DNA from: Candidatus Saccharimonadota bacterium
GTDB taxonomy: Bacteria > Patescibacteriota > Saccharimonadia > Saccharimonadales > Saccharimonadaceae
Assembly (NCBI GenBank): GCA_017506895.1
Contig: JAFWBV010000003.1
Location: 1-46,457 of the forward strand
Direction of reading: 5' to 3'
DNA: 46,457 nucleotides
The notes below the pieces were generated by a model that did not search any database, was not told where the DNA came from, and saw nothing but the letters and a program-made list of their open reading frames with translations. Below are positions 1 to 46,457 of the stretch, in pieces. The first letter of the stretch is position 1. The number at the start of each line of letters is the position of its first letter. The position numbers and the translations under genes are program-made.

Positions 1-206
1 CCCTTAACTTCGGGCGTTTTTACTTTTGCTGAAACTTTTACGCCCTTTACTGTTGGTGTACCAACGGTTGTCTTATTGCCATCGGTTACGAGTAAAGCGT
101 CAAGTTCGAGCTCTTTGGTGCCTGCCGGGAGGAGGTCCACCCGTAGGGTCTCTTTTTCGGTGACGATATATTGCTTACCGCCAACCAAAATGACTGCTTT
201 TTTCAT
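1..206 (-). CDS. rplU: 50S ribosomal protein bL21, 3' end outside the window
   Basis: The reverse strand from 206 reads MKKAVILVGGKQYIVTEKET followed by LRVDLLPAGTKELELDALLV and a VGTPTVKGVKVSAKV stretch. This is the N-terminal two thirds of bL21, a small protein of the large ribosomal subunit that binds 23S rRNA. The GGKQY motif and the VGxPxVxGxxVxAxV strand are diagnostic. The reading frame runs off the left edge, so about 35 C-terminal residues are missing. The start at 206 has an AAAGGA ribosome site 6 nt upstream. A TATAAT box overlaps the stop of the upstream gene, so rplU probably has its own promoter as well as possible readthrough. rpmA usually follows rplU but would lie outside the window. 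Confidence 0.93.
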   Translation of the reverse strand, partial: MKKAVILVGGKQYIVTEKETLRVDLLPAGTKELELDALLVTDGNKTTVGTPTVKGVKVSAKVKTPEVK

Positions 207-231
207 ATTAATCCTTTGTTAATTGTGATTA

Positions 232-260
232 ATTATACCATGTTTTCTGGTTTTTGAGAA
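232..260 (-). promoter_or_regulatory. Promoter of rplU
   Basis: On the minus strand a TATAAT -10 (232-237) is preceded after 17 bp by TTCTCA (255-260), four of six matches to the -35 consensus. The predicted start leaves a leader of about 20 nt carrying the AAAGGA site of rplU. The -10 overlaps the stop codon of the 484-aa surface protein gene. Confidence 0.5.
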
Positions 261-1687
261 GAGTCTTCTGGATTATTGTTGTCTTCGACTTTTTTGTCAT
301 CCTTGACATCCTTGCCAGATACGCCACCTTCTACAGCTTTGAGTGTTCTGCGCGTACGATATAGATAATATCCGCCACCACCAATGCCAAGTACAACTAG
401 AATAGCAAGGATAATTTCAACTGGGCCAGTATTCGGGAGCGATTGACAGCCTTCCATTTCTGGGTTGGTCTTACAAGTTTTTTCCTGGCATTCTGGTAGG
501 CTCGGGTTGGTCGTACAATCTTCTGGAGTAGGAGTTGGTTCTTCTTCGCATGGAGTAGAGACTAGAACTGCCGCCTGATTACCAAGTGAACCATACCCGC
601 CATCTGCCAATGCATAATCCATATATACTGTATTAATTACTTTTGCGGCCCCGCAAGATTTTCCCCCGAAGATTTCATTAGTGATTTTAGCGTCATATTC
701 GATATACCAACCTTCCCCGCCTACGCTTAATTGATAAGCTTGGGCGCCAGTTGATGTAAAGAAATCACTTGATAACGCTTCAGTTTTTGTGGCTCCGCTA
801 GTTGCGGTGTCTTTAAAGATGGCTTCTGTTGTTGCCTTTAGGCCGGTGGTTAGCTGATCCTTTATAGCAATTTTAGTTGTAGCAATACTACCTAAGTTTT
901 TGGCAACAACTTTGTAATGAATTGTGTCGCCAACTCTAGCGGTAATATTATCGTAATAATTTACGCCGTCAGTTGATGCCATTTTTGATAGGTAAATTGA
1001 AGCTTGCTCAACTTTAACTTTATAGATTATATAGCCAGAGTATTCTGCACAACCCGGTACTTCACCATTTAAAACACAGTTAGTTTCGTTCTCTGCGCAA
1101 TAACCAATTAATGCACCAGTGGTAAATAAGTCTTCACCGATTCTGGCTGTAGTCCTTCCGCCATTCCAATAAATTGTTGCGGAATCTTCTACGTATCTTA
1201 AGCGCACGCCCACGCTTGAATTATTAATAAAATCGGCTTCATCCCAAACGCTTGTTGGTTTAGCATTAGATGCTGAAATTTTTGCGCCAGTTTCAGCGGT
1301 TGAACTACCAGAAATTATACCTGGGAAATAAGCAAAAATTTTAGTATTTTCAGCTTTTAGATTATAATTTGAAGCAGCGTTATTATGATAGAAAACATAT
1401 ACTTCATATTCTTGACCATTCCTGGCGTCAACGTCAGATATTTCGACTTTATCCGTGAATGTGGTCTCTCCAGTCTTACGCACACGTACGAAATTCCGTT
1501 CATCGCCAATACCTACGGATTCACTGCTCTGGTTGTCAGTAATCGAATCAAACGTAACATATGACGCCGGCTTATCCATCGTGAAGGTCGTACGCTCTGG
1601 ACCCCAAGCATTTGCGGCGGATACGCCAATGAGTGCTAATATTACCGCAGTAATTGCTCCACCCGTGTTTCTGAAAAATCGTTTCAT
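233..1687 (-). CDS. LPNTG-anchored surface protein with DUF11-like domain
   Basis: 484 aa. Residues 1-27 form a signal peptide (basic start, hydrophobic core, AANA end). The middle is a beta-rich ectodomain; about 230-385 resembles the DUF11/isopeptide-type repeat of surface adhesins (YYDNITARVGDTIHYKVVAK, then IKDQLTTGLK). A proline and acid-rich cysteine-containing linker (CTTNPSLPECQ, CKTNPEMEGCQ) follows. The C-terminus has LPNTG, a hydrophobic helix and a basic YRTRR stretch: the layout of a sortase signal, but with a 40-residue acidic tail after the helix that normal sortase substrates lack. A clear AAGGAG site precedes the start. It lies 31 nt after the 555-aa membrane protein gene, suggesting co-transcription. 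Exact role unknown; probably cell-envelope contact. Confidence 0.75.
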   Translation of the reverse strand: MKRFFRNTGGAITAVILALIGVSAANAWGPERTTFTMDKPASYVTFDSITDNQSSESVGIGDERNFVRVRKTGETTFTDKVEISDVDARNGQEYEVYVFYHNNAASNYNLKAENTKIFAYFPGIISGSSTAETGAKISASNAKPTSVWDEADFINNSSVGVRLRYVEDSATIYWNGGRTTARIGEDLFTTGALIGYCAENETNCVLNGEVPGCAEYSGYIIYKVKVEQASIYLSKMASTDGVNYYDNITARVGDTIHYKVVAKNLGSIATTKIAIKDQLTTGLKATTEAIFKDTATSGATKTEALSSDFFTSTGAQAYQLSVGGEGWYIEYDAKITNEIFGGKSCGAAKVINTVYMDYALADGGYGSLGNQAAVLVSTPCEEEPTPTPEDCTTNPSLPECQEKTCKTNPEMEGCQSLPNTGPVEIILAILVVLGIGGGGYYLYRTRRTLKAVEGGVSGKDVKDDKKVEDNNNPEDSSQKPENMV

Positions 1688-1718
1688 ATTTCTCCTTATT
1701 TTATATTATTAATGTATG

Positions 1719-3386
1719 TTAGAAACCTTGACTATAATCGCCCCCAGGATTTGCTTGTTCGTTACCAGTAGCTTGCTCTAGATTCTCTTGAATTGTATTG
1801 CCGCTTCCATCACTGCTTGGCGTGTTACCTGTTACTTCGCCTGTACCGATTGTCGCACCAGCATCAAAATTATTTGCTACGCCAGCTTCACCGGTAGCTC
1901 CTTGTTGAGTACCAACAACCATTTCTGGAGCAGTTTGAGCAACAACCGCTTCTTCAGCTTTTGCGATTTCTTCTGGCGCTGTAATAGGGGCAGATTCCTG
2001 AGCTATTTCTCTGACATCATTAGTTACTTCGTAGCCAATATTGCCAGCTTGATCTTCTGGAGTATAGGTATAGGTGTTTGTTTCTGAATTGTATTCGTGG
2101 TTTTGATCAGCTAAAGGTTCTTTTGTGATATTCCGTTCTTGCCCTTCCGGCTCTACTATGCCTTCTGTTGCGCCGGAGTTTTCATCCGCTACCGTTTGAT
2201 GTTTTGGTTCTGGAGCTGACGTATCTGGATGTTCTGGATCATTTGGTATTTCTCTCATACCATCAAATGGGCTTGGACCACTTGTCTTTTCTCTGACTGG
2301 CTGACAGCATGCTTCTTTCACTATTAAACTCCCTAATACATTTCCATTATCATCTTTCCATACGAATTCAGTTGCTTTCGCTCCAGTTTCAAATGTCGTG
2401 CATTTTACTAATTCCATATTCTTATGGTCTACTGACCCATTCTTATCGCTTAAATCCATGTAGGCATTATCATACCACCCATTCAAGACTATTTCTCTTT
2501 CTTCGGCGGCTTCATCCATTAGATTAAAGAACTCTTTTTTCGTCTTGTCATAAAGGCTATCTGGTGCTCGTTCTAATGCTTCATCAGCTTCAAGAATTGT
2601 CATATTCTTTTGGAATGTTTGTCCTACACCATAATAGTCTTTTACTTCCTGCGGAATACAACCGAGATAAGCTCCGAAAGCTTCGACTTCGTTTTCGGCT
2701 GTGTATTTAACCGCTTCTTCAACATCACCATCAAACATTTCCAAAACTTTTTCACCGTTTGCAAAGTTTACCGAATCTGATTGTTTTTCGTTTCGGTTAT
2801 CTAACCACATACCTTTTTCGCCATAGCCGTCATAAATGCCGAGTATCTCAGCCTGTTCGCCACTGCTATCAGTTAGATCATCGAGATTGGGTATCTCTCG
2901 ATCATCATCTATGGTGGATTCGGTCCGAGTTTTTGTGCCATATGATTCGTTCCTGTGATTCTTGCCATTAAATCCAAAGAATAAACAAAGAGACAAGGCA
3001 CCAATGCCAGCAATCAGCAAAACTTTTCCTAAGGCTTTGTTTTTGTGAGCCTTTTCCTTAAGAGCTTCTATTTTTTTCTTTCTGGCTTCATAGATTGTAA
3101 GATCGGTGACATCAGGCTCTTTGATAACTGCGGGCGATAAAAATTCTGCATTATTACCATCTGGCTGGTCTGGCTCTTTATGAGCTTCTAATTCCGCTTC
3201 GAGCTCTTTTATTCTCTCATTAATATCTTCGAGTTCATCAAGATCATTCTCGATTTCGTTAGCTTTAGGTTCAATCATATTGTAGTATTCTATCATTTTT
3301 TCATTGGTGAATTCTGGCGTTCCCTGACTATTCTCGCCAGTGTTTTCGGTTGCACCGCTAGGTGCACCTTCATGATTATTACTCAT
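1719..3386 (-). CDS. Acidic single-pass membrane protein, function unknown
   Basis: 555 aa, not recognised as a named family. Residues 1-120 are cytoplasmic and strongly charged, with a coiled-coil stretch (NEIENDLDELEDINERIKEL). One transmembrane helix lies at about 122-142 (KVLLIAGIGALSLCLFFGF). The outside part has a compact region (about 175-370: GMWLDNRNEKQ, AFGAYLGCIPQEVKDYYGVG, a CC pair at ACCQPV) and then a low-complexity acidic tail of about 190 residues rich in E, T, G, N and P that should be disordered. The start overlaps the preceding 109-aa gene by 8 nt, so the two are translationally coupled. With the LPNTG protein downstream this looks like a small envelope operon. Confidence 0.6.
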   Translation of the reverse strand: MSNNHEGAPSGATENTGENSQGTPEFTNEKMIEYYNMIEPKANEIENDLDELEDINERIKELEAELEAHKEPDQPDGNNAEFLSPAVIKEPDVTDLTIYEARKKKIEALKEKAHKNKALGKVLLIAGIGALSLCLFFGFNGKNHRNESYGTKTRTESTIDDDREIPNLDDLTDSSGEQAEILGIYDGYGEKGMWLDNRNEKQSDSVNFANGEKVLEMFDGDVEEAVKYTAENEVEAFGAYLGCIPQEVKDYYGVGQTFQKNMTILEADEALERAPDSLYDKTKKEFFNLMDEAAEEREIVLNGWYDNAYMDLSDKNGSVDHKNMELVKCTTFETGAKATEFVWKDDNGNVLGSLIVKEACCQPVREKTSGPSPFDGMREIPNDPEHPDTSAPEPKHQTVADENSGATEGIVEPEGQERNITKEPLADQNHEYNSETNTYTYTPEDQAGNIGYEVTNDVREIAQESAPITAPEEIAKAEEAVVAQTAPEMVVGTQQGATGEAGVANNFDAGATIGTGEVTGNTPSSDGSGNTIQENLEQATGNEQANPGGDYSQGF

Positions 3387-3708
3387 TTTTACCTCCTAGG
3401 AAGTTTTGGCTAAAGTTTTGCATGGTTTCTAGGATTGCATCTTGTGGGTTAATACCGACTTTCGCAAAAAAAGACTGAAAGACGTCTGACGATTCTTCGT
3501 TTTGGTCTAACAATTGTTCGAGTTCTGCCATCTGCTCGTCGTTTAATTTGCCGAAAATTGCCGCCGTAATCTCATCGTCTAGCTCTTTCATTTTGTTTTC
3601 GCGTAGTTCATTTAATTCTTCGGTGCTATTGACCTGAAGCGGCTTCTTTTGAAAAAGCTCATCGATGAATCTCCCTAGAGTTTCTCGACCAATTAGATAA
3701 TCATCCAT
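3379..3708 (-). CDS. Small acidic helical protein (DUF5663-like)
   Basis: 109 aa, no signal peptide or membrane helix, mostly helical and acidic. The central run DEEITAAIFGKLNDEQMAEL-like pattern (DDEITAAIFGKLNDEQMAEL) followed by LEQLLDQNEES resembles the DUF5663 family of short CPR proteins; this is from memory of the pattern, not a search. First gene of a coupled pair with the 555-aa membrane protein (8-nt overlap). A possible promoter lies about 40 nt upstream. Function unknown; the coupling suggests it acts with the membrane protein. Confidence 0.55.
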   Translation of the reverse strand: MDDYLIGRETLGRFIDELFQKKPLQVNSTEELNELRENKMKELDDEITAAIFGKLNDEQMAELEQLLDQNEESSDVFQSFFAKVGINPQDAILETMQNFSQNFLGGKNE

Positions 3709-3747
3709 ATTTTAAATTTGTTTAATATTATTGACCTTTCTGTTCTT

Positions 3748-3776
3748 AGTTTAACATAACCAATTATAATGGTCAA
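3748..3776 (-). promoter_or_regulatory. Possible promoter of the 109-aa / 555-aa gene pair
   Basis: Minus strand TTGACC (3771-3776), 17-bp spacer, TAAACT (3748-3753) preceded by TG. The -35 is strong and the -10 has four of six matches. It sits between the terminator at 3803-3827 and the 109-aa start at 3708. Confidence 0.4.
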
Positions 3777-3802
3777 CTTGATTATGTTTAGTTTTTCAAG
3801 AA

Positions 3803-3827
3803 AAAACCGAACATGTTGTTCGGTTTT
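3803..3827 (-). terminator. Rho-independent terminator of the 70-aa gene
   Basis: Perfect 11-bp stem (AAAACCGAACA / TGTTCGGTTTT) with a 3-nt loop. On the minus strand the stem runs into a TTTTTT tract, so it ends transcription of the 70-aa gene. It separates that gene from the next unit. Confidence 0.85.
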
Positions 3828-3906
3828 ATTATGGCTAGTTTTTGTTTTGGATTTTTGATATTACATCGGTTTTCCTTTCTGTTTATTTATCGCTATTTTA
3901 TCTATA

Positions 3907-4119
3907 TTAGGCAGTAATCTGTTTGGAAACTTCGTTCCAATCAACCATATTTCTGATGGCTAGCTTGATTGGGGATTTTTTGATCTTATTGATAGTTTCT
4001 CTTTTGATACTGGTTGGAGAAACATAAGTTTTTTCTTCTTCGTATGGTTGGTAATCGATGTCATCTTTCCAATCTGAGTCAATTACTTTTTTAGGTAGTT
4101 TAATTGTTGTGCCGTTCAT
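3907..4119 (-). CDS. 70-aa protein of unknown function
   Basis: 70 aa, lysine and isoleucine rich, with no membrane segment or recognised motif (contains YVSPTSIKRETINKIKKSP). It is credible as a gene because it is fully framed: consensus promoter at 4182-4210, an inverted repeat in the leader, an AAAGGA-type site before the start, and a perfect terminator 80 nt after the stop. The monocistronic design with a structured leader suggests a regulated or highly expressed small protein. No function can be proposed from the sequence. Confidence 0.6.
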   Translation of the reverse strand: MNGTTIKLPKKVIDSDWKDDIDYQPYEEEKTYVSPTSIKRETINKIKKSPIKLAIRNMVDWNEVSKQITA

Positions 4120-4146
4120 TTTGTTTTTCCTTTTTTTGTTTTTGTT

Positions 4147-4173
4147 GTTAGAATGTTTGTTTTGTGTTCTAAC
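4147..4173 (-). promoter_or_regulatory. Inverted repeat at the 5' end of the 70-aa gene transcript
   Basis: Arms GTTAGAA (4147-4153) and TTCTAAC (4167-4173) around a 13-nt A/C-rich loop in the RNA sense. The predicted start near 4175 would put this hairpin at the extreme 5' end of the mRNA, where it could protect the transcript or serve as an operator. Confidence 0.5.
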
Positions 4174-4181
4174 TTGTTTTC

Positions 4182-4210
4182 ATTGTAGCACACCTTGACG
4201 ATTTTGTCAA
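4182..4210 (-). promoter_or_regulatory. Strong sigma-70 promoter of the 70-aa gene
   Basis: Minus strand TTGACA (4205-4210) is a perfect -35. After exactly 17 bp comes TACAAT (4182-4187), five of six matches to the -10, preceded by TG as an extended -10. This is the best full -35/-10 pair in the first 20 kb, unlike the many neighbours that have only a -10. Confidence 0.75.
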
Positions 4211-4314
4211 TAGTGTTTATGCTTAAAAATAACAAGTTTGTCAAGTTTACCCCTATAAAATTGCATAAAAAATCTTGGCAAACAAAAAATAGTGATACTG
4301 TTTTGCTAATGCTT

Positions 4315-7300
4315 TTATAACTTTTCTAGTGAGATGGTAATATTATTGCCATTTATTTTGGCGATTTCATCGTGAGAATAATTGCTATCCTTAACTATTT
4401 CGGTAGCTCCAACCTCGGTTTTGATTAATTCTTCAAAACCCTTTGGCAAATCGCAGGATAACGATAGTTTAATTTTGTCATCTTGACGCAAACTAGCGTG
4501 TTTACGGGCAGATTGGACGGCACGAATGATTTCACGTGCTCTTCCCTCTTCTAGAAGCTCTGTCGTAAGAGTCTTGTCCAGGCTGAATGTTGTGGAATTC
4601 TCGACAGCCTTGACGTTGACTTCATCGGCAATGATACCTTCGTAAAAACTGTCGAGCTTGTCACCATCATAGGTTAGCTTGGCGAGCGGTTGGCGAATCT
4701 TGATTTGTTCTTCGGCATCGGTCTTTTGCATTCTGAGAGCTAGCGCGTCGGTAATGATCTCGCGAGTCCTTTGCATGTTATCGAGAACTAGGTGATTGGT
4801 TTTGCCGGCATCGGGCCAATTTAATAGATGGACAGATTCATCACTGCCGGTCATCTTTTGATATAATTCTTCGGCTAAGAATGGCGTAAACGGGGCAAGA
4901 AGTTTGGATAAATATACTAATACATAGTAAAGAGTCGCAAAGGCTTGGTTTTTGTCATTTTCGTCACTATTTTTGGAAAAGCGGCGTCGAGAGCGGCGTA
5001 CAAACCAATTACTCATATCATCGATAAATGGTAAGACACCTTCTAGGGCCTTTGGTAGATTATATTCTTGCATGCCTGCGGTGATATCGTTTCTTAGTTG
5101 ATAGATACGGGAGATGATCCAGACATCGAGCGGATTTGAGCTTGAAAAATTGCCATTTCGGGTCGCGTCATTTTCCCCTGTCGCCACAGGGGAAAACGCG
5201 CTAACTCTCGCCTTGCCAGGCTCCGAAATCCCCTTAATGGCAATTTTTTCAAGCTCCATCGAGTCGATATTCTCGACCTCGGCGTAGGTGGTGAAGAAAT
5301 CGTAGACGTTCCAAATCATAGCGAGTTTACGATTAATATCGGAGACATCTTTATCAAGAAGAGCAAAATCTTCGCCTGAAAGAACCGGACTAGAAAGAAG
5401 CAAGAAACGAAGAGCATCGGCCGAATATTGGTCCATTAATAGATTTGGATCGGTGTAGTTGCCTAGGGATTTGCTCATTTTGCGGCCATCATTTCCCGCT
5501 AGTGTACCAGTAGTAATGACATTTTTATAGGCATTTTTGTGGCCGGTTTGAGCTTTTTCTCCAAAAGCACCAATAGTGGCCAGGGTGGTATTTACGGCGT
5601 GAACATAATAGAACCAGGCACGGACTTGACCGACGTATTCGACAATGAAATCGGCAGGGTAGTTGCGTTCGAATTTTTCTTTGTTTTCAAAGGGATAATG
5701 AAGCTGTGCAAAAGGCATCGAGCCAGACTCGAACCAACAATCTAGAACTTTTTCGATACGAGTGAAATGTTCGCCGTCTATATCGAAAGTGATTTCGTCG
5801 ACCCATGGGCGATGGTAGTCGTTTAGCTCTTTACCAGAAAGCTCTTTGAGCTCGGCATAGGAACCAACGACTTTAACCGAACCCTTATCACCTTTCCAGA
5901 CAGGCATAGCGGTAGCCCAGAAACGGTCGCGCGATAAGTTCCAGTCGGGAGCCTGCTCTATATTTTTGGCAAAACGACCGTGCTTAAGGTGAGCTGGAAA
6001 CCAATTGATGTTTTCATTTTCATCTAGCATGAGTTGTTTTTGGCCTTCGATATCAAAGAACCAAGATGGAAAAGCGCGATACATAATGCGCTCTTTGGAA
6101 CGAGGATTAAATGGATATTCATGTTGAATATATTCAATTCTATAAATGATTCCCTTTTCTTCAAGAACTTTGGCGATGAATTTATTTGCTGCCCAGATTT
6201 GGATGCCATACTCATCAGTATCACGAACGCCTAGTGCATGGAGCTTATCGGCCATTTCGGGGAGATAATAGCCGTTTTCATCGAGACAGTCGACAAAATC
6301 GACTTCGTGTTGCTGTGCTAAAGCATAGTCATCTTCACCGTAGGCAGGTGCAATATGAACGATGCCAGTACCATCTTCGGCGGAAACAAAGTCACCAGGA
6401 AGAACAGTATATGTATCATTCCTTTGAACGGTGCCTTTATCACCGCGTAAGCCTAAATCAAAAAGTCCATCTGCAATCTCGATAATTGGCTCGTATTTTT
6501 TACCGACAAGAGCAGAGCCTTTGAAGGTTATTTCGGGTTTAACGTCTTTAAATATAACCTTGGCACGATCAGAAGCCAGGATGAAGTTTTCGCCATCTAT
6601 ATTATAGATGCCATAGCTTAAATCGGGATTAACAGCGAGGCACATATTCCCTGGCAAAGTCCACGGTGTAGTGGTCCAAGCTAGGAGATATATAGATTCA
6701 GAAATAGATTTTTCTCGGGACGCTTCGTCGCGCCCGTCGTTACGGGACTTCTCGCTTCGTTCGCTCCCGTTGTCGCGAATGCCCCGAGAAAAACTATTTC
6801 CTGAATCTATTAGCTTAAATTTCACATACGCTGATGGGTCGGTCACCACCTGATAAGCATCGTTGTCCATAGTAACTTCGGCTTTTGAGACTGGGGTAGC
6901 AAATTTGGTGTCATACATTAAAACTTTGCGGCCTTCGTAGATTTTGCCAGCTTCGTAGAGCTGTTTGAAGGCCCACCAGACAGATTCCATAAAATCTTTA
7001 TTCATGGTGCGATAGCAGTTGTCGAAATCTACCCAACGCCCAACACGGTCGATGGTGGAACGCCAAGTTTCGGAGTTAGCAACCATAGATTCGCGAGCTT
7101 TAATAATATAATCTTCTAGGGTCCATTTGGTGCCAATATCTCGGCGGTCTGTAATGCCAAGTTGTTTTTCAACGAAATTCTCAGCAGGAAGACCATGGCA
7201 ATCCCAGCCCCAACGTCTTTCTACGCGGTAGCCGTTCATGGTCCAAAAACGCGGAACGGCATCTTTGACGATACTGGAGAGAAGTGTCCCGTGATGAGGA

Positions 7301-7458
7301 TTACCAGTGATAAATGGTGGGCCGTCATAAAAGACATAGGATTTATCGATTGGCCTATTTTCTACTGATTTTTCAAATGTTTTGTTCTTTTTCCACCATT
7401 CTGTGATGGCTTTTTCATATTCAATAGCCTTACGGCGCTCTCCAGCTCTATATTTCAT
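4315..7458 (-). CDS. ileS: Isoleucyl-tRNA synthetase with two in-frame palindromic insertions
   Basis: 1047 aa. Charges tRNA-Ile with isoleucine in the cytoplasm. The class I HIGH signature is GNPHHGT (about 52-58) and KMSKS is at about 658-662 (GRKMSKSLGNYTD). The CP1 editing domain has WTTTPWTLPGN and GTGIVHIAPAYGEDD. No C-terminal zinc knuckle is seen; the overall form fits the eukaryote-like IleRS type common in CPR. Two low-complexity inserts break normally conserved spacing: residues about 217-256, at the entry of the editing domain, and about 735-774, between the catalytic core and the anticodon-binding domain. Both correspond to 119-bp palindromic DNA elements described separately. 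Start fixed by a TGATATAAT box exactly 6 nt upstream; the message looks leaderless. Confidence 0.97.
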   Translation of the reverse strand: MKYRAGERRKAIEYEKAITEWWKKNKTFEKSVENRPIDKSYVFYDGPPFITGNPHHGTLLSSIVKDAVPRFWTMNGYRVERRWGWDCHGLPAENFVEKQLGITDRRDIGTKWTLEDYIIKARESMVANSETWRSTIDRVGRWVDFDNCYRTMNKDFMESVWWAFKQLYEAGKIYEGRKVLMYDTKFATPVSKAEVTMDNDAYQVVTDPSAYVKFKLIDSGNSFSRGIRDNGSERSEKSRNDGRDEASREKSISESIYLLAWTTTPWTLPGNMCLAVNPDLSYGIYNIDGENFILASDRAKVIFKDVKPEITFKGSALVGKKYEPIIEIADGLFDLGLRGDKGTVQRNDTYTVLPGDFVSAEDGTGIVHIAPAYGEDDYALAQQHEVDFVDCLDENGYYLPEMADKLHALGVRDTDEYGIQIWAANKFIAKVLEEKGIIYRIEYIQHEYPFNPRSKERIMYRAFPSWFFDIEGQKQLMLDENENINWFPAHLKHGRFAKNIEQAPDWNLSRDRFWATAMPVWKGDKGSVKVVGSYAELKELSGKELNDYHRPWVDEITFDIDGEHFTRIEKVLDCWFESGSMPFAQLHYPFENKEKFERNYPADFIVEYVGQVRAWFYYVHAVNTTLATIGAFGEKAQTGHKNAYKNVITTGTLAGNDGRKMSKSLGNYTDPNLLMDQYSADALRFLLLSSPVLSGEDFALLDKDVSDINRKLAMIWNVYDFFTTYAEVENIDSMELEKIAIKGISEPGKARVSAFSPVATGENDATRNGNFSSSNPLDVWIISRIYQLRNDITAGMQEYNLPKALEGVLPFIDDMSNWFVRRSRRRFSKNSDENDKNQAFATLYYVLVYLSKLLAPFTPFLAEELYQKMTGSDESVHLLNWPDAGKTNHLVLDNMQRTREIITDALALRMQKTDAEEQIKIRQPLAKLTYDGDKLDSFYEGIIADEVNVKAVENSTTFSLDKTLTTELLEEGRAREIIRAVQSARKHASLRQDDKIKLSLSCDLPKGFEELIKTEVGATEIVKDSNYSHDEIAKINGNNITISLEKL
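5138..5256 (-). repeat. 119-bp palindromic element inside ileS (copy A)
   Basis: The ends are inverted repeats of 19 bp with one bulged base (5138-5156 against 5237-5256). Inside, TTTTCCCCTGT and ACAGGGGAAAA form a perfect 11-bp hairpin around CGCC, and TTTCGG/CCGAAA form another stem. Read on the ileS strand it is open and adds about 40 residues containing GISEPGK and SPVATGEND. Same length and same hairpin position as copies B and C. Confidence 0.8.
6692..6810 (-). repeat. 119-bp palindromic element inside ileS (copy B)
   Basis: End arms of 28 nt pair with only two single-base bulges (ATAGATTCAG outermost, TTTTTCTCGGG innermost). The core holds CCCGT-CGTT-ACGGG as a hairpin. The ileS frame reads through as GIRDNGSERSEKSRNDGRDE. 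It shares the 14-bp string GCTCCCGTTGTCGC (6763-6776) with a degenerate site in argS. Confidence 0.8.
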
Positions 7459-7464
7459 TACATA

Positions 7465-7473
7465 ATTATATCA
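7465..7473 (-). promoter_or_regulatory. Extended -10 promoter of ileS (leaderless type)
   Basis: TGATATAAT on the minus strand, TATAAT at 7465-7470. Exactly 6 nt separate it from the ATG at 7458, so transcription should start at or next to the A of the start codon. No convincing -35 is seen. Confidence 0.7.
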
Positions 7474-7505
7474 TATCTGCAAGGATTTGAGCGGAAGAAG
7501 AGATG

Positions 7506-8468
7506 CTATCTCATGTTTGCATCATCTCGTAAAGCAGCCACGTCGTCTTCATCGGAAGAAGACGTTTTCCACCATTCTGTTTCGGATGATTCTGGTGACG
7601 GTGATGGATCGGCAAGTTTACCAGCAAGTCTTTCCAAAGCTTCTAGATCTTCATCTACCGGCTGCCCCGTTGGAGCTTCAGATGATCCGTCTGAGTCTTC
7701 TGGCGATTCAGGGTTCTGTTGGTCTTTGAATGTTTTGATTTTATCTATTACTTCATCGTATTTTTCAGCTAGTCGACTGGCTTCTGACTCAGGTGGAGTT
7801 TCTGGTGATTTGGTACGCGAATCAAGAAAACTATCGACTACATTTTGCCTTACATGTTCTGCGTTTGCTGTAGTATCAGGGGTATAGGTTTCGGTGTCAG
7901 ATGGTGTTGGAACAGTTGAAGTTTCGTTGTTTTTGGTTGAAGTCTCTTCTTTCGATGCTTCTGATTGCGAACTACCATAGAGATCTTCGTATTCTCTCTG
8001 TGCGGCTTCTAGCTCTTTTTGTCTTTTTTCTTCGGCGGCTTTGGCTTTTGCCGCTATCTCTTCCCCAGCCCTTATGGCTTCAGCAGTTTCTGCGGCCTTC
8101 CTTGCATCATCATTTAATAAACCGTCCATAAACGCCACTGCTCCCTGATTTATGATTCTATTGGCTTTATTCGTTTTTTTGTTTAATTCCTTAATGTTAG
8201 CCGCATACTCTTTTCCTCCTACTATGGTGGCGGCAGCTTCTGCAGCTGCGGCGTCGTCGCCACTTTGAATAGCGCCAATATATTTTTTGGTGGTTTCAAC
8301 TTCTTGCTTCCTGTCTTCTACAGCTTTCTGAGCAGCTTCGGGATCGAATTCGCCTTGCTTGGTTAGCTCATCGGCTTTTGTGCTATTCTCTGACGATTTA
8401 GCATTATTTTTTTTGTTGAGTTTAGGGATAGAAATTGATCCCATGTTAGTGAATTTCTTCCTTTTCAT
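7506..8468 (-). CDS. Alanine/glutamate-rich coiled-coil protein, unknown
   Basis: 320 aa, no signal peptide or membrane helix. A basic start (MKRKKFTNMGS) leads to a long helical region at about 30-170 rich in A, E and K with heptad-like spacing (KAAETAEAIRAGEEIAAKAKAAEEKRQKEL), then a disordered S/T/P/E-rich half with SDGSSEAPTGQP and SSSDEDDVAALRDDANMR. No family recognised. An AAGGAAA site lies before the start, 32 nt after the thioredoxin-fold gene, so it may end the ftsA-ftsZ-nrdR transcript. Possibly a scaffold or cytoskeleton-associated protein, but nothing in the sequence proves this. Confidence 0.6.
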   Translation of the reverse strand: MKRKKFTNMGSISIPKLNKKNNAKSSENSTKADELTKQGEFDPEAAQKAVEDRKQEVETTKKYIGAIQSGDDAAAAEAAATIVGGKEYAANIKELNKKTNKANRIINQGAVAFMDGLLNDDARKAAETAEAIRAGEEIAAKAKAAEEKRQKELEAAQREYEDLYGSSQSEASKEETSTKNNETSTVPTPSDTETYTPDTTANAEHVRQNVVDSFLDSRTKSPETPPESEASRLAEKYDEVIDKIKTFKDQQNPESPEDSDGSSEAPTGQPVDEDLEALERLAGKLADPSPSPESSETEWWKTSSSDEDDVAALRDDANMR

Positions 8469-8500
8469 TTTTTTCCTTCCATTAGAGCTTCTTTTGCTTA

Positions 8501-8755
8501 TTATACCATGTAGAATAATACTTCATTGATGAGTGGGAGAGATTTGCCGCGCCAGGAAGCACGGACAACGCCATTGTTGTCGAGAGCAAGAATAGTAGGA
8601 TATTCCACGACGTCATAAGCTTCGCAAAAACCGGTGTTTTTGTCGGGATCCATGATTTCCATTTCCCTGCCGGTTTGACGGCGAAGATTTTCGAGCCACT
8701 CGGTCACGGTTCTCGAATAATCTTGATTATCTCGATAAATACAAACAACGCGCAT
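8501..8755 (-). CDS. Thioredoxin-fold protein without the CxxC pair
   Basis: 84 aa. The pattern of a short beta strand (MRVVCIYRD), a helix, a second strand and VEYPTILALDNNG, where YPT matches the cis-proline loop of thioredoxins, suggests a minimal thioredoxin or glutaredoxin fold. The redox CxxC is absent: the N-terminal site reads CIYRDNQDYS, with a single cysteine at residue 5 and another at about 44. It starts 2 nt after the nrdR stop and is surely co-transcribed. Since NrdR controls ribonucleotide reductase and RNR needs a thiol donor, a link to RNR is tempting but inferred only from position. Confidence 0.6.
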   Translation of the reverse strand: MRVVCIYRDNQDYSRTVTEWLENLRRQTGREMEIMDPDKNTGFCEAYDVVEYPTILALDNNGVVRASWRGKSLPLINEVLFYMV

Positions 8756-8757
8756 CG

Positions 8758-9207
8758 CTATCTCTTTTTGTTCTTTTGCTCCTTTAGAATGTTTTCGAAA
8801 TCTTCTAGAGTTTTAAACTCACGAAACACTGAGGCAAAACGGACATAAGCAACTTCATTAACTTCACCCAATACATCTAAGACTGCTTCACCGATTTGTT
8901 TACTAGTGATTTGATCTGTGTTGTAGGCATAAAGGATGTCGGATGCCTTATTGACGACGTCTTCGAGTTCGAGTTCGGAATTAAAGAACTTACCGACACT
9001 GCGTTTGACGGCGAGCATGAGCTTATCGCGATCAAATATTTCTTGATTGCCACTACGTTTAATGACAGTGAGCTGGGGCATCTCAATCCGCTCGTAGGTG
9101 GTAAACCTGCGCCCATCAGATGACTCTCGACGACGCCTAATCATAGTACCGTCGACAGTTTCGCGGCTTTCTAGAACTTTGCTATCCCCTATACGTAGTG
9201 TGTTCAT
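8758..9207 (-). CDS. nrdR: NrdR-type regulator lacking all zinc-ribbon cysteines
   Basis: 149 aa. NrdR represses ribonucleotide reductase genes, binding DNA through a zinc ribbon and sensing ATP/dATP through an ATP-cone. The ATP-cone is intact (VIKRSGNQEIFDRDKLMLAV, then an IGEAVLDVLGEVNEVAYVRFASVFREF end typical of NrdR). The N-terminal motif DGTMIRRRRESSDGRRFTTYE aligns with the family's RRRREC..CG.RFTTYE segment, but both CxxC pairs are replaced and the whole protein contains no cysteine. The arginine run that contacts DNA is kept. It follows ftsZ by 15 nt and precedes the thioredoxin-fold gene. Probably still an NrdR, folding its DNA-binding knob without metal. Confidence 0.85.
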   Translation of the reverse strand: MNTLRIGDSKVLESRETVDGTMIRRRRESSDGRRFTTYERIEMPQLTVIKRSGNQEIFDRDKLMLAVKRSVGKFFNSELELEDVVNKASDILYAYNTDQITSKQIGEAVLDVLGEVNEVAYVRFASVFREFKTLEDFENILKEQKNKKR

Positions 9208-9222
9208 CCGCGTTCTCCTTGA

Positions 9223-10383
9223 TTATTTTTTCTTACGATTTTTAAAACGTTCTCTTAAGGAAGGTGGGATATCCATATCTTCATCATTAGCAGCTGGCTC
9301 TGGTTCCGGCTCTTTTTTGATAGAATCCCACATATTGGATTTGTTCTCGAGGGCGAAATCTTTGGCTTCGGTGGATGGTTTTTCGTCTTTGAAACTAGAT
9401 GTGGTCTCGGCTGGTTCTGGCTCTGGTTCGTTGTAATAATCTGAGTCAAAACCGGTAGCAACTACTGTAACAACAATCTCGTCATCGAGTTCAGGGCGAA
9501 TAGATGCACCAAAGATAATGTTCGCATCAGGAGAAACAGCGCCAGTGATTACTTCAGCAGCTTCTTGGATTTCGCTCATAGACATGTCGTAACCACCAGC
9601 AACTGAAAATAGCACGCCGCGAGCACCTTCAATTTTGACTTCAATAAGTGGAGACTCCACGGCTTGCTGAGCGGCGATGACGGCACGGTTTTCTCCAGAA
9701 GCACGACCGATGCCCATTAATGCAGAGCCAGCGTTTTTCATGATGGCTTTGACGTCAGCGAAGTCGAGATTAATAAGTGAGTGTTCGGTAATTAATTCAG
9801 AAATACCTTGAACGCCTTGGCGTAAAACATCGTCAGCAATTTTAAAGGTTTCGAGAAGTGGAGTACGAGGGTCAATGGTCTGGAGTAATCTATCGTTTGG
9901 AATAGTAATAAGTGCATCAACTTGACGAGCTAGTTTGTCGATAGCGACGTCGGCATTGGCTTTGCGACGAGCACCTTCAAATGTAAACGGCTTGGTGGCC
10001 ACGCCCACGGTAAGGATGTCTTTTTTGCGAGCTTCTTCAGCGACAATCGGGCCAGCACCAGAACCGGTACCACCACCAGCACCTAGGGTGATAAATACCA
10101 TGTCAGCGCCATCTAATGCCTTGTCAATTGCTTCCCTGCCTTCCTCGGCAGCTTCGCGACCTTTTTCTGGATCTCCACCGGCGCCTAGGCCTTTACCGAT
10201 ATGAACTTTTACGTCGGCCGGAGAATGATGAAGAGCCTGAGCGTCAGTATTGATAGCAACAAATTCAACACCAGTAAGACCCACCTCTTTCATGCGTTCT
10301 ACTGCTGAACCACCGGCACCACCTACACCTACAACTTTAATGCTTGCTTTACTTTCCACCTCTGTTGGTTTAACTTCTGGCAT
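9223..10383 (-). CDS. ftsZ: Cell division GTPase FtsZ
   Basis: 386 aa. Tubulin homologue that polymerises into the division ring. The tubulin signature GAGGGTGSG is at about 101-109, the N-terminal GVGGAGGSAVERM at 19-31, and the NTDAQAL loop at 45-51. The globular domain ends near residue 320, followed by an acidic proline-rich linker (EPEPEPAETTSS) and the C-terminal peptide DIPPSLRERFKNRKKK, which matches the conserved tail that binds FtsA. A GAGG site lies just before the ATG. 77 nt separate it from ftsA upstream, the usual ftsA-ftsZ order. Normal length and no missing catalytic residues. Confidence 0.98.
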   Translation of the reverse strand: MPEVKPTEVESKASIKVVGVGGAGGSAVERMKEVGLTGVEFVAINTDAQALHHSPADVKVHIGKGLGAGGDPEKGREAAEEGREAIDKALDGADMVFITLGAGGGTGSGAGPIVAEEARKKDILTVGVATKPFTFEGARRKANADVAIDKLARQVDALITIPNDRLLQTIDPRTPLLETFKIADDVLRQGVQGISELITEHSLINLDFADVKAIMKNAGSALMGIGRASGENRAVIAAQQAVESPLIEVKIEGARGVLFSVAGGYDMSMSEIQEAAEVITGAVSPDANIIFGASIRPELDDEIVVTVVATGFDSDYYNEPEPEPAETTSSFKDEKPSTEAKDFALENKSNMWDSIKKEPEPEPAANDEDMDIPPSLRERFKNRKKK

Positions 10384-10460
10384 AATCTACCTCGCTTTAA
10401 TTTAAGAATAGTATACACCTAATGCGGGGTTTTTTCAAGGGTATTTTAAGAGTTTCTCAA

Positions 10461-11699
10461 TTAAAACTTAGAGAAGATTTTTTTGACAAAACTAAATGGA
10501 TTGGGGCCAGAAGACTTTTTGCCGGATTTCTTGGATTTTTTAGTTGCAGCGACTGACGATTCACCGCTTTCAGCGGCAATCATGGCTAAACCGATGGCTG
10601 TAGCAAATTCTGGTTTTTCGACAGCTTCAGCTACGCCGTCTAATCCTTGTGGAACACCAATTTTTACAGCGGCCTCAAGGGCTTTTTTCGCAAAAACATC
10701 AATATCGCGCATTTTGGCGCCGCCACCTACTAGTACGATGCCCTCTGGCAAGCGTTGATCATAGTGAGCAGATTTGAGTTTTTTTCTAACTTCAGCAAAT
10801 ATTTCATCAAGTCTAGCTTTCACGACTTCTTCTACTTCTTTGCGTTCAAAAGTGCGTTCTGGATTCTTCCCTACTTTGATTGCAAGAGATTTTTCAGAGT
10901 CAAAATCGCCAGTAATAAAGCGGGTTTTGATTTCTTCGGCAAGTTCGGGGTCAATTGCAAGTACGATAGCTAAATCATTCGTGATATTGTTGGAGCCGAT
11001 TGGCACGACTCCGACATATTGCAAATCACCTTCTTCATAAATAGCTATTGATGTGGTGGATGCACCAAAATCAATTACAGCTACACCGTTTTCCTTTTGT
11101 CTTTCAGTAAGAACAGCGCGAGCGGCGGCGACTGGACTTGGAATTAGTCTGAGTGCCTGAACATCGGCAGCTGATGTGGTTTTCTTTAAATTTTCACAAT
11201 TTGGAGTAAGAGCGGAAATCACATTGGCGCGCATTTCGAGACGAGCGCCAGACATGCCGAGTGGATCTTTGATACCGCCTTGACCATCTAGGGCATATTC
11301 CAAAGGAACAACATCTAAAACATCACGATTCGCTGGAATGCGGCCCGAAACGGCCACGCCTTCGACACGGTCTAGATCTTCGTCGTTTATCTCGTGCTCT
11401 ACGGTGCCGACAGCAATCATACCCTCAGTGTGAGTGGAAATGACGGTGGAGCCATTGATAGACACATAAGCACTTCTAACATCATAACCGCCCATGCGTT
11501 CAGCATCACCAAGCATGCGATCGATTGCACCGGCAGGGCCAGCGAGATTGGCTGGAACACCTTTTCGCATCCCGGCAGATTTACCTTCGTTGTATCCTAC
11601 TATGGCAATTTCGCCAGATTTGTTTACTGTAGCAATCACGGCGCGGACATTTTCGGTGCCAACGTCTAGGCCCGTGACAAAACGTTTGTTGTCATCCAT
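10461..11699 (-). CDS. ftsA: Cell division protein FtsA
   Basis: 412 aa. Actin-like ATPase that tethers FtsZ to the membrane. Phosphate-binding loops are visible: GLDVGTENVRAVIATV at about 10-25, DFGASTTSIAIYEEG near 210, and GIVLVGGGAKMRDIDVF near 320. The FtsA-specific SHS2 insert lies at about 85-165. The last residues (NPFSFVKKIFSKF) form the amphipathic helix that inserts into the membrane. First gene of the ftsA-ftsZ-nrdR-thioredoxin-like cluster. The start at 11699 lies 6 nt after a TGATATAAT box, so the mRNA is probably leaderless. Confidence 0.96.
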   Translation of the reverse strand: MDDNKRFVTGLDVGTENVRAVIATVNKSGEIAIVGYNEGKSAGMRKGVPANLAGPAGAIDRMLGDAERMGGYDVRSAYVSINGSTVISTHTEGMIAVGTVEHEINDEDLDRVEGVAVSGRIPANRDVLDVVPLEYALDGQGGIKDPLGMSGARLEMRANVISALTPNCENLKKTTSAADVQALRLIPSPVAAARAVLTERQKENGVAVIDFGASTTSIAIYEEGDLQYVGVVPIGSNNITNDLAIVLAIDPELAEEIKTRFITGDFDSEKSLAIKVGKNPERTFERKEVEEVVKARLDEIFAEVRKKLKSAHYDQRLPEGIVLVGGGAKMRDIDVFAKKALEAAVKIGVPQGLDGVAEAVEKPEFATAIGLAMIAAESGESSVAATKKSKKSGKKSSGPNPFSFVKKIFSKF

Positions 11700-11705
11700 A
11701 AGCTT

Positions 11706-11714
11706 ATTATATCA
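11706..11714 (-). promoter_or_regulatory. Extended -10 promoter of ftsA (leaderless type)
   Basis: GTGTGATATAAT on the minus strand with TATAAT at 11706-11711. Six nucleotides to the ftsA ATG. It should drive the whole ftsA-ftsZ-nrdR cluster. Confidence 0.7.
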
Positions 11715-11758
11715 CACTTAAACAAAATAACTCAGTTTAGTTCGCACAACAAATTCTC

Positions 11759-11842
11759 GACGGGTCCTGCCAATCCTTCTCCCTCCCCAAAATTTTGCTA
11801 TCGCAAACATTTTGGGGTCCCCTTCCAGGATTGTCACCCGTC
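11759..11842. repeat. GACGGGT structured intergenic element, copy 1
   Basis: 84 bp between map and ftsA, starting directly at the map stop codon. Outer stem GACGGGT/ACCCGTC, middle stem AATCCT/AGGATT, inner hairpin CCCCAAAAT...ATTTTGGGG. The left end (GGGTCCTGCC, then CCTTCTCCCT-like) matches copies 2 and 3. The middle stem differs from the other copies on both sides in a compensating way. Confidence 0.85.
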
Positions 11843-12637
11843 TTAGTCTGCTAGAGTCAAAACTTCGTAACCATCTTTTGTGACGAGAACAGTGTGCTCA
11901 CAGTGGCAGCCGGTGGAGCCATCTTTCATGCGAACGGTCCAATTACTGTCTTTGTCAATATAATTGGCTGGTTTGCCTAGACATGACATAGGTTCGATAC
12001 AAATTGTGTCACCTTCAACTAATTGGTAGCCATGGCCTTTTTTGCCATAATTTGGAACTTCGGGAGCTTCGTGCATGGTTTTACCGATACCGTGGCCGAT
12101 GTAGTTTTCGATAACACCAAGATGACCTTTTCTTAAAACTTGTTCGACAGCGTGGCCAACATCACCTATATGTGCACCGGGCTTGACCTGCTCTATTCCT
12201 TCCCACATAGATGATTCGGTGACCGAAATCATTCTTTTGACTGCAGGACTGGCTTTTTGACCGACAATCATGGTAAAGGCAGAATCTGTGAAATAGCCAT
12301 CATAATATATATCTAGATCGAAGGAAACTTTGTCGCCTTCTTCTAGTGGTTCGTCGGTAGGAGCACCATGAACAAGGGCGTCATTAATGGATATACAGAT
12401 TGCACCTGGGAACTCTTCGTCGAGCATGTCATAGGCCACCCCAGCGCCGCGTTTTACAATTTCGGCGCGTACCCAAGCATCAATTTGTTTTCCAGTCATG
12501 CCGGGTTTGACGTATTCTTTTAGATCCTTCAAAAGATTGCCTAGAATTTTACCACCTTTACGCATGGCGGTGATTTTGCGCTCCACTTCGACTCTGGTGG
12601 CGGTTTCGATATTGATAATTCCCTGTTTATTCGCCAT
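11843..12637 (-). CDS. map: Methionine aminopeptidase type I
   Basis: 264 aa from the chosen start. Removes the initiator methionine from new proteins. The five metal ligands of the pita-bread fold are seen: SFDLDIYYDGYFTDSA (two Asp), IGHGIG (His), IEPMSC (Glu) and the last Glu in CEHTVLV. I start it at 12637 (MANKQGIINIETATRVEVE) rather than at an upstream in-frame ATG at 12688, because the latter lies deep inside adk; the chosen ATG overlaps the adk stop by 11 nt, a coupled arrangement. adk-map is a common bacterial gene order. Length is normal. Confidence 0.95.
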   Translation of the reverse strand: MANKQGIINIETATRVEVERKITAMRKGGKILGNLLKDLKEYVKPGMTGKQIDAWVRAEIVKRGAGVAYDMLDEEFPGAICISINDALVHGAPTDEPLEEGDKVSFDLDIYYDGYFTDSAFTMIVGQKASPAVKRMISVTESSMWEGIEQVKPGAHIGDVGHAVEQVLRKGHLGVIENYIGHGIGKTMHEAPEVPNYGKKGHGYQLVEGDTICIEPMSCLGKPANYIDKDSNWTVRMKDGSTGCHCEHTVLVTKDGYEVLTLAD

Positions 12638-13220
12638 AACTTTTTTCGATTTCTCCACCGTTGACATCCTGGGTTTGCTCAGTAGCATCAGGATTCATTC
12701 TTTTGACAACTTCGACTAAACGGGAAGTCACATCTTCGATTGGCCCAACACCATCAACGTGCTCAATGGGAATATTTTTGGATTCTAACAGTGGTAAAAT
12801 TGAATAAATATTTTGTTCAAAGATTTCAAAACGGCGGTCGATCGATGCTTTTTCTTTGTCATCATCACGACCACGCAAAGCGAGACGTTCGTATAATTCT
12901 TCTTTTGGGACATCGAGAATAATGGCACCATTGATTTTTTCTGACATGGTGTCCATGATATATTCGGCTTGTTTTTGGTCGCGTGGATAGCCATCCAATA
13001 TAAGATCGAACCCTTCGGCTTCGGATTTTCGGATTTGTTTGTCCATGAGCTTAATAACGTCTTCGTCGGGGATGAGACCGCCGTTGTTGATGATTTCTTC
13101 ATAGCCACCAGCCTGGCGAATAGCTTCGCCGACGGAAAGCCAGCGCCAACCAAAAATTTCGGATAAGGCTTTGCCTTGGGTTCCCTTGCCGGAACCTGCT
13201 AGACCAAATAATATAATCAT
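12627..13220 (-). CDS. adk: Adenylate kinase
   Basis: 197 aa. Interconverts AMP+ATP and 2 ADP. The P-loop GLAGSGKGT is at residues 6-14, the AMP-binding DGYPRDQKQAE at about 81-91, and the LID region (LRGRDDDKEKASIDRRFEIF) is of the short type without the zinc-binding cysteine set. Final length is slightly under the usual 210-215 because of the short lid. An AAGGAGA site lies before the ATG, and a GTGATATAAT box 16 nt upstream gives a normal leader, unlike many neighbours. Followed by map with an 11-nt overlap. Confidence 0.95.
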   Translation of the reverse strand: MIILFGLAGSGKGTQGKALSEIFGWRWLSVGEAIRQAGGYEEIINNGGLIPDEDVIKLMDKQIRKSEAEGFDLILDGYPRDQKQAEYIMDTMSEKINGAIILDVPKEELYERLALRGRDDDKEKASIDRRFEIFEQNIYSILPLLESKNIPIEHVDGVGPIEDVTSRLVEVVKRMNPDATEQTQDVNGGEIEKSYGE

Positions 13221-13236
13221 AAATCTCCTTTTTTTA

Positions 13237-13245
13237 ATTATATCA
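13237..13245 (-). promoter_or_regulatory. Extended -10 promoter of adk-map
   Basis: TGATATAAT on the minus strand, TATAAT at 13237-13242. The gap to the ATG is 16 nt and contains AAGGAGA, so this transcript has a leader with a Shine-Dalgarno, in contrast to the 6-nt promoters. Confidence 0.65.
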
Positions 13246-13251
13246 CACTCT

Positions 13252-13330
13252 GGACGGGTCCTGCCGGTCCTTCTCCCTTCCCAAAATTGTCTACAATTTT
13301 GGGAGCCCTTTCCAGGACCGTCACCCGTCC
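13252..13330. repeat. GACGGGT structured intergenic element, copy 2
   Basis: 79 bp between the rpsU terminator and the adk promoter. Outer stem GGACGGGT/ACCCGTCC, middle stem GGTCCT/AGGACC, inner hairpin CCCAAAATTGT/ACAATTTTGGG around CT. The cleanest of the three copies. Confidence 0.85.
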
Positions 13331-13347
13331 ATGTTATGTTTAAAAAA

Positions 13348-13363
13348 CTCCCCTTTTGGGGAG
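13348..13363 (-). terminator. Terminator of rpsU
   Basis: CTCCCC-TTTT-GGGGAG hairpin just after the rpsU stop; on the minus strand it runs into TTTTTT. The plus strand also has a TTTTT tail. Confidence 0.8.
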
Positions 13364-13367
13364 ATTT

Positions 13368-13586
13368 TTATTTAAGTCCTAACTTGATGCGTTCGGTCTT
13401 TTCGGCCTTGCGGGCTTCACGGATGATTGCCTTTAAGCGACGCTCGCGCTTAGAAATGGGTTTTGTAAAACGCATTTGCGACTTCTTAAGAGGCATCATG
13501 CCGCTCTGAAGGACTTTGCGGTTGAAGCGACGAATGATGTTTTCGTTGGCTTCACCTTGATCTTTTCTTGTAACTTTAATAGCCAT
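13368..13586 (-). CDS. rpsU: 30S ribosomal protein bS21
   Basis: 72 aa. Small basic protein of the 30S platform, near the anti-Shine-Dalgarno end of 16S rRNA. The pattern of an N-terminal strand, ENIIRRFNRKVLQSG and then a basic helix (FTKPISKRERRLKAIIREAR) fits bS21. In many bacteria rpsU sits in the rpsU-dnaG-rpoD operon; here it stands alone about 18 kb from dnaG-rpoD, with its own TGATATAAT promoter and terminator. Retention of bS21 is of note in a genome where many starts have no Shine-Dalgarno sequence. Confidence 0.85.
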   Translation of the reverse strand: MAIKVTRKDQGEANENIIRRFNRKVLQSGMMPLKKSQMRFTKPISKRERRLKAIIREARKAEKTERIKLGLK

Positions 13587-13595
13587 ATTGGGGTT

Positions 13596-13604
13596 ATTAT
13601 ATCA
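13596..13604 (-). promoter_or_regulatory. Extended -10 promoter of rpsU
   Basis: GTGATATAAT on the minus strand with TATAAT at 13596-13601, 9 nt before the rpsU ATG. The short A/C-rich leader has no Shine-Dalgarno. Confidence 0.65.
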
Positions 13605-13709
13605 CAGATGGGGGGAGAGTGCAAGGGGTGAAAGTGACGAGAAAAAAATTGGGGATCTTCTCGTCGTGGGTTCTGTTTCTGGGGCTTTGGAAGCGAAACG
13701 AACACTCTC

Positions 13710-15626
13710 TTAAGCGGAAGGACTAGCTATGCAGCGCACCGGTCTCCCGTAGTACTTGTTAAGATTGCTCGTGCCTGGGTTAACGGTAGAGAGACCGAAG
13801 ACCATGTTGTAGGCGTAGTTATTATTGAGAGCCGTAGACGGCCAAAAGCCTCCGTTGCTGCCCCGATTATTGATGGAAGCGCCGTTAAGGAAACCAGAGC
13901 AAACCATATTGTTTGGGAAATGACGAAGTCTTGCACTCATAATAGCGCTCGTAGGAGTAGAAGAACTACCCATAAATTGTGCTACATTACTAGCATTTTT
14001 ATAACCACCTAGGCTATTACTGAGTAAACCGAATTCACCAGAGCCAGTACCAGTGGGTAGATGCCAGCCAGTAGGACAGATATCACCTGCCGTGGTTACG
14101 TTAGCACCTGTACTATATTTGCCATTTCCAGCTGTAGCAGAATACCAGTTGTAATAGTTACCATAAGCATAGAGATTGGCATCATGGGATGTTATATTTG
14201 TAGTGGTTGTGTAGGTTGCTCTATTCGCAGTATTATCTGTACGGATTCTAGATTGGTCGTCACAGGCGGCGGAGTTAGTATTACACCATCCTTCCGGAGC
14301 AGTATCTACATTGTAAGCTACATTTGAAGTAGGGGACAAATGATTAGAAGTAGTGCTAGAGTTGTATATATTTGTAAGTGGGAGAGAAGGATTATTGGTA
14401 TTAGCACTAGATAATATTACATCATTATTACTACCATCTTTATCAGCTAATCTTAAGTTTTCTATCATCCAACATTTACCATCGGTTAGTCTTGCAACAG
14501 CATAAGTATCACCATCTCTAGCATCAGTTAATGCAGTGATGTTGCTTAAACTAGCTGTAATAGACCAAGTAGATTCATCCGAATCACCTTCGTTATTATA
14601 GGTAGCAGCTTGCATAGAACCACAACCAGACCAGCCTTGCATAGTTCCAGCTGATTTAACCCACACAGCATAAAGACTTAGGCCATTATCTGTAGTGCCA
14701 GTAGGGACAGTGATATCTTCATTTGGACCATAGAAGTGAGCATTAGCGTTGGTAGCGTAATCAAAAGCATCAGACCAGCCAGCAAAGCCATAACCATCTC
14801 GGCTAAAGTTTGAAGCAAATAATTGTACTGGGTTACCATCGGTAGCTGATTGTCTACCCATTGTGCCTTCTGCATCGTTGGCATTAGCATAGTATCCAAT
14901 ATATCCAGGCGCAGTAGTCTGTGGCTGAAGTGGCACTTCCGTACTTGGATGCACTAAAGTATATTTGACTTGGCCGAGATAGACGCCGGATTTCTGGGTA
15001 GGGCTAATGTAGGCTGCGTAAGTGGTGGTGATGGAAGAGCCTTCGGCATAGACACTACCACTATCCACATCGGTGCCAGCATTGCGATAAGCAACTCTAG
15101 CGTACGCAGATGGTACTGAAGCCCAGTTGCTGAAGTCAGTATCGCCTGATTGTTTTTCGCTGTCACCAGTGCTGCCGGCAATGATAGGTGTATAAGTACC
15201 AGCTGTTACACCAATCTTCATGGCCCAGTTAGAATTAGCACCAGAAAAAGTGGTGCCGGTGAGAATGTCTTGAGTACTGCCTAGATTAGCATCGCGGAGA
15301 TAGGTATTGCCAATAGTATCGTCGCTATAACCGACTGCATAGACAGAGAAACCTTCTTCGTCATTACAAAAAACTTTTAGTGTGGTTTTACCGATACCGT
15401 CTGGATAGTAGCCAGTGCCACGAGAATCTACACCATTAGGGATTTGAGCGACATGGGTGCCCATACCAGTGCCAGACATGGTACAAGAAGTTGGAACCCT
15501 AATAGTGGTAGTGGTCGTATATGAGTCATCAGCATATAGGGATGGAGCTGAAAGAATTTTGCCGCTAATCAGTGTGACGAGCAAAAAGCTCGCTAATAAA
15601 ACAAAATTTGTTTTTAATCTTGGCAT
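13710..15626 (-). CDS. Secreted FISUMP-domain surface protein
   Basis: 638 aa. Signal peptide at 1-32 (FVLLASFLLVTLISG core, SLYA end). Residues about 40-235 form a beta-rich N-terminal module. An InlB/Listeria-Bacteroides-type repeat follows (GYGFAGWSDAF..., ending LSLYAVWVKSAG, about 245-325). The C-terminal half, about 370-636, is a FISUMP domain (Fibrobacter succinogenes major paralogous domain): CWMIENLRLADK near 382, YAYGNYYNWYSA, CPTGWHLPTGTGSG near 512, and YGRPVRCIAS at the end. No C-terminal anchor is seen. It shares this C-terminal layout with the giant protein at 42460-46457. An AAAGGG site and a -35/-10 pair precede the start. Likely surface or host-contact role, inferred. Confidence 0.8.
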   Translation of the reverse strand: MPRLKTNFVLLASFLLVTLISGKILSAPSLYADDSYTTTTTIRVPTSCTMSGTGMGTHVAQIPNGVDSRGTGYYPDGIGKTTLKVFCNDEEGFSVYAVGYSDDTIGNTYLRDANLGSTQDILTGTTFSGANSNWAMKIGVTAGTYTPIIAGSTGDSEKQSGDTDFSNWASVPSAYARVAYRNAGTDVDSGSVYAEGSSITTTYAAYISPTQKSGVYLGQVKYTLVHPSTEVPLQPQTTAPGYIGYYANANDAEGTMGRQSATDGNPVQLFASNFSRDGYGFAGWSDAFDYATNANAHFYGPNEDITVPTGTTDNGLSLYAVWVKSAGTMQGWSGCGSMQAATYNNEGDSDESTWSITASLSNITALTDARDGDTYAVARLTDGKCWMIENLRLADKDGSNNDVILSSANTNNPSLPLTNIYNSSTTSNHLSPTSNVAYNVDTAPEGWCNTNSAACDDQSRIRTDNTANRATYTTTTNITSHDANLYAYGNYYNWYSATAGNGKYSTGANVTTAGDICPTGWHLPTGTGSGEFGLLSNSLGGYKNASNVAQFMGSSSTPTSAIMSARLRHFPNNMVCSGFLNGASINNRGSNGGFWPSTALNNNYAYNMVFGLSTVNPGTSNLNKYYGRPVRCIASPSA

Positions 15627-15657
15627 CGCTTCCCTTTCTGCTATTAACGTTATTATA

Positions 15658-15687
15658 ATAATAGCACTAGCGGGATAAAAAAGTCAA
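15658..15687 (-). promoter_or_regulatory. Promoter of the FISUMP surface protein gene
   Basis: Minus strand TTGACT (15682-15687), 18-bp spacer, TATTAT (15658-15663). A leader of about 30 nt follows with a GAAAGGGA site, so this gene is not leaderless. Confidence 0.55.
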
Positions 15688-15701
15688 TAGCGGGGATAAC
15701 A

Positions 15702-15821
15702 GACGAGTCAGTCCTTTTGCTAAAGCAAAAGGACACCGGACTGCCTTGCTCAGAATATCGAAAACAAGTTTTCGATATTCATTCGCTGCGTTGTCCGGGC
15801 GAACTTCGTTCGCGGCTCGTC
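15702..15821. repeat. 120-bp multi-hairpin intergenic element
   Basis: Closed by GACGAG/CTCGTC. Inside in order: a perfect hairpin GTCCTTTTGC-TAAA-GCAAAAGGAC; a CCGGAC/GTCCGG stem that encloses a perfect 13-bp hairpin GAATATCGAAAAC/GTTTTCGATATTC; and a GCGAAC-TTC-GTTCGC hairpin. The whole folds as a cloverleaf-like junction. It is not a tRNA. Length matches the 119-bp intragenic elements, though the sequence differs. Confidence 0.8.
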
Positions 15822-15830
15822 GGATTTGAC

Positions 15831-15876
15831 AGAAAGAAAAAAATAAAGCCCAAAGGGCTTTTATTTTTTTCTTTCT
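15831..15876 (-). terminator. Terminator of tRNA-Asp
   Basis: Near-perfect inverted repeat centred on GCCC-AAA-GGGC with long A/T arms; the stem is followed by a T-run on the minus strand. It begins right at the tRNA 3' end. Confidence 0.75.
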
Positions 15877-15952
15877 GGCGGATCCGACGAGACTCGAACT
15901 CGCGACCTCTGCCGTGACAGGGCAGCGCTCTAACCAACTGAGCTACGAATCC
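15876..15952 (-). tRNA. tRNA-Asp(GTC), CCA encoded
   Basis: On the minus strand the acceptor stem GGATTCG pairs with CGGATCC. The D-arm contains GCTCAGTTGGTTAGAGC, the anticodon arm is CTGCC-CTGTCAC-GGCAG with anticodon GTC, the T-arm is CGCGAG-like with the loop TTCGAGT, discriminator G, and CCA is in the DNA. All regular features of tRNA-Asp including G73. Confidence 0.95.
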
Positions 15953-15961
15953 ACTATATAT

Positions 15962-15990
15962 ATTATAGCGCATTATAAGTAGATAATCAA
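15962..15990 (-). promoter_or_regulatory. Promoter of tRNA-Asp
   Basis: Minus strand TTGATT (15985-15990), 17-bp spacer, TATAAT (15962-15967), 9 nt before the mature tRNA 5' end. The tRNA-Gly gene has the same 9-nt distance. Confidence 0.65.
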
Positions 15991-15993
15991 GAG

Positions 15994-17847
15994 TTACATA
16001 CCTGGAATTTTGAAAGCGCCAGGATCAGATACTTGCGGGGCATAGACTTGATCTTGCATAGCCGGCTGAGAACCGAGTGGCTCTGGAGCTGGTTCTACAA
16101 CTGGTAAGGCTGGCTCAATAGGTTCGTTATTGACAGCGTTCATATCAATAGGTGGCGTTGGAGGTGGTGGCAATACTTCATCACCTGGCAATGGCATATA
16201 ATTAATTTCAGGAACGCCGTTGATTTCGGGATTTGGTGCAGCAGTCGGAGCATTCATGGCGGCCGGATTAGCTTCTAGTCCAGCAAGTGCGTCTTCAAGC
16301 ATTTGGCCATATTTATCCTTCTCTTCTTCGGATGGAGCAGCGTCAAAATTGCCCGACGGAGCGATAACCTTTTCGGATTTCATTTCATCGTTATTAATTG
16401 AAGATTCTTCTGGAGTTGGGATAGTAACTTCTGGTTCAACTATTGGTTTTTCTACAGTTGACAAATTATCTGCTTGGACTGGGGCAGGTTCTACTATTGA
16501 TGTAGGCTCCGTGGCTGAAGATAAGGCTTCGCCTTCTGTAGCGGTAAATTCTTCTGGCGAGACAGTTTCTGCGCTGTCAATTTTGACGGGTTGATCTGGC
16601 AAATCTGGGGTAGTTTCTGTGCCAGCATGAGCCAAGCTCTCTTCGGCAGCTTTCAAATCATCTAGCAAAGTAGACTCTTTTTCGGTAACTTCGCCACTGA
16701 CTTCTTTGGATTCATCGATGTCTTTTTCGTTACCGTGTTTAATATCAAGCTTGGTTGGATCAGAATCTTTGCCGGCGCCAGCATCGTTTAGCTGACCACC
16801 GATTAGAGAATAAAGCTCATTATCAACATCTGGCGTGATGTTCTTGGAAATTAATTGCTGGTTGGCACCAGAACGCATAAGTTTTGATGAAATTTGCATG
16901 GTTTCTGGTGTGGTCTGTGCATTGGAAAAACGATTGGTGGCGGCAACAATGCCTGTAAGAAAAGCGGTTGCTTCTTCTTTGCCAATTTCGATATCGCTTT
17001 TAACTGAATACAATAGTTTTGCAATCATCTCGGAAACGGAGCTAGCTTTTTTGTCACTCCATTCGATTTCGCCAAATTTACCGGGTTTGCCTGTAGTGAT
17101 ATTGATAATAACTGCATCATGCATGATACGCCCATGCTCGCGAAGTGCGGAATCGAGATCAATGCCATTGGCGACGTCTAGGGCAAGCACCAAATCAACG
17201 TTAAAATCACCGTAAGAAAACTCTAGGTCGTCTTGGCTAATACGCGCGTTATATGGAGTGATATATATTTTGACATAATCGCCGTCTAATTTGTAACGAA
17301 GGTGATCGGCCTTTTCTTTGTTTAAGGCGATGACAAAATCCTGCAAAGTATCGGCGGTGGATTCGAAGGTTTCTTCTGGTTTTAAGAATTCAAGAGCATT
17401 CGGAGTGGAGCCAGAATAAATAGCAGTGGCGCGTTTGCCTAATCGGTCAAGATACATAGACAAGCCAATAGCGGCAGCCATTTCATCAACAGAAGGGTCG
17501 CTAGATAAGGCGATTAAAACATTATGAGATTCACTGATTTTCTTTGCAACATCTGAATAGATTTCTGGCAAAGGCCCGTTATCAATTGGCGTTTCATTGT
17601 TCATAGCTGGAGCTGTGGCATCTGGAACTTCTGGTATAGCCGGAATCGGTTCATCGGCAGAAGTAGGCTGAGCGGTCGAAGGATAATCTGATGGGGTCGG
17701 TAATGAATCTGGTCCGGTAACAGTAGGGTCACTAGGCATTTGGGCTGGTTCTGGATAATTAGCATCAACGACTGGCGGCATAACGCTATCTGAAGCGTCT
17801 GAACCGGTTGGAGTTGATGTTGCTGTATATGTGTTATCTTCTGGCAT
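15994..17847 (-). CDS. DHH-fold protein with degenerate active site and disordered flanks
   Basis: 617 aa from the chosen start (MPEDNTYTATS, with GAAAGG 7 nt upstream; an in-frame ATG 30 nt earlier has no such site). Residues 1-85 and 350-617 are proline/acid-rich and disordered. Between them, about 90-335, is a fold resembling the first domain of DHH phosphoesterases: IALSSDPSVDEMAAAIGLSMYLDRLGK, VDLVLALDVAN, VIINITTGKPGKFG, ATAFLTGIVAATNRFS. The metal-binding DxD and the DHH triad are not present (PSVDEM and INITTG stand in their places), so catalysis by the usual mechanism is unlikely. No membrane helix or signal. tRNA-Asp follows on the same strand. Possibly a nucleotide- or nucleic-acid-binding scaffold. 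Confidence 0.65.
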   Translation of the reverse strand: MPEDNTYTATSTPTGSDASDSVMPPVVDANYPEPAQMPSDPTVTGPDSLPTPSDYPSTAQPTSADEPIPAIPEVPDATAPAMNNETPIDNGPLPEIYSDVAKKISESHNVLIALSSDPSVDEMAAAIGLSMYLDRLGKRATAIYSGSTPNALEFLKPEETFESTADTLQDFVIALNKEKADHLRYKLDGDYVKIYITPYNARISQDDLEFSYGDFNVDLVLALDVANGIDLDSALREHGRIMHDAVIINITTGKPGKFGEIEWSDKKASSVSEMIAKLLYSVKSDIEIGKEEATAFLTGIVAATNRFSNAQTTPETMQISSKLMRSGANQQLISKNITPDVDNELYSLIGGQLNDAGAGKDSDPTKLDIKHGNEKDIDESKEVSGEVTEKESTLLDDLKAAEESLAHAGTETTPDLPDQPVKIDSAETVSPEEFTATEGEALSSATEPTSIVEPAPVQADNLSTVEKPIVEPEVTIPTPEESSINNDEMKSEKVIAPSGNFDAAPSEEEKDKYGQMLEDALAGLEANPAAMNAPTAAPNPEINGVPEINYMPLPGDEVLPPPPTPPIDMNAVNNEPIEPALPVVEPAPEPLGSQPAMQDQVYAPQVSDPGAFKIPGM

Positions 17848-17877
17848 AGTGATACCTTTCCATTTATATGTTAGCAT

Positions 17878-18145
17878 AAGCTCTACAAAATCGCAAGAAG
17901 AATTATTCGTAATCGGAAGCCTACAATCAATAATACTATACTAGAGTTAGTGTTTAATAAATACGCAATCAATAATTACCTTAGAGTTAGCGCTCCGGGC
18001 CGCTAGGCCAAGTCTTACTAACTCTAAGGTAATTATTGATTGCTCTGTTCAGACTCCGCTAGGCCAAGTCTTACTAACTCTAAAGTAATTATTGATTGCT
18101 ATTTACATTATCATCAATAGTCTTTACTTTTTAGGGAGAATGCGG
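17878..18145. other. Gene-free gap dominated by a palindrome and a direct repeat
   Basis: About 310 bp without a gene between the DHH-like gene and rpsT. It holds the repeat structure at 17965-18100 and the rpsT promoter. An earlier partial copy of the arm sequence (CTAGAGTTAG at 17941-17950) is present. No ORF, tRNA or known RNA seen here. Confidence 0.6.
17965..18100. repeat. 26-bp perfect inverted repeat overlapping a 45-bp direct repeat
   Basis: Arms 17965-17990 and 18018-18043 are perfect reverse complements over 26 bp, enclosing a GC-rich 27-nt loop. A 45-bp unit covering the right arm (18000-18044, beginning CCGCTAGGCCAAG) is repeated at 18056-18100 with a single mismatch, giving a second right arm 11 bp downstream. 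Either right arm could pair with the single left arm. Confidence 0.9.
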
Positions 18146-18151
18146 TATAAT
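18123..18151 (+). promoter_or_regulatory. Promoter of rpsT
   Basis: TTTACT (18123-18128), 17-bp spacer, TATAAT (18146-18151). The leader of about 34 nt ends in TAGGAAG before the ATG, a normal Shine-Dalgarno start. Confidence 0.6.
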
Positions 18152-18191
18152 AATGGAAAGATATTAATTTTTAATCTAAATAGGAAGTTAA

Positions 18192-18440
18192 ATGCCGATT
18201 ATTAAATCCGCCAAAAAGGCTGCAAGACAAGCGGACAAGCGTACCGCACATAATGCAGAAATTAAGAAGGATATCAAAGCCGCCGTTAAGGCTTTTAAGA
18301 CTAAGCCAACAACTGAAACCTTGGCAAAGGCACAGTCCGAGTATGATAAGGCTGTTAAGAAGGATTTGCTCAAGAAAAATACTGCAAACCGTCGCAAAGC
18401 AAAGCTTCACGCATTTTTAAAAGCCAACAAAAAGAAATAA
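18192..18440 (+). CDS. rpsT: 30S ribosomal protein bS20
   Basis: 82 aa, strongly basic and helical. The start MPIIKSAKKAARQADKR and the end NTANRRKAKLHAFLKANKKK match the conserved ends of bS20, which binds the bottom of 16S rRNA. The pairing with holA on the opposite strand is a widespread bacterial gene neighbourhood and supports both calls. An AGGAAG site lies upstream and a UUCG-loop terminator directly follows. Confidence 0.95.
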   Translation: MPIIKSAKKAARQADKRTAHNAEIKKDIKAAVKAFKTKPTTETLAKAQSEYDKAVKKDLLKKNTANRRKAKLHAFLKANKKK

Positions 18441-18445
18441 GTAGG

Positions 18446-18471
18446 AAATAAGCCTTCGGGCTTATTTTTTT
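18446..18471 (+). terminator. Terminator of rpsT with UUCG tetraloop
   Basis: Stem AAATAAGCC/GGCTTATTT closed by TTCG and followed by T residues. It overlaps the last codons and stop of the convergent holA gene at 18462. Confidence 0.9.
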
Positions 18472-19076
18472 GTGATAGTACTTAAACGAAGTAGAAATGA
18501 TTCAACTAGGAGCCATGGGTCAATTTGGGTGGATTTCATTTGAAGATCAACCTTGGCCAACTCTTTTAAAATTGTTTTTTCTTTGATTCCCTGGCGCTGA
18601 CTGTAATCTTTGATAGCCTGTGAGACGATTAGCCCAAAAAACATAATTGGATCTTCTTCAGTTTTTAACGATGATAAGGTTTGAACTGCTTTTTTGCCGT
18701 CAGTTTTAGCGATTTTATAAATATCAAAAACTAAGCGCATGTTTGGGTTTTTTGGCATAGTGAATTCTTGAATTGTGATTTTGTCTTTGATGGCCTTGTA
18801 GGTAGTAGAGCGCTTATCTAGTTTTAGCTCCAGGATGATTACGTTATTTGGAGTATCAAGATAATCTGGGATTTTTTCAAAAACTGGCTTATTTTCACTG
18901 AGATCACGAATTAGAATATTGCGAGTGCTAGCAAACAGAGTGCCACCCATAAAAATGCTTGGCAAATCGTCTGGGGTAAGGCTCAAACCATCAATAACTT
19001 CATAATCTGGACCGAGAATTCTTGTAATTTCTGCTTTGGCCTGAACGCGATTATCTCCGGTAAAGATTTTAAGCAT
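18462..19076 (-). CDS. holA: Shortened DNA polymerase III delta subunit (clamp loader)
   Basis: 204 aa, against about 340 in most bacteria. HolA opens the beta clamp as part of the clamp loader. The N-terminal Rossmann-like part is recognisable (MLKIFTGDNRVQAKAEITRI, a hydrophobic NVIILELKLDKRSTTYKAIK strand-helix), followed by a helical C-terminal part (FFGLIVSQAIKDYSQRQGIK, ILKELAKVDLQMKSTQIDPW) typical of the delta collar. The middle lid region is largely missing. Identity rests on the pattern and on the classic rpsT neighbour. The start overlaps mutM by 8 nt, so it is coupled. The 3' end overlaps the rpsT terminator. Confidence 0.75.
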   Translation of the reverse strand: MLKIFTGDNRVQAKAEITRILGPDYEVIDGLSLTPDDLPSIFMGGTLFASTRNILIRDLSENKPVFEKIPDYLDTPNNVIILELKLDKRSTTYKAIKDKITIQEFTMPKNPNMRLVFDIYKIAKTDGKKAVQTLSSLKTEEDPIMFFGLIVSQAIKDYSQRQGIKEKTILKELAKVDLQMKSTQIDPWLLVESFLLRLSTITKK

Positions 19077-19929
19077 GTTGATCCTTTTTTTGGCAGTTTG
19101 GGCAAATATGGGTACCGCGTCCAGCTACCCGTATTTTGATAATTATATTTCCGCATTTTGGGCAGGGTTGATTTTCCTTGCGAAAAACTTGCGCGAATTT
19201 TTCGAGATAATCACCGCGCGTACCGTCGGCTTTTACATAAGTCGCCATAGTTGAGCCACCCGAGTTGATGGATGCTTCCATCACTTTTCGGGCTGAATTT
19301 AATAATGATTTAGCTTCGTCTCTAGAGATTGAGCCAGATTTGCGCTCAGGGTGGATACCGGCAGCAAATAGGGCTTCGTCGGCGTAAATATTACCAAGGC
19401 CACAAATGATAGTTTGATCAAGGAGAGTAGCTTTAATACAAGAATTTTGATGCTTTTGAAGTTTTTCAAAGAGTTCTTCTGGCGCCATGGCCCAAGGTTC
19501 GGGTGCAAGTTTTTTAATGAATGGGTCATTTTTGATTTCGGCAGTTGGAATGATTTTGATAAAACCGAATTTGCGTTGGTCATTAAAATACAAGATGCCA
19601 TCGTTAAATTTAATAACTACGCGAGTCTGTTTGTTGGGAAGATTATCCACGAAATTTTCGCTGGGATGGCCAGCAGCATAACGCTCTTTCCCGTCATAGA
19701 TTAGTTGGCCGGTCATGCGGAGATGAATCATGAGTGAAGTATCGTTATTTAAATCAATAATGAGTGCTTTGCCGAAACGACGAAGTCCTTTTACGATGTG
19801 ATTTTCTACCGTAGATGGCTCGCCTTGAAAGGATTTTTCACAAAATACGTCAATTTTTTTGATTTTTTTGTGAAGAATAAACTTCGCTAGGCCACGACGA
19901 ATTGTCTCAACTTCTGGCAGTTCAGGCAT
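19069..19929 (-). CDS. mutM: Formamidopyrimidine-DNA glycosylase
   Basis: 286 aa. Base-excision enzyme that removes 8-oxoguanine and opens the abasic site. The catalytic N-terminus PELPEVETIRRGL is complete (Pro2, Glu3), the conserved lysine lies in HLRMTGQLIY, the helix-two-turn-helix IICGLGNIYADEALF is present, and the C-terminal zinc finger CPKCG...CPNCQK at about 256-282 keeps all four cysteines. This matters because two other zinc proteins in this window have lost theirs. Part of a phospholipase-like - mutM - holA operon with 8-nt overlaps at both ends. Confidence 0.97.
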   Translation of the reverse strand: MPELPEVETIRRGLAKFILHKKIKKIDVFCEKSFQGEPSTVENHIVKGLRRFGKALIIDLNNDTSLMIHLRMTGQLIYDGKERYAAGHPSENFVDNLPNKQTRVVIKFNDGILYFNDQRKFGFIKIIPTAEIKNDPFIKKLAPEPWAMAPEELFEKLQKHQNSCIKATLLDQTIICGLGNIYADEALFAAGIHPERKSGSISRDEAKSLLNSARKVMEASINSGGSTMATYVKADGTRGDYLEKFAQVFRKENQPCPKCGNIIIKIRVAGRGTHICPNCQKKDQHA

Positions 19930-20560
19930 ACTCTTCTCCTAAATAATCGTGTTTAAAGCTTTCCAGCATGTCTTCTAATAGTTCATCTAGACGTTTTTCA
20001 GTATAGAAAAGGTACTTTTCTTTTTTCCTGGCAGAACGGAAATCTGTGTCTTTTAGAATTCGCTCTACGTCCATAATATCTGCGGGGGTAAGTTCGATGA
20101 CGCTAATTTGATTGGCTTTTTTAGCCAAATAATCTAAGTCGGGCTGTTTGAGATTGAGACAATGATGAAATTTAGTGTCATAAATCCAAAAATCGTGATG
20201 CTTGATTTTGCGTTTTTCTTCGCGAGTAAGACCTTCGCCGAGTGGATGTCGTTTGATTGTGCGATAAAAATCATAGTTAAAAAATCCGTCTGTATATAAA
20301 TGTAATATATAGCCTAAGAAAATGAGTTCTTTAGCATCAATTTGTGGTTTATTTTCGGCATAAAAATTAAGTGATGATTTTTGGTCGAAAGCATAATGAG
20401 TTTCGTCGTGTTGTTTCTTGGTTTTGACGTTGTTGATGTAACCGTTATTAATGTCTGGTAATAGACAACCCAGCAAAAATTCTTTCCGTTTAAGGCCGGA
20501 GAGCTTCATGGAATCGGCAAGACGATTCCCTGCTTCTAAATGAATATTCCAACTTGGCAT
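19922..20560 (-). CDS. Zinc-dependent phospholipase C-like (PF00882-type) protein
   Basis: 212 aa from the chosen start. MPSWNIHLEAGNRLADSMKL, FLLGCLLPDINNG, HYAFDQKSSLNFYAEN, LGYILHLYTDGFFN and KHHDFWIYD place histidines and aspartates in the order expected for the zinc-dependent phospholipase C / S1-P1 nuclease fold found as small uncharacterised proteins in many Firmicutes and CPR. No signal peptide, so it is cytoplasmic. I start it at 20560, because TGATATAAT lies 7 nt upstream and the longer reading frame (to 20635) would run over that promoter and the divergent gene's promoter. It overlaps mutM by 8 nt. Substrate unknown. Confidence 0.65.
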   Translation of the reverse strand: MPSWNIHLEAGNRLADSMKLSGLKRKEFLLGCLLPDINNGYINNVKTKKQHDETHYAFDQKSSLNFYAENKPQIDAKELIFLGYILHLYTDGFFNYDFYRTIKRHPLGEGLTREEKRKIKHHDFWIYDTKFHHCLNLKQPDLDYLAKKANQISVIELTPADIMDVERILKDTDFRSARKKEKYLFYTEKRLDELLEDMLESFKHDYLGEEYA

Positions 20561-20567
20561 TAGTTTT

Positions 20568-20576
20568 ATTATATCA
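20568..20576 (-). promoter_or_regulatory. Extended -10 promoter of the phospholipase-like - mutM - holA operon
   Basis: TGATATAAT on the minus strand, TATAAT at 20568-20573, 7 nt from the ATG at 20560. Leaderless layout. Confidence 0.65.
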
Positions 20577-20624
20577 TAATAGAGAAGATTGTGGAAAAAC
20601 TCCATATTTAGTGTGAAAATGCTA

Positions 20625-20654
20625 TTGACAGCCACTATATATGGGGGTTATAAT
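20625..20654 (+). promoter_or_regulatory. Promoter of the 145-aa NrdD-end-like gene
   Basis: Perfect TTGACA (20625-20630), 18-bp spacer, perfect TATAAT (20649-20654). The 5' leader is about 120 nt, unusually long for this window, and ends in AAGGAAA before the ATG. The leader could hold regulation, but I found no clear stem in it. Confidence 0.75.
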
Positions 20655-20781
20655 GATTTCAGGTAATGCTTATAAACAATAAAGAGTGCCTGCAAGACGA
20701 GCGCTAGTATGTATAGTCAGCCAAAGATAACAACTACTACATGACAGCAAATCGAAAACAACAGCACAAGAAAGGAAAACC

Positions 20782-21219
20782 ATGAAGAAAATTATCTATC
20801 GTAACCAAAATGAAGTCGAAAATTTTGATATGAAAAGATTTTTGAAATCTCTATCGCGCTATGCGAAGATTTCGGAAAAGGATGCAAAAGAAGTTTTGGC
20901 AGATTATGATCAATATGAGACAATGCACGTTTCCTGTTTAGTAGAAGCAGGCATGAAATTAATCGGTGCTAAAGCTGGAGATAAAGCTATGAAGGAATAC
21001 TTTGACGAGCATTCTGAATGGTTCGATGAGGGTAAATTTGAAAGACTACGCCGAATCACGGGGTATCTTGTGGGTACTTTGGATCGCTGGAATGATGCAA
21101 AAAAAGCCGAGGAGAAAGCACGTGTGAAGCACTGTGTAAATTCATCTATTGATGATGCGGAGAGATTGGCAGCGCTTGAAACTCAAGCGATGGAACATAA
21201 TCTTGCTTATGCACAATAG
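20782..21219 (+). CDS. Small protein resembling the two ends of anaerobic ribonucleotide reductase
   Basis: 145 aa. Residues 89-117 (LRRITGYLVGTLDRWNDAKK, then AEEKARVKH) align well with the glycyl-radical tail of NrdD, in E. coli RRVCGYLG...NAGKQEEVKRRVKH; Gly94 sits where the radical glycine is. Residues 1-60 (IIYRNQNEVENFDMKRFLKS...) loosely resemble an ATP-cone. The catalytic barrel between the two and the zinc cysteines are absent. It may be a stand-alone glycyl-radical domain like the spare-part protein GrcA/YfiD, a decayed relic, or a regulator. A strong consensus promoter, an AAGGAAA site and a terminator argue that it is expressed. The tail homology is seen by eye; the cone is a weak guess. 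Confidence 0.6.
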   Translation: MKKIIYRNQNEVENFDMKRFLKSLSRYAKISEKDAKEVLADYDQYETMHVSCLVEAGMKLIGAKAGDKAMKEYFDEHSEWFDEGKFERLRRITGYLVGTLDRWNDAKKAEEKARVKHCVNSSIDDAERLAALETQAMEHNLAYAQ

Positions 21220-21248
21220 CATGTTAGCGATTACGATTAATGATTTTG

Positions 21249-21274
21249 AAGTTAGCGCCTAAGGGCGCTAACTT
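21249..21274 (+). terminator. Hairpin between convergent genes
   Basis: AAGTTAGCGCC/GGCGCTAACTT, an 11-bp stem with a 4-nt loop, T-rich on both sides. It lies between the stops at 21219 and 21283 and can serve both strands. The U-tail is weak. Confidence 0.65.
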
Positions 21275-21282
21275 TGTTATAT

Positions 21283-23022
21283 TTATCTTCTCCCAGTGTT
21301 AGGAGCCTTGGGAATTAGTTTTTGCGTAATAAGCTCAGTTTGGGCTAAAAAAGATGGAGCTGCATTTAGCTCTACGGTTACAGGTTCACCACGCGTATTT
21401 GAAGACAAGGGGACGAGAGTAATTTGATTATTAAAATTGATATTTAAATCACCAATAGTAATTGTGGTGTCACTGGTTAGGCCGAGAATTGCGTCATTTA
21501 ATATCACTATGGTGGACTTAGCGTCTGTGGTAAAAGAAACTGTTGCTTCTGAATTTGAAATGATTTCAGCAGAGTCGATGACGAGAGATGGAGTCGCTTC
21601 ATCTTTTAGAGATTCTTCTACGCGCGGTAGGCTATCGTAGCGTTCCATAATGGTATCGGTTAAAAGCGTGAGATTGCTAGACGTCGTCACGACCGCTCCG
21701 TCAGTAGCCTTGGCTAATGATTCGTAATCAGCCAAATGAGACTTAGTCGTAATAATATAGAAATTAACTGGATCGATTTGTTTACTTAGGGCTTTGACAT
21801 CATAAAAAGTAGTACCGTCGTAATCTGGTGAGTGATAACTGGCATCAGTTAAGATAACTAAAGACTTAGTAGAGCCAAGTTGCCAGCTTTCGTTTTTCAT
21901 AACATGAAATGATGCGGAAAGAAGCGACTCTGGTTCATCTTCACCGCCATCTGATGCGCCGATTTGGTTTAGGCCCTGTTTAAATGTTTCGAGAGTGCAA
22001 GTATCGAAGCCACAACGTTTAACTGGAGTATATGGGTCTTTTAAGTCACGATAATCATAGAGTGCTACTCGCCCGCCTGCATCTAGTGTTTTAGTGGCTA
22101 AGCGAAGAGCTTCGGATTTGTACTTAGCAATATAGTCGCCCATTGATCCAGTGGAATCAATCAAAATTGCTGTATCATGGGGAGAAGTGTATGCATTTTT
22201 AAAATTAAACTCAGCAGCTACTTTACTAAAAATAAGTCTTGATGCGTCTTCATAGAGATTGTCAGTGTCATAAGACGTATGACTCGAGATGCTAAAATGC
22301 GAGCTACAAAAGATGTCGAATTTATTGCACCAGGTGCCGACTTTGCCGGATAATGCTGGTGTAATATAAGGAGTTTTAGCCCCCAAAAGACCGGTATAGG
22401 CACGGCAGTCTGGAACGTAAATACGATATTCGGATAAATTATCTCCCCTACACGCTGCCGGGATGGCGCCTTTCCCTTCTGGCAGATAAATTTTGGGGTC
22501 ACCAAAAGTCGCGGCATAAACTAGTTTTTCTGGTATTATCGAATCTAGCCCCTTCATAACGGCCAATGCACCTTGGGAATAACCCGCTATCACATATTTT
22601 GTATTAATACAGGTATCATTATTGATGATATTTATCAGTCGATTTGCACCCTGGTTGACGCTGCCACCAAATTCATAAGAATCGCCACCACCAAAATAGG
22701 CCCCAATTAGAACCTGGAGATTATCCGCGCCAACACCGATGGCGGGGTAATCTAAATCATCGAATTCGTATGTTAGATTGGAAGTTTTAAGTTTTGATTC
22801 TAAAGTAGATTTGAACACTTGATAATCATTATTGTTGTAACGCTCCGCGCCTGAACCACGAGCAAAGATTACTTTTAAATCTGGACAATTACTAGCGTTG
22901 GTCGCAACGGGTGGGAATATCGGTACTATGGCCATCGATAAAATCATAATACTGATATAAATAAAAACATGTTTTCCTGCGAGAAAACTTGCATGTATGA
23001 CATGATGCTTTGTTGCTGGCAT
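21283..23022 (-). CDS. Secreted cutinase-like esterase fused to a von Willebrand A domain
   Basis: 579 aa. A signal peptide or anchor at about 18-40 is followed by a cutinase/alpha-beta hydrolase domain at about 45-270: VIFARGSGAE near the start, nucleophile loop GYSQGA near 146, and a late histidine in CSSHFSISSHTSYD. Cysteines are placed to form disulfides. A von Willebrand A domain at about 280-455 has the MIDAS motif DSTGS (ILIDSTGSMGDYIAKY) and LVILTDASYHSPDYDG. A beta-rich stretch follows, and the protein stops at KAPNTGRR, as if a sorting motif had lost its membrane helix. A cutinase can attack ester-linked lipids such as those of mycolic-acid envelopes; a host role is inference. Confidence 0.8.
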   Translation of the reverse strand: MPATKHHVIHASFLAGKHVFIYISIMILSMAIVPIFPPVATNASNCPDLKVIFARGSGAERYNNNDYQVFKSTLESKLKTSNLTYEFDDLDYPAIGVGADNLQVLIGAYFGGGDSYEFGGSVNQGANRLINIINNDTCINTKYVIAGYSQGALAVMKGLDSIIPEKLVYAATFGDPKIYLPEGKGAIPAACRGDNLSEYRIYVPDCRAYTGLLGAKTPYITPALSGKVGTWCNKFDIFCSSHFSISSHTSYDTDNLYEDASRLIFSKVAAEFNFKNAYTSPHDTAILIDSTGSMGDYIAKYKSEALRLATKTLDAGGRVALYDYRDLKDPYTPVKRCGFDTCTLETFKQGLNQIGASDGGEDEPESLLSASFHVMKNESWQLGSTKSLVILTDASYHSPDYDGTTFYDVKALSKQIDPVNFYIITTKSHLADYESLAKATDGAVVTTSSNLTLLTDTIMERYDSLPRVEESLKDEATPSLVIDSAEIISNSEATVSFTTDAKSTIVILNDAILGLTSDTTITIGDLNINFNNQITLVPLSSNTRGEPVTVELNAAPSFLAQTELITQKLIPKAPNTGRR

Positions 23023-23149
23023 GATGTCTCCTGTTTAATGCGTGCCATTAAAATAGATGTAAATAAATAAATCAACCTTTTTGTTTTGAAAAAAATGCAT
23101 AAGAAAAATGGCTGGTAAAGGTTACGCTATTTTTGAAATAGTTTGTGCT

Positions 23150-24133
23150 TTAGTTCTCTAATAATTTACAGATTAATGCAATCAAAAGTGACTTTTCTTT
23201 TGGGTTGGATTCGGCGATAAGAAGAGCGAGTGCAGTTAAGGCGCGGTCGGAAATTTTGGTCTCGCCGTTTTTGGTCAGATGGTAATCGTTTATGGTTAAG
23301 AAAATTACAAATAGTAGAGCGCCGATACGTTTATTGCCATCATAAAATGGATGGTCCTTGATAATTAAATACAACAGATTGGCAGCTTTCTCGGAAATGG
23401 ATGGATAGACATCTTTATCGTTAAAAGTTTGAGCAATAGCGCTAAGTGAAGATTCAAAGGCATTGCCACGAGGTTTACCAAACAAATCATCACCCCTAAC
23501 GGTTTTTTTGAGTTGCTGAATAATGTCTAAACCTTGCTCTTTGGAAATACTTTTGGTAGCCTTTTCTCCTTTGACAAAAGAAATGTGGCCTTCGTCGAAT
23601 TCTTTTAGGGCTTTGAGACTGGGGCTATATTTAGTTATGACTTCTAGGATGCCACCGGCTTCGTCGGCAGAAAGATCGGATGATGCAACTAGGCGCTTAA
23701 CAATACCAAGAGCTCCTTCAATTTCATGAAGTTTTTGATAGTCAAGCTCTCTTAGTCTGGGCTCATTTATGGCAACACCATCTACTACATAGTGGTGAAG
23801 AACTTTAGTGGCCCAAATACGAAAGTCGGTAGCTTTTTTGGAATTGACACGATAACCTATGGAAATGATAGCATCGAGATTATACATCTTGATTTTGCGT
23901 CTAACTTCCCGATTCCCTTCTAAGCGAATCTCATACGATTCCTTGGCGGTAAGTTTTTCATCTAATTCACCATCACGATAAATATTGCGGATATGGCGAT
24001 TGATAACAGAACGGTCAACGCTAAATAATCTTGAAACCTGATCTTCGGTGGCCCATAAAGTGTCTTTTTTTATGTCAAAATTAAAAATAATATTGCCATT
24101 AGTGATTTTATAGATTTGGGTTTCTTGATTCAT
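23150..24133 (-). CDS. RhuM-Fic fusion protein
   Basis: 327 aa from the chosen start (MNQETQIYKITNG, with a perfect GGAGG 5 nt upstream; an upstream in-frame ATG at 24160 has none). Residues 1-150 are a RhuM/virulence-protein module: WATEDQVSRLFSVDRSVINR (winged-helix-like), KMYNLDAIISIGYRVNSKKA, FRIWATKVLHHYVVDG. Residues about 190-310 are a Fic/Doc domain with HPFYDGNKRIGALLF, in which the catalytic His, Asn and Arg are intact. Fic enzymes transfer AMP or phosphate to target proteins; Doc-like ones are toxins. No inhibitory-helix partner gene is adjacent. Two related palindromes bracket its promoter, suggesting self-regulation. Confidence 0.88.
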   Translation of the reverse strand: MNQETQIYKITNGNIIFNFDIKKDTLWATEDQVSRLFSVDRSVINRHIRNIYRDGELDEKLTAKESYEIRLEGNREVRRKIKMYNLDAIISIGYRVNSKKATDFRIWATKVLHHYVVDGVAINEPRLRELDYQKLHEIEGALGIVKRLVASSDLSADEAGGILEVITKYSPSLKALKEFDEGHISFVKGEKATKSISKEQGLDIIQQLKKTVRGDDLFGKPRGNAFESSLSAIAQTFNDKDVYPSISEKAANLLYLIIKDHPFYDGNKRIGALLFVIFLTINDYHLTKNGETKISDRALTALALLIAESNPKEKSLLIALICKLLEN

Positions 24134-24142
24134 TTTGCCTCC

Positions 24143-24165
24143 AACTTGTGTTTCAAACACATGTT
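24143..24165 (-). promoter_or_regulatory. Palindromic operator candidate O1 at rhuM-fic
   Basis: 23-bp palindrome AACTTGTGTTT-C-AAACACATGTT, 10 of 11 positions paired. It lies over the predicted transcription start, between the -10 and the GGAGG. Confidence 0.65.
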
Positions 24166-24171
24166 AAGACT

Positions 24172-24200
24172 ATTATAACAATATGCGTACTTTTTGGAAA
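24172..24200 (-). promoter_or_regulatory. Promoter of rhuM-fic
   Basis: Minus strand TTTCCA (24195-24200), 17-bp spacer, TATAAT (24172-24177). Flanked by the two palindromes at 24143-24165 and 24206-24232. Confidence 0.6.
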
Positions 24201-24205
24201 GCACT

Positions 24206-24232
24206 GAACTTGTGCATTTTTTGCACAAGTTC
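24206..24232. promoter_or_regulatory. Palindromic operator candidate O2 upstream of rhuM-fic
   Basis: Perfect 11-bp palindrome GAACTTGTGCA/TGCACAAGTTC around 5 nt. It shares the half-site AACTTGTG with O1. It also lies just after the polA stop codon, but has no T-run in the polA direction, so it is unlikely to be the polA terminator. Confidence 0.6.
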
Positions 24233-24239
24233 GTTTTTT

Positions 24240-26663
24240 TTACAGTTCTCCCCAATTATGGCCCGTGGTTACTTCGACAGATAATTTAATACCGAGTTCG
24301 GGAGCCACGGATTCCATTTCGCGTTGTAAAATATCCGCTACGGTTTTGGCTTGATTCTCGTCGCATTCTACGATGAGTGAATCATGGACTTGCATAACCA
24401 AGTCTGCGCCCTCAGGGAGTTCGTGATTGACCTTGATCATAGCGCGTTTCATTAGATCTGCTTCCGTACCCTGAATTGGCATATTCTGAGCGGCACGTTC
24501 GGCTGCCTGACGAATTACAAAATTGCTAGATTTAACATCGGGGGTAGGACGACGACGACCGTAGAAGGTTTCTACATAGCCTTGTTCCCTGGCCTGCTTT
24601 AGGATGAGTTCGAGTTTTTGCTTGATGGGAGCACGGAGTTTAAAATAATTATCAATGAATTGTTTGGCTTCATAAATAGGCATTTTGGCGGCGTCGGCTA
24701 AACCTTTCACGCTCATGCCATATAAGATGCCAAAATTAATTACCTTTGCCGCACGACGCTGATTTTTGGTAACTTGCTCCATTGGAACTCCGAAAGCTTC
24801 CGATGCGGTTTTGGTATGAATATCAATATTATGATTAAAATCATCGATTAATGCCTGGTCTCCGCTTAGGATTGCAGCAAGACGAAGTTCAAATTGCGAA
24901 TAATCGGCCGAAACGAGAATCTTACCTCGATCGGCGATAAATCCTTGGCGGATGCGTTTTCCTTCATCAGTACGAACTGGGATATTTTGAAGATTTGGAT
25001 CTTTTGAACTTAGGCGACCGGTGGCGGTTACATTTTGAGTGAACGTAGTATGAATGCGGTCATTTGCATCGGCTAAATCTGGCATTGGGACAATATAAGT
25101 ATTGAGTAATTTAGCTGCTTCGCGATATTCGATAATCTTTTTGATGATAGGGTGCTCGTCTTGCAATTTTTCTAATTCTTTGGCGCCCGTCGAATAACCA
25201 CGAGTAGTCTTTTTGATGCCTTTCGTGGGAAGCTGTAGCTTCGCAAAAAGAACTTCAGATAATTGAACCGGAGAGTTGACATTAAAATCTGAGCCGGCTA
25301 GAGTTTGAATTTCTTTTTCAAGTTTTGCAACTTCGGCAGAATATTCTATTTGAAGTGTTTTGAAATACGCTCGATCTATTAGCATGCCTCTTTCTTCCAT
25401 CTTATACAGAATTGGAATTAGCGGTAGATCAAACTCACTATATATAATATATAGTTTAGGGTACTTTTGGAACTCAACAATCTGAGCCCGATAGGCGTCT
25501 TCGGGCGTCGTCAAACGCGGTTCTTCTCGAGCGAGTGGGTTTAGTAGAAAAGCAGCTTGGCCAAGGTCCCAAAAAGTCTGGCCAGATAAAATCTCTTTTG
25601 CTATGTTTTTATTGTTGTGCATTAGGTGTTTAATGTCCCAATCAATAACGGAAGGGTTGGGGCCTAAATCAATCTCATTTGTTTTGTTTAACATATTCTC
25701 GTTATCTTGAGCGCTGTTCATTATATTATTACCTATACTTTCAGCATCAGAATGATTGGGCTGAGTATGTTCAGGTGTTTGATTCTCCGCTACTGACCCG
25801 CTATAATCCTTTTCAACTTTACGAATGAGAGAATTAAATTCAAGCTTTTTTAAGCCAGCGATAATTTGGCCATGATTAAATGTAAAATCTGGAATATCAG
25901 ATAGAACAACTGGAGCGTCAAACATAATCTTTGCCAGAGTTTTGGACATATAAGCAGAATCTTTGCCTGATGCAAGTTTAGTTTTAACTGAACCAGTGAG
26001 CTCATCAAGATGAGTATAAATACCATCAAGGTCGCCGTAAGCATTGAGAAGCTTGGCCGCTGTTTTCTCGCCAATACCGGGCACGCCTGGAATATTATCG
26101 GATGAATCGCCTTTGAGCGCTTTTAAATCTAAGAATTGGGACTTTTTGATGCCGTACTTTGCTTCTAGCTCAGGAACATTAATTTGTTCGATATTGGTAA
26201 AGCCTTTCAGAATACGCCACATATGAGTGTTACTATCGACAATTTGAAGCATATCTAAATCGCTAGAAATAATATATGTTTCCCAGTCTTTGGCTTCATC
26301 AGCTTGTCTACTTAGGGTACCAATAATATCATCAGCTTCGTAGTTGGCGATTTCGACAAAATCCCAGCCTAAGTCGTGGATAAGGGTTTCGAGCAAAGGA
26401 ATTTGGGTGTAAAAATCATCGCCTGGTTTGACACGGCCGGCTTTGTAATCAGGATAGATGGCGCGACGTTTGCTAACGGATGTTTTGGAGTCCCACGCTA
26501 CGACAACTTTGGTAGGGTTTAATTTTTTTACAATTTCCATAGCGATGGCGGCGAAACCGTAGACTCCACCGGTAGGAGTACCGTCGGATAGGCTGAGAGC
26601 GCCCATAGCATAATAACCACGATAAAAGACAGATTTGCCGTCAATGAGAACAAGTTTTTTCAT
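24240..26663 (-). CDS. polA: DNA polymerase I, without proofreading domain residues
   Basis: 807 aa. Fills gaps and removes RNA primers during replication and repair. The N-terminal 5' nuclease (about 1-290) is intact: DGKSVFYRGYYAM, AWDSKTSVSKRR, NYEADDIIGTLS, ISSDLDMLQ, GDSSDNIPGVPGIGEKTA. The middle region lacks the DxE and other acidic residues of the 3'-5' exonuclease and contains a polar linker (EHTQPNHSDAESIGNN). The polymerase motifs are complete: A (DYSQFELRLAAILSG, about 588), B (RRAAKVINFGILYG, about 640) and C (VMQVHDSLIVE, about 757). So it should polymerise without proofreading, like Taq polymerase. It begins 1 nt after the stop of the 128-aa gene. Confidence 0.97.
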   Translation of the reverse strand: MKKLVLIDGKSVFYRGYYAMGALSLSDGTPTGGVYGFAAIAMEIVKKLNPTKVVVAWDSKTSVSKRRAIYPDYKAGRVKPGDDFYTQIPLLETLIHDLGWDFVEIANYEADDIIGTLSRQADEAKDWETYIISSDLDMLQIVDSNTHMWRILKGFTNIEQINVPELEAKYGIKKSQFLDLKALKGDSSDNIPGVPGIGEKTAAKLLNAYGDLDGIYTHLDELTGSVKTKLASGKDSAYMSKTLAKIMFDAPVVLSDIPDFTFNHGQIIAGLKKLEFNSLIRKVEKDYSGSVAENQTPEHTQPNHSDAESIGNNIMNSAQDNENMLNKTNEIDLGPNPSVIDWDIKHLMHNNKNIAKEILSGQTFWDLGQAAFLLNPLAREEPRLTTPEDAYRAQIVEFQKYPKLYIIYSEFDLPLIPILYKMEERGMLIDRAYFKTLQIEYSAEVAKLEKEIQTLAGSDFNVNSPVQLSEVLFAKLQLPTKGIKKTTRGYSTGAKELEKLQDEHPIIKKIIEYREAAKLLNTYIVPMPDLADANDRIHTTFTQNVTATGRLSSKDPNLQNIPVRTDEGKRIRQGFIADRGKILVSADYSQFELRLAAILSGDQALIDDFNHNIDIHTKTASEAFGVPMEQVTKNQRRAAKVINFGILYGMSVKGLADAAKMPIYEAKQFIDNYFKLRAPIKQKLELILKQAREQGYVETFYGRRRPTPDVKSSNFVIRQAAERAAQNMPIQGTEADLMKRAMIKVNHELPEGADLVMQVHDSLIVECDENQAKTVADILQREMESVAPELGIKLSVEVTTGHNWGEL

Positions 26664-26664
26664 A

Positions 26665-27051
26665 CTATAATCCTATGTATTCGCGTCCAATTTTACGCGA
26701 TATTAATGATTTGATAGTGGCCAAGATTTTTGGTTTCTCTTGGCATGCACCTAACTCACACAATTCTATAGTGTCATCATCATATTTTAAACTGATAGTA
26801 TTGATGTTGTCATAAACTAATAGACTGCGATTAACGGTATTATCGACGACACTTTCGTCTTCGACTAAAATCTTATCATCATATACGTAATACCTTGTTC
26901 GAATATTGCTTCCTTCAATATAATTGTCTGTCACAGAAAAACGATAACCTTCGGGGACGGCAGCCGAGACATCACCATTCATTGTATTGATAAAAGTATA
27001 TATCAAAATACCAATGCAAAGAGCTGCTAGAGCCCACAAAGTGTAGCGCAT
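26665..27051 (-). CDS. Small single-pass membrane protein, unknown
   Basis: 128 aa from the chosen ATG, which has AAAGGGA 6 nt upstream; a TTG start at 27102 is possible but lies on the previous stop. One N-terminal membrane helix (YTLWALAALCIGILIYTFI), then an outside beta-rich domain of about 100 residues (YRFSVTDNYIEGSNIRTRYY, TVNRSLLVYDNINTI) with two cysteines in CELGACQE that could form a disulfide. No family recognised. Lies between a P-loop kinase gene and polA on one transcript. Confidence 0.6.
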   Translation of the reverse strand: MRYTLWALAALCIGILIYTFINTMNGDVSAAVPEGYRFSVTDNYIEGSNIRTRYYVYDDKILVEDESVVDNTVNRSLLVYDNINTISLKYDDDTIELCELGACQEKPKILATIKSLISRKIGREYIGL

Positions 27052-27098
27052 CCAATTCCCTTTTTTGTAGGCAACATTTGATAGTTTACTGATACTCG

Positions 27099-27665
27099 TC
27101 AAAACTCGATTTCCTTGATTATTCTTTTTAGCTGCTCTTGTAAATCTTCGATTGTGCCATTATTTAATATGTAGTAATCAGCCGCAACAATGGGACCGCC
27201 CTTTTCAAGGTTTTCGATTTCGCTACGATCACGTTCGCGAATAGCCTTACCATCAAATGCGCGGCCAGGACGCTTGGCGACACGTTCGTATCTTAAGTGT
27301 TTATCTACAACAATAGCGATGAAAGTGAGACAGGTCGGAAATTCATGTTTTAAAATCTTGTATTCTGTCCACGAATAAACACCGTCTAGGATGATGCGTT
27401 TTTGACCGGCGCTAATTAAATCTTTGGTTTCAGCAATGACTTGGTTGACCACCCAATCTTTGCCTTCTTTTTCGCGAATCTCTTCACGAAACTTTTTTTC
27501 AGATTCCCCATCTTCGGTGCGCTCGATGCCACGTTTTTCCATTTCTTTGTAAATCATGCCGCCGAAGTATACTTTTGGGTAACCATGCTCGGTTAAATAA
27601 TCTACTGCTACGGATTTACCAGAGCCGGACATACCGACGATAGCTAGAATTTTTACGTTATCCAT
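27099..27665 (-). CDS. P-loop kinase of the UPF0200 / dephospho-CoA kinase-like group
   Basis: 188 aa from the chosen start (MDNVKILAIVGMSGSGKSVAV). Walker A is GMSGSGKS at about 9-16. HGYPKVYFGGMIYKEMEKRG, LREK-like FREEIREKEGKDWVVNQV, RIILDGVYSWTEYKIL, HLRYERVAKRPGR and a closing AADYYILNNGTIEDL follow the order of UPF0200 proteins of archaea, which resemble adenylate and dephospho-CoA kinases. The start at 27665 is fixed by TATACT exactly 6 nt upstream, and a longer frame would run into the divergent gene. It ends with TGA, evidence that this genome uses the standard code. Substrate unknown. Confidence 0.7.
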   Translation of the reverse strand: MDNVKILAIVGMSGSGKSVAVDYLTEHGYPKVYFGGMIYKEMEKRGIERTEDGESEKKFREEIREKEGKDWVVNQVIAETKDLISAGQKRIILDGVYSWTEYKILKHEFPTCLTFIAIVVDKHLRYERVAKRPGRAFDGKAIRERDRSEIENLEKGGPIVAADYYILNNGTIEDLQEQLKRIIKEIEF

Positions 27666-27671
27666 AGTAAT

Positions 27672-27677
27672 AGTATA
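27672..27677 (-). promoter_or_regulatory. -10 of the UPF0200-like kinase operon
   Basis: TATACT on the minus strand, 6 nt before the ATG at 27665. Should drive kinase, 128-aa protein and polA. Confidence 0.5.
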
Positions 27678-27735
27678 GCACACTATTAGTGGACCCCGTT
27701 GGAGTTTATGTAATGGGCCGATTAACTCTATAATA

Positions 27736-27744
27736 TGATATAAT
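27736..27744 (+). promoter_or_regulatory. Extended -10 promoter of the phosphotransferase gene
   Basis: TGATATAAT with TATAAT at 27739-27744 and 6 nt to the ATG. Divergent from the kinase promoter about 70 bp away. Confidence 0.65.
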
Positions 27745-27750
27745 AGAAAA

Positions 27751-28563
27751 ATGGATAGTTTTTTTACGACCAAAGATCCATTGGACGAAATAATTGCAGA
27801 GACAATGGATGATAAAAAGGTGGTGGAAACAAAGCATATTTTGACGGGGTGGACAAATATTGTAATCGAAGTAACGACTGATAAGGGGTCGTATTTTTTC
27901 AGGTTCCCAAGAAATCCTTTTTGGTCAAGAATGATAGTAAAGGATGCCACAGTATGTAATTTCGTAGACGGTAAAACAAGCTATTATACTCCACAGATGA
28001 AATTATATTATGACAAAAATGGGCGGCCATTTTCGGTGCATAAAAAAATAGAAGGATACACGCTGGGAGATAGAATTTATCATTTATCACATACAGCAAT
28101 CACAGGCGTAGCGTACGATGCGGCCAAATTTATTAAAGAACTTTCTGGCATAGATTTGAGGGGGGCACCAAAAGAAGTTAAATATCCACTTTCAGATTTT
28201 TTGCATGAACTAGATTATGAACATTATGATAAACATATCGATGCTGACCACAATTATATTAAAAAGACTGAGGGGCATTCACTAGTGCATGGAGATTTAA
28301 ACTTAGGTAATATTCTGTTAGACGAAAATAATAAAATGATTGGCGTAATTGATTTTGCTTTTGCGGGAACGGGCAATCCCAATATGGATGTTGCGCGCAT
28401 GGTATCAAGACCAACACCGGACGAGTTTGAAAAAGCATTTTTAAATTATTTTGATGATACTAAAGAAATTGAGCGGATGAAAAAAGCTTGGAAACATATC
28501 GATAATGGCTATGCGGAACATATTCGAACGCATTTCCCCGAAATTAATTTAAATCAATTGTAA
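27751..28563 (+). CDS. APH-family small-molecule kinase (phosphotransferase)
   Basis: 270 aa. The kinase catalytic loop HSLVHGDLNLGNILLDENNK and the metal-binding DFAFAGTGNPNMDVARM (about 175-220) match the aminoglycoside phosphotransferase / choline kinase fold, as does the N-terminal nucleotide-binding sheet (NIVIEVTTDKGSYFFRFPRN). This fold phosphorylates aminoglycosides, choline, sugars or homoserine; nothing here shows the substrate, and in a reduced genome a lipid or sugar alcohol substrate is as likely as a drug. Convergent with the zeta-like kinase, 8 bp between stops. Confidence 0.8.
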   Translation: MDSFFTTKDPLDEIIAETMDDKKVVETKHILTGWTNIVIEVTTDKGSYFFRFPRNPFWSRMIVKDATVCNFVDGKTSYYTPQMKLYYDKNGRPFSVHKKIEGYTLGDRIYHLSHTAITGVAYDAAKFIKELSGIDLRGAPKEVKYPLSDFLHELDYEHYDKHIDADHNYIKKTEGHSLVHGDLNLGNILLDENNKMIGVIDFAFAGTGNPNMDVARMVSRPTPDEFEKAFLNYFDDTKEIERMKKAWKHIDNGYAEHIRTHFPEINLNQL

Positions 28564-28571
28564 GGATTATA

Positions 28572-29375
28572 TTATTCTAAATCAAGGAGATAATTAATTT
28601 TGGCATCGCGACGAGCATCATCGTCTTGCTTTGGTAAAATATCCTTGGATGAATATTCATCAAAAATGTTGATGCAACCGCTAATAGGACCATCATAAAC
28701 TGGCGGCTTGTCATAGACGCTCCAAATTATAATACGAATGCTGGGTGATTCATTGGCGTAATAATCAAGGGCTTTCGTGGTGGCGCGAATAAATTCTTGT
28801 TCGGTTTCTTTGGTGTGACGCCAAGCGCGACCAGACAAGTATTTTTCGGTAACAGTTGGCGAAACCGCAATCATAAGAATTAACATTTCATAGTTCCCTG
28901 CCTTTAGAAGTTTTAATAAAATGCCTTCCATCTCAGGGTCAAGTAAAGTAACATCTAGCAAGATATCGTAGCCACCTTTGATTAATTCTGAAAGTGTTAA
29001 AAAGAGCATAATGGTGGCAAATTCATCGGTGTTTTTGCGTAAGTTTTCATCCCCATAATACTCTTTGATTTCTTGATAATGTGGGTGATATTCGACAAAT
29101 TTACGGGCAGCCATTAGGATTGGCTCATAATTATGTTTTTTGCAATAGGCCTCAACGGCTGGGAGAATTTGAGTAGTCTTGCCAGAACCAGAAATACCTG
29201 CAATGCGGATGAGACGATGATTCTTGGTGGCAGAGAGAGTAAAATCTTCGAGGACTTTTTTGAGAATGGCTGGATATTCAGCTAAACCAACCTGCCATTC
29301 CGGTTTGACTTCGGATGGCCAGTGCGATTTCATGTATTTAATAATTTGTTCTAATTCTCGATTACTTTCAGGCAT
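28572..29375 (-). CDS. Zeta-toxin-like P-loop kinase
   Basis: 267 aa. Walker A GISGSGKTTQ at about 62-71. The following ILMAARKFVEYHPHYQEIKE resembles the R-x-x-P-x-Y segment of zeta toxins, and GGYDILLDVTLLDPEMEGILL is like the Walker B and NLAGT-loop region of that family. Zeta toxins phosphorylate UDP-amino sugars and block wall synthesis. No epsilon-type antitoxin gene is adjacent, so this may be a housekeeping relative. The start overlaps the lipid-kinase gene by 25 nt and it ends the dnaG-rpoD-pilin-lipid kinase run. Confidence 0.65.
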   Translation of the reverse strand: MPESNRELEQIIKYMKSHWPSEVKPEWQVGLAEYPAILKKVLEDFTLSATKNHRLIRIAGISGSGKTTQILPAVEAYCKKHNYEPILMAARKFVEYHPHYQEIKEYYGDENLRKNTDEFATIMLFLTLSELIKGGYDILLDVTLLDPEMEGILLKLLKAGNYEMLILMIAVSPTVTEKYLSGRAWRHTKETEQEFIRATTKALDYYANESPSIRIIIWSVYDKPPVYDGPISGCINIFDEYSSKDILPKQDDDARRDAKINYLLDLE

Positions 29376-30343
29376 TTTTTACTTTTCCTTATTTCAATTT
29401 TTTTGATATCTTTAAACTGGCAAGATTCTCCTTCGGATTGAAGAGTGATAGTAGCAGGGCATGCAAACTCTAAGGTATCGCATTTGGTAGCTGTTCCAGG
29501 AATACGTGAAAAAATACTTTTAGTCATAAGTTTGAATAGACGCCAAAAACTGCCCAGACGATCGATCTCACTGCGAAAATAGACGGAATCATGATAATCT
29601 TCCCCACCTTTCATAACGCGGGCCATTGAACGACCATTGACCGCTGCGTAGTCGGTGATTTTAATTGATTGCGCTTTACCGTTTAGTGTGAAAGCTGGGA
29701 TGAACTGTTTGCTATGCCGATTTTTAAAATACCAATCGGCCAAGTATGTGTATGAACTGATTTTGCGACCAAATTGTTTCTTGAGCTTTGCGCGCATTTT
29801 GGGTGAATCATAAATACTGACCGCTTCGGCCGTCATGCCAATAGTTACATAACACGTAGCGTAACGGAAAAACTTGCCGTCTACGATTATTTCTAGAGGA
29901 TAAAAATCGCGTGTTTTTCTGAGTTGGTCCTGCCGGATCTTGTTTCCCCCTGCGTCATCGAGACCCCGCGAAGAACTCCCTCCAGACTTACCACTCATCC
30001 ATGTTAAACTATCGGCAATACTCTCTAAAGTGTTTGTGCGAAGGGTGCGGGCTAGATCGTTAAAGTTGCCGTAAGGAAGGACAGCGAGAGCGGCTTTTTT
30101 ATCAGATTTTAGAATGGCATTTGAAGCAATAATACCAGTAGCATCACCGCCAGCAGAGATGACTAGATCGTCATCTCGTAAAATCGAGGACAACTTTAAA
30201 ATGTTGTCTTCTAAATTAGTGGGCGCCACTTCGTATCTTCCTACCATGCAACCACTAAACATCTCTAAGCGATCTAGAACTTCTGAACGGACATCACTGG
30301 CGCGCGATGAACGTGGATTGTAAATGATTAATAATCGTTTCAT
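29351..30343 (-). CDS. Diacylglycerol/sphingosine-type lipid kinase
   Basis: 330 aa. The DAGK catalytic core is present: LLIIYNPRSSR at the start, DLVISAGGDATGIIASNAIL (GGDxTG; the family's GGDGT has Ala in place of Gly), LAVLPYGNFNDLARTL. The C-terminal beta sandwich ends in ATKCDTLEFACPATITLQSE. Such enzymes phosphorylate diacylglycerol or related lipids on the inner membrane face. Residues about 116-141 (KSGGSSSRGLDDAGGNKIRQ) are a low-complexity insert that corresponds to a DNA segment related to the intergenic GACGGGT elements. Starts 3 nt after the pilin stop. Confidence 0.85.
   Translation of the reverse strand: MKRLLIIYNPRSSRASDVRSEVLDRLEMFSGCMVGRYEVAPTNLEDNILKLSSILRDDDLVISAGGDATGIIASNAILKSDKKAALAVLPYGNFNDLARTLRTNTLESIADSLTWMSGKSGGSSSRGLDDAGGNKIRQDQLRKTRDFYPLEIIVDGKFFRYATCYVTIGMTAEAVSIYDSPKMRAKLKKQFGRKISSYTYLADWYFKNRHSKQFIPAFTLNGKAQSIKITDYAAVNGRSMARVMKGGEDYHDSVYFRSEIDRLGSFWRLFKLMTKSIFSRIPGTATKCDTLEFACPATITLQSEGESCQFKDIKKIEIRKSKKCLKVIEN
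29920..29997 (-). repeat. Degenerate GACGGGT-type element inside the lipid kinase gene
   Basis: Plus strand GGTCCTGCCGGATCTTGTTT and a later ACTCCCTCCAGACTTACC resemble the left and right ends of the intergenic element. Short terminal arms TGAGTTGGT/ACCACTCA. The kinase frame stays open across it. Confidence 0.55.
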
Positions 30344-30346
30344 GTT

Positions 30347-30802
30347 TTAAATTATTTTGTTTATCAGATGATTAGGCTTGGACTGAATTTCGTAAGTTTG
30401 ACTCGAGATAGTTGCATTGGTTTGAGCAGTAGCGCCGGTTCCTATGCCTTGAAAATTTGGCATTAGCCAACGAATTAAAGCATAGATGACAACGTAGGCC
30501 ACGAGTCCCATGATGATCTCAAACATACGGCGTTTGGCCTTACGAGTTTTTTCTTCATTGCCGCCGGCTGTAAGATACTGAATGCCAACAATCGTAATGC
30601 CGATAACGCCAAGAACGCCGATGCCGATAGTCATAACATCTACTACGTAATTAAGAATCATAAAGATAGTGTCACCATTTTCGTCACATTGTTGACCAAA
30701 GAATGCGGTGTCTACACAATTATCTGCAAAAACAGGAGTCGATAATGTTAAAAGCGAAAAACCCATGATTAGTGATGCTGCAAATAATAATAGTTTTTTC
30801 AT
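30347..30802 (-). CDS. TrbC/VirB2-like pilin
   Basis: 151 aa. Signal peptide at 1-26 (LLLFAASLIMGFSLLTL, then PVFADN), followed by two membrane helices (ILNYVVDVMTIGIGVLGVIGITIVG and IIMGLVAYVVIYALI) separated by the charged turn GGNEEKTRKAKRR, the standard form of CPR VirB2/TrbC-type pilins. These build the outer tube of type IV secretion-like or conjugative pili. The other T4SS genes are not in the window. It lies between rpoD and the lipid kinase on one transcript. Confidence 0.8.
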   Translation of the reverse strand: MKKLLLFAASLIMGFSLLTLSTPVFADNCVDTAFFGQQCDENGDTIFMILNYVVDVMTIGIGVLGVIGITIVGIQYLTAGGNEEKTRKAKRRMFEIIMGLVAYVVIYALIRWLMPNFQGIGTGATAQTNATISSQTYEIQSKPNHLINKII

Positions 30803-30810
30803 TGTGCCTC

Positions 30811-31785
30811 CTATCTTAAGTACTCATGTAGTTTTTTGGTGTCTTTGTTTTTGCGAAGCTTTGACAAAGCTTTAGCTTCGATCTGGCGAATACGCTCACG
30901 CGTAACGTCAAATTCGTTGCCAACTTCTTCTAGCGTATGTGGTCTGCCGCCGCCTATGCCAAAACGTAAACGGATGATTTTTTGTTCTCGATCAGTTAAA
31001 GTAGCAATTATTTCAGAGAGTTGTTCTTTTAGAATTTGGTTAGAAGCGGCTTCTTCAGGAGAATCACGTTCTTCGTCTTCTACAAAATCTCCAAGCACTG
31101 AATCTTCGTCATCGCCATCGCGTCCTACAGATGCATCGAGTGAAGCAATATCTTGCTTGATGCGCATGACATAATCAACTTTCTCTGGTTCCATATCAAG
31201 GGCATTAGCGATTTCTTCGTTGGTTGGTTCACGATTTAATTCGGATGTAAGTTTACGTGTAGTGCGAAGAACCTTATTGATGGTTTCAACCATGTGAACT
31301 GGGATACGAATGGTGCGGGCTTGATCAGCAATAGCTCTAGTAATGGCCTGGCGAACCCACCAAGTAGCATAAGTCGAGAATTTAAAACCTTTATCAGGGT
31401 CAAATTTTTCGACCGCACGCAACAAACCGGTGTTCCCTTCTTGTATCAAATCTAGAAAATCTAGACCACGCCCACCGTATCTTTTGGCAATTGATACAAC
31501 GAGACGCATATTAGCTTCAACCATTTTGTCTTTGGCCTTTTTGTCGCCTTTAACTATTCTTTGAGCCAAATCAGCTTCTTCTTCAGGAGTTAAAAGTGGG
31601 ATTTTGCCAATCTCACGCAAATATAGACGCACTGAGTCGTCTGCAAAGGCGTCAACATTTTCGGCCGTAATGGCTAATTCTTCATCTGTTAACTCTTCTT
31701 CATTTTCAAGGTCGCCAGATTCTGGTTCGTCAAAATCTAGTGCTAAATCTTTTGCATTCAAAATATCTTCATTTTTAGAGTTCAT
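30811..31785 (-). CDS. rpoD: Primary sigma factor (sigma-70)
   Basis: 324 aa. Region 1.2 ([21 protein letters not shown]), region 2 ([20 protein letters not shown], binds the -10), region 3 and region 4 ([18 protein letters not shown], then [20 protein letters not shown], binds the -35) are complete. The large non-conserved region between 1.2 and 2 and most of region 1.1 are missing, giving a compact factor. Directly after dnaG, as in the conserved dnaG-rpoD operon. Has its own -10 8 nt before the ATG inside the dnaG tail. Confidence 0.97.
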
Positions 31786-31793
31786 TACGTAGA

Positions 31794-31799
31794 ATTATA
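31794..31799 (-). promoter_or_regulatory. -10 of rpoD
   Basis: TATAAT on the minus strand (31794-31799), 8 nt before the rpoD ATG, ending just before the dnaG stop at 31802. Allows rpoD expression separate from dnaG. Confidence 0.5.
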
Positions 31800-31801
31800 T
31801 G

Positions 31802-33439
31802 CTATTTTTGGGTTTTTTGCAACTCGTTTATTGAATGAAGGATCTCTAAATACTCTTCGGAGTCTTCTTCTAATTCTGACAACTTATTATTTAACTCAGC
31901 AATCTTGGCTTTGGCAATTTCCTGCTGGTAAATAGCTAGTAGCTCTTTCGCTTCTTTCTCATAGTCCTGCGTACTAGATAGTTCGTGTTCAGAGTTAAAA
32001 ATTAGCTCAAGTTCAGCCAGTTTGGCGTCATCGTCTGGAATTTCAAGCGGAATTTTGGTTTTGACAATACCGCCGTATACTTTAAGGGCGAGAAGTGAAT
32101 TTTCTAGTTTTTCAAGCTTATCACTTTTGACTTTTGTTTTAGGTTTTTTAAGATAATGCTTGGGGGACTGTTCTAATTTTTTTTGCAAACGTTCGCCCTT
32201 TTCGCGTAAGGTTGCTACATCTATACCGAGTTTTTTGGCTATTTTAGTTTCATAGCTGGCACGCTCGACTTCGTCTTTTACATATTCTAAAAGTTTTAGG
32301 GCAACATCAGAATACTTGCGTTTTCCTGGTGCAGAAGAAAGATCGAGATTTTCTTCGTATTTTTGCAAAAGCCAATCTACGGCTGGTACACTATGGTTTA
32401 CGGCATCTTGCCAAAGTTTCGGGTCTTTTTGAATGAGCTCATCTGGATCCTTTGCGCCGTGATAATCTGAAATGACCGTAAGATCTATACCTAAATCACC
32501 GGCAAGCATAATGGCACGCTCGGTAGCCTTAACTCCGGCCGAATCACCGTCGTAAGCAAGTCGAATATCACTAGTAAGATTTGAAAGAATTTTAAGATGC
32601 TGTTCTGTCATAGCGGTGCCGGATGTAGCCACCGCACTCTTAACACCTGCTTGATGCGATGAAATTACATCCATATTCCCTTCCACAATAACTGCATAGC
32701 CTTCTCGCCGAATCGCTTCTTTAGCTTGAAAAAGTCCGAAAACAAATCTCGATTTATTGAACAGTAAGGTTTCTGGAGTGTTTAAATACTTCGGCTCGCC
32801 GGTCTTCAAAATGCGGGCGGTAAACCCTATCACGCTTCCAGATGTGTCGATGAAGGGCACCATCATACGATCGCGGAATAAATCAGTTTTTTTACGATTA
32901 AGGAGCCCTGCGGCTTCTAGCTCATCCAAGCTAAAGCCACGTTTTCTTAAGATATCAAGCATAGCTCTGCCACTAGCTGGAGAATAACCGATTTTAAACT
33001 CGGCAACCGTCTTACGATTTAAATTGCGTTTATAAAAAACATACTCACAGACTTTTTGGTTACGAACTAGGCAAATCTGATAAAACTTTGCTGCTAGGCT
33101 TAAGGCTTCACGGGCGCGAGCTTTTTTCTTTGAAACGGCGGGATCGCCACCTTGATATTTAGTAATGTCAACACCGGCTCTGGCAGCGAGTTTTTCGAGT
33201 GCTTCTTTAAAACTAATACCTTCAACTTCCATGATGAAAGTAAAAATATCGCCCCCTTTGTTGGCGGAAAAATCATGCCAAATACCTTTTTCTGGAGAGA
33301 CCATGAAGCTGGGAGTTTTGTCAACGCCCCATGGCGAACGACCTTTGAGACTACGACCGGCTCGTTTTAATTCTACATATTGACCCACCACATCTTCCAC
33401 GCTCAGGCGTGATTTTATCTCGTCTTTTAGGTCATTCAT
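31802..33439 (-). CDS. dnaG: DNA primase without zinc-ribbon cysteines
   Basis: 545 aa. Makes RNA primers for replication. The TOPRIM core is intact (VIVEGNMDVISSHQAGV; RLAYDGDSAGVKATERA), as are the N-terminal RNA-polymerase-like basic motifs (DRMMVPFIDTSGSVIGFTAR). In the N-terminal zinc-binding domain the spacing is kept (AGRSLKGRSPWGVDKTPSFM, then KGIWHDFSANKGGDIFTFIM), but the family's CPFH and CFGCG are SPWG and DFSANKGG: all metal ligands are gone. The C-terminal helicase-binding part is short and coiled-coil. Start lies 8 nt after a -10 shared with the divergent gene. Confidence 0.95.
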   Translation of the reverse strand: MNDLKDEIKSRLSVEDVVGQYVELKRAGRSLKGRSPWGVDKTPSFMVSPEKGIWHDFSANKGGDIFTFIMEVEGISFKEALEKLAARAGVDITKYQGGDPAVSKKKARAREALSLAAKFYQICLVRNQKVCEYVFYKRNLNRKTVAEFKIGYSPASGRAMLDILRKRGFSLDELEAAGLLNRKKTDLFRDRMMVPFIDTSGSVIGFTARILKTGEPKYLNTPETLLFNKSRFVFGLFQAKEAIRREGYAVIVEGNMDVISSHQAGVKSAVATSGTAMTEQHLKILSNLTSDIRLAYDGDSAGVKATERAIMLAGDLGIDLTVISDYHGAKDPDELIQKDPKLWQDAVNHSVPAVDWLLQKYEENLDLSSAPGKRKYSDVALKLLEYVKDEVERASYETKIAKKLGIDVATLREKGERLQKKLEQSPKHYLKKPKTKVKSDKLEKLENSLLALKVYGGIVKTKIPLEIPDDDAKLAELELIFNSEHELSSTQDYEKEAKELLAIYQQEIAKAKIAELNNKLSELEEDSEEYLEILHSINELQKTQK

Positions 33440-33443
33440 ATGC

Positions 33444-33453
33444 TATAATTATA
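33444..33453. promoter_or_regulatory. Bidirectional palindromic -10 between dnaG and the 209-aa gene
   Basis: TATAATTATA is its own reverse complement. It gives TATAAT on the plus strand (33444-33449) and on the minus strand (33448-33453). Each start codon lies exactly 8 nt beyond its -10, and only 18 bp separate the two ATGs. Confidence 0.7.
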
Positions 33454-33457
33454 TCAT

Positions 33458-34087
33458 ATGGATAGACAGGAGTATTTGGATCAAATATCAGCTGCCAATC
33501 GTCCCGTTAAAGCTGGTGGTGGGAAAGTTAAAAGTGTGCTTTCTTCAAAATTCTTTTTGGTTGGGATAATCTTTGTAGTGTTACTAGTTATAATAATTGT
33601 AATCGGTGCAATTCTTAGTGGTGGTAAAAGCGGCATAAAAGAAAAGACATATGCCTTAAATATGCATATCAGCTACGATATGAGCGTTATTGATAATTAC
33701 CAAAAATCCATCAAATCTTCAGATTTACGTTCGGATAGTGCGTCATTATATAGTGTGCTTTCGAATACAAACCGCGACCTAGAGAGCTACCTGAAAGATA
33801 CCTATGGCAACAGTGATCCGAAAGGTGCACTGAAAGAGAGTAAGCAAAATGAGCTAGCTCTAGAGAGAGATGGCCTGGAATCAGAATTATTTGAGGCAAA
33901 AATTAACGGTCTACTCGATACAATATTCGCAAGAAAATTTTCGTACGAAATATCACTGCTGCTTAATGAAGAGTATCAGATATACAGTGCCGTGAATAAT
34001 GATACCTTAAAAGGAATCATTGACACTTCTTATAATAGTCTGGAAAATTTATATAATAAGATTGATAATTTTTCGGAAGCCAAATAA
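33458..34087 (+). CDS. Single-pass membrane protein with helical outer domain, unknown
   Basis: 209 aa. A 30-residue cytoplasmic start, one membrane helix at about 31-53 (FFLVGIIFVVLLVIIIVIGAI) and a helical outside domain (ISYDMSVIDNYQKSIKSSDL, LERDGLESELFEAKINGLLD). No cysteine, no recognised family. Divergent from dnaG with a shared -10, followed after 18 nt by mscL with its own AAGGAGG-like site, so the two are probably co-transcribed. Confidence 0.65.
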   Translation: MDRQEYLDQISAANRPVKAGGGKVKSVLSSKFFLVGIIFVVLLVIIIVIGAILSGGKSGIKEKTYALNMHISYDMSVIDNYQKSIKSSDLRSDSASLYSVLSNTNRDLESYLKDTYGNSDPKGALKESKQNELALERDGLESELFEAKINGLLDTIFARKFSYEISLLLNEEYQIYSAVNNDTLKGIIDTSYNSLENLYNKIDNFSEAK

Positions 34088-34105
34088 TTATAAGGAAGGA
34101 GTTTT

Positions 34106-34498
34106 ATGGCTAAATCAGAAGAAGTTAAGAAACTTCAAGAAAAACAAGGTCTGAAAGAAGAATTTATTGAGTTCATCAATCGTGGTTCGATGATTGATCT
34201 CGCAGTGGGTGTTGCCGTAGGTGGCGCTTTTACGGCGATTGTTAATTCTCTGGTTAATGATATCGTAATGCCGATTGTAGGTTTGTTACTGGGTGGCGTT
34301 GATTTTACTGGGCTTGCCTTAAGAATTCCTAACTTTTTTGGCACGGGTGACGAAGCTGTAATTGCTTATGGTAACTTTATTCAGCATGTTGTGCAGTTCT
34401 TGGTGATTGCTTGGGTGATTTTCATGGTAATCAAGGCTATGAACAGGCTAAATCGTCGATGCGATGCGAAAAAGGCTGCAAAAGAAGCCGCTAAATAA
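34106..34498 (+). CDS. mscL: Large-conductance mechanosensitive channel
   Basis: 130 aa. Opens under membrane tension to release solutes in osmotic downshock. First helix FINRGSMIDLAVGVAVGGAFTAIV with the conserved N-R-G-x-x-x-D-L-A-V-G pattern, periplasmic loop, second helix IQHVVQFLVIAWVIFMVIKA, and a basic cytoplasmic C-terminal helix (LNRRCDAKKAAKEAAK). Normal length. A strong AAGGAAGGAG site lies 5 nt before the ATG. Convergent with the MmcQ-like gene, 17 bp between stops. Confidence 0.95.
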   Translation: MAKSEEVKKLQEKQGLKEEFIEFINRGSMIDLAVGVAVGGAFTAIVNSLVNDIVMPIVGLLLGGVDFTGLALRIPNFFGTGDEAVIAYGNFIQHVVQFLVIAWVIFMVIKAMNRLNRRCDAKKAAKEAAK

Positions 34499-34515
34499 AG
34501 AACTTATATACGATT

Positions 34516-34800
34516 TTATGTGAGATTGTAGCTCAGACGAATGAGATCTTCGATTTCGTCTGGGCTTAATTGGTTTGCGAGCACAATTTCAACACCGCCT
34601 TTACCAAAATATCTAGACTCCATAACTGTTTCGTACTTCGTTTTTAGGTTCTCACTGAGTAGTGGATCGCAACGTACTTCAATAGTATTCTTATTTACAA
34701 CTAGAAATGCTTTGTCGGATTTAAAATAAAGTTGGCGATGCTTTTCGGTTTTGGCTGTATAATCTGAGATACCGCTTATTTTAGAAATGTCAAATACCAT
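34516..34800 (-). CDS. MmcQ/YjbR-family protein
   Basis: 94 aa. KAFLVVNKNTIEVRCDPLLS followed by LKTKYETVMESRYFGKGGVE and DEIEDLIRLSYNLT follow the MmcQ/YjbR pattern (a small double-wing fold with a CyaY-like shape, proposed to bind DNA). Typical YjbR proteins are about 115 aa, so the N-terminus is short. The start overlaps the end of orn by 25 nt; the three genes argS-orn-mmcQ form one coupled unit. Function in the cell is not known. Confidence 0.7.
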   Translation of the reverse strand: MVFDISKISGISDYTAKTEKHRQLYFKSDKAFLVVNKNTIEVRCDPLLSENLKTKYETVMESRYFGKGGVEIVLANQLSPDEIEDLIRLSYNLT

Positions 34801-35300
34801 TTCAACTCCTCAATTGAACCGTTAATATCATCCAGGGCACGATGGTTTTCGGGTTTAACAAATTTTTTATGTAAGGCATTTTCAAAATATATTTTCCAGG
34901 CGGAGACATCAAGCATACGATAATGTAGTTTCTGGTTTAGTTCTGGCATTTCTTTTTCGATGAATTTGCGATCCTGATGAATAGAGTTGCCAGCAAGATA
35001 GATTTCGTTGCCAAAATTCTGTGAAACAAATTTGAGTAACTCTTTTTCGACCGTTTCGATTGGTTGGCCTTTTTGGTTTTGGGCCTGCAGGGCATCGCGA
35101 GATGAGGAATGCTTTTCCCAAAAGTCACCGACCATACGCTTTTTGATTAGATTTTCGTCGACCTTAACTATGGCTTCGAATCTTGCAATTTCGTTTAGCT
35201 TCATATCGGTAGCAATAGCAGCAACTTCAAGGATTTTATCTTTGGCTGGATCGAGCCCAGTCATTTCCAAGTCTATCCATAATAATGTGGCTTTTTTCAT
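34776..35300 (-). CDS. orn: Oligoribonuclease
   Basis: 174 aa. Degrades 2-5 nt RNA and signalling-derived dinucleotides to mononucleotides. DEDDh 3'-5' exonuclease: LLWIDLEMTGLDP gives the first D and E, AGNSIHQDRKFIEKEMP the next D, and HRALDDINGSIEELKWY the last H and D. Length is normal. Begins in TAATG overlap with the argS stop (1-nt overlap), so it is translated after argS. Confidence 0.95.
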   Translation of the reverse strand: MKKATLLWIDLEMTGLDPAKDKILEVAAIATDMKLNEIARFEAIVKVDENLIKKRMVGDFWEKHSSSRDALQAQNQKGQPIETVEKELLKFVSQNFGNEIYLAGNSIHQDRKFIEKEMPELNQKLHYRMLDVSAWKIYFENALHKKFVKPENHRALDDINGSIEELKWYLTFLK

Positions 35301-37081
35301 TACATCTCCTCTGGAATTTTAATTCCTAAAATATTTAGACCATGAGTCATCACATTCAAGTACTTTTCTACTAATCGGATACGTTCTGGCTCTTGCTCGC
35401 TACCAATCACTTCGCAATGTTCGTAGAAACGGCTGAAGGCCTGCGCCAGTTCGTATAAATAATTTGCGACTTTATGAGGAGCCATTTCGACAACGGCTTC
35501 ATCAAGGATGGTATGGTATTCAAGAAGCTTCTTGATTAAGTTTCGCTCTGATATTGTAATGCGCACCTGCGAACTGCTTTGCTTGCGCTCATCGTTAATT
35601 GAACTTTTTGCCAGAATCTTCTTGGCACGAACCGCTGAGTAGAGAAGGTAGGGGCCGGAATTGCCAGTCATTTTGACAGACTCTTTTGGATCAAAGATGA
35701 TATCGCCGCCCATTTTATATTTTAGGAAGGCATACTTGGTGGCAGCCAAAGATATGATTTCGTCTGTCGAATGATATTCGTTCGCTAATTCAGAACGAAC
35801 CATGTTTAGGACATCAATGGCTTTCAAGAAGTTCCCTTTTCGTGATGACATTTTGACTCCACCGGTCAGCTTAACGAGCCCGTGGGTAAGATGAGTAGTC
35901 TTTTCGACTAATTCGGGGGCGTACTGTTCGATAGATTTTAGAACTACCTTCATATAATCGAGCTGTTCGGAGCCGGTAATGACGACGGATTTATCAAAAT
36001 GATAATCCTGCCATTTAGTGAAAATAAGGCCAACGTCTTTGGTCTCGTAAGTGGGGACGCCTTCTTTATTAATGAAGACGCGAGTATGAAGGCCGTACTT
36101 GTCGCCGTTGAAAATGACGGCACCATCAGAGTATTCGTAAACACCTTTTTCTAATTGCTCCTTAACTTTTTCTAGACCAAGGTCGGCGACAGTGGACTCG
36201 GGATAATATTTATCAAAGTGAACGCCGATGGAATGATAGAAGTGGTCGAAATATTGGTAGGATAGTTCTCTGCCTTTCCAGTAAAGTTCTGAAAGAGTAG
36301 GAGCCGAGAAAGATTCTTTCTCAGAACGCTCTCTCGCTTCTGTCGTTACAGAGTTCGGTCGCTCCGTATTTACCCCGTCATCAAATATGCTCTTCGAAAG
36401 AATCTTTTTCGGTTCTCCTGTTGCATTTATTTGATATATTTCTTTGTTGAGTTTTGTAATCTCCTGTTTAGCGGTTTCGTCGTCTTCATAAGCAGCGGTG
36501 CCTTCGATATAGCATCTGGCTATATCTTCGATGGTTAGTTCTTCTATTGGCTTTTTTTGTAGGGCATACATGGTTTTGGCGACATGAAGACCGACGTCAC
36601 CACCAAAGTTTGCACGAATTACTTTAGCGCCAGCGTATTCGAATAATCTAGCAATCGAATCCCCGACCACGCTGGTATAAAGATGGCCAACGTGAAGAAC
36701 TTTGAATGGATTCGGATCGCTGAACTCACAAATAACGGTTTGACCTTTGTATCTATCTGACTCGAAGTTGTCATCTAATTTATTAATCGAATTCTGCAAA
36801 AACTCTTCTGATAATATAAAATTCAAAAACCCAGGGGAAGTTATTATAAGCTTTTGTTCGCTAGCTAGTTTGCTCCCGTTGTCGCAAGCACTCACATAAG
36901 CATCTGATAGCTCTTCGGCGATTTGCATCGGGGATCTTCGAAGATCCTTGGCGAGCTTCATAGGGGCGTTTGATGAATAATCAGCGTCAATGCTATCTGG
37001 GGACGGAGTGAGATCGGGTTCAAAATCAAGGCCATAAAGGTCTTGAATAAGTTTTTTAAGCTGGTCTTTTAGCTCTTGCAT
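35300..37081 (-). CDS. argS: Arginyl-tRNA synthetase with in-frame palindromic insertion
   Basis: 593 aa. Charges tRNA-Arg. The Add1 N-terminal domain is followed by the HIGH motif in PFKVLHVGHLYTSVVGDSIA, the conserved region TKDVGLIFTKWQDYHFDKSV, the KMSK-like motif KMSSRKGNFLKA, and a DALR anticodon-binding end (LLEYHTILDEAVVEMAPHKV). Residues about 222-260 (containing VNTERPNSVTTEARERSEKE) are a low-complexity insert that matches a 119-bp palindromic element. Near residue 68 CDNGSKLASEQ may be the remnant of another. The start has TATAAT 6 nt upstream. A tRNA-Arg gene lies only about 1.5 kb away. Confidence 0.96.
   Translation of the reverse strand: MQELKDQLKKLIQDLYGLDFEPDLTPSPDSIDADYSSNAPMKLAKDLRRSPMQIAEELSDAYVSACDNGSKLASEQKLIITSPGFLNFILSEEFLQNSINKLDDNFESDRYKGQTVICEFSDPNPFKVLHVGHLYTSVVGDSIARLFEYAGAKVIRANFGGDVGLHVAKTMYALQKKPIEELTIEDIARCYIEGTAAYEDDETAKQEITKLNKEIYQINATGEPKKILSKSIFDDGVNTERPNSVTTEARERSEKESFSAPTLSELYWKGRELSYQYFDHFYHSIGVHFDKYYPESTVADLGLEKVKEQLEKGVYEYSDGAVIFNGDKYGLHTRVFINKEGVPTYETKDVGLIFTKWQDYHFDKSVVITGSEQLDYMKVVLKSIEQYAPELVEKTTHLTHGLVKLTGGVKMSSRKGNFLKAIDVLNMVRSELANEYHSTDEIISLAATKYAFLKYKMGGDIIFDPKESVKMTGNSGPYLLYSAVRAKKILAKSSINDERKQSSSQVRITISERNLIKKLLEYHTILDEAVVEMAPHKVANYLYELAQAFSRFYEHCEVIGSEQEPERIRLVEKYLNVMTHGLNILGIKIPEEM
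36300..36418 (-). repeat. 119-bp palindromic element inside argS (copy C)
   Basis: End arms pair as GGAG..CCGAGAAAGATTC on the left with GAATCTTTTTCGG..CTCC on the right, with a 2-nt bulge and one mismatch. The core hairpin TCTGT-CGTT-ACAGA sits at the same place as in copies A and B. The argS frame reads through. Confidence 0.8.
36872..36885 (-). repeat. Possible remnant of a palindromic element in argS
   Basis: GCTCCCGTTGTCGC is identical to 14 bp of copy B in ileS (6763-6776) in the same orientation and frame, giving DNGS in both proteins. End arms are not visible, so this is either a decayed copy or coincidence. Confidence 0.4.
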
Positions 37082-37087
37082 AAATTA

Positions 37088-37096
37088 ATTATACCA
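37088..37096 (-). promoter_or_regulatory. Extended -10 promoter of argS-orn-mmcQ
   Basis: TGGTATAAT on the minus strand, TATAAT at 37088-37093, 6 nt from the argS ATG. Confidence 0.65.
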
Positions 37097-37111
37097 TAAT
37101 TAATAGGGATG

Positions 37112-37120
37112 TGATATAAT
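37112..37120 (+). promoter_or_regulatory. Extended -10 promoter of tRNA-Gly
   Basis: TGATATAAT with TATAAT at 37115-37120; the mature tRNA begins 9 nt later. Lies back to back with the argS promoter, about 20 bp away. Confidence 0.7.
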
Positions 37121-37129
37121 GAAGGCGTC

Positions 37130-37204
37130 GCGGGTATCGTATAGCGGCTATTATGTATCCTTCCCAAGGATGAGATCAGGGTCCGACTCCCTGTACCCGC
37201 ACCA
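37130..37204 (+). tRNA. tRNA-Gly(CCC), CCA encoded
   Basis: Acceptor GCGGGTA/TACCCGC, anticodon arm TATCC-TTCCCAA-GGATG with anticodon CCC, T-stem CAGGG/CCCTG, discriminator A, CCA in the DNA. The T-loop reads TCCGACT: position 55, normally U converted to pseudouridine, is C. The first half (TCGTATAGCGGCTATTA) closely follows bacterial tRNA-Gly. Confidence 0.92.
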
Positions 37205-37212
37205 AGAAAAGT

Positions 37213-37238
37213 AAAAATAACCATAAATGGTTATTTTT
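37213..37238 (+). terminator. Terminator of tRNA-Gly
   Basis: AAAAATAACCAT-AA-ATGGTTATTTTT stem followed by T residues, 9 nt after the tRNA 3' end. Confidence 0.85.
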
Positions 37239-37323
37239 TATAGATTATGATTTTGAGTAATTTTATAATAGTATAATCTGCTAATAGCTCCAGCATTTAA
37301 CTGGGGAGAAAGCATAAGATTTA

Positions 37324-37352
37324 TTGACTTTTATGACGTTTTGTGATATAAT
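37324..37352 (+). promoter_or_regulatory. Promoter of the 50-aa gene
   Basis: TTGACT (37324-37329), 17-bp spacer, TGATATAAT with TATAAT at 37347-37352, then 6 nt to the ATG. The only leaderless-type promoter here that also has a near-perfect -35. Confidence 0.8.
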
Positions 37353-37358
37353 ATAGAT

Positions 37359-37511
37359 ATGGGAGCTTTATTGAGTTTAACCGAAGAAAGATTGTTCGAT
37401 TTGATCGATCGATTTTTGGATTCTGGAGATACTCAAAGCGCTTATGAAATGTTGAAAAAACACCAAGGCAGGCTGAATGTAAACACTGGCCTTGGGATGG
37501 AAAAATACTAG
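37359..37511 (+). CDS. 50-aa protein of unknown function, strongly promoted
   Basis: 50 aa: begins MGALLSLTEERLFDLIDRFL and ends TGLGMEKY. Amphipathic helical character (LTEERLFDLIDRFLDSGDT, then AYEMLKKHQGRL), soluble, no cysteine. It is supported by the best promoter of the window, with the -10 placed exactly 6 nt before the ATG as in its neighbours, and it ends 1 bp before the convergent PrsA-like stop. Too short for ordinary gene finders. Function unknown; perhaps a small regulator or protein-binding helix pair. Confidence 0.65.
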   Translation: MGALLSLTEERLFDLIDRFLDSGDTQSAYEMLKKHQGRLNVNTGLGMEKY

Positions 37512-37512
37512 A

Positions 37513-38553
37513 TTATTCAGTAGGCTCGTCAATTGATGATTCGACCAGACTTGGATCTTTGATGTCGATATATTCAGAGATTTTGTTTTCTTCTTTTAGG
37601 GCACTGTAGCGTTTAGTAAATTCGGTAAATGGGATTTTGATGGAAACGAAGTTGACCTCGGCGTCGGTCTTTTTAATAAGTTTAACAAAATAGTAGCCGT
37701 CACCGTTCATGGAAACAAAACGCTCACTTCTTTGTCCAGGCTCTAATTTCATGGCTTCGGTGGCACGACCGCCATCGATGTTTTTGTTGTCGACAAGACC
37801 ACCGGTCTCTTCGTAGATAATACTGTTCCCGAGCGAATTAACGACGGCCTGAAAATCACCGCCATTTTCACGAAGCTGCTTTTCTACTGAATCGGCTAGG
37901 ATACTAGCGTTTTCGTCAAGAGCAATTTCAACTTTTGCTTTTACTAAACTTAGATACAACATGCGCTTATATTCATCTTTAGTGAGACCAAAATTGTCTG
38001 AGATGATTTTAATAAAACCTTCTTCGGAGCGATCAATCCCACCGGCTTTGAGATGACGATCAAATTCATTATCGACTTCTTCGTTCGAAACGGTAATATC
38101 TAGCTCTTTAGCAAGTTTTAAAGCGTAGGCGTAAGTTTCTGCTTCAGTGAGGGCGGTGCGTTTATACTCATTGACGAGCTGCTCGGCCGAATCATTATCA
38201 AACTGGCTGCCAGACTGGCGTTCGATGGAAGTCATACTGCTGCGATAAAACATTAAATAATCAGAAAAACGAACATTTTCGGAATCAACATTAGCTACTG
38301 GGACAGGAATGATTTCGGTGATTTTAAAAAGAAGATCGTCGGTCATGCCAATTCGGTAAAGGGCTAGCCAGCCGCCGACAATGATAAGAGCGAGGACTAT
38401 AACGGCAATCAGAATCGTATTAATCACAATGCGATGTCTCGTCCATTGAAGTGGATACTTAAATTTGCGACCTTTGGCAAGAACTTCTTCGCGTCTTTCG
38501 GCGACTTTTTCCTGCTCGGTTTTTTTCTCAGTTTTCTTCTTTATTAGATTCAT
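37513..38553 (-). CDS. Membrane-anchored SurA/PrsA-like foldase
   Basis: 346 aa. A basic cytoplasmic start, one membrane helix at about 46-68 (VINTILIAVIVLALIIVGGWL), a SurA-N-like helical chaperone domain (residues about 85-225, with VRFSDYLMFYRSSMTSIERQ and LTEAETYAYALKLAKELDIT), then a reduced parvulin-type region (about 240-320: GGDFQAVVNSLGNSIIYEET, GLVDNKNIDGGRATEAMKLE, GYYFVKLIKKTDAEVNF). The order is that of PrsA/SurA foldases, which help secreted proteins fold outside the membrane. The many surface proteins of this window are plausible clients. Whether it still isomerises proline bonds is unclear. -10 lies 6 nt before the ATG. Confidence 0.75.
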   Translation of the reverse strand: MNLIKKKTEKKTEQEKVAERREEVLAKGRKFKYPLQWTRHRIVINTILIAVIVLALIIVGGWLALYRIGMTDDLLFKITEIIPVPVANVDSENVRFSDYLMFYRSSMTSIERQSGSQFDNDSAEQLVNEYKRTALTEAETYAYALKLAKELDITVSNEEVDNEFDRHLKAGGIDRSEEGFIKIISDNFGLTKDEYKRMLYLSLVKAKVEIALDENASILADSVEKQLRENGGDFQAVVNSLGNSIIYEETGGLVDNKNIDGGRATEAMKLEPGQRSERFVSMNGDGYYFVKLIKKTDAEVNFVSIKIPFTEFTKRYSALKEENKISEYIDIKDPSLVESSIDEPTE

Positions 38554-38559
38554 AATTAT

Positions 38560-38565
38560 ATTATA
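38560..38565 (-). promoter_or_regulatory. -10 of the foldase gene (leaderless type)
   Basis: TATAAT on the minus strand at 38560-38565, 6 nt before the ATG at 38553. A second overlapping TATAAT ends 1 nt from the ATG and is too close to be used. Lies just after the tRNA-Arg 3' end. Confidence 0.55.
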
Positions 38566-38574
38566 CTAAATAAT

Positions 38575-38650
38575 TGGTGATCCGGGTGCGAGTCGAACGC
38601 ACAACCTCTTCCTTAGGACGGAATTGCTCTATCCATTGAGCTACCGGACC
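38575..38650 (-). tRNA. tRNA-Arg(CCT), CCA encoded
   Basis: Minus strand: acceptor GGTCCGG/CCGGATC (one G-U), D-arm GCTC-AATGGATA-GAGC, anticodon arm ATTCC-GTCCTAA-GGAAG with anticodon CCT, T-arm GTGCG-TTCGACT-CGCAC, discriminator A, CCA in the DNA. Reads AGG arginine codons. The 32-38 loop has G at position 32, which is uncommon. Confidence 0.93.
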
Positions 38651-38664
38651 ATATTAACATGTCT

Positions 38665-38670
38665 TATTAT
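38665..38670 (-). promoter_or_regulatory. -10 of tRNA-Arg
   Basis: TATAAT on the minus strand, 14 nt before the mature 5' end. Confidence 0.5.
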
Positions 38671-38724
38671 ACCATAAAACTCTCGAAGGGTCTTCTCGAT
38701 GAGTTCTGCCAGATTTTCTCTCTC

Positions 38725-38807
38725 GACGGGTCCTGCCGGACCTTCTCCCTTCCTAAAATTTTGCCAAAGCAAATAATTTGGGAACCCTTTCAGGTCCGTC
38801 ACCTGTC
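38725..38807. repeat. GACGGGT structured intergenic element, copy 3
   Basis: 83 bp between tRNA-Arg and the ABC transporter. Outer stem GACGGGT/ACCTGTC (one mismatch), middle stem GGACCT/AGGTCC, inner CCTAAAATTTTGC/GCAAATAATTTGGG. A shorter look-alike (CGAAGGGTCTTCTC, GTTCTGCC) lies just before it at about 38683-38712. Confidence 0.8.
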
Positions 38808-38853
38808 GGTGCTACTTTCTCTAGCTCTCTCAATGCTCGCTCAGACTGATTTG

Positions 38854-38862
38854 TGATATAAT
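38854..38862 (+). promoter_or_regulatory. Extended -10 promoter of the amino-acid ABC transporter
   Basis: TGATATAAT with TATAAT at 38857-38862. An ATG follows at once (38863) and a second after 6 nt (38869). The 6-nt rule seen elsewhere favours the second. Confidence 0.7.
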
Positions 38863-38868
38863 ATGGTT

Positions 38869-39720
38869 ATGCATAAGGTCAGAAGCATAATATATATAGC
38901 ACTATTCTTGCTGGTGACGGTGGGGATGGGGGTGAGTGTCTGGTGGTCGATTGATGGAGAAAAGGGTGCTGATTATGTTGTGGAAACGAATGTGCCATTT
39001 GCACCGTTTGAGTTTTACGAAAACCGAGAAATAGTTGGAGTAGATGTTGATATCGTAAATCAAGTGGCCAAAAAAATAAAGAAGACTTTTCAAATAAAAA
39101 ATGTAGAGTTTGATGTGATAATTGACAACGTTGAAGCTGGCAGGATTGCTGATGTTGGGGCAGCAGGTCTGACAATTACACCAGCTAGACTCGAGAAGGT
39201 AAATTTTACAATTCCCTACTATGATTCGGTGCAGTACGTGATTTACAATCGCGAGATGCCGCCATCATTACGCGATGACCATGTAGTGTGGGAAGCGTTG
39301 GCGGGTGCGAAAATTGGTTCGCAAATTGGAAGCACTGGATATTTGTTTGTAGATGACGAAATAGAAGCTGGGGCCTTAGTCGGAACTGGAACAACACTTA
39401 AGGGGATTGACTCGCATCAGCTAGCGGCTGATGCGATTATGGCGCATATTATAGATTATGCTGTGGCCGATGAACTAGCGGCAAAGTTTATCGTTGATAA
39501 AAATCCAGGGCTCGAAGCCTTACCGCTTTATTATGCGGGGCCAACGAGAGAAGAAGACTATCCGGTGGAGGAGTCTTATGCTATTGCGGTAAATAAGGAT
39601 AGGCCAGAATTATTAGATGCATTTAATGAAGTTTTGACAGAAATGCTAACCAAGAATGAACAAGGAGAATCGGAGATTGATAGGTTAGTATTAAAGTATA
39701 TGGGGCTTGTCAATGAATAA
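38869..39720 (+). CDS. Amino-acid ABC transporter, substrate-binding protein
   Basis: 283 aa. Family 3 solute-binding protein. An N-terminal hydrophobic helix (IIYIALFLLVTVGMGVSVWW) anchors or exports it; no lipobox cysteine. The mature part has VVETNVPFAPFEFYENREIV, GVDVDIVNQVAKKIKK (the G-x-D-x-D-x-x-x signature), and AAGLTITPARLEKVNFTIPYYDS, the classic T-x-x-R-x-x-x-x-x-F-S-x-P-Y motif of polar amino-acid binders. Specificity cannot be read with certainty. First gene of a three-gene operon; the start is set to 38869 by the promoter distance. For an organism without amino-acid synthesis this importer would be central. Confidence 0.9.
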   Translation: MHKVRSIIYIALFLLVTVGMGVSVWWSIDGEKGADYVVETNVPFAPFEFYENREIVGVDVDIVNQVAKKIKKTFQIKNVEFDVIIDNVEAGRIADVGAAGLTITPARLEKVNFTIPYYDSVQYVIYNREMPPSLRDDHVVWEALAGAKIGSQIGSTGYLFVDDEIEAGALVGTGTTLKGIDSHQLAADAIMAHIIDYAVADELAAKFIVDKNPGLEALPLYYAGPTREEDYPVEESYAIAVNKDRPELLDAFNEVLTEMLTKNEQGESEIDRLVLKYMGLVNE

Positions 39721-40417
39721 TTTTTTTGAAAAAATTGGAGAACTATTTAGTACACCGGAGTATATCGATTCCCTACTACATGGATTTTTGCTGACTCTAC
39801 AAATATCCTATTTTGCACTTCTAATTGGAATTGTACTAGGGACAGTGATAGCGTTAATTGATACGGCAAAGCCGTCAAAATGGCTGAAGATACCTAAATT
39901 TATTTGTCGACTATATGTAGGAATCATTCGTGGAACGCCAATGGCTTTACAGTTATTTATAATGTTTTTTGTGATTTTTGCGGTTAAAGGTTTTCCAAGT
40001 ATAATTACAGCAATTATTGCATTTGGAATGAATTCAGCTGCATACACGGCGGAAGTGATAAGGGGCGGGATTTTATCGGTAGACGCCGGACAAACCGAAG
40101 CTGGTTTAGCTCTAGGACTATCTAGATTCACGATTTTCATGAAGATTGTAGCGCCACAAGCAATCAAGAATATTATCCCAGCACTTGGGAATGAAATAAT
40201 TACAGTAATAAAGGAGACGGCAATTGTGAGTATGGTTGGTATGTATGATCTTAATATGGCGGCGAAAGATATAGGCTCGGGACAAAACATGGCAAGCTAT
40301 ATCGTGCCAATGTTCGTGGCGGCGTTGTTTTATTTGGGAACGATTTATTTTATCACCTTTATAGTGAAAAGGATTGAGAAAAACTTGAGACGCAGTGATT
40401 TAAGGGCGGAGAAATAG
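39713..40417 (+). CDS. Amino-acid ABC transporter permease
   Basis: 234 aa. HisM/GlnP-type permease with five or six membrane helices and the EAA loop EAGLALGLSRFTIFMKIVAPQA that docks the ATPase, plus the family motif IIRGTPMALQLFIMFF. I start it at the ATG 39713, overlapping the previous stop by 8 nt; a TTG at 39707 is also in frame. Ends with the next gene beginning at the following base. Three-gene order binding protein - permease - ATPase implies a homodimeric permease. Confidence 0.93.
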   Translation: MNNFFEKIGELFSTPEYIDSLLHGFLLTLQISYFALLIGIVLGTVIALIDTAKPSKWLKIPKFICRLYVGIIRGTPMALQLFIMFFVIFAVKGFPSIITAIIAFGMNSAAYTAEVIRGGILSVDAGQTEAGLALGLSRFTIFMKIVAPQAIKNIIPALGNEIITVIKETAIVSMVGMYDLNMAAKDIGSGQNMASYIVPMFVAALFYLGTIYFITFIVKRIEKNLRRSDLRAEK

Positions 40418-41152
40418 ATGGAAAACAAAAATACCGATTTAGTTATTAAAAACCTACGAAAAACCTTTGGGAATAATAAGGTGCTAAATGGTATTAATTT
40501 TGAACTTAGAGAGGGCGAAAGAGTGGTGATACTGGGGCCTTCAGGATCTGGTAAATCTACATTTCTCAGATGTATTAACTGGATGGAAGAACCGACTTCG
40601 GGAGAAATTATATTTGATGGCGAAATAGTGACAGAAAAAAATATCCGACGAATAAGACGAAATATTGGCATGGTCTTTCAACATTTTAACTTAATTAACA
40701 ATATGACGGTAATGGATAATTTGTTGCTAGCGCCCTTAAAACTTAAGCTAATGAAACGAGACAAAGCAGAAAAAAGAGCGATGGATCTTTTGCGACACAT
40801 CGGATTAGCCAACAAAGCAGATGCTTACCCTGCTTCCCTGTCGGGCGGCCAGAAGCAACGCGTGGCGATTGTTCGAGCAATGATGTTATCACCTGAAGTG
40901 TTGTTATTTGATGAGCCGACTTCAGCCCTTGACCCAGAATCGATTGGAGATGTCCTAGGATTGATACGCGAACTAGCGGATCGTGGGATGACTATTATGA
41001 TTGTGACTCATGAAATGAGTTTTGCTAAAGAGATTGCGACTAGGGTCGTGTTTATAGACAAAGGGTGTATTATCGAAGAAGGTACACCGAAAGAATTCTT
41101 TGAGCAACCAAAAACTGAAAGGGTGAAAGAGTTTTTGGAAAAAGTTTTATAG
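40418..41152 (+). CDS. Amino-acid ABC transporter ATP-binding protein
   Basis: 244 aa. GlnQ/HisP type. Walker A GPSGSGKST at 40-48, Q-loop in MVFQHFNLINNMTVMDNLLL, signature SLSGGQKQRVAIVRAMM at about 140-156, Walker B VLLFDEPTSALDPE at about 163-176, H-loop in MIVTHEM. All catalytic residues are in place, at normal length. Begins directly after the permease stop codon (TAG ATG). Confidence 0.97.
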   Translation: MENKNTDLVIKNLRKTFGNNKVLNGINFELREGERVVILGPSGSGKSTFLRCINWMEEPTSGEIIFDGEIVTEKNIRRIRRNIGMVFQHFNLINNMTVMDNLLLAPLKLKLMKRDKAEKRAMDLLRHIGLANKADAYPASLSGGQKQRVAIVRAMMLSPEVLLFDEPTSALDPESIGDVLGLIRELADRGMTIMIVTHEMSFAKEIATRVVFIDKGCIIEEGTPKEFFEQPKTERVKEFLEKVL

Positions 41153-41174
41153 TCCTGTTGTTCCTATCATATGG

Positions 41175-41180
41175 TATAAT
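41175..41180 (+). promoter_or_regulatory. -10 of ackA
   Basis: TATAAT, 23 nt before the chosen ATG at 41204 and 11 nt before an earlier in-frame ATG. The leader contains GGAG at proper spacing from the second ATG. Confidence 0.55.
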
Positions 41181-41203
41181 AGACCGAAATAATGGAGAAA
41201 AAA

Positions 41204-42397
41204 ATGAAAGTATTATGCGTGAATGCTGGTTCATCGTCTTTAAAATTTCAACTTTATGAAATGCCAGCAGAAATATCTATTATTAGCGGATATGTAGAAA
41301 AAATTGGAGCTGATGATAGCTTTTATACTATTAAATGCGATGGAAAAAAGAATGAGGTTTCAAAACCTATTAAAGATCATTCCGAAGCCGTAAAAATAAT
41401 GCTAGAGGAATTAGTGAATTATGGTGCCGTTAAATCATTAGATGAGATTCGTGGTGTAGGGCACAGAGTGTTGCATGGGGGAGAAAAATATGCGAAGTCG
41501 GTCGTAATTGACGAACAAGTTTTAAAGGATATTAAAGATCTTACGAAACTTGGGCCATTACATCATCCTGGGAATATCGCTGGGATTAAAGCTATGCAAA
41601 AAGCGCTACCTGACGCTACTCAAGTTGCCGTGTTTGATACAGCATTCCATCAGACAATTCCAAAAGCTCAATTTATGTATCCTGTGCCGATGGAGTGGTA
41701 TAAAAAATATGGTGTAAGAAAATACGGTTTCCATGGCACTAGCCATAAGTATATTACAGAAACTATGCAGAAAAAACTTGGTAAAGAAAAGGTAAACCTG
41801 ATTGTTTGCCATGTCGGCTCGGGTGCTTCAATTACAGCTGTAAAAGAAGGTAAAAGCTATGACACGACGATGGGACTAACACCGCTAGATGGGCTGATGA
41901 TGGGTACACGCTCCGGCTCGATTGACCCTTCAATTATTAAATATATGATAGATGAAGCCGGAATGAAATATGACGAAGTCGATGATGCATTGAATAAAAA
42001 ATCTGGCTTGCTCGGTGTTTGTGGTTTCAATGACAATCGTGACGTAGAGAAAGCAATTTCAGAAGGCGATGAGAATGCACGACTAGCACTTGATATGTAT
42101 GTTGACCGCATTGATCGATACATTGCAGAGTACTACTTGGAGCTTAATGGTGAAGTGGATGCGATTGTATTTACAGCTGGCGTGCTAGAAAATGGTGCCG
42201 AAACTCGTGAGTCAATTATCGAAGGTTTAGCTCCACTAGGCATTAAGATTAATCGTGAAGTTAATAATGCGATTGCGAGCTATAAAGAGATTACAAGCGG
42301 CATCATCACAGCGGAAGATTCGACCGTGCCGGTATATGTAGAGCCGACTAACGAAGAGGTGATGATTATACGCGATGCCTATAAACTTTGTAAATAA
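41204..42397 (+). CDS. ackA: Acetate kinase
   Basis: 397 aa. Makes ATP and acetate from acetyl phosphate, a substrate-level energy step in fermenters. The acetokinase signatures are complete: VLCVNAGSSSLKFQLYE, GHRVLHGGEKY, FDTAFHQTIP, YGFHGTSHKYI, CHVGSGASI, LTPLDGLMMGTRSGSIDPSI, FTAGVLENG. I start at 41204 because GGAG lies 6 nt upstream and the family begins MKVLVINAGSS; an ATG 12 nt earlier is possible. No phosphotransacetylase gene is in the window, so the source of acetyl phosphate must lie elsewhere. Terminated by the hairpin at 42414-42442. Confidence 0.97.
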   Translation: MKVLCVNAGSSSLKFQLYEMPAEISIISGYVEKIGADDSFYTIKCDGKKNEVSKPIKDHSEAVKIMLEELVNYGAVKSLDEIRGVGHRVLHGGEKYAKSVVIDEQVLKDIKDLTKLGPLHHPGNIAGIKAMQKALPDATQVAVFDTAFHQTIPKAQFMYPVPMEWYKKYGVRKYGFHGTSHKYITETMQKKLGKEKVNLIVCHVGSGASITAVKEGKSYDTTMGLTPLDGLMMGTRSGSIDPSIIKYMIDEAGMKYDEVDDALNKKSGLLGVCGFNDNRDVEKAISEGDENARLALDMYVDRIDRYIAEYYLELNGEVDAIVFTAGVLENGAETRESIIEGLAPLGIKINREVNNAIASYKEITSGIITAEDSTVPVYVEPTNEEVMIIRDAYKLCK

Positions 42398-42413
42398 GAT
42401 GTAATCGCCACGG

Positions 42414-42442
42414 AAAAAGCGACCTTTAATGGGTCGCTTTTT
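42414..42442. terminator. Bidirectional terminator between ackA and the giant surface gene
   Basis: AAAAAGCGACC/GGTCGCTTTTT, 11-bp stem with a 7-nt loop and T-runs in both directions, between convergent stops at 42397 and 42460. Confidence 0.9.
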
Positions 42443-42459
42443 GCAATTCTCTTGATATA

Positions 42460-45400
42460 TTAACCGCTACTTGCTAAACAGCGCATTGTGAAACCGTAGA
42501 ATTTATCGCCAATAGGATGAGTTCCCGGGTTAACATAGTTAACTTGAAAGTCCAAGCCGTAGTTTCTTGTACCACTGTATACAGTGCTAGTCGTGTAAGT
42601 GCCAATGGTGCCACGATTAGCTATTCCACCTTCAGTGTTGCTGATATAACCAGAAAGGACGAAATTGTGGGGATATTTTCTGAGCGCATTAGAGGCTCTA
42701 GGCCCGTCATCGCCTACAACATAGTTTGGTCTATCTGATGTGTTAAGATTATTTGGATAAGCCCCTGTAATAGCAACGGTTAGGACCCAGTAATCGCTAT
42801 ACTGGAAGTTTGCTTTAGTTCCACCGGTGGATAGATGCCACTTATTTGGGCAAATGCTAGTATATGGGATTCCCTGATGCTCTGCAGTGTAGTCTCCTAT
42901 ATCGGCTACTGCAGCGGACCAAGTATAGTAATTGCCGTAAGAATATAAGGCGGCATTGTTTGAAGTAGGGTTAGTTGCTCTACTACCGGTGTTACTATTG
43001 TTATAACGCGGGAATCTGTATCCTTGGTTGGAGCCGGTAATATTAGAAGTGCTATATAGAGTATTAGATGTAGTGGTATTGGCAAAGTTGGCAGTTTCTG
43101 GACTAGCTAAACCTTTAAAGTTAGTCGCATAACCTTGGGCATTAGCACCACTGGTGTTGTTTGCTCCTGTATTATTGAGACGTAAGTTCTCTATCATCCA
43201 GCATTTATTGTCGGCGAGTTTAGACACAGCATAGGCATTGTTATCTCGGCGATCTATTACGGCAGTCACATCTCCCATGTTCAACTTATTACATTTTCCG
43301 TTTATGACCCATGAATCCATATAGTCGTCATAATTGACCCATGCAGCATATAAGGTTAGACCATTTGTGGCATAGGCTCCAGCATTAAAACTAATAGTCT
43401 CGTTCGGTCCATATATTTTGGTGCCACTGGGCACGTTTAAAACATTTGCACCATTATTGTTTGAGGCTAAAGACGATGATATAGCTGTAGTGCTCCACCC
43501 AGCAAAGCCGTAGCCATAGTTATTACTGTTAACTCTAGAATAATTTGAAGCTGTTAGGACGGCGCTAGTATCTGATGAAGAAATTGTCTGGCCACCCATA
43601 GTTCCAGTTACTCCGCTTGTAGCATTAGTGTCATAGCAGATTTTGTTAGCTGGACATTTACAGGCGCCGTAGAGGGTAGTATTAGCAGTTGGAGTGAATG
43701 AAGCGCCGGAAGCGTACTGAAAATTAGTAGCGTTGGTGGCTGTAGTGGTCCAGCCACAGGTAAAGCCGCCAGTCTTAGTAATAGTGGGGAGTATTGTAGC
43801 GGATGAAGACCAACCGGCATAGAGTGTAACCGCGCTAGCCGTAGTATAAGTCCATTGTTTGCTGCTGTTGGTATAGGTAGTGCTAGCTTGAAGAGCTGGA
43901 GTGGTGGCATTACTTGCGATCTTGTTAGTGGCACCAGACTCTTTGTACCAACCGTTGAAAGTATAATTTACAGTAAGGGTAGAGGTGGATGAAACAACGG
44001 CGCCACTAGTATTGTTGGTGGCTGGCAATGTGAAACCTGATACTGTGTATTTTCTTTGTGGCAATGTAATGCTAGATAATGATGTAGCATTATAGTTTAC
44101 TGTGGCAGAAGTAGAACCTGCAGTGGTAGCGCCATTACCATTTAAAGTAATGTTATTTCTACAAACACCATAGAGGGTAGTATTGGCAGTTGGGGTAAAC
44201 GAAGCACCAGAATTATAACTCCAAGTGGTGGCAGTACTGCTCGTAGACCAACCACAGGTAGAGCCAGTTCTGGTGATGGTAGGCAATGTGACGGCAGAGT
44301 AACCGCTGGCAGTCCAACCGGCATAAAGTGTGATTGCGCCAGCTGTAGTATAGGTCCATTGTTTGCTGCTGTTGGTATAGGTAGTGCTAGCTTGAAGAGC
44401 TGGAGTGGTGGCATTACTTGCAATTTTATTAGTGGCACCAGATTCTTTGTACCAACCATTGAAAGTATAAGTTTGGGTGCTGGTTTTATTCGCCGTAGAC
44501 GAAACGGTAGCGTTTGCGCCAGAAGTGGTAAGAGTGAAACCTGATACTGTATATGTGCTATTAGCTCTGGTAGGATTAGTAATAGTACCAAGTGTAGTAG
44601 CATTGTAATTAACTGTGGTAGAAGTAGAGCCACCAGAACCACCATTAGCGTTAAGTGTAATATTATTTCTACAAACGCCATAAAGAGTGGTATTTGCAGT
44701 TGGAGTAAATGATGCACCAGAAGCATAAGAAATGGTAGTAGCAGTACTAGACGTACTCCAGCCACAAGTGCTACCGGTTCTAGTGATAGTTGGTAGGGTC
44801 ACAGCCGAATAAGCTCCAGCACTGGCAGTCCAACCGGCATAAAGTGTGATTGCGCCAGCTGTAGTGTAATTCCATCTACCATTAGCATCAGTATAAGTAG
44901 TATTAGCCTGAAGAACTGGAGTGGTGGCGTTACTTGCAATCTTGTTAGTGGCACCAGACTCTTTGTACCAACCGTTGAAAGTATAAGTAGTAGTATTAGT
45001 ACTATTTAAGGTAGAAGTACTAGATACAGTAGCGTTGGTAGCACTGGTGGTCTTAGTAAAGCCAGAGACAGTTCTCGTGCCAGTAGTGTTGGCCCTGGTT
45101 GGATTAGTGATGGCGGCAAGTGTGGTAGAATTACAATTTGCCGTAGTTGAAGTGGAACCACCAGAACCACCATTAGCGTTAAGCGTGATATTGGTTACAC
45201 AGACACCATAAAGTGTAGTATTAGCAGTTGGCGTGATAGAAGCTCCAGATGCGTAGGTGATAGTGGAGGCGGTGCTGCTTGTGCTCCAACCACAAGTAGA
45301 GCCAGTCCTAGTGATGGTCGGTAATGTGACAGCATTGTCGTTCCACTGTGAATACAAGGTGACTGTATCTGCTGTAGCATAAGTCCATTTGCTATTAGCA

Positions 45401-46457
45401 TCAGTATAAGTCGTAGAAGCTTGAAGAGCTGGAGTGGTATCAGTACCACCAGCAGCAATCTTAGTACCGCCAGAACTAGCCGTGTACCAACCATTGAAGG
45501 TAGCAGTATTAGTAAGTGTAGACGTAGAAGACACAGTAGAATTATCGGCGCTGGTGGTCTTAGTGAAACCACTTACTGTTATTTTTCTTTGGGGCAATGT
45601 AATGTTAGATAACGATGTAGCATTATAATTTACGGTGGCAGAAGTAGAACCTGCAGTAGTAGCGCCAGAGTTGTTTAGAGTAATACTATTTACACATACG
45701 CCATAAAGTGTAGTATTGGCAGTTGGAGTAAATGATGCTCCAGATGCATAAGTAATGGTTGTTGCGGTAGAAGATGTAGCCCAACCACAGGTAGAGCCAG
45801 TTCTGGTGATAGTCGGAAGAGTGACGGACTGTCCACTCCAGCCGGCGTATAATGTTACGGCTCCATCATTAATCCATTGTTTGCTGCTGTTAGTATAAGT
45901 CGTACTAGCTTGAAGAGCTGGAGTAGCGGCATTAGATGCAATCTTGTTAGTGGCGCCAGATTCTTTGTACCAGCCATTGAAAGTATAGTTAGAAGTAAGA
46001 GCGGTGGTAGAAGAAACCGTAGAGTCATTTGCACTTGCTGTCTTGGTGAAGCCATTTACTGAATAAGATCGTACTGGGAGAGTAGCGATAGAAGCTAGAG
46101 TTGTAGCATTATATGTAGCGGTAGTGGATGCGGTAGGAGTGTTAGTGGCACCATTCTTATTTAAGGTGATGGTGTAAGTTTTAGCAGTGGCAGAAGCAGT
46201 TAAGACGGATGTAGGGTCAGATGGTGTGTAAGTAGTGGTAGCAAGGTTAGTATTACCAATAGCACTACTATCTTTTGAATCGCTCCAATTATTGAAATTG
46301 TAACCAGTGGCTGGTGTAGCTGTAATATCATAAGCGACACCATGATAAAGGCTACAAGTATTGCTATTAGTAATTGTGCAGATAGTAGTATTGTTTTGTT
46401 TAACAACAATGGAAGAAATGCCAGTAGATGGAGTGATGGTAATATTATATTGATTAG
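42460..46457 (-). CDS. Giant repeat-built FISUMP surface protein, N-terminus outside the window
   Basis: At least 1332 aa; the frame is open to the right edge, and the apparent start at 45597 is only an internal TTG. From the N-terminal side: a bacterial Ig/InlB-like piece (SLYHGVAYDITATPATGYNF), then five tandem InlB_B (Listeria-Bacteroides) type repeats of about 160 aa, each with ITLN, a TFNGWYKESGATNKIA core, LYAGW and LPTITRTGSTCGW. A last variant begins CPANKICYDTNATSG and holds GYGFAGWS. The C-terminal 280 residues are a FISUMP domain (CWMIENLRLNNTG, YSYGNYYTWSAA, CPNKWHLSTGG, FYGFTMRCLASSG). Threonine, serine and asparagine dominate. Likely a long fibrous adhesin whose tip or base is the FISUMP domain; cell-surface placement is inferred. 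Confidence 0.85.
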   Translation of the reverse strand, partial: NQYNITITPSTGISSIVVKQNNTTICTITNSNTCSLYHGVAYDITATPATGYNFNNWSDSKDSSAIGNTNLATTTYTPSDPTSVLTASATAKTYTITLNKNGATNTPTASTTATYNATTLASIATLPVRSYSVNGFTKTASANDSTVSSTTALTSNYTFNGWYKESGATNKIASNAATPALQASTTYTNSSKQWINDGAVTLYAGWSGQSVTLPTITRTGSTCGWATSSTATTITYASGASFTPTANTTLYGVCVNSITLNNSGATTAGSTSATVNYNATSLSNITLPQRKITVSGFTKTTSADNSTVSSTSTLTNTATFNGWYTASSGGTKIAAGGTDTTPALQASTTYTDANSKWTYATADTVTLYSQWNDNAVTLPTITRTGSTCGWSTSSTASTITYASGASITPTANTTLYGVCVTNITLNANGGSGGSTSTTANCNSTTLAAITNPTRANTTGTRTVSGFTKTTSATNATVSSTSTLNSTNTTTYTFNGWYKESGATNKIASNATTPVLQANTTYTDANGRWNYTTAGAITLYAGWTASAGAYSAVTLPTITRTGSTCGWSTSSTATTISYASGASFTPTANTTLYGVCRNNITLNANGGSGGSTSTTVNYNATTLGTITNPTRANSTYTVSGFTLTTSGANATVSSTANKTSTQTYTFNGWYKESGATNKIASNATTPALQASTTYTNSSKQWTYTTAGAITLYAGWTASGYSAVTLPTITRTGSTCGWSTSSTATTWSYNSGASFTPTANTTLYGVCRNNITLNGNGATTAGSTSATVNYNATSLSSITLPQRKYTVSGFTLPATNNTSGAVVSSTSTLTVNYTFNGWYKESGATNKIASNATTPALQASTTYTNSSKQWTYTTASAVTLYAGWSSSATILPTITKTGGFTCGWTTTATNATNFQYASGASFTPTANTTLYGACKCPANKICYDTNATSGVTGTMGGQTISSSDTSAVLTASNYSRVNSNNYGYGFAGWSTTAISSSLASNNNGANVLNVPSGTKIYGPNETISFNAGAYATNGLTLYAAWVNYDDYMDSWVINGKCNKLNMGDVTAVIDRRDNNAYAVSKLADNKCWMIENLRLNNTGANNTSGANAQGYATNFKGLASPETANFANTTTSNTLYSTSNITGSNQGYRFPRYNNSNTGSRATNPTSNNAALYSYGNYYTWSAAVADIGDYTAEHQGIPYTSICPNKWHLSTGGTKANFQYSDYWVLTVAITGAYPNNLNTSDRPNYVVGDDGPRASNALRKYPHNFVLSGYISNTEGGIANRGTIGTYTTSTVYSGTRNYGLDFQVNYVNPGTHPIGDKFYGFTMRCLASSG
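43650..46200 (-). repeat. Tandem ~500-bp coding repeats of the giant surface protein
   Basis: Units begin near 46160, 45695, 45193, 44665 and 44152 (each at an ITLN codon run), spaced 460-530 bp. Adjacent units share long near-identical stretches, for example the GWYKESGATNKIASNA segment near 46000, 44950, 44430 and 43935. The pattern suggests duplication and recombination between units. Confidence 0.85.

Follow-up and report, generated by a model that had tools for sequence, protein, structure and literature searches.

E. coli carries the primase gene dnaG in its macromolecular synthesis operon, rpsU-dnaG-rpoD.

Bidirectional promoters, as described by Warman, Grainger and colleagues, have a symmetric -10 that is read on both strands, and their divergent starts are 10-23 bp apart (PMC12825309, PMC10268837). 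They work without a good -35, and in a subset of cases they yield two mRNAs (PMC12825309, PMC10268837). In the commonest class in E. coli, the starts are 18 bp apart and the -7T and -11A positions of the two strands coincide, but the general definition allows other registers (PMC12825309, PMC10268837). Five bidirectional promoters from E. coli showed little basal competition in vitro, although one side can be repressed when the other is strongly activated (PMC12825309). Tightly binding, near-consensus promoters are the exception to the activity-occupancy argument of that study (PMC12825309). Leaderless genes have a TATAAT-type box about 6-9 nt before the ATG, with a TG peak in several low-GC genomes (Zheng et al. 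2011, PMC3160421). We found no mention of TM7 in the text of that study that we searched, nor did we find a start-site map or a leaderless-promoter study for Saccharibacteria within the literature searched.

The window (the whole stretch of DNA that was analysed, 46,457 nucleotides) contains a dnaG gene with rpoD directly after it, as in E. coli. Unlike in the E. coli operon, there is no rpsU ahead of it: dnaG comes first in its predicted transcript, behind a putative leaderless bidirectional promoter. The features are:

30811 to 31785, minus strand: rpoD, the housekeeping sigma factor, 16 bp after dnaG
31802 to 33439, minus strand: dnaG, primase of 545 amino acids, recognised by Pfam
33437 to 33460: near-perfect 24-bp palindrome CATATGcTATAATTATAtCATATG, which includes both start codons and is symmetric at 22 of 24 positions
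33440 to 33457: the full 18-bp intergenic gap, with transcription predicted to start at 33458 or 33456 (plus strand) and at 33439 or 33441 (minus strand)
33441 to 33442, plus strand: TG of the extended -10 (TGC-TATAAT) of the membrane-protein gene
33444 to 33449, plus strand: -10 hexamer TATAAT of the membrane-protein gene, whose ATG is 8 nt beyond
33444 to 33453, both strands: the self-complementary -10 common to both genes, TATAATTATA
33448 to 33453, minus strand: -10 hexamer TATAAT of dnaG, whose ATG is 8 nt beyond
33455 to 33456, minus strand: TG of the extended -10 (TGA-TATAAT) of dnaG
33458 to 34087, plus strand: single-pass membrane protein of 209 amino acids with a helical-bundle domain, whose orthologues adjoin dnaG across the genus
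34106 to 34498, plus strand: mscL, mechanosensitive channel, 18 bp past the membrane-protein gene

We propose that the gap is a minimal bidirectional promoter, leaderless and with consensus elements in both directions, that arose by the compaction of two leaderless promoters. We consider this very probable. On either strand, the palindrome offers an extended -10 that is perfect (TGnTATAAT), and a sigma-70-type RNA polymerase would load either way with no -35. In both directions, the mRNA would start at the AUG or 2 nt ahead of it and would be essentially leaderless. One transcript would carry dnaG, and probably rpoD as well; the other would carry the membrane-protein gene, and probably mscL as well. 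As to its origin, back-to-back leaderless promoters like those of the outgroup clade would have come to overlap, with both hexamers still at consensus. The output is most likely constitutive in both directions, rather than that of a dedicated switch between replication and the envelope.

The gap between the ATG of dnaG (33439-33437, minus strand) and the ATG of the membrane-protein gene (33458-33460, plus strand) reads ATGCTATAATTATATCAT. The two hexamers end at 33449 (plus) and 33448 (minus), exactly 8 nt from the ATG either way, and the 24-mer that includes both start codons is a complete palindrome except for one mismatched pair. The sequence-only reading had described the self-complementary 10-mer, the two 8-nt spacings and the 18-bp gap, and these are exact. 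TGn is right before the -10 on both strands, which makes each an extended -10 that needs no -35. Each box is also within 6-9 nt of its start codon, and the gap has no Shine-Dalgarno sequence for either gene, as expected of leaderless genes. A scan at the locus found no -35/-10 promoter match that covers the site, so we rejected a -35-dependent promoter there. Allowing up to one mismatch, CATN4TATAATTATAN4ATG has 1 match in the window and 0 in 100 shuffles; a looser pattern of this type has 2 matches in 233 kb of the genome and 0 in 30 shuffles.

The dnaG gap is like the Warman/Grainger promoters in that its near-symmetric -10 is usable on both strands, but unlike them it has, in each direction, a perfect TATAAT preceded by TGn. 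The register of the overlap also differs from that of the commonest E. coli class: the plus-strand -11A is at 33445 whereas the minus-strand -7T is at 33448, so there is no reciprocal coincidence. Judging from the -10 boxes and start codons, the predicted starts would be 15 bp apart at the canonical 6-nt spacing, or 19 bp apart if both are at the AUG. Also unlike those promoters, the predicted RNAs are leaderless both ways, the gap is nothing but promoter, and the arrangement is routine in one genus. The locus shares with the leaderless genes of Zheng et al. a TA-like -10 just ahead of the start codon, but here two such promoters appear to be merged in one palindrome between divergent genes. 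The differences from the known kinds are therefore the double consensus, the overlap register, the putative leaderless output both ways, and the routine use across a genus.

The DnaG protein has the Zn ribbon, catalytic core, TOPRIM, and DnaB-binding domains (Pfam). Its closest named relatives, at 88% identity, are from MAGs of Candidatus Saccharibacteria; many of the relatives are from ruminant guts, and they include Candidatus Nanosyncoccus alces at 78%. The 209-amino-acid protein did not match any family in Pfam or NCBIfam, and its gene (33458-34087) evolves fast. Its AlphaFold2 model (mean pLDDT 85) has an N-terminal membrane helix and a helical bundle, and a Foldseek search with this model gave weak, generic bundle matches (the best, to a ferritin-like protein of the YciF type, had E = 0.08). 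The first methionines of both proteins are conserved across relatives, so we rejected wrong start codons. Among 77 named relatives, rpoD is downstream of dnaG in 64 and mscL is on the divergent side in 75. Because rpoD so often follows dnaG, the dnaG arm would not be devoted to replication only. In the 16 bp that separate dnaG from rpoD (31786-31801), a TATAAT is found 8 nt ahead of the rpoD start codon, and rpoD may have a leaderless promoter of its own there. mscL has a strong Shine-Dalgarno sequence (AAGGAAGGAG at 34092-34101).

The genome assembly has 12 contigs that total 0.71 Mb, and we examined about 233 kb of it (about a third; about 39% GC). A simple ORF selection from this third gave 193 genes. 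An exact TATAAT occurs 6 nt before the first ATG of 26 of these, 7 nt before that of 9, and 8 nt before that of 7 (42 of 193 in all), and every other offset is represented by 0-3 ORFs. TGn precedes the box in 32 of the 42 genes, versus a TG background of about 5%. An SD-like site was found for just 1 of 57 leaderless-like genes, as compared to 72 of the 136 others. Across the 233 kb, TGnTATAAT-N6-8-ATG was seen 51 times versus 0.97 expected from shuffles, and in the window TGnTATAAT-N6-ATG was seen 6 times versus 0.06 expected. We take this leaderless promoter to be the genome's default for many genes. Given this default, the mRNAs of many genes at the head of operons are predicted to begin at the AUG or adjacent to it, and Shine-Dalgarno sequences to be left to internal genes such as mscL. 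The promoter-to-ATG spacing likewise suggests that leaderless translation occurs in this lineage. The predicted start points at the dnaG gap were drawn from the genome-wide spacing (the mode is 6 nt, then 7 and 8), from whose mode the 8-nt spacing at this gap differs.

To compare the locus across relatives, we used a DnaG tree of 90 species (79 named loci, the window, and 10 outgroups). We called the -10 shared if the gap did not exceed 19 bp and contained the 10-mer with no more than one mismatch, and we also counted as shared two species that have lost the membrane-protein gene; we called it overlapping if the gap was 19-23 bp. By these definitions, 53 species are shared, 3 are overlapping, 33 are split, and 1 was not scored. 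Shared species usually have 14-19 bp between the start codons. The 10-mer is exact in 47 of the 51 shared gaps that were counted, and TGn is present on both strands in every one of the 47. The spacers on the membrane-protein and dnaG sides are 8 and 8 nt in 26 species, 8 and 6 nt in 10, and 6 and 6 nt in four. Spacers of 6 nt on both sides leave a 14-bp gap, which is the shortest that still gives each promoter its standard 6-nt spacing; these species have a 20-bp unit, CATGnTATAATTATAnCATG, in which the complement of each start codon contributes the T to the extended -10 of the opposite promoter. The sequence-only reading had offered a lack of conservation of the gap as grounds for giving up the common -10. 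That objection falls away, as the gap is 14-19 bp in most close relatives, and the comparison backs a single palindromic -10 common to dnaG and the divergent gene.

Split gaps are at least 35 bp, and no gap in the 90-species sample is 24-34 bp long. Two extended -10s that do not overlap and that keep 6-nt spacing would take up roughly 30 bp, in line with this empty zone. Most genes in split species keep their own TGnTATAAT-type box 6-9 nt from the ATG, and the outgroups are split in 10 of 10 cases. The tree calls for at least about 17 changes between the short and the split state, which is an approximate number because the tree is a quick build with many weak forks. The shared -10 is common, yet it is neither single in origin nor permanent, and because about a third of the relatives lack it, sharing is not required. 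The relatives' sequences are MAGs and may contain errors, but dozens of independent assemblies agree on the pattern.

The membrane-protein gene is present in 35 of the 36 same-genus genomes searched (including the window's), and the exception is 59% complete. In two species, L150 and L152, the membrane-protein gene has been lost and the palindrome is just ahead of an mscL start codon that has GGGAAAGGA before it; mscL has a Shine-Dalgarno sequence in both, and its identity was confirmed. These deletions support the view that the plus arm serves a unit of the membrane protein and mscL.

The layout is also found between other genes. The pattern CAT-N2-6-TATAATTATA-N2-6-ATG occurs in 76 of 99 genomes of the genus, with about 205 matches (a table sum that double-counts a few through overlapping start codons) versus 4 for the reversed control, or about a 50-fold excess. 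Outside the genus the pattern is rare (12 of 252 genomes drawn from the order and 8 of 189 drawn from the phylum). Of the loci with a shared palindrome that we inspected, most have real ORFs on both sides, but a few do not. One recurrent pair, found in many relatives, encodes a protein with a LexA DNA-binding domain and a LytR-CpsA-Psr protein. Others, by the appearance of their sequences, are lepA/tilS, thymidine kinase/uracil-DNA glycosylase, and galE/sugar transferase. The dnaG gap is one case of a genus-wide architecture for many gene pairs.

The window's genome has a second shared 10-mer with an 18-bp gap (contig C7, 47034-47057; 10037/10056 in L072). It lies between the genes for a 108-amino-acid protein that has only the LexA DNA-binding domain and for a LytR-CpsA-Psr protein. 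On contig C1 of the same genome (721-738; L065), a related 12-bp palindrome, TATAATATTATA, lies in the 16-bp gap between divergent tsaB-like and tsaE-like genes; the ORF that resembles TsaB has just 110 amino acids.

Several other families of the order likewise have, divergent from dnaG, a gene whose product is about 200 amino acids long with one membrane segment; the two genes are 38-127 bp apart in most cases. A profile comparison of the genus's membrane proteins with those from the other families gave 96.7% probability (E = 4e-10, 182 columns, 15% identity), a score to which membrane-helix composition may contribute. These proteins are probably homologous. If so, the pairing with dnaG is likely to be older than the genus, and the compaction is likely to be the genus's novelty.

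Some of the gaps contain another element, a hairpin whose conserved core is about 37 nt long, GGACACACTCNAGGCCGTTCGGCC[AG]AGCTTA[CT]GGTCC, and whose arms are long, specific to the locus and nearly perfect. It is present at 1-5 copies per genome in 16 of 40 genomes of the genus, including in the dnaG/membrane-protein gap of L117 and L139, where the outer arms include both -10s, and in L220-L225 around position 1501. It also occurs in frame inside ORFs that resemble ligA, gatB, CTP synthase, and a polysaccharide gene, which is reminiscent of the in-frame palindromic elements of Rickettsia. Rfam had no match for it at the gathering threshold.

The sequence-only reading had gone further and proposed a switch that links replication to the envelope. 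In the version that we weighed, polymerase bound one way would exclude the other, dnaG (with rpoD) and the membrane protein with mscL would be reciprocally controlled, and the shared -10 would be kept for that reason. Physical exclusion at a single -10 is unavoidable, and the gene pair and the palindrome are widely conserved. However, polymerase footprints would overlap in split arrangements of 35-60 bp as well, so exclusion would not be special to sharing. Sharing also comes and goes on the tree while both arms normally keep a -10, unrelated gene pairs have the same architecture, rpoD is usually behind dnaG, and no regulator site was seen. The E. coli precedents point both ways, as bidirectional promoters compete once one direction is strongly activated, yet basal competition was little or absent in the five that were tested (PMC12825309). 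Nothing specific supports such a switch, and we think that it is unlikely. Both -10s match the full consensus and carry TGn, so polymerase could occupy them more than it does the weak E. coli promoters that were tested, and this may suffice for reciprocal exclusion. A small-genome lineage would then couple divergent pairs by polymerase orientation alone, with primase and the sigma factor set against the envelope protein and MscL. We are doubtful of this as well, but the consensus strength of the promoter, together with the exception for tightly binding promoters, is a genuine reason to test for a switch.

The palindrome might instead, or besides, be an operator for a dimeric repressor of the Fur/PerR or LexA type, given that 24 bp are nearly symmetric here and that 10 of the 51 shared gaps are perfect palindromes. 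But in longer gaps the palindrome dissolves while TGnTATAAT stays near the ATG in most species, as a promoter would; the flanking n positions vary; and the motif is found at unrelated genes and matches the generic -10 of the genome. We consider an operator very unlikely, and the split species disfavour an operator-only role in particular. It is harder still to credit a chance AT-rich sequence, with the true promoters inside the neighboring genes. Intergenic DNA is AT-rich and -10-like hexamers are common, and there is one weak -35/-10 match on the minus strand inside the membrane-protein gene, although about this much is expected in shuffled sequence. The shuffles and the reversed-pattern controls reject chance AT-richness, and the motif is conserved in about 50 species in a gap that is free of coding constraint.

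We favor the minimal bidirectional promoter. Sequence and comparison establish the motif along with its spacing, recurrence and conservation. Transcription in both directions, where it starts, co-transcription, a constitutive output and the path of evolution are inferred from these. Because relatives put the same compact layout on many unrelated gene pairs, it resembles ordinary compaction of the genome more than a special switch. The dnaG gap would then show to what extent the space between bacterial genes can be reduced: two genes without untranslated leaders, and one 10-bp element for both. As shared, overlapping, and split states occur at this one locus among close species, it offers a natural experiment on coupling versus neutral compaction. 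The architecture would also make the prediction of start codons and promoters straightforward in a genus that is hard to culture.
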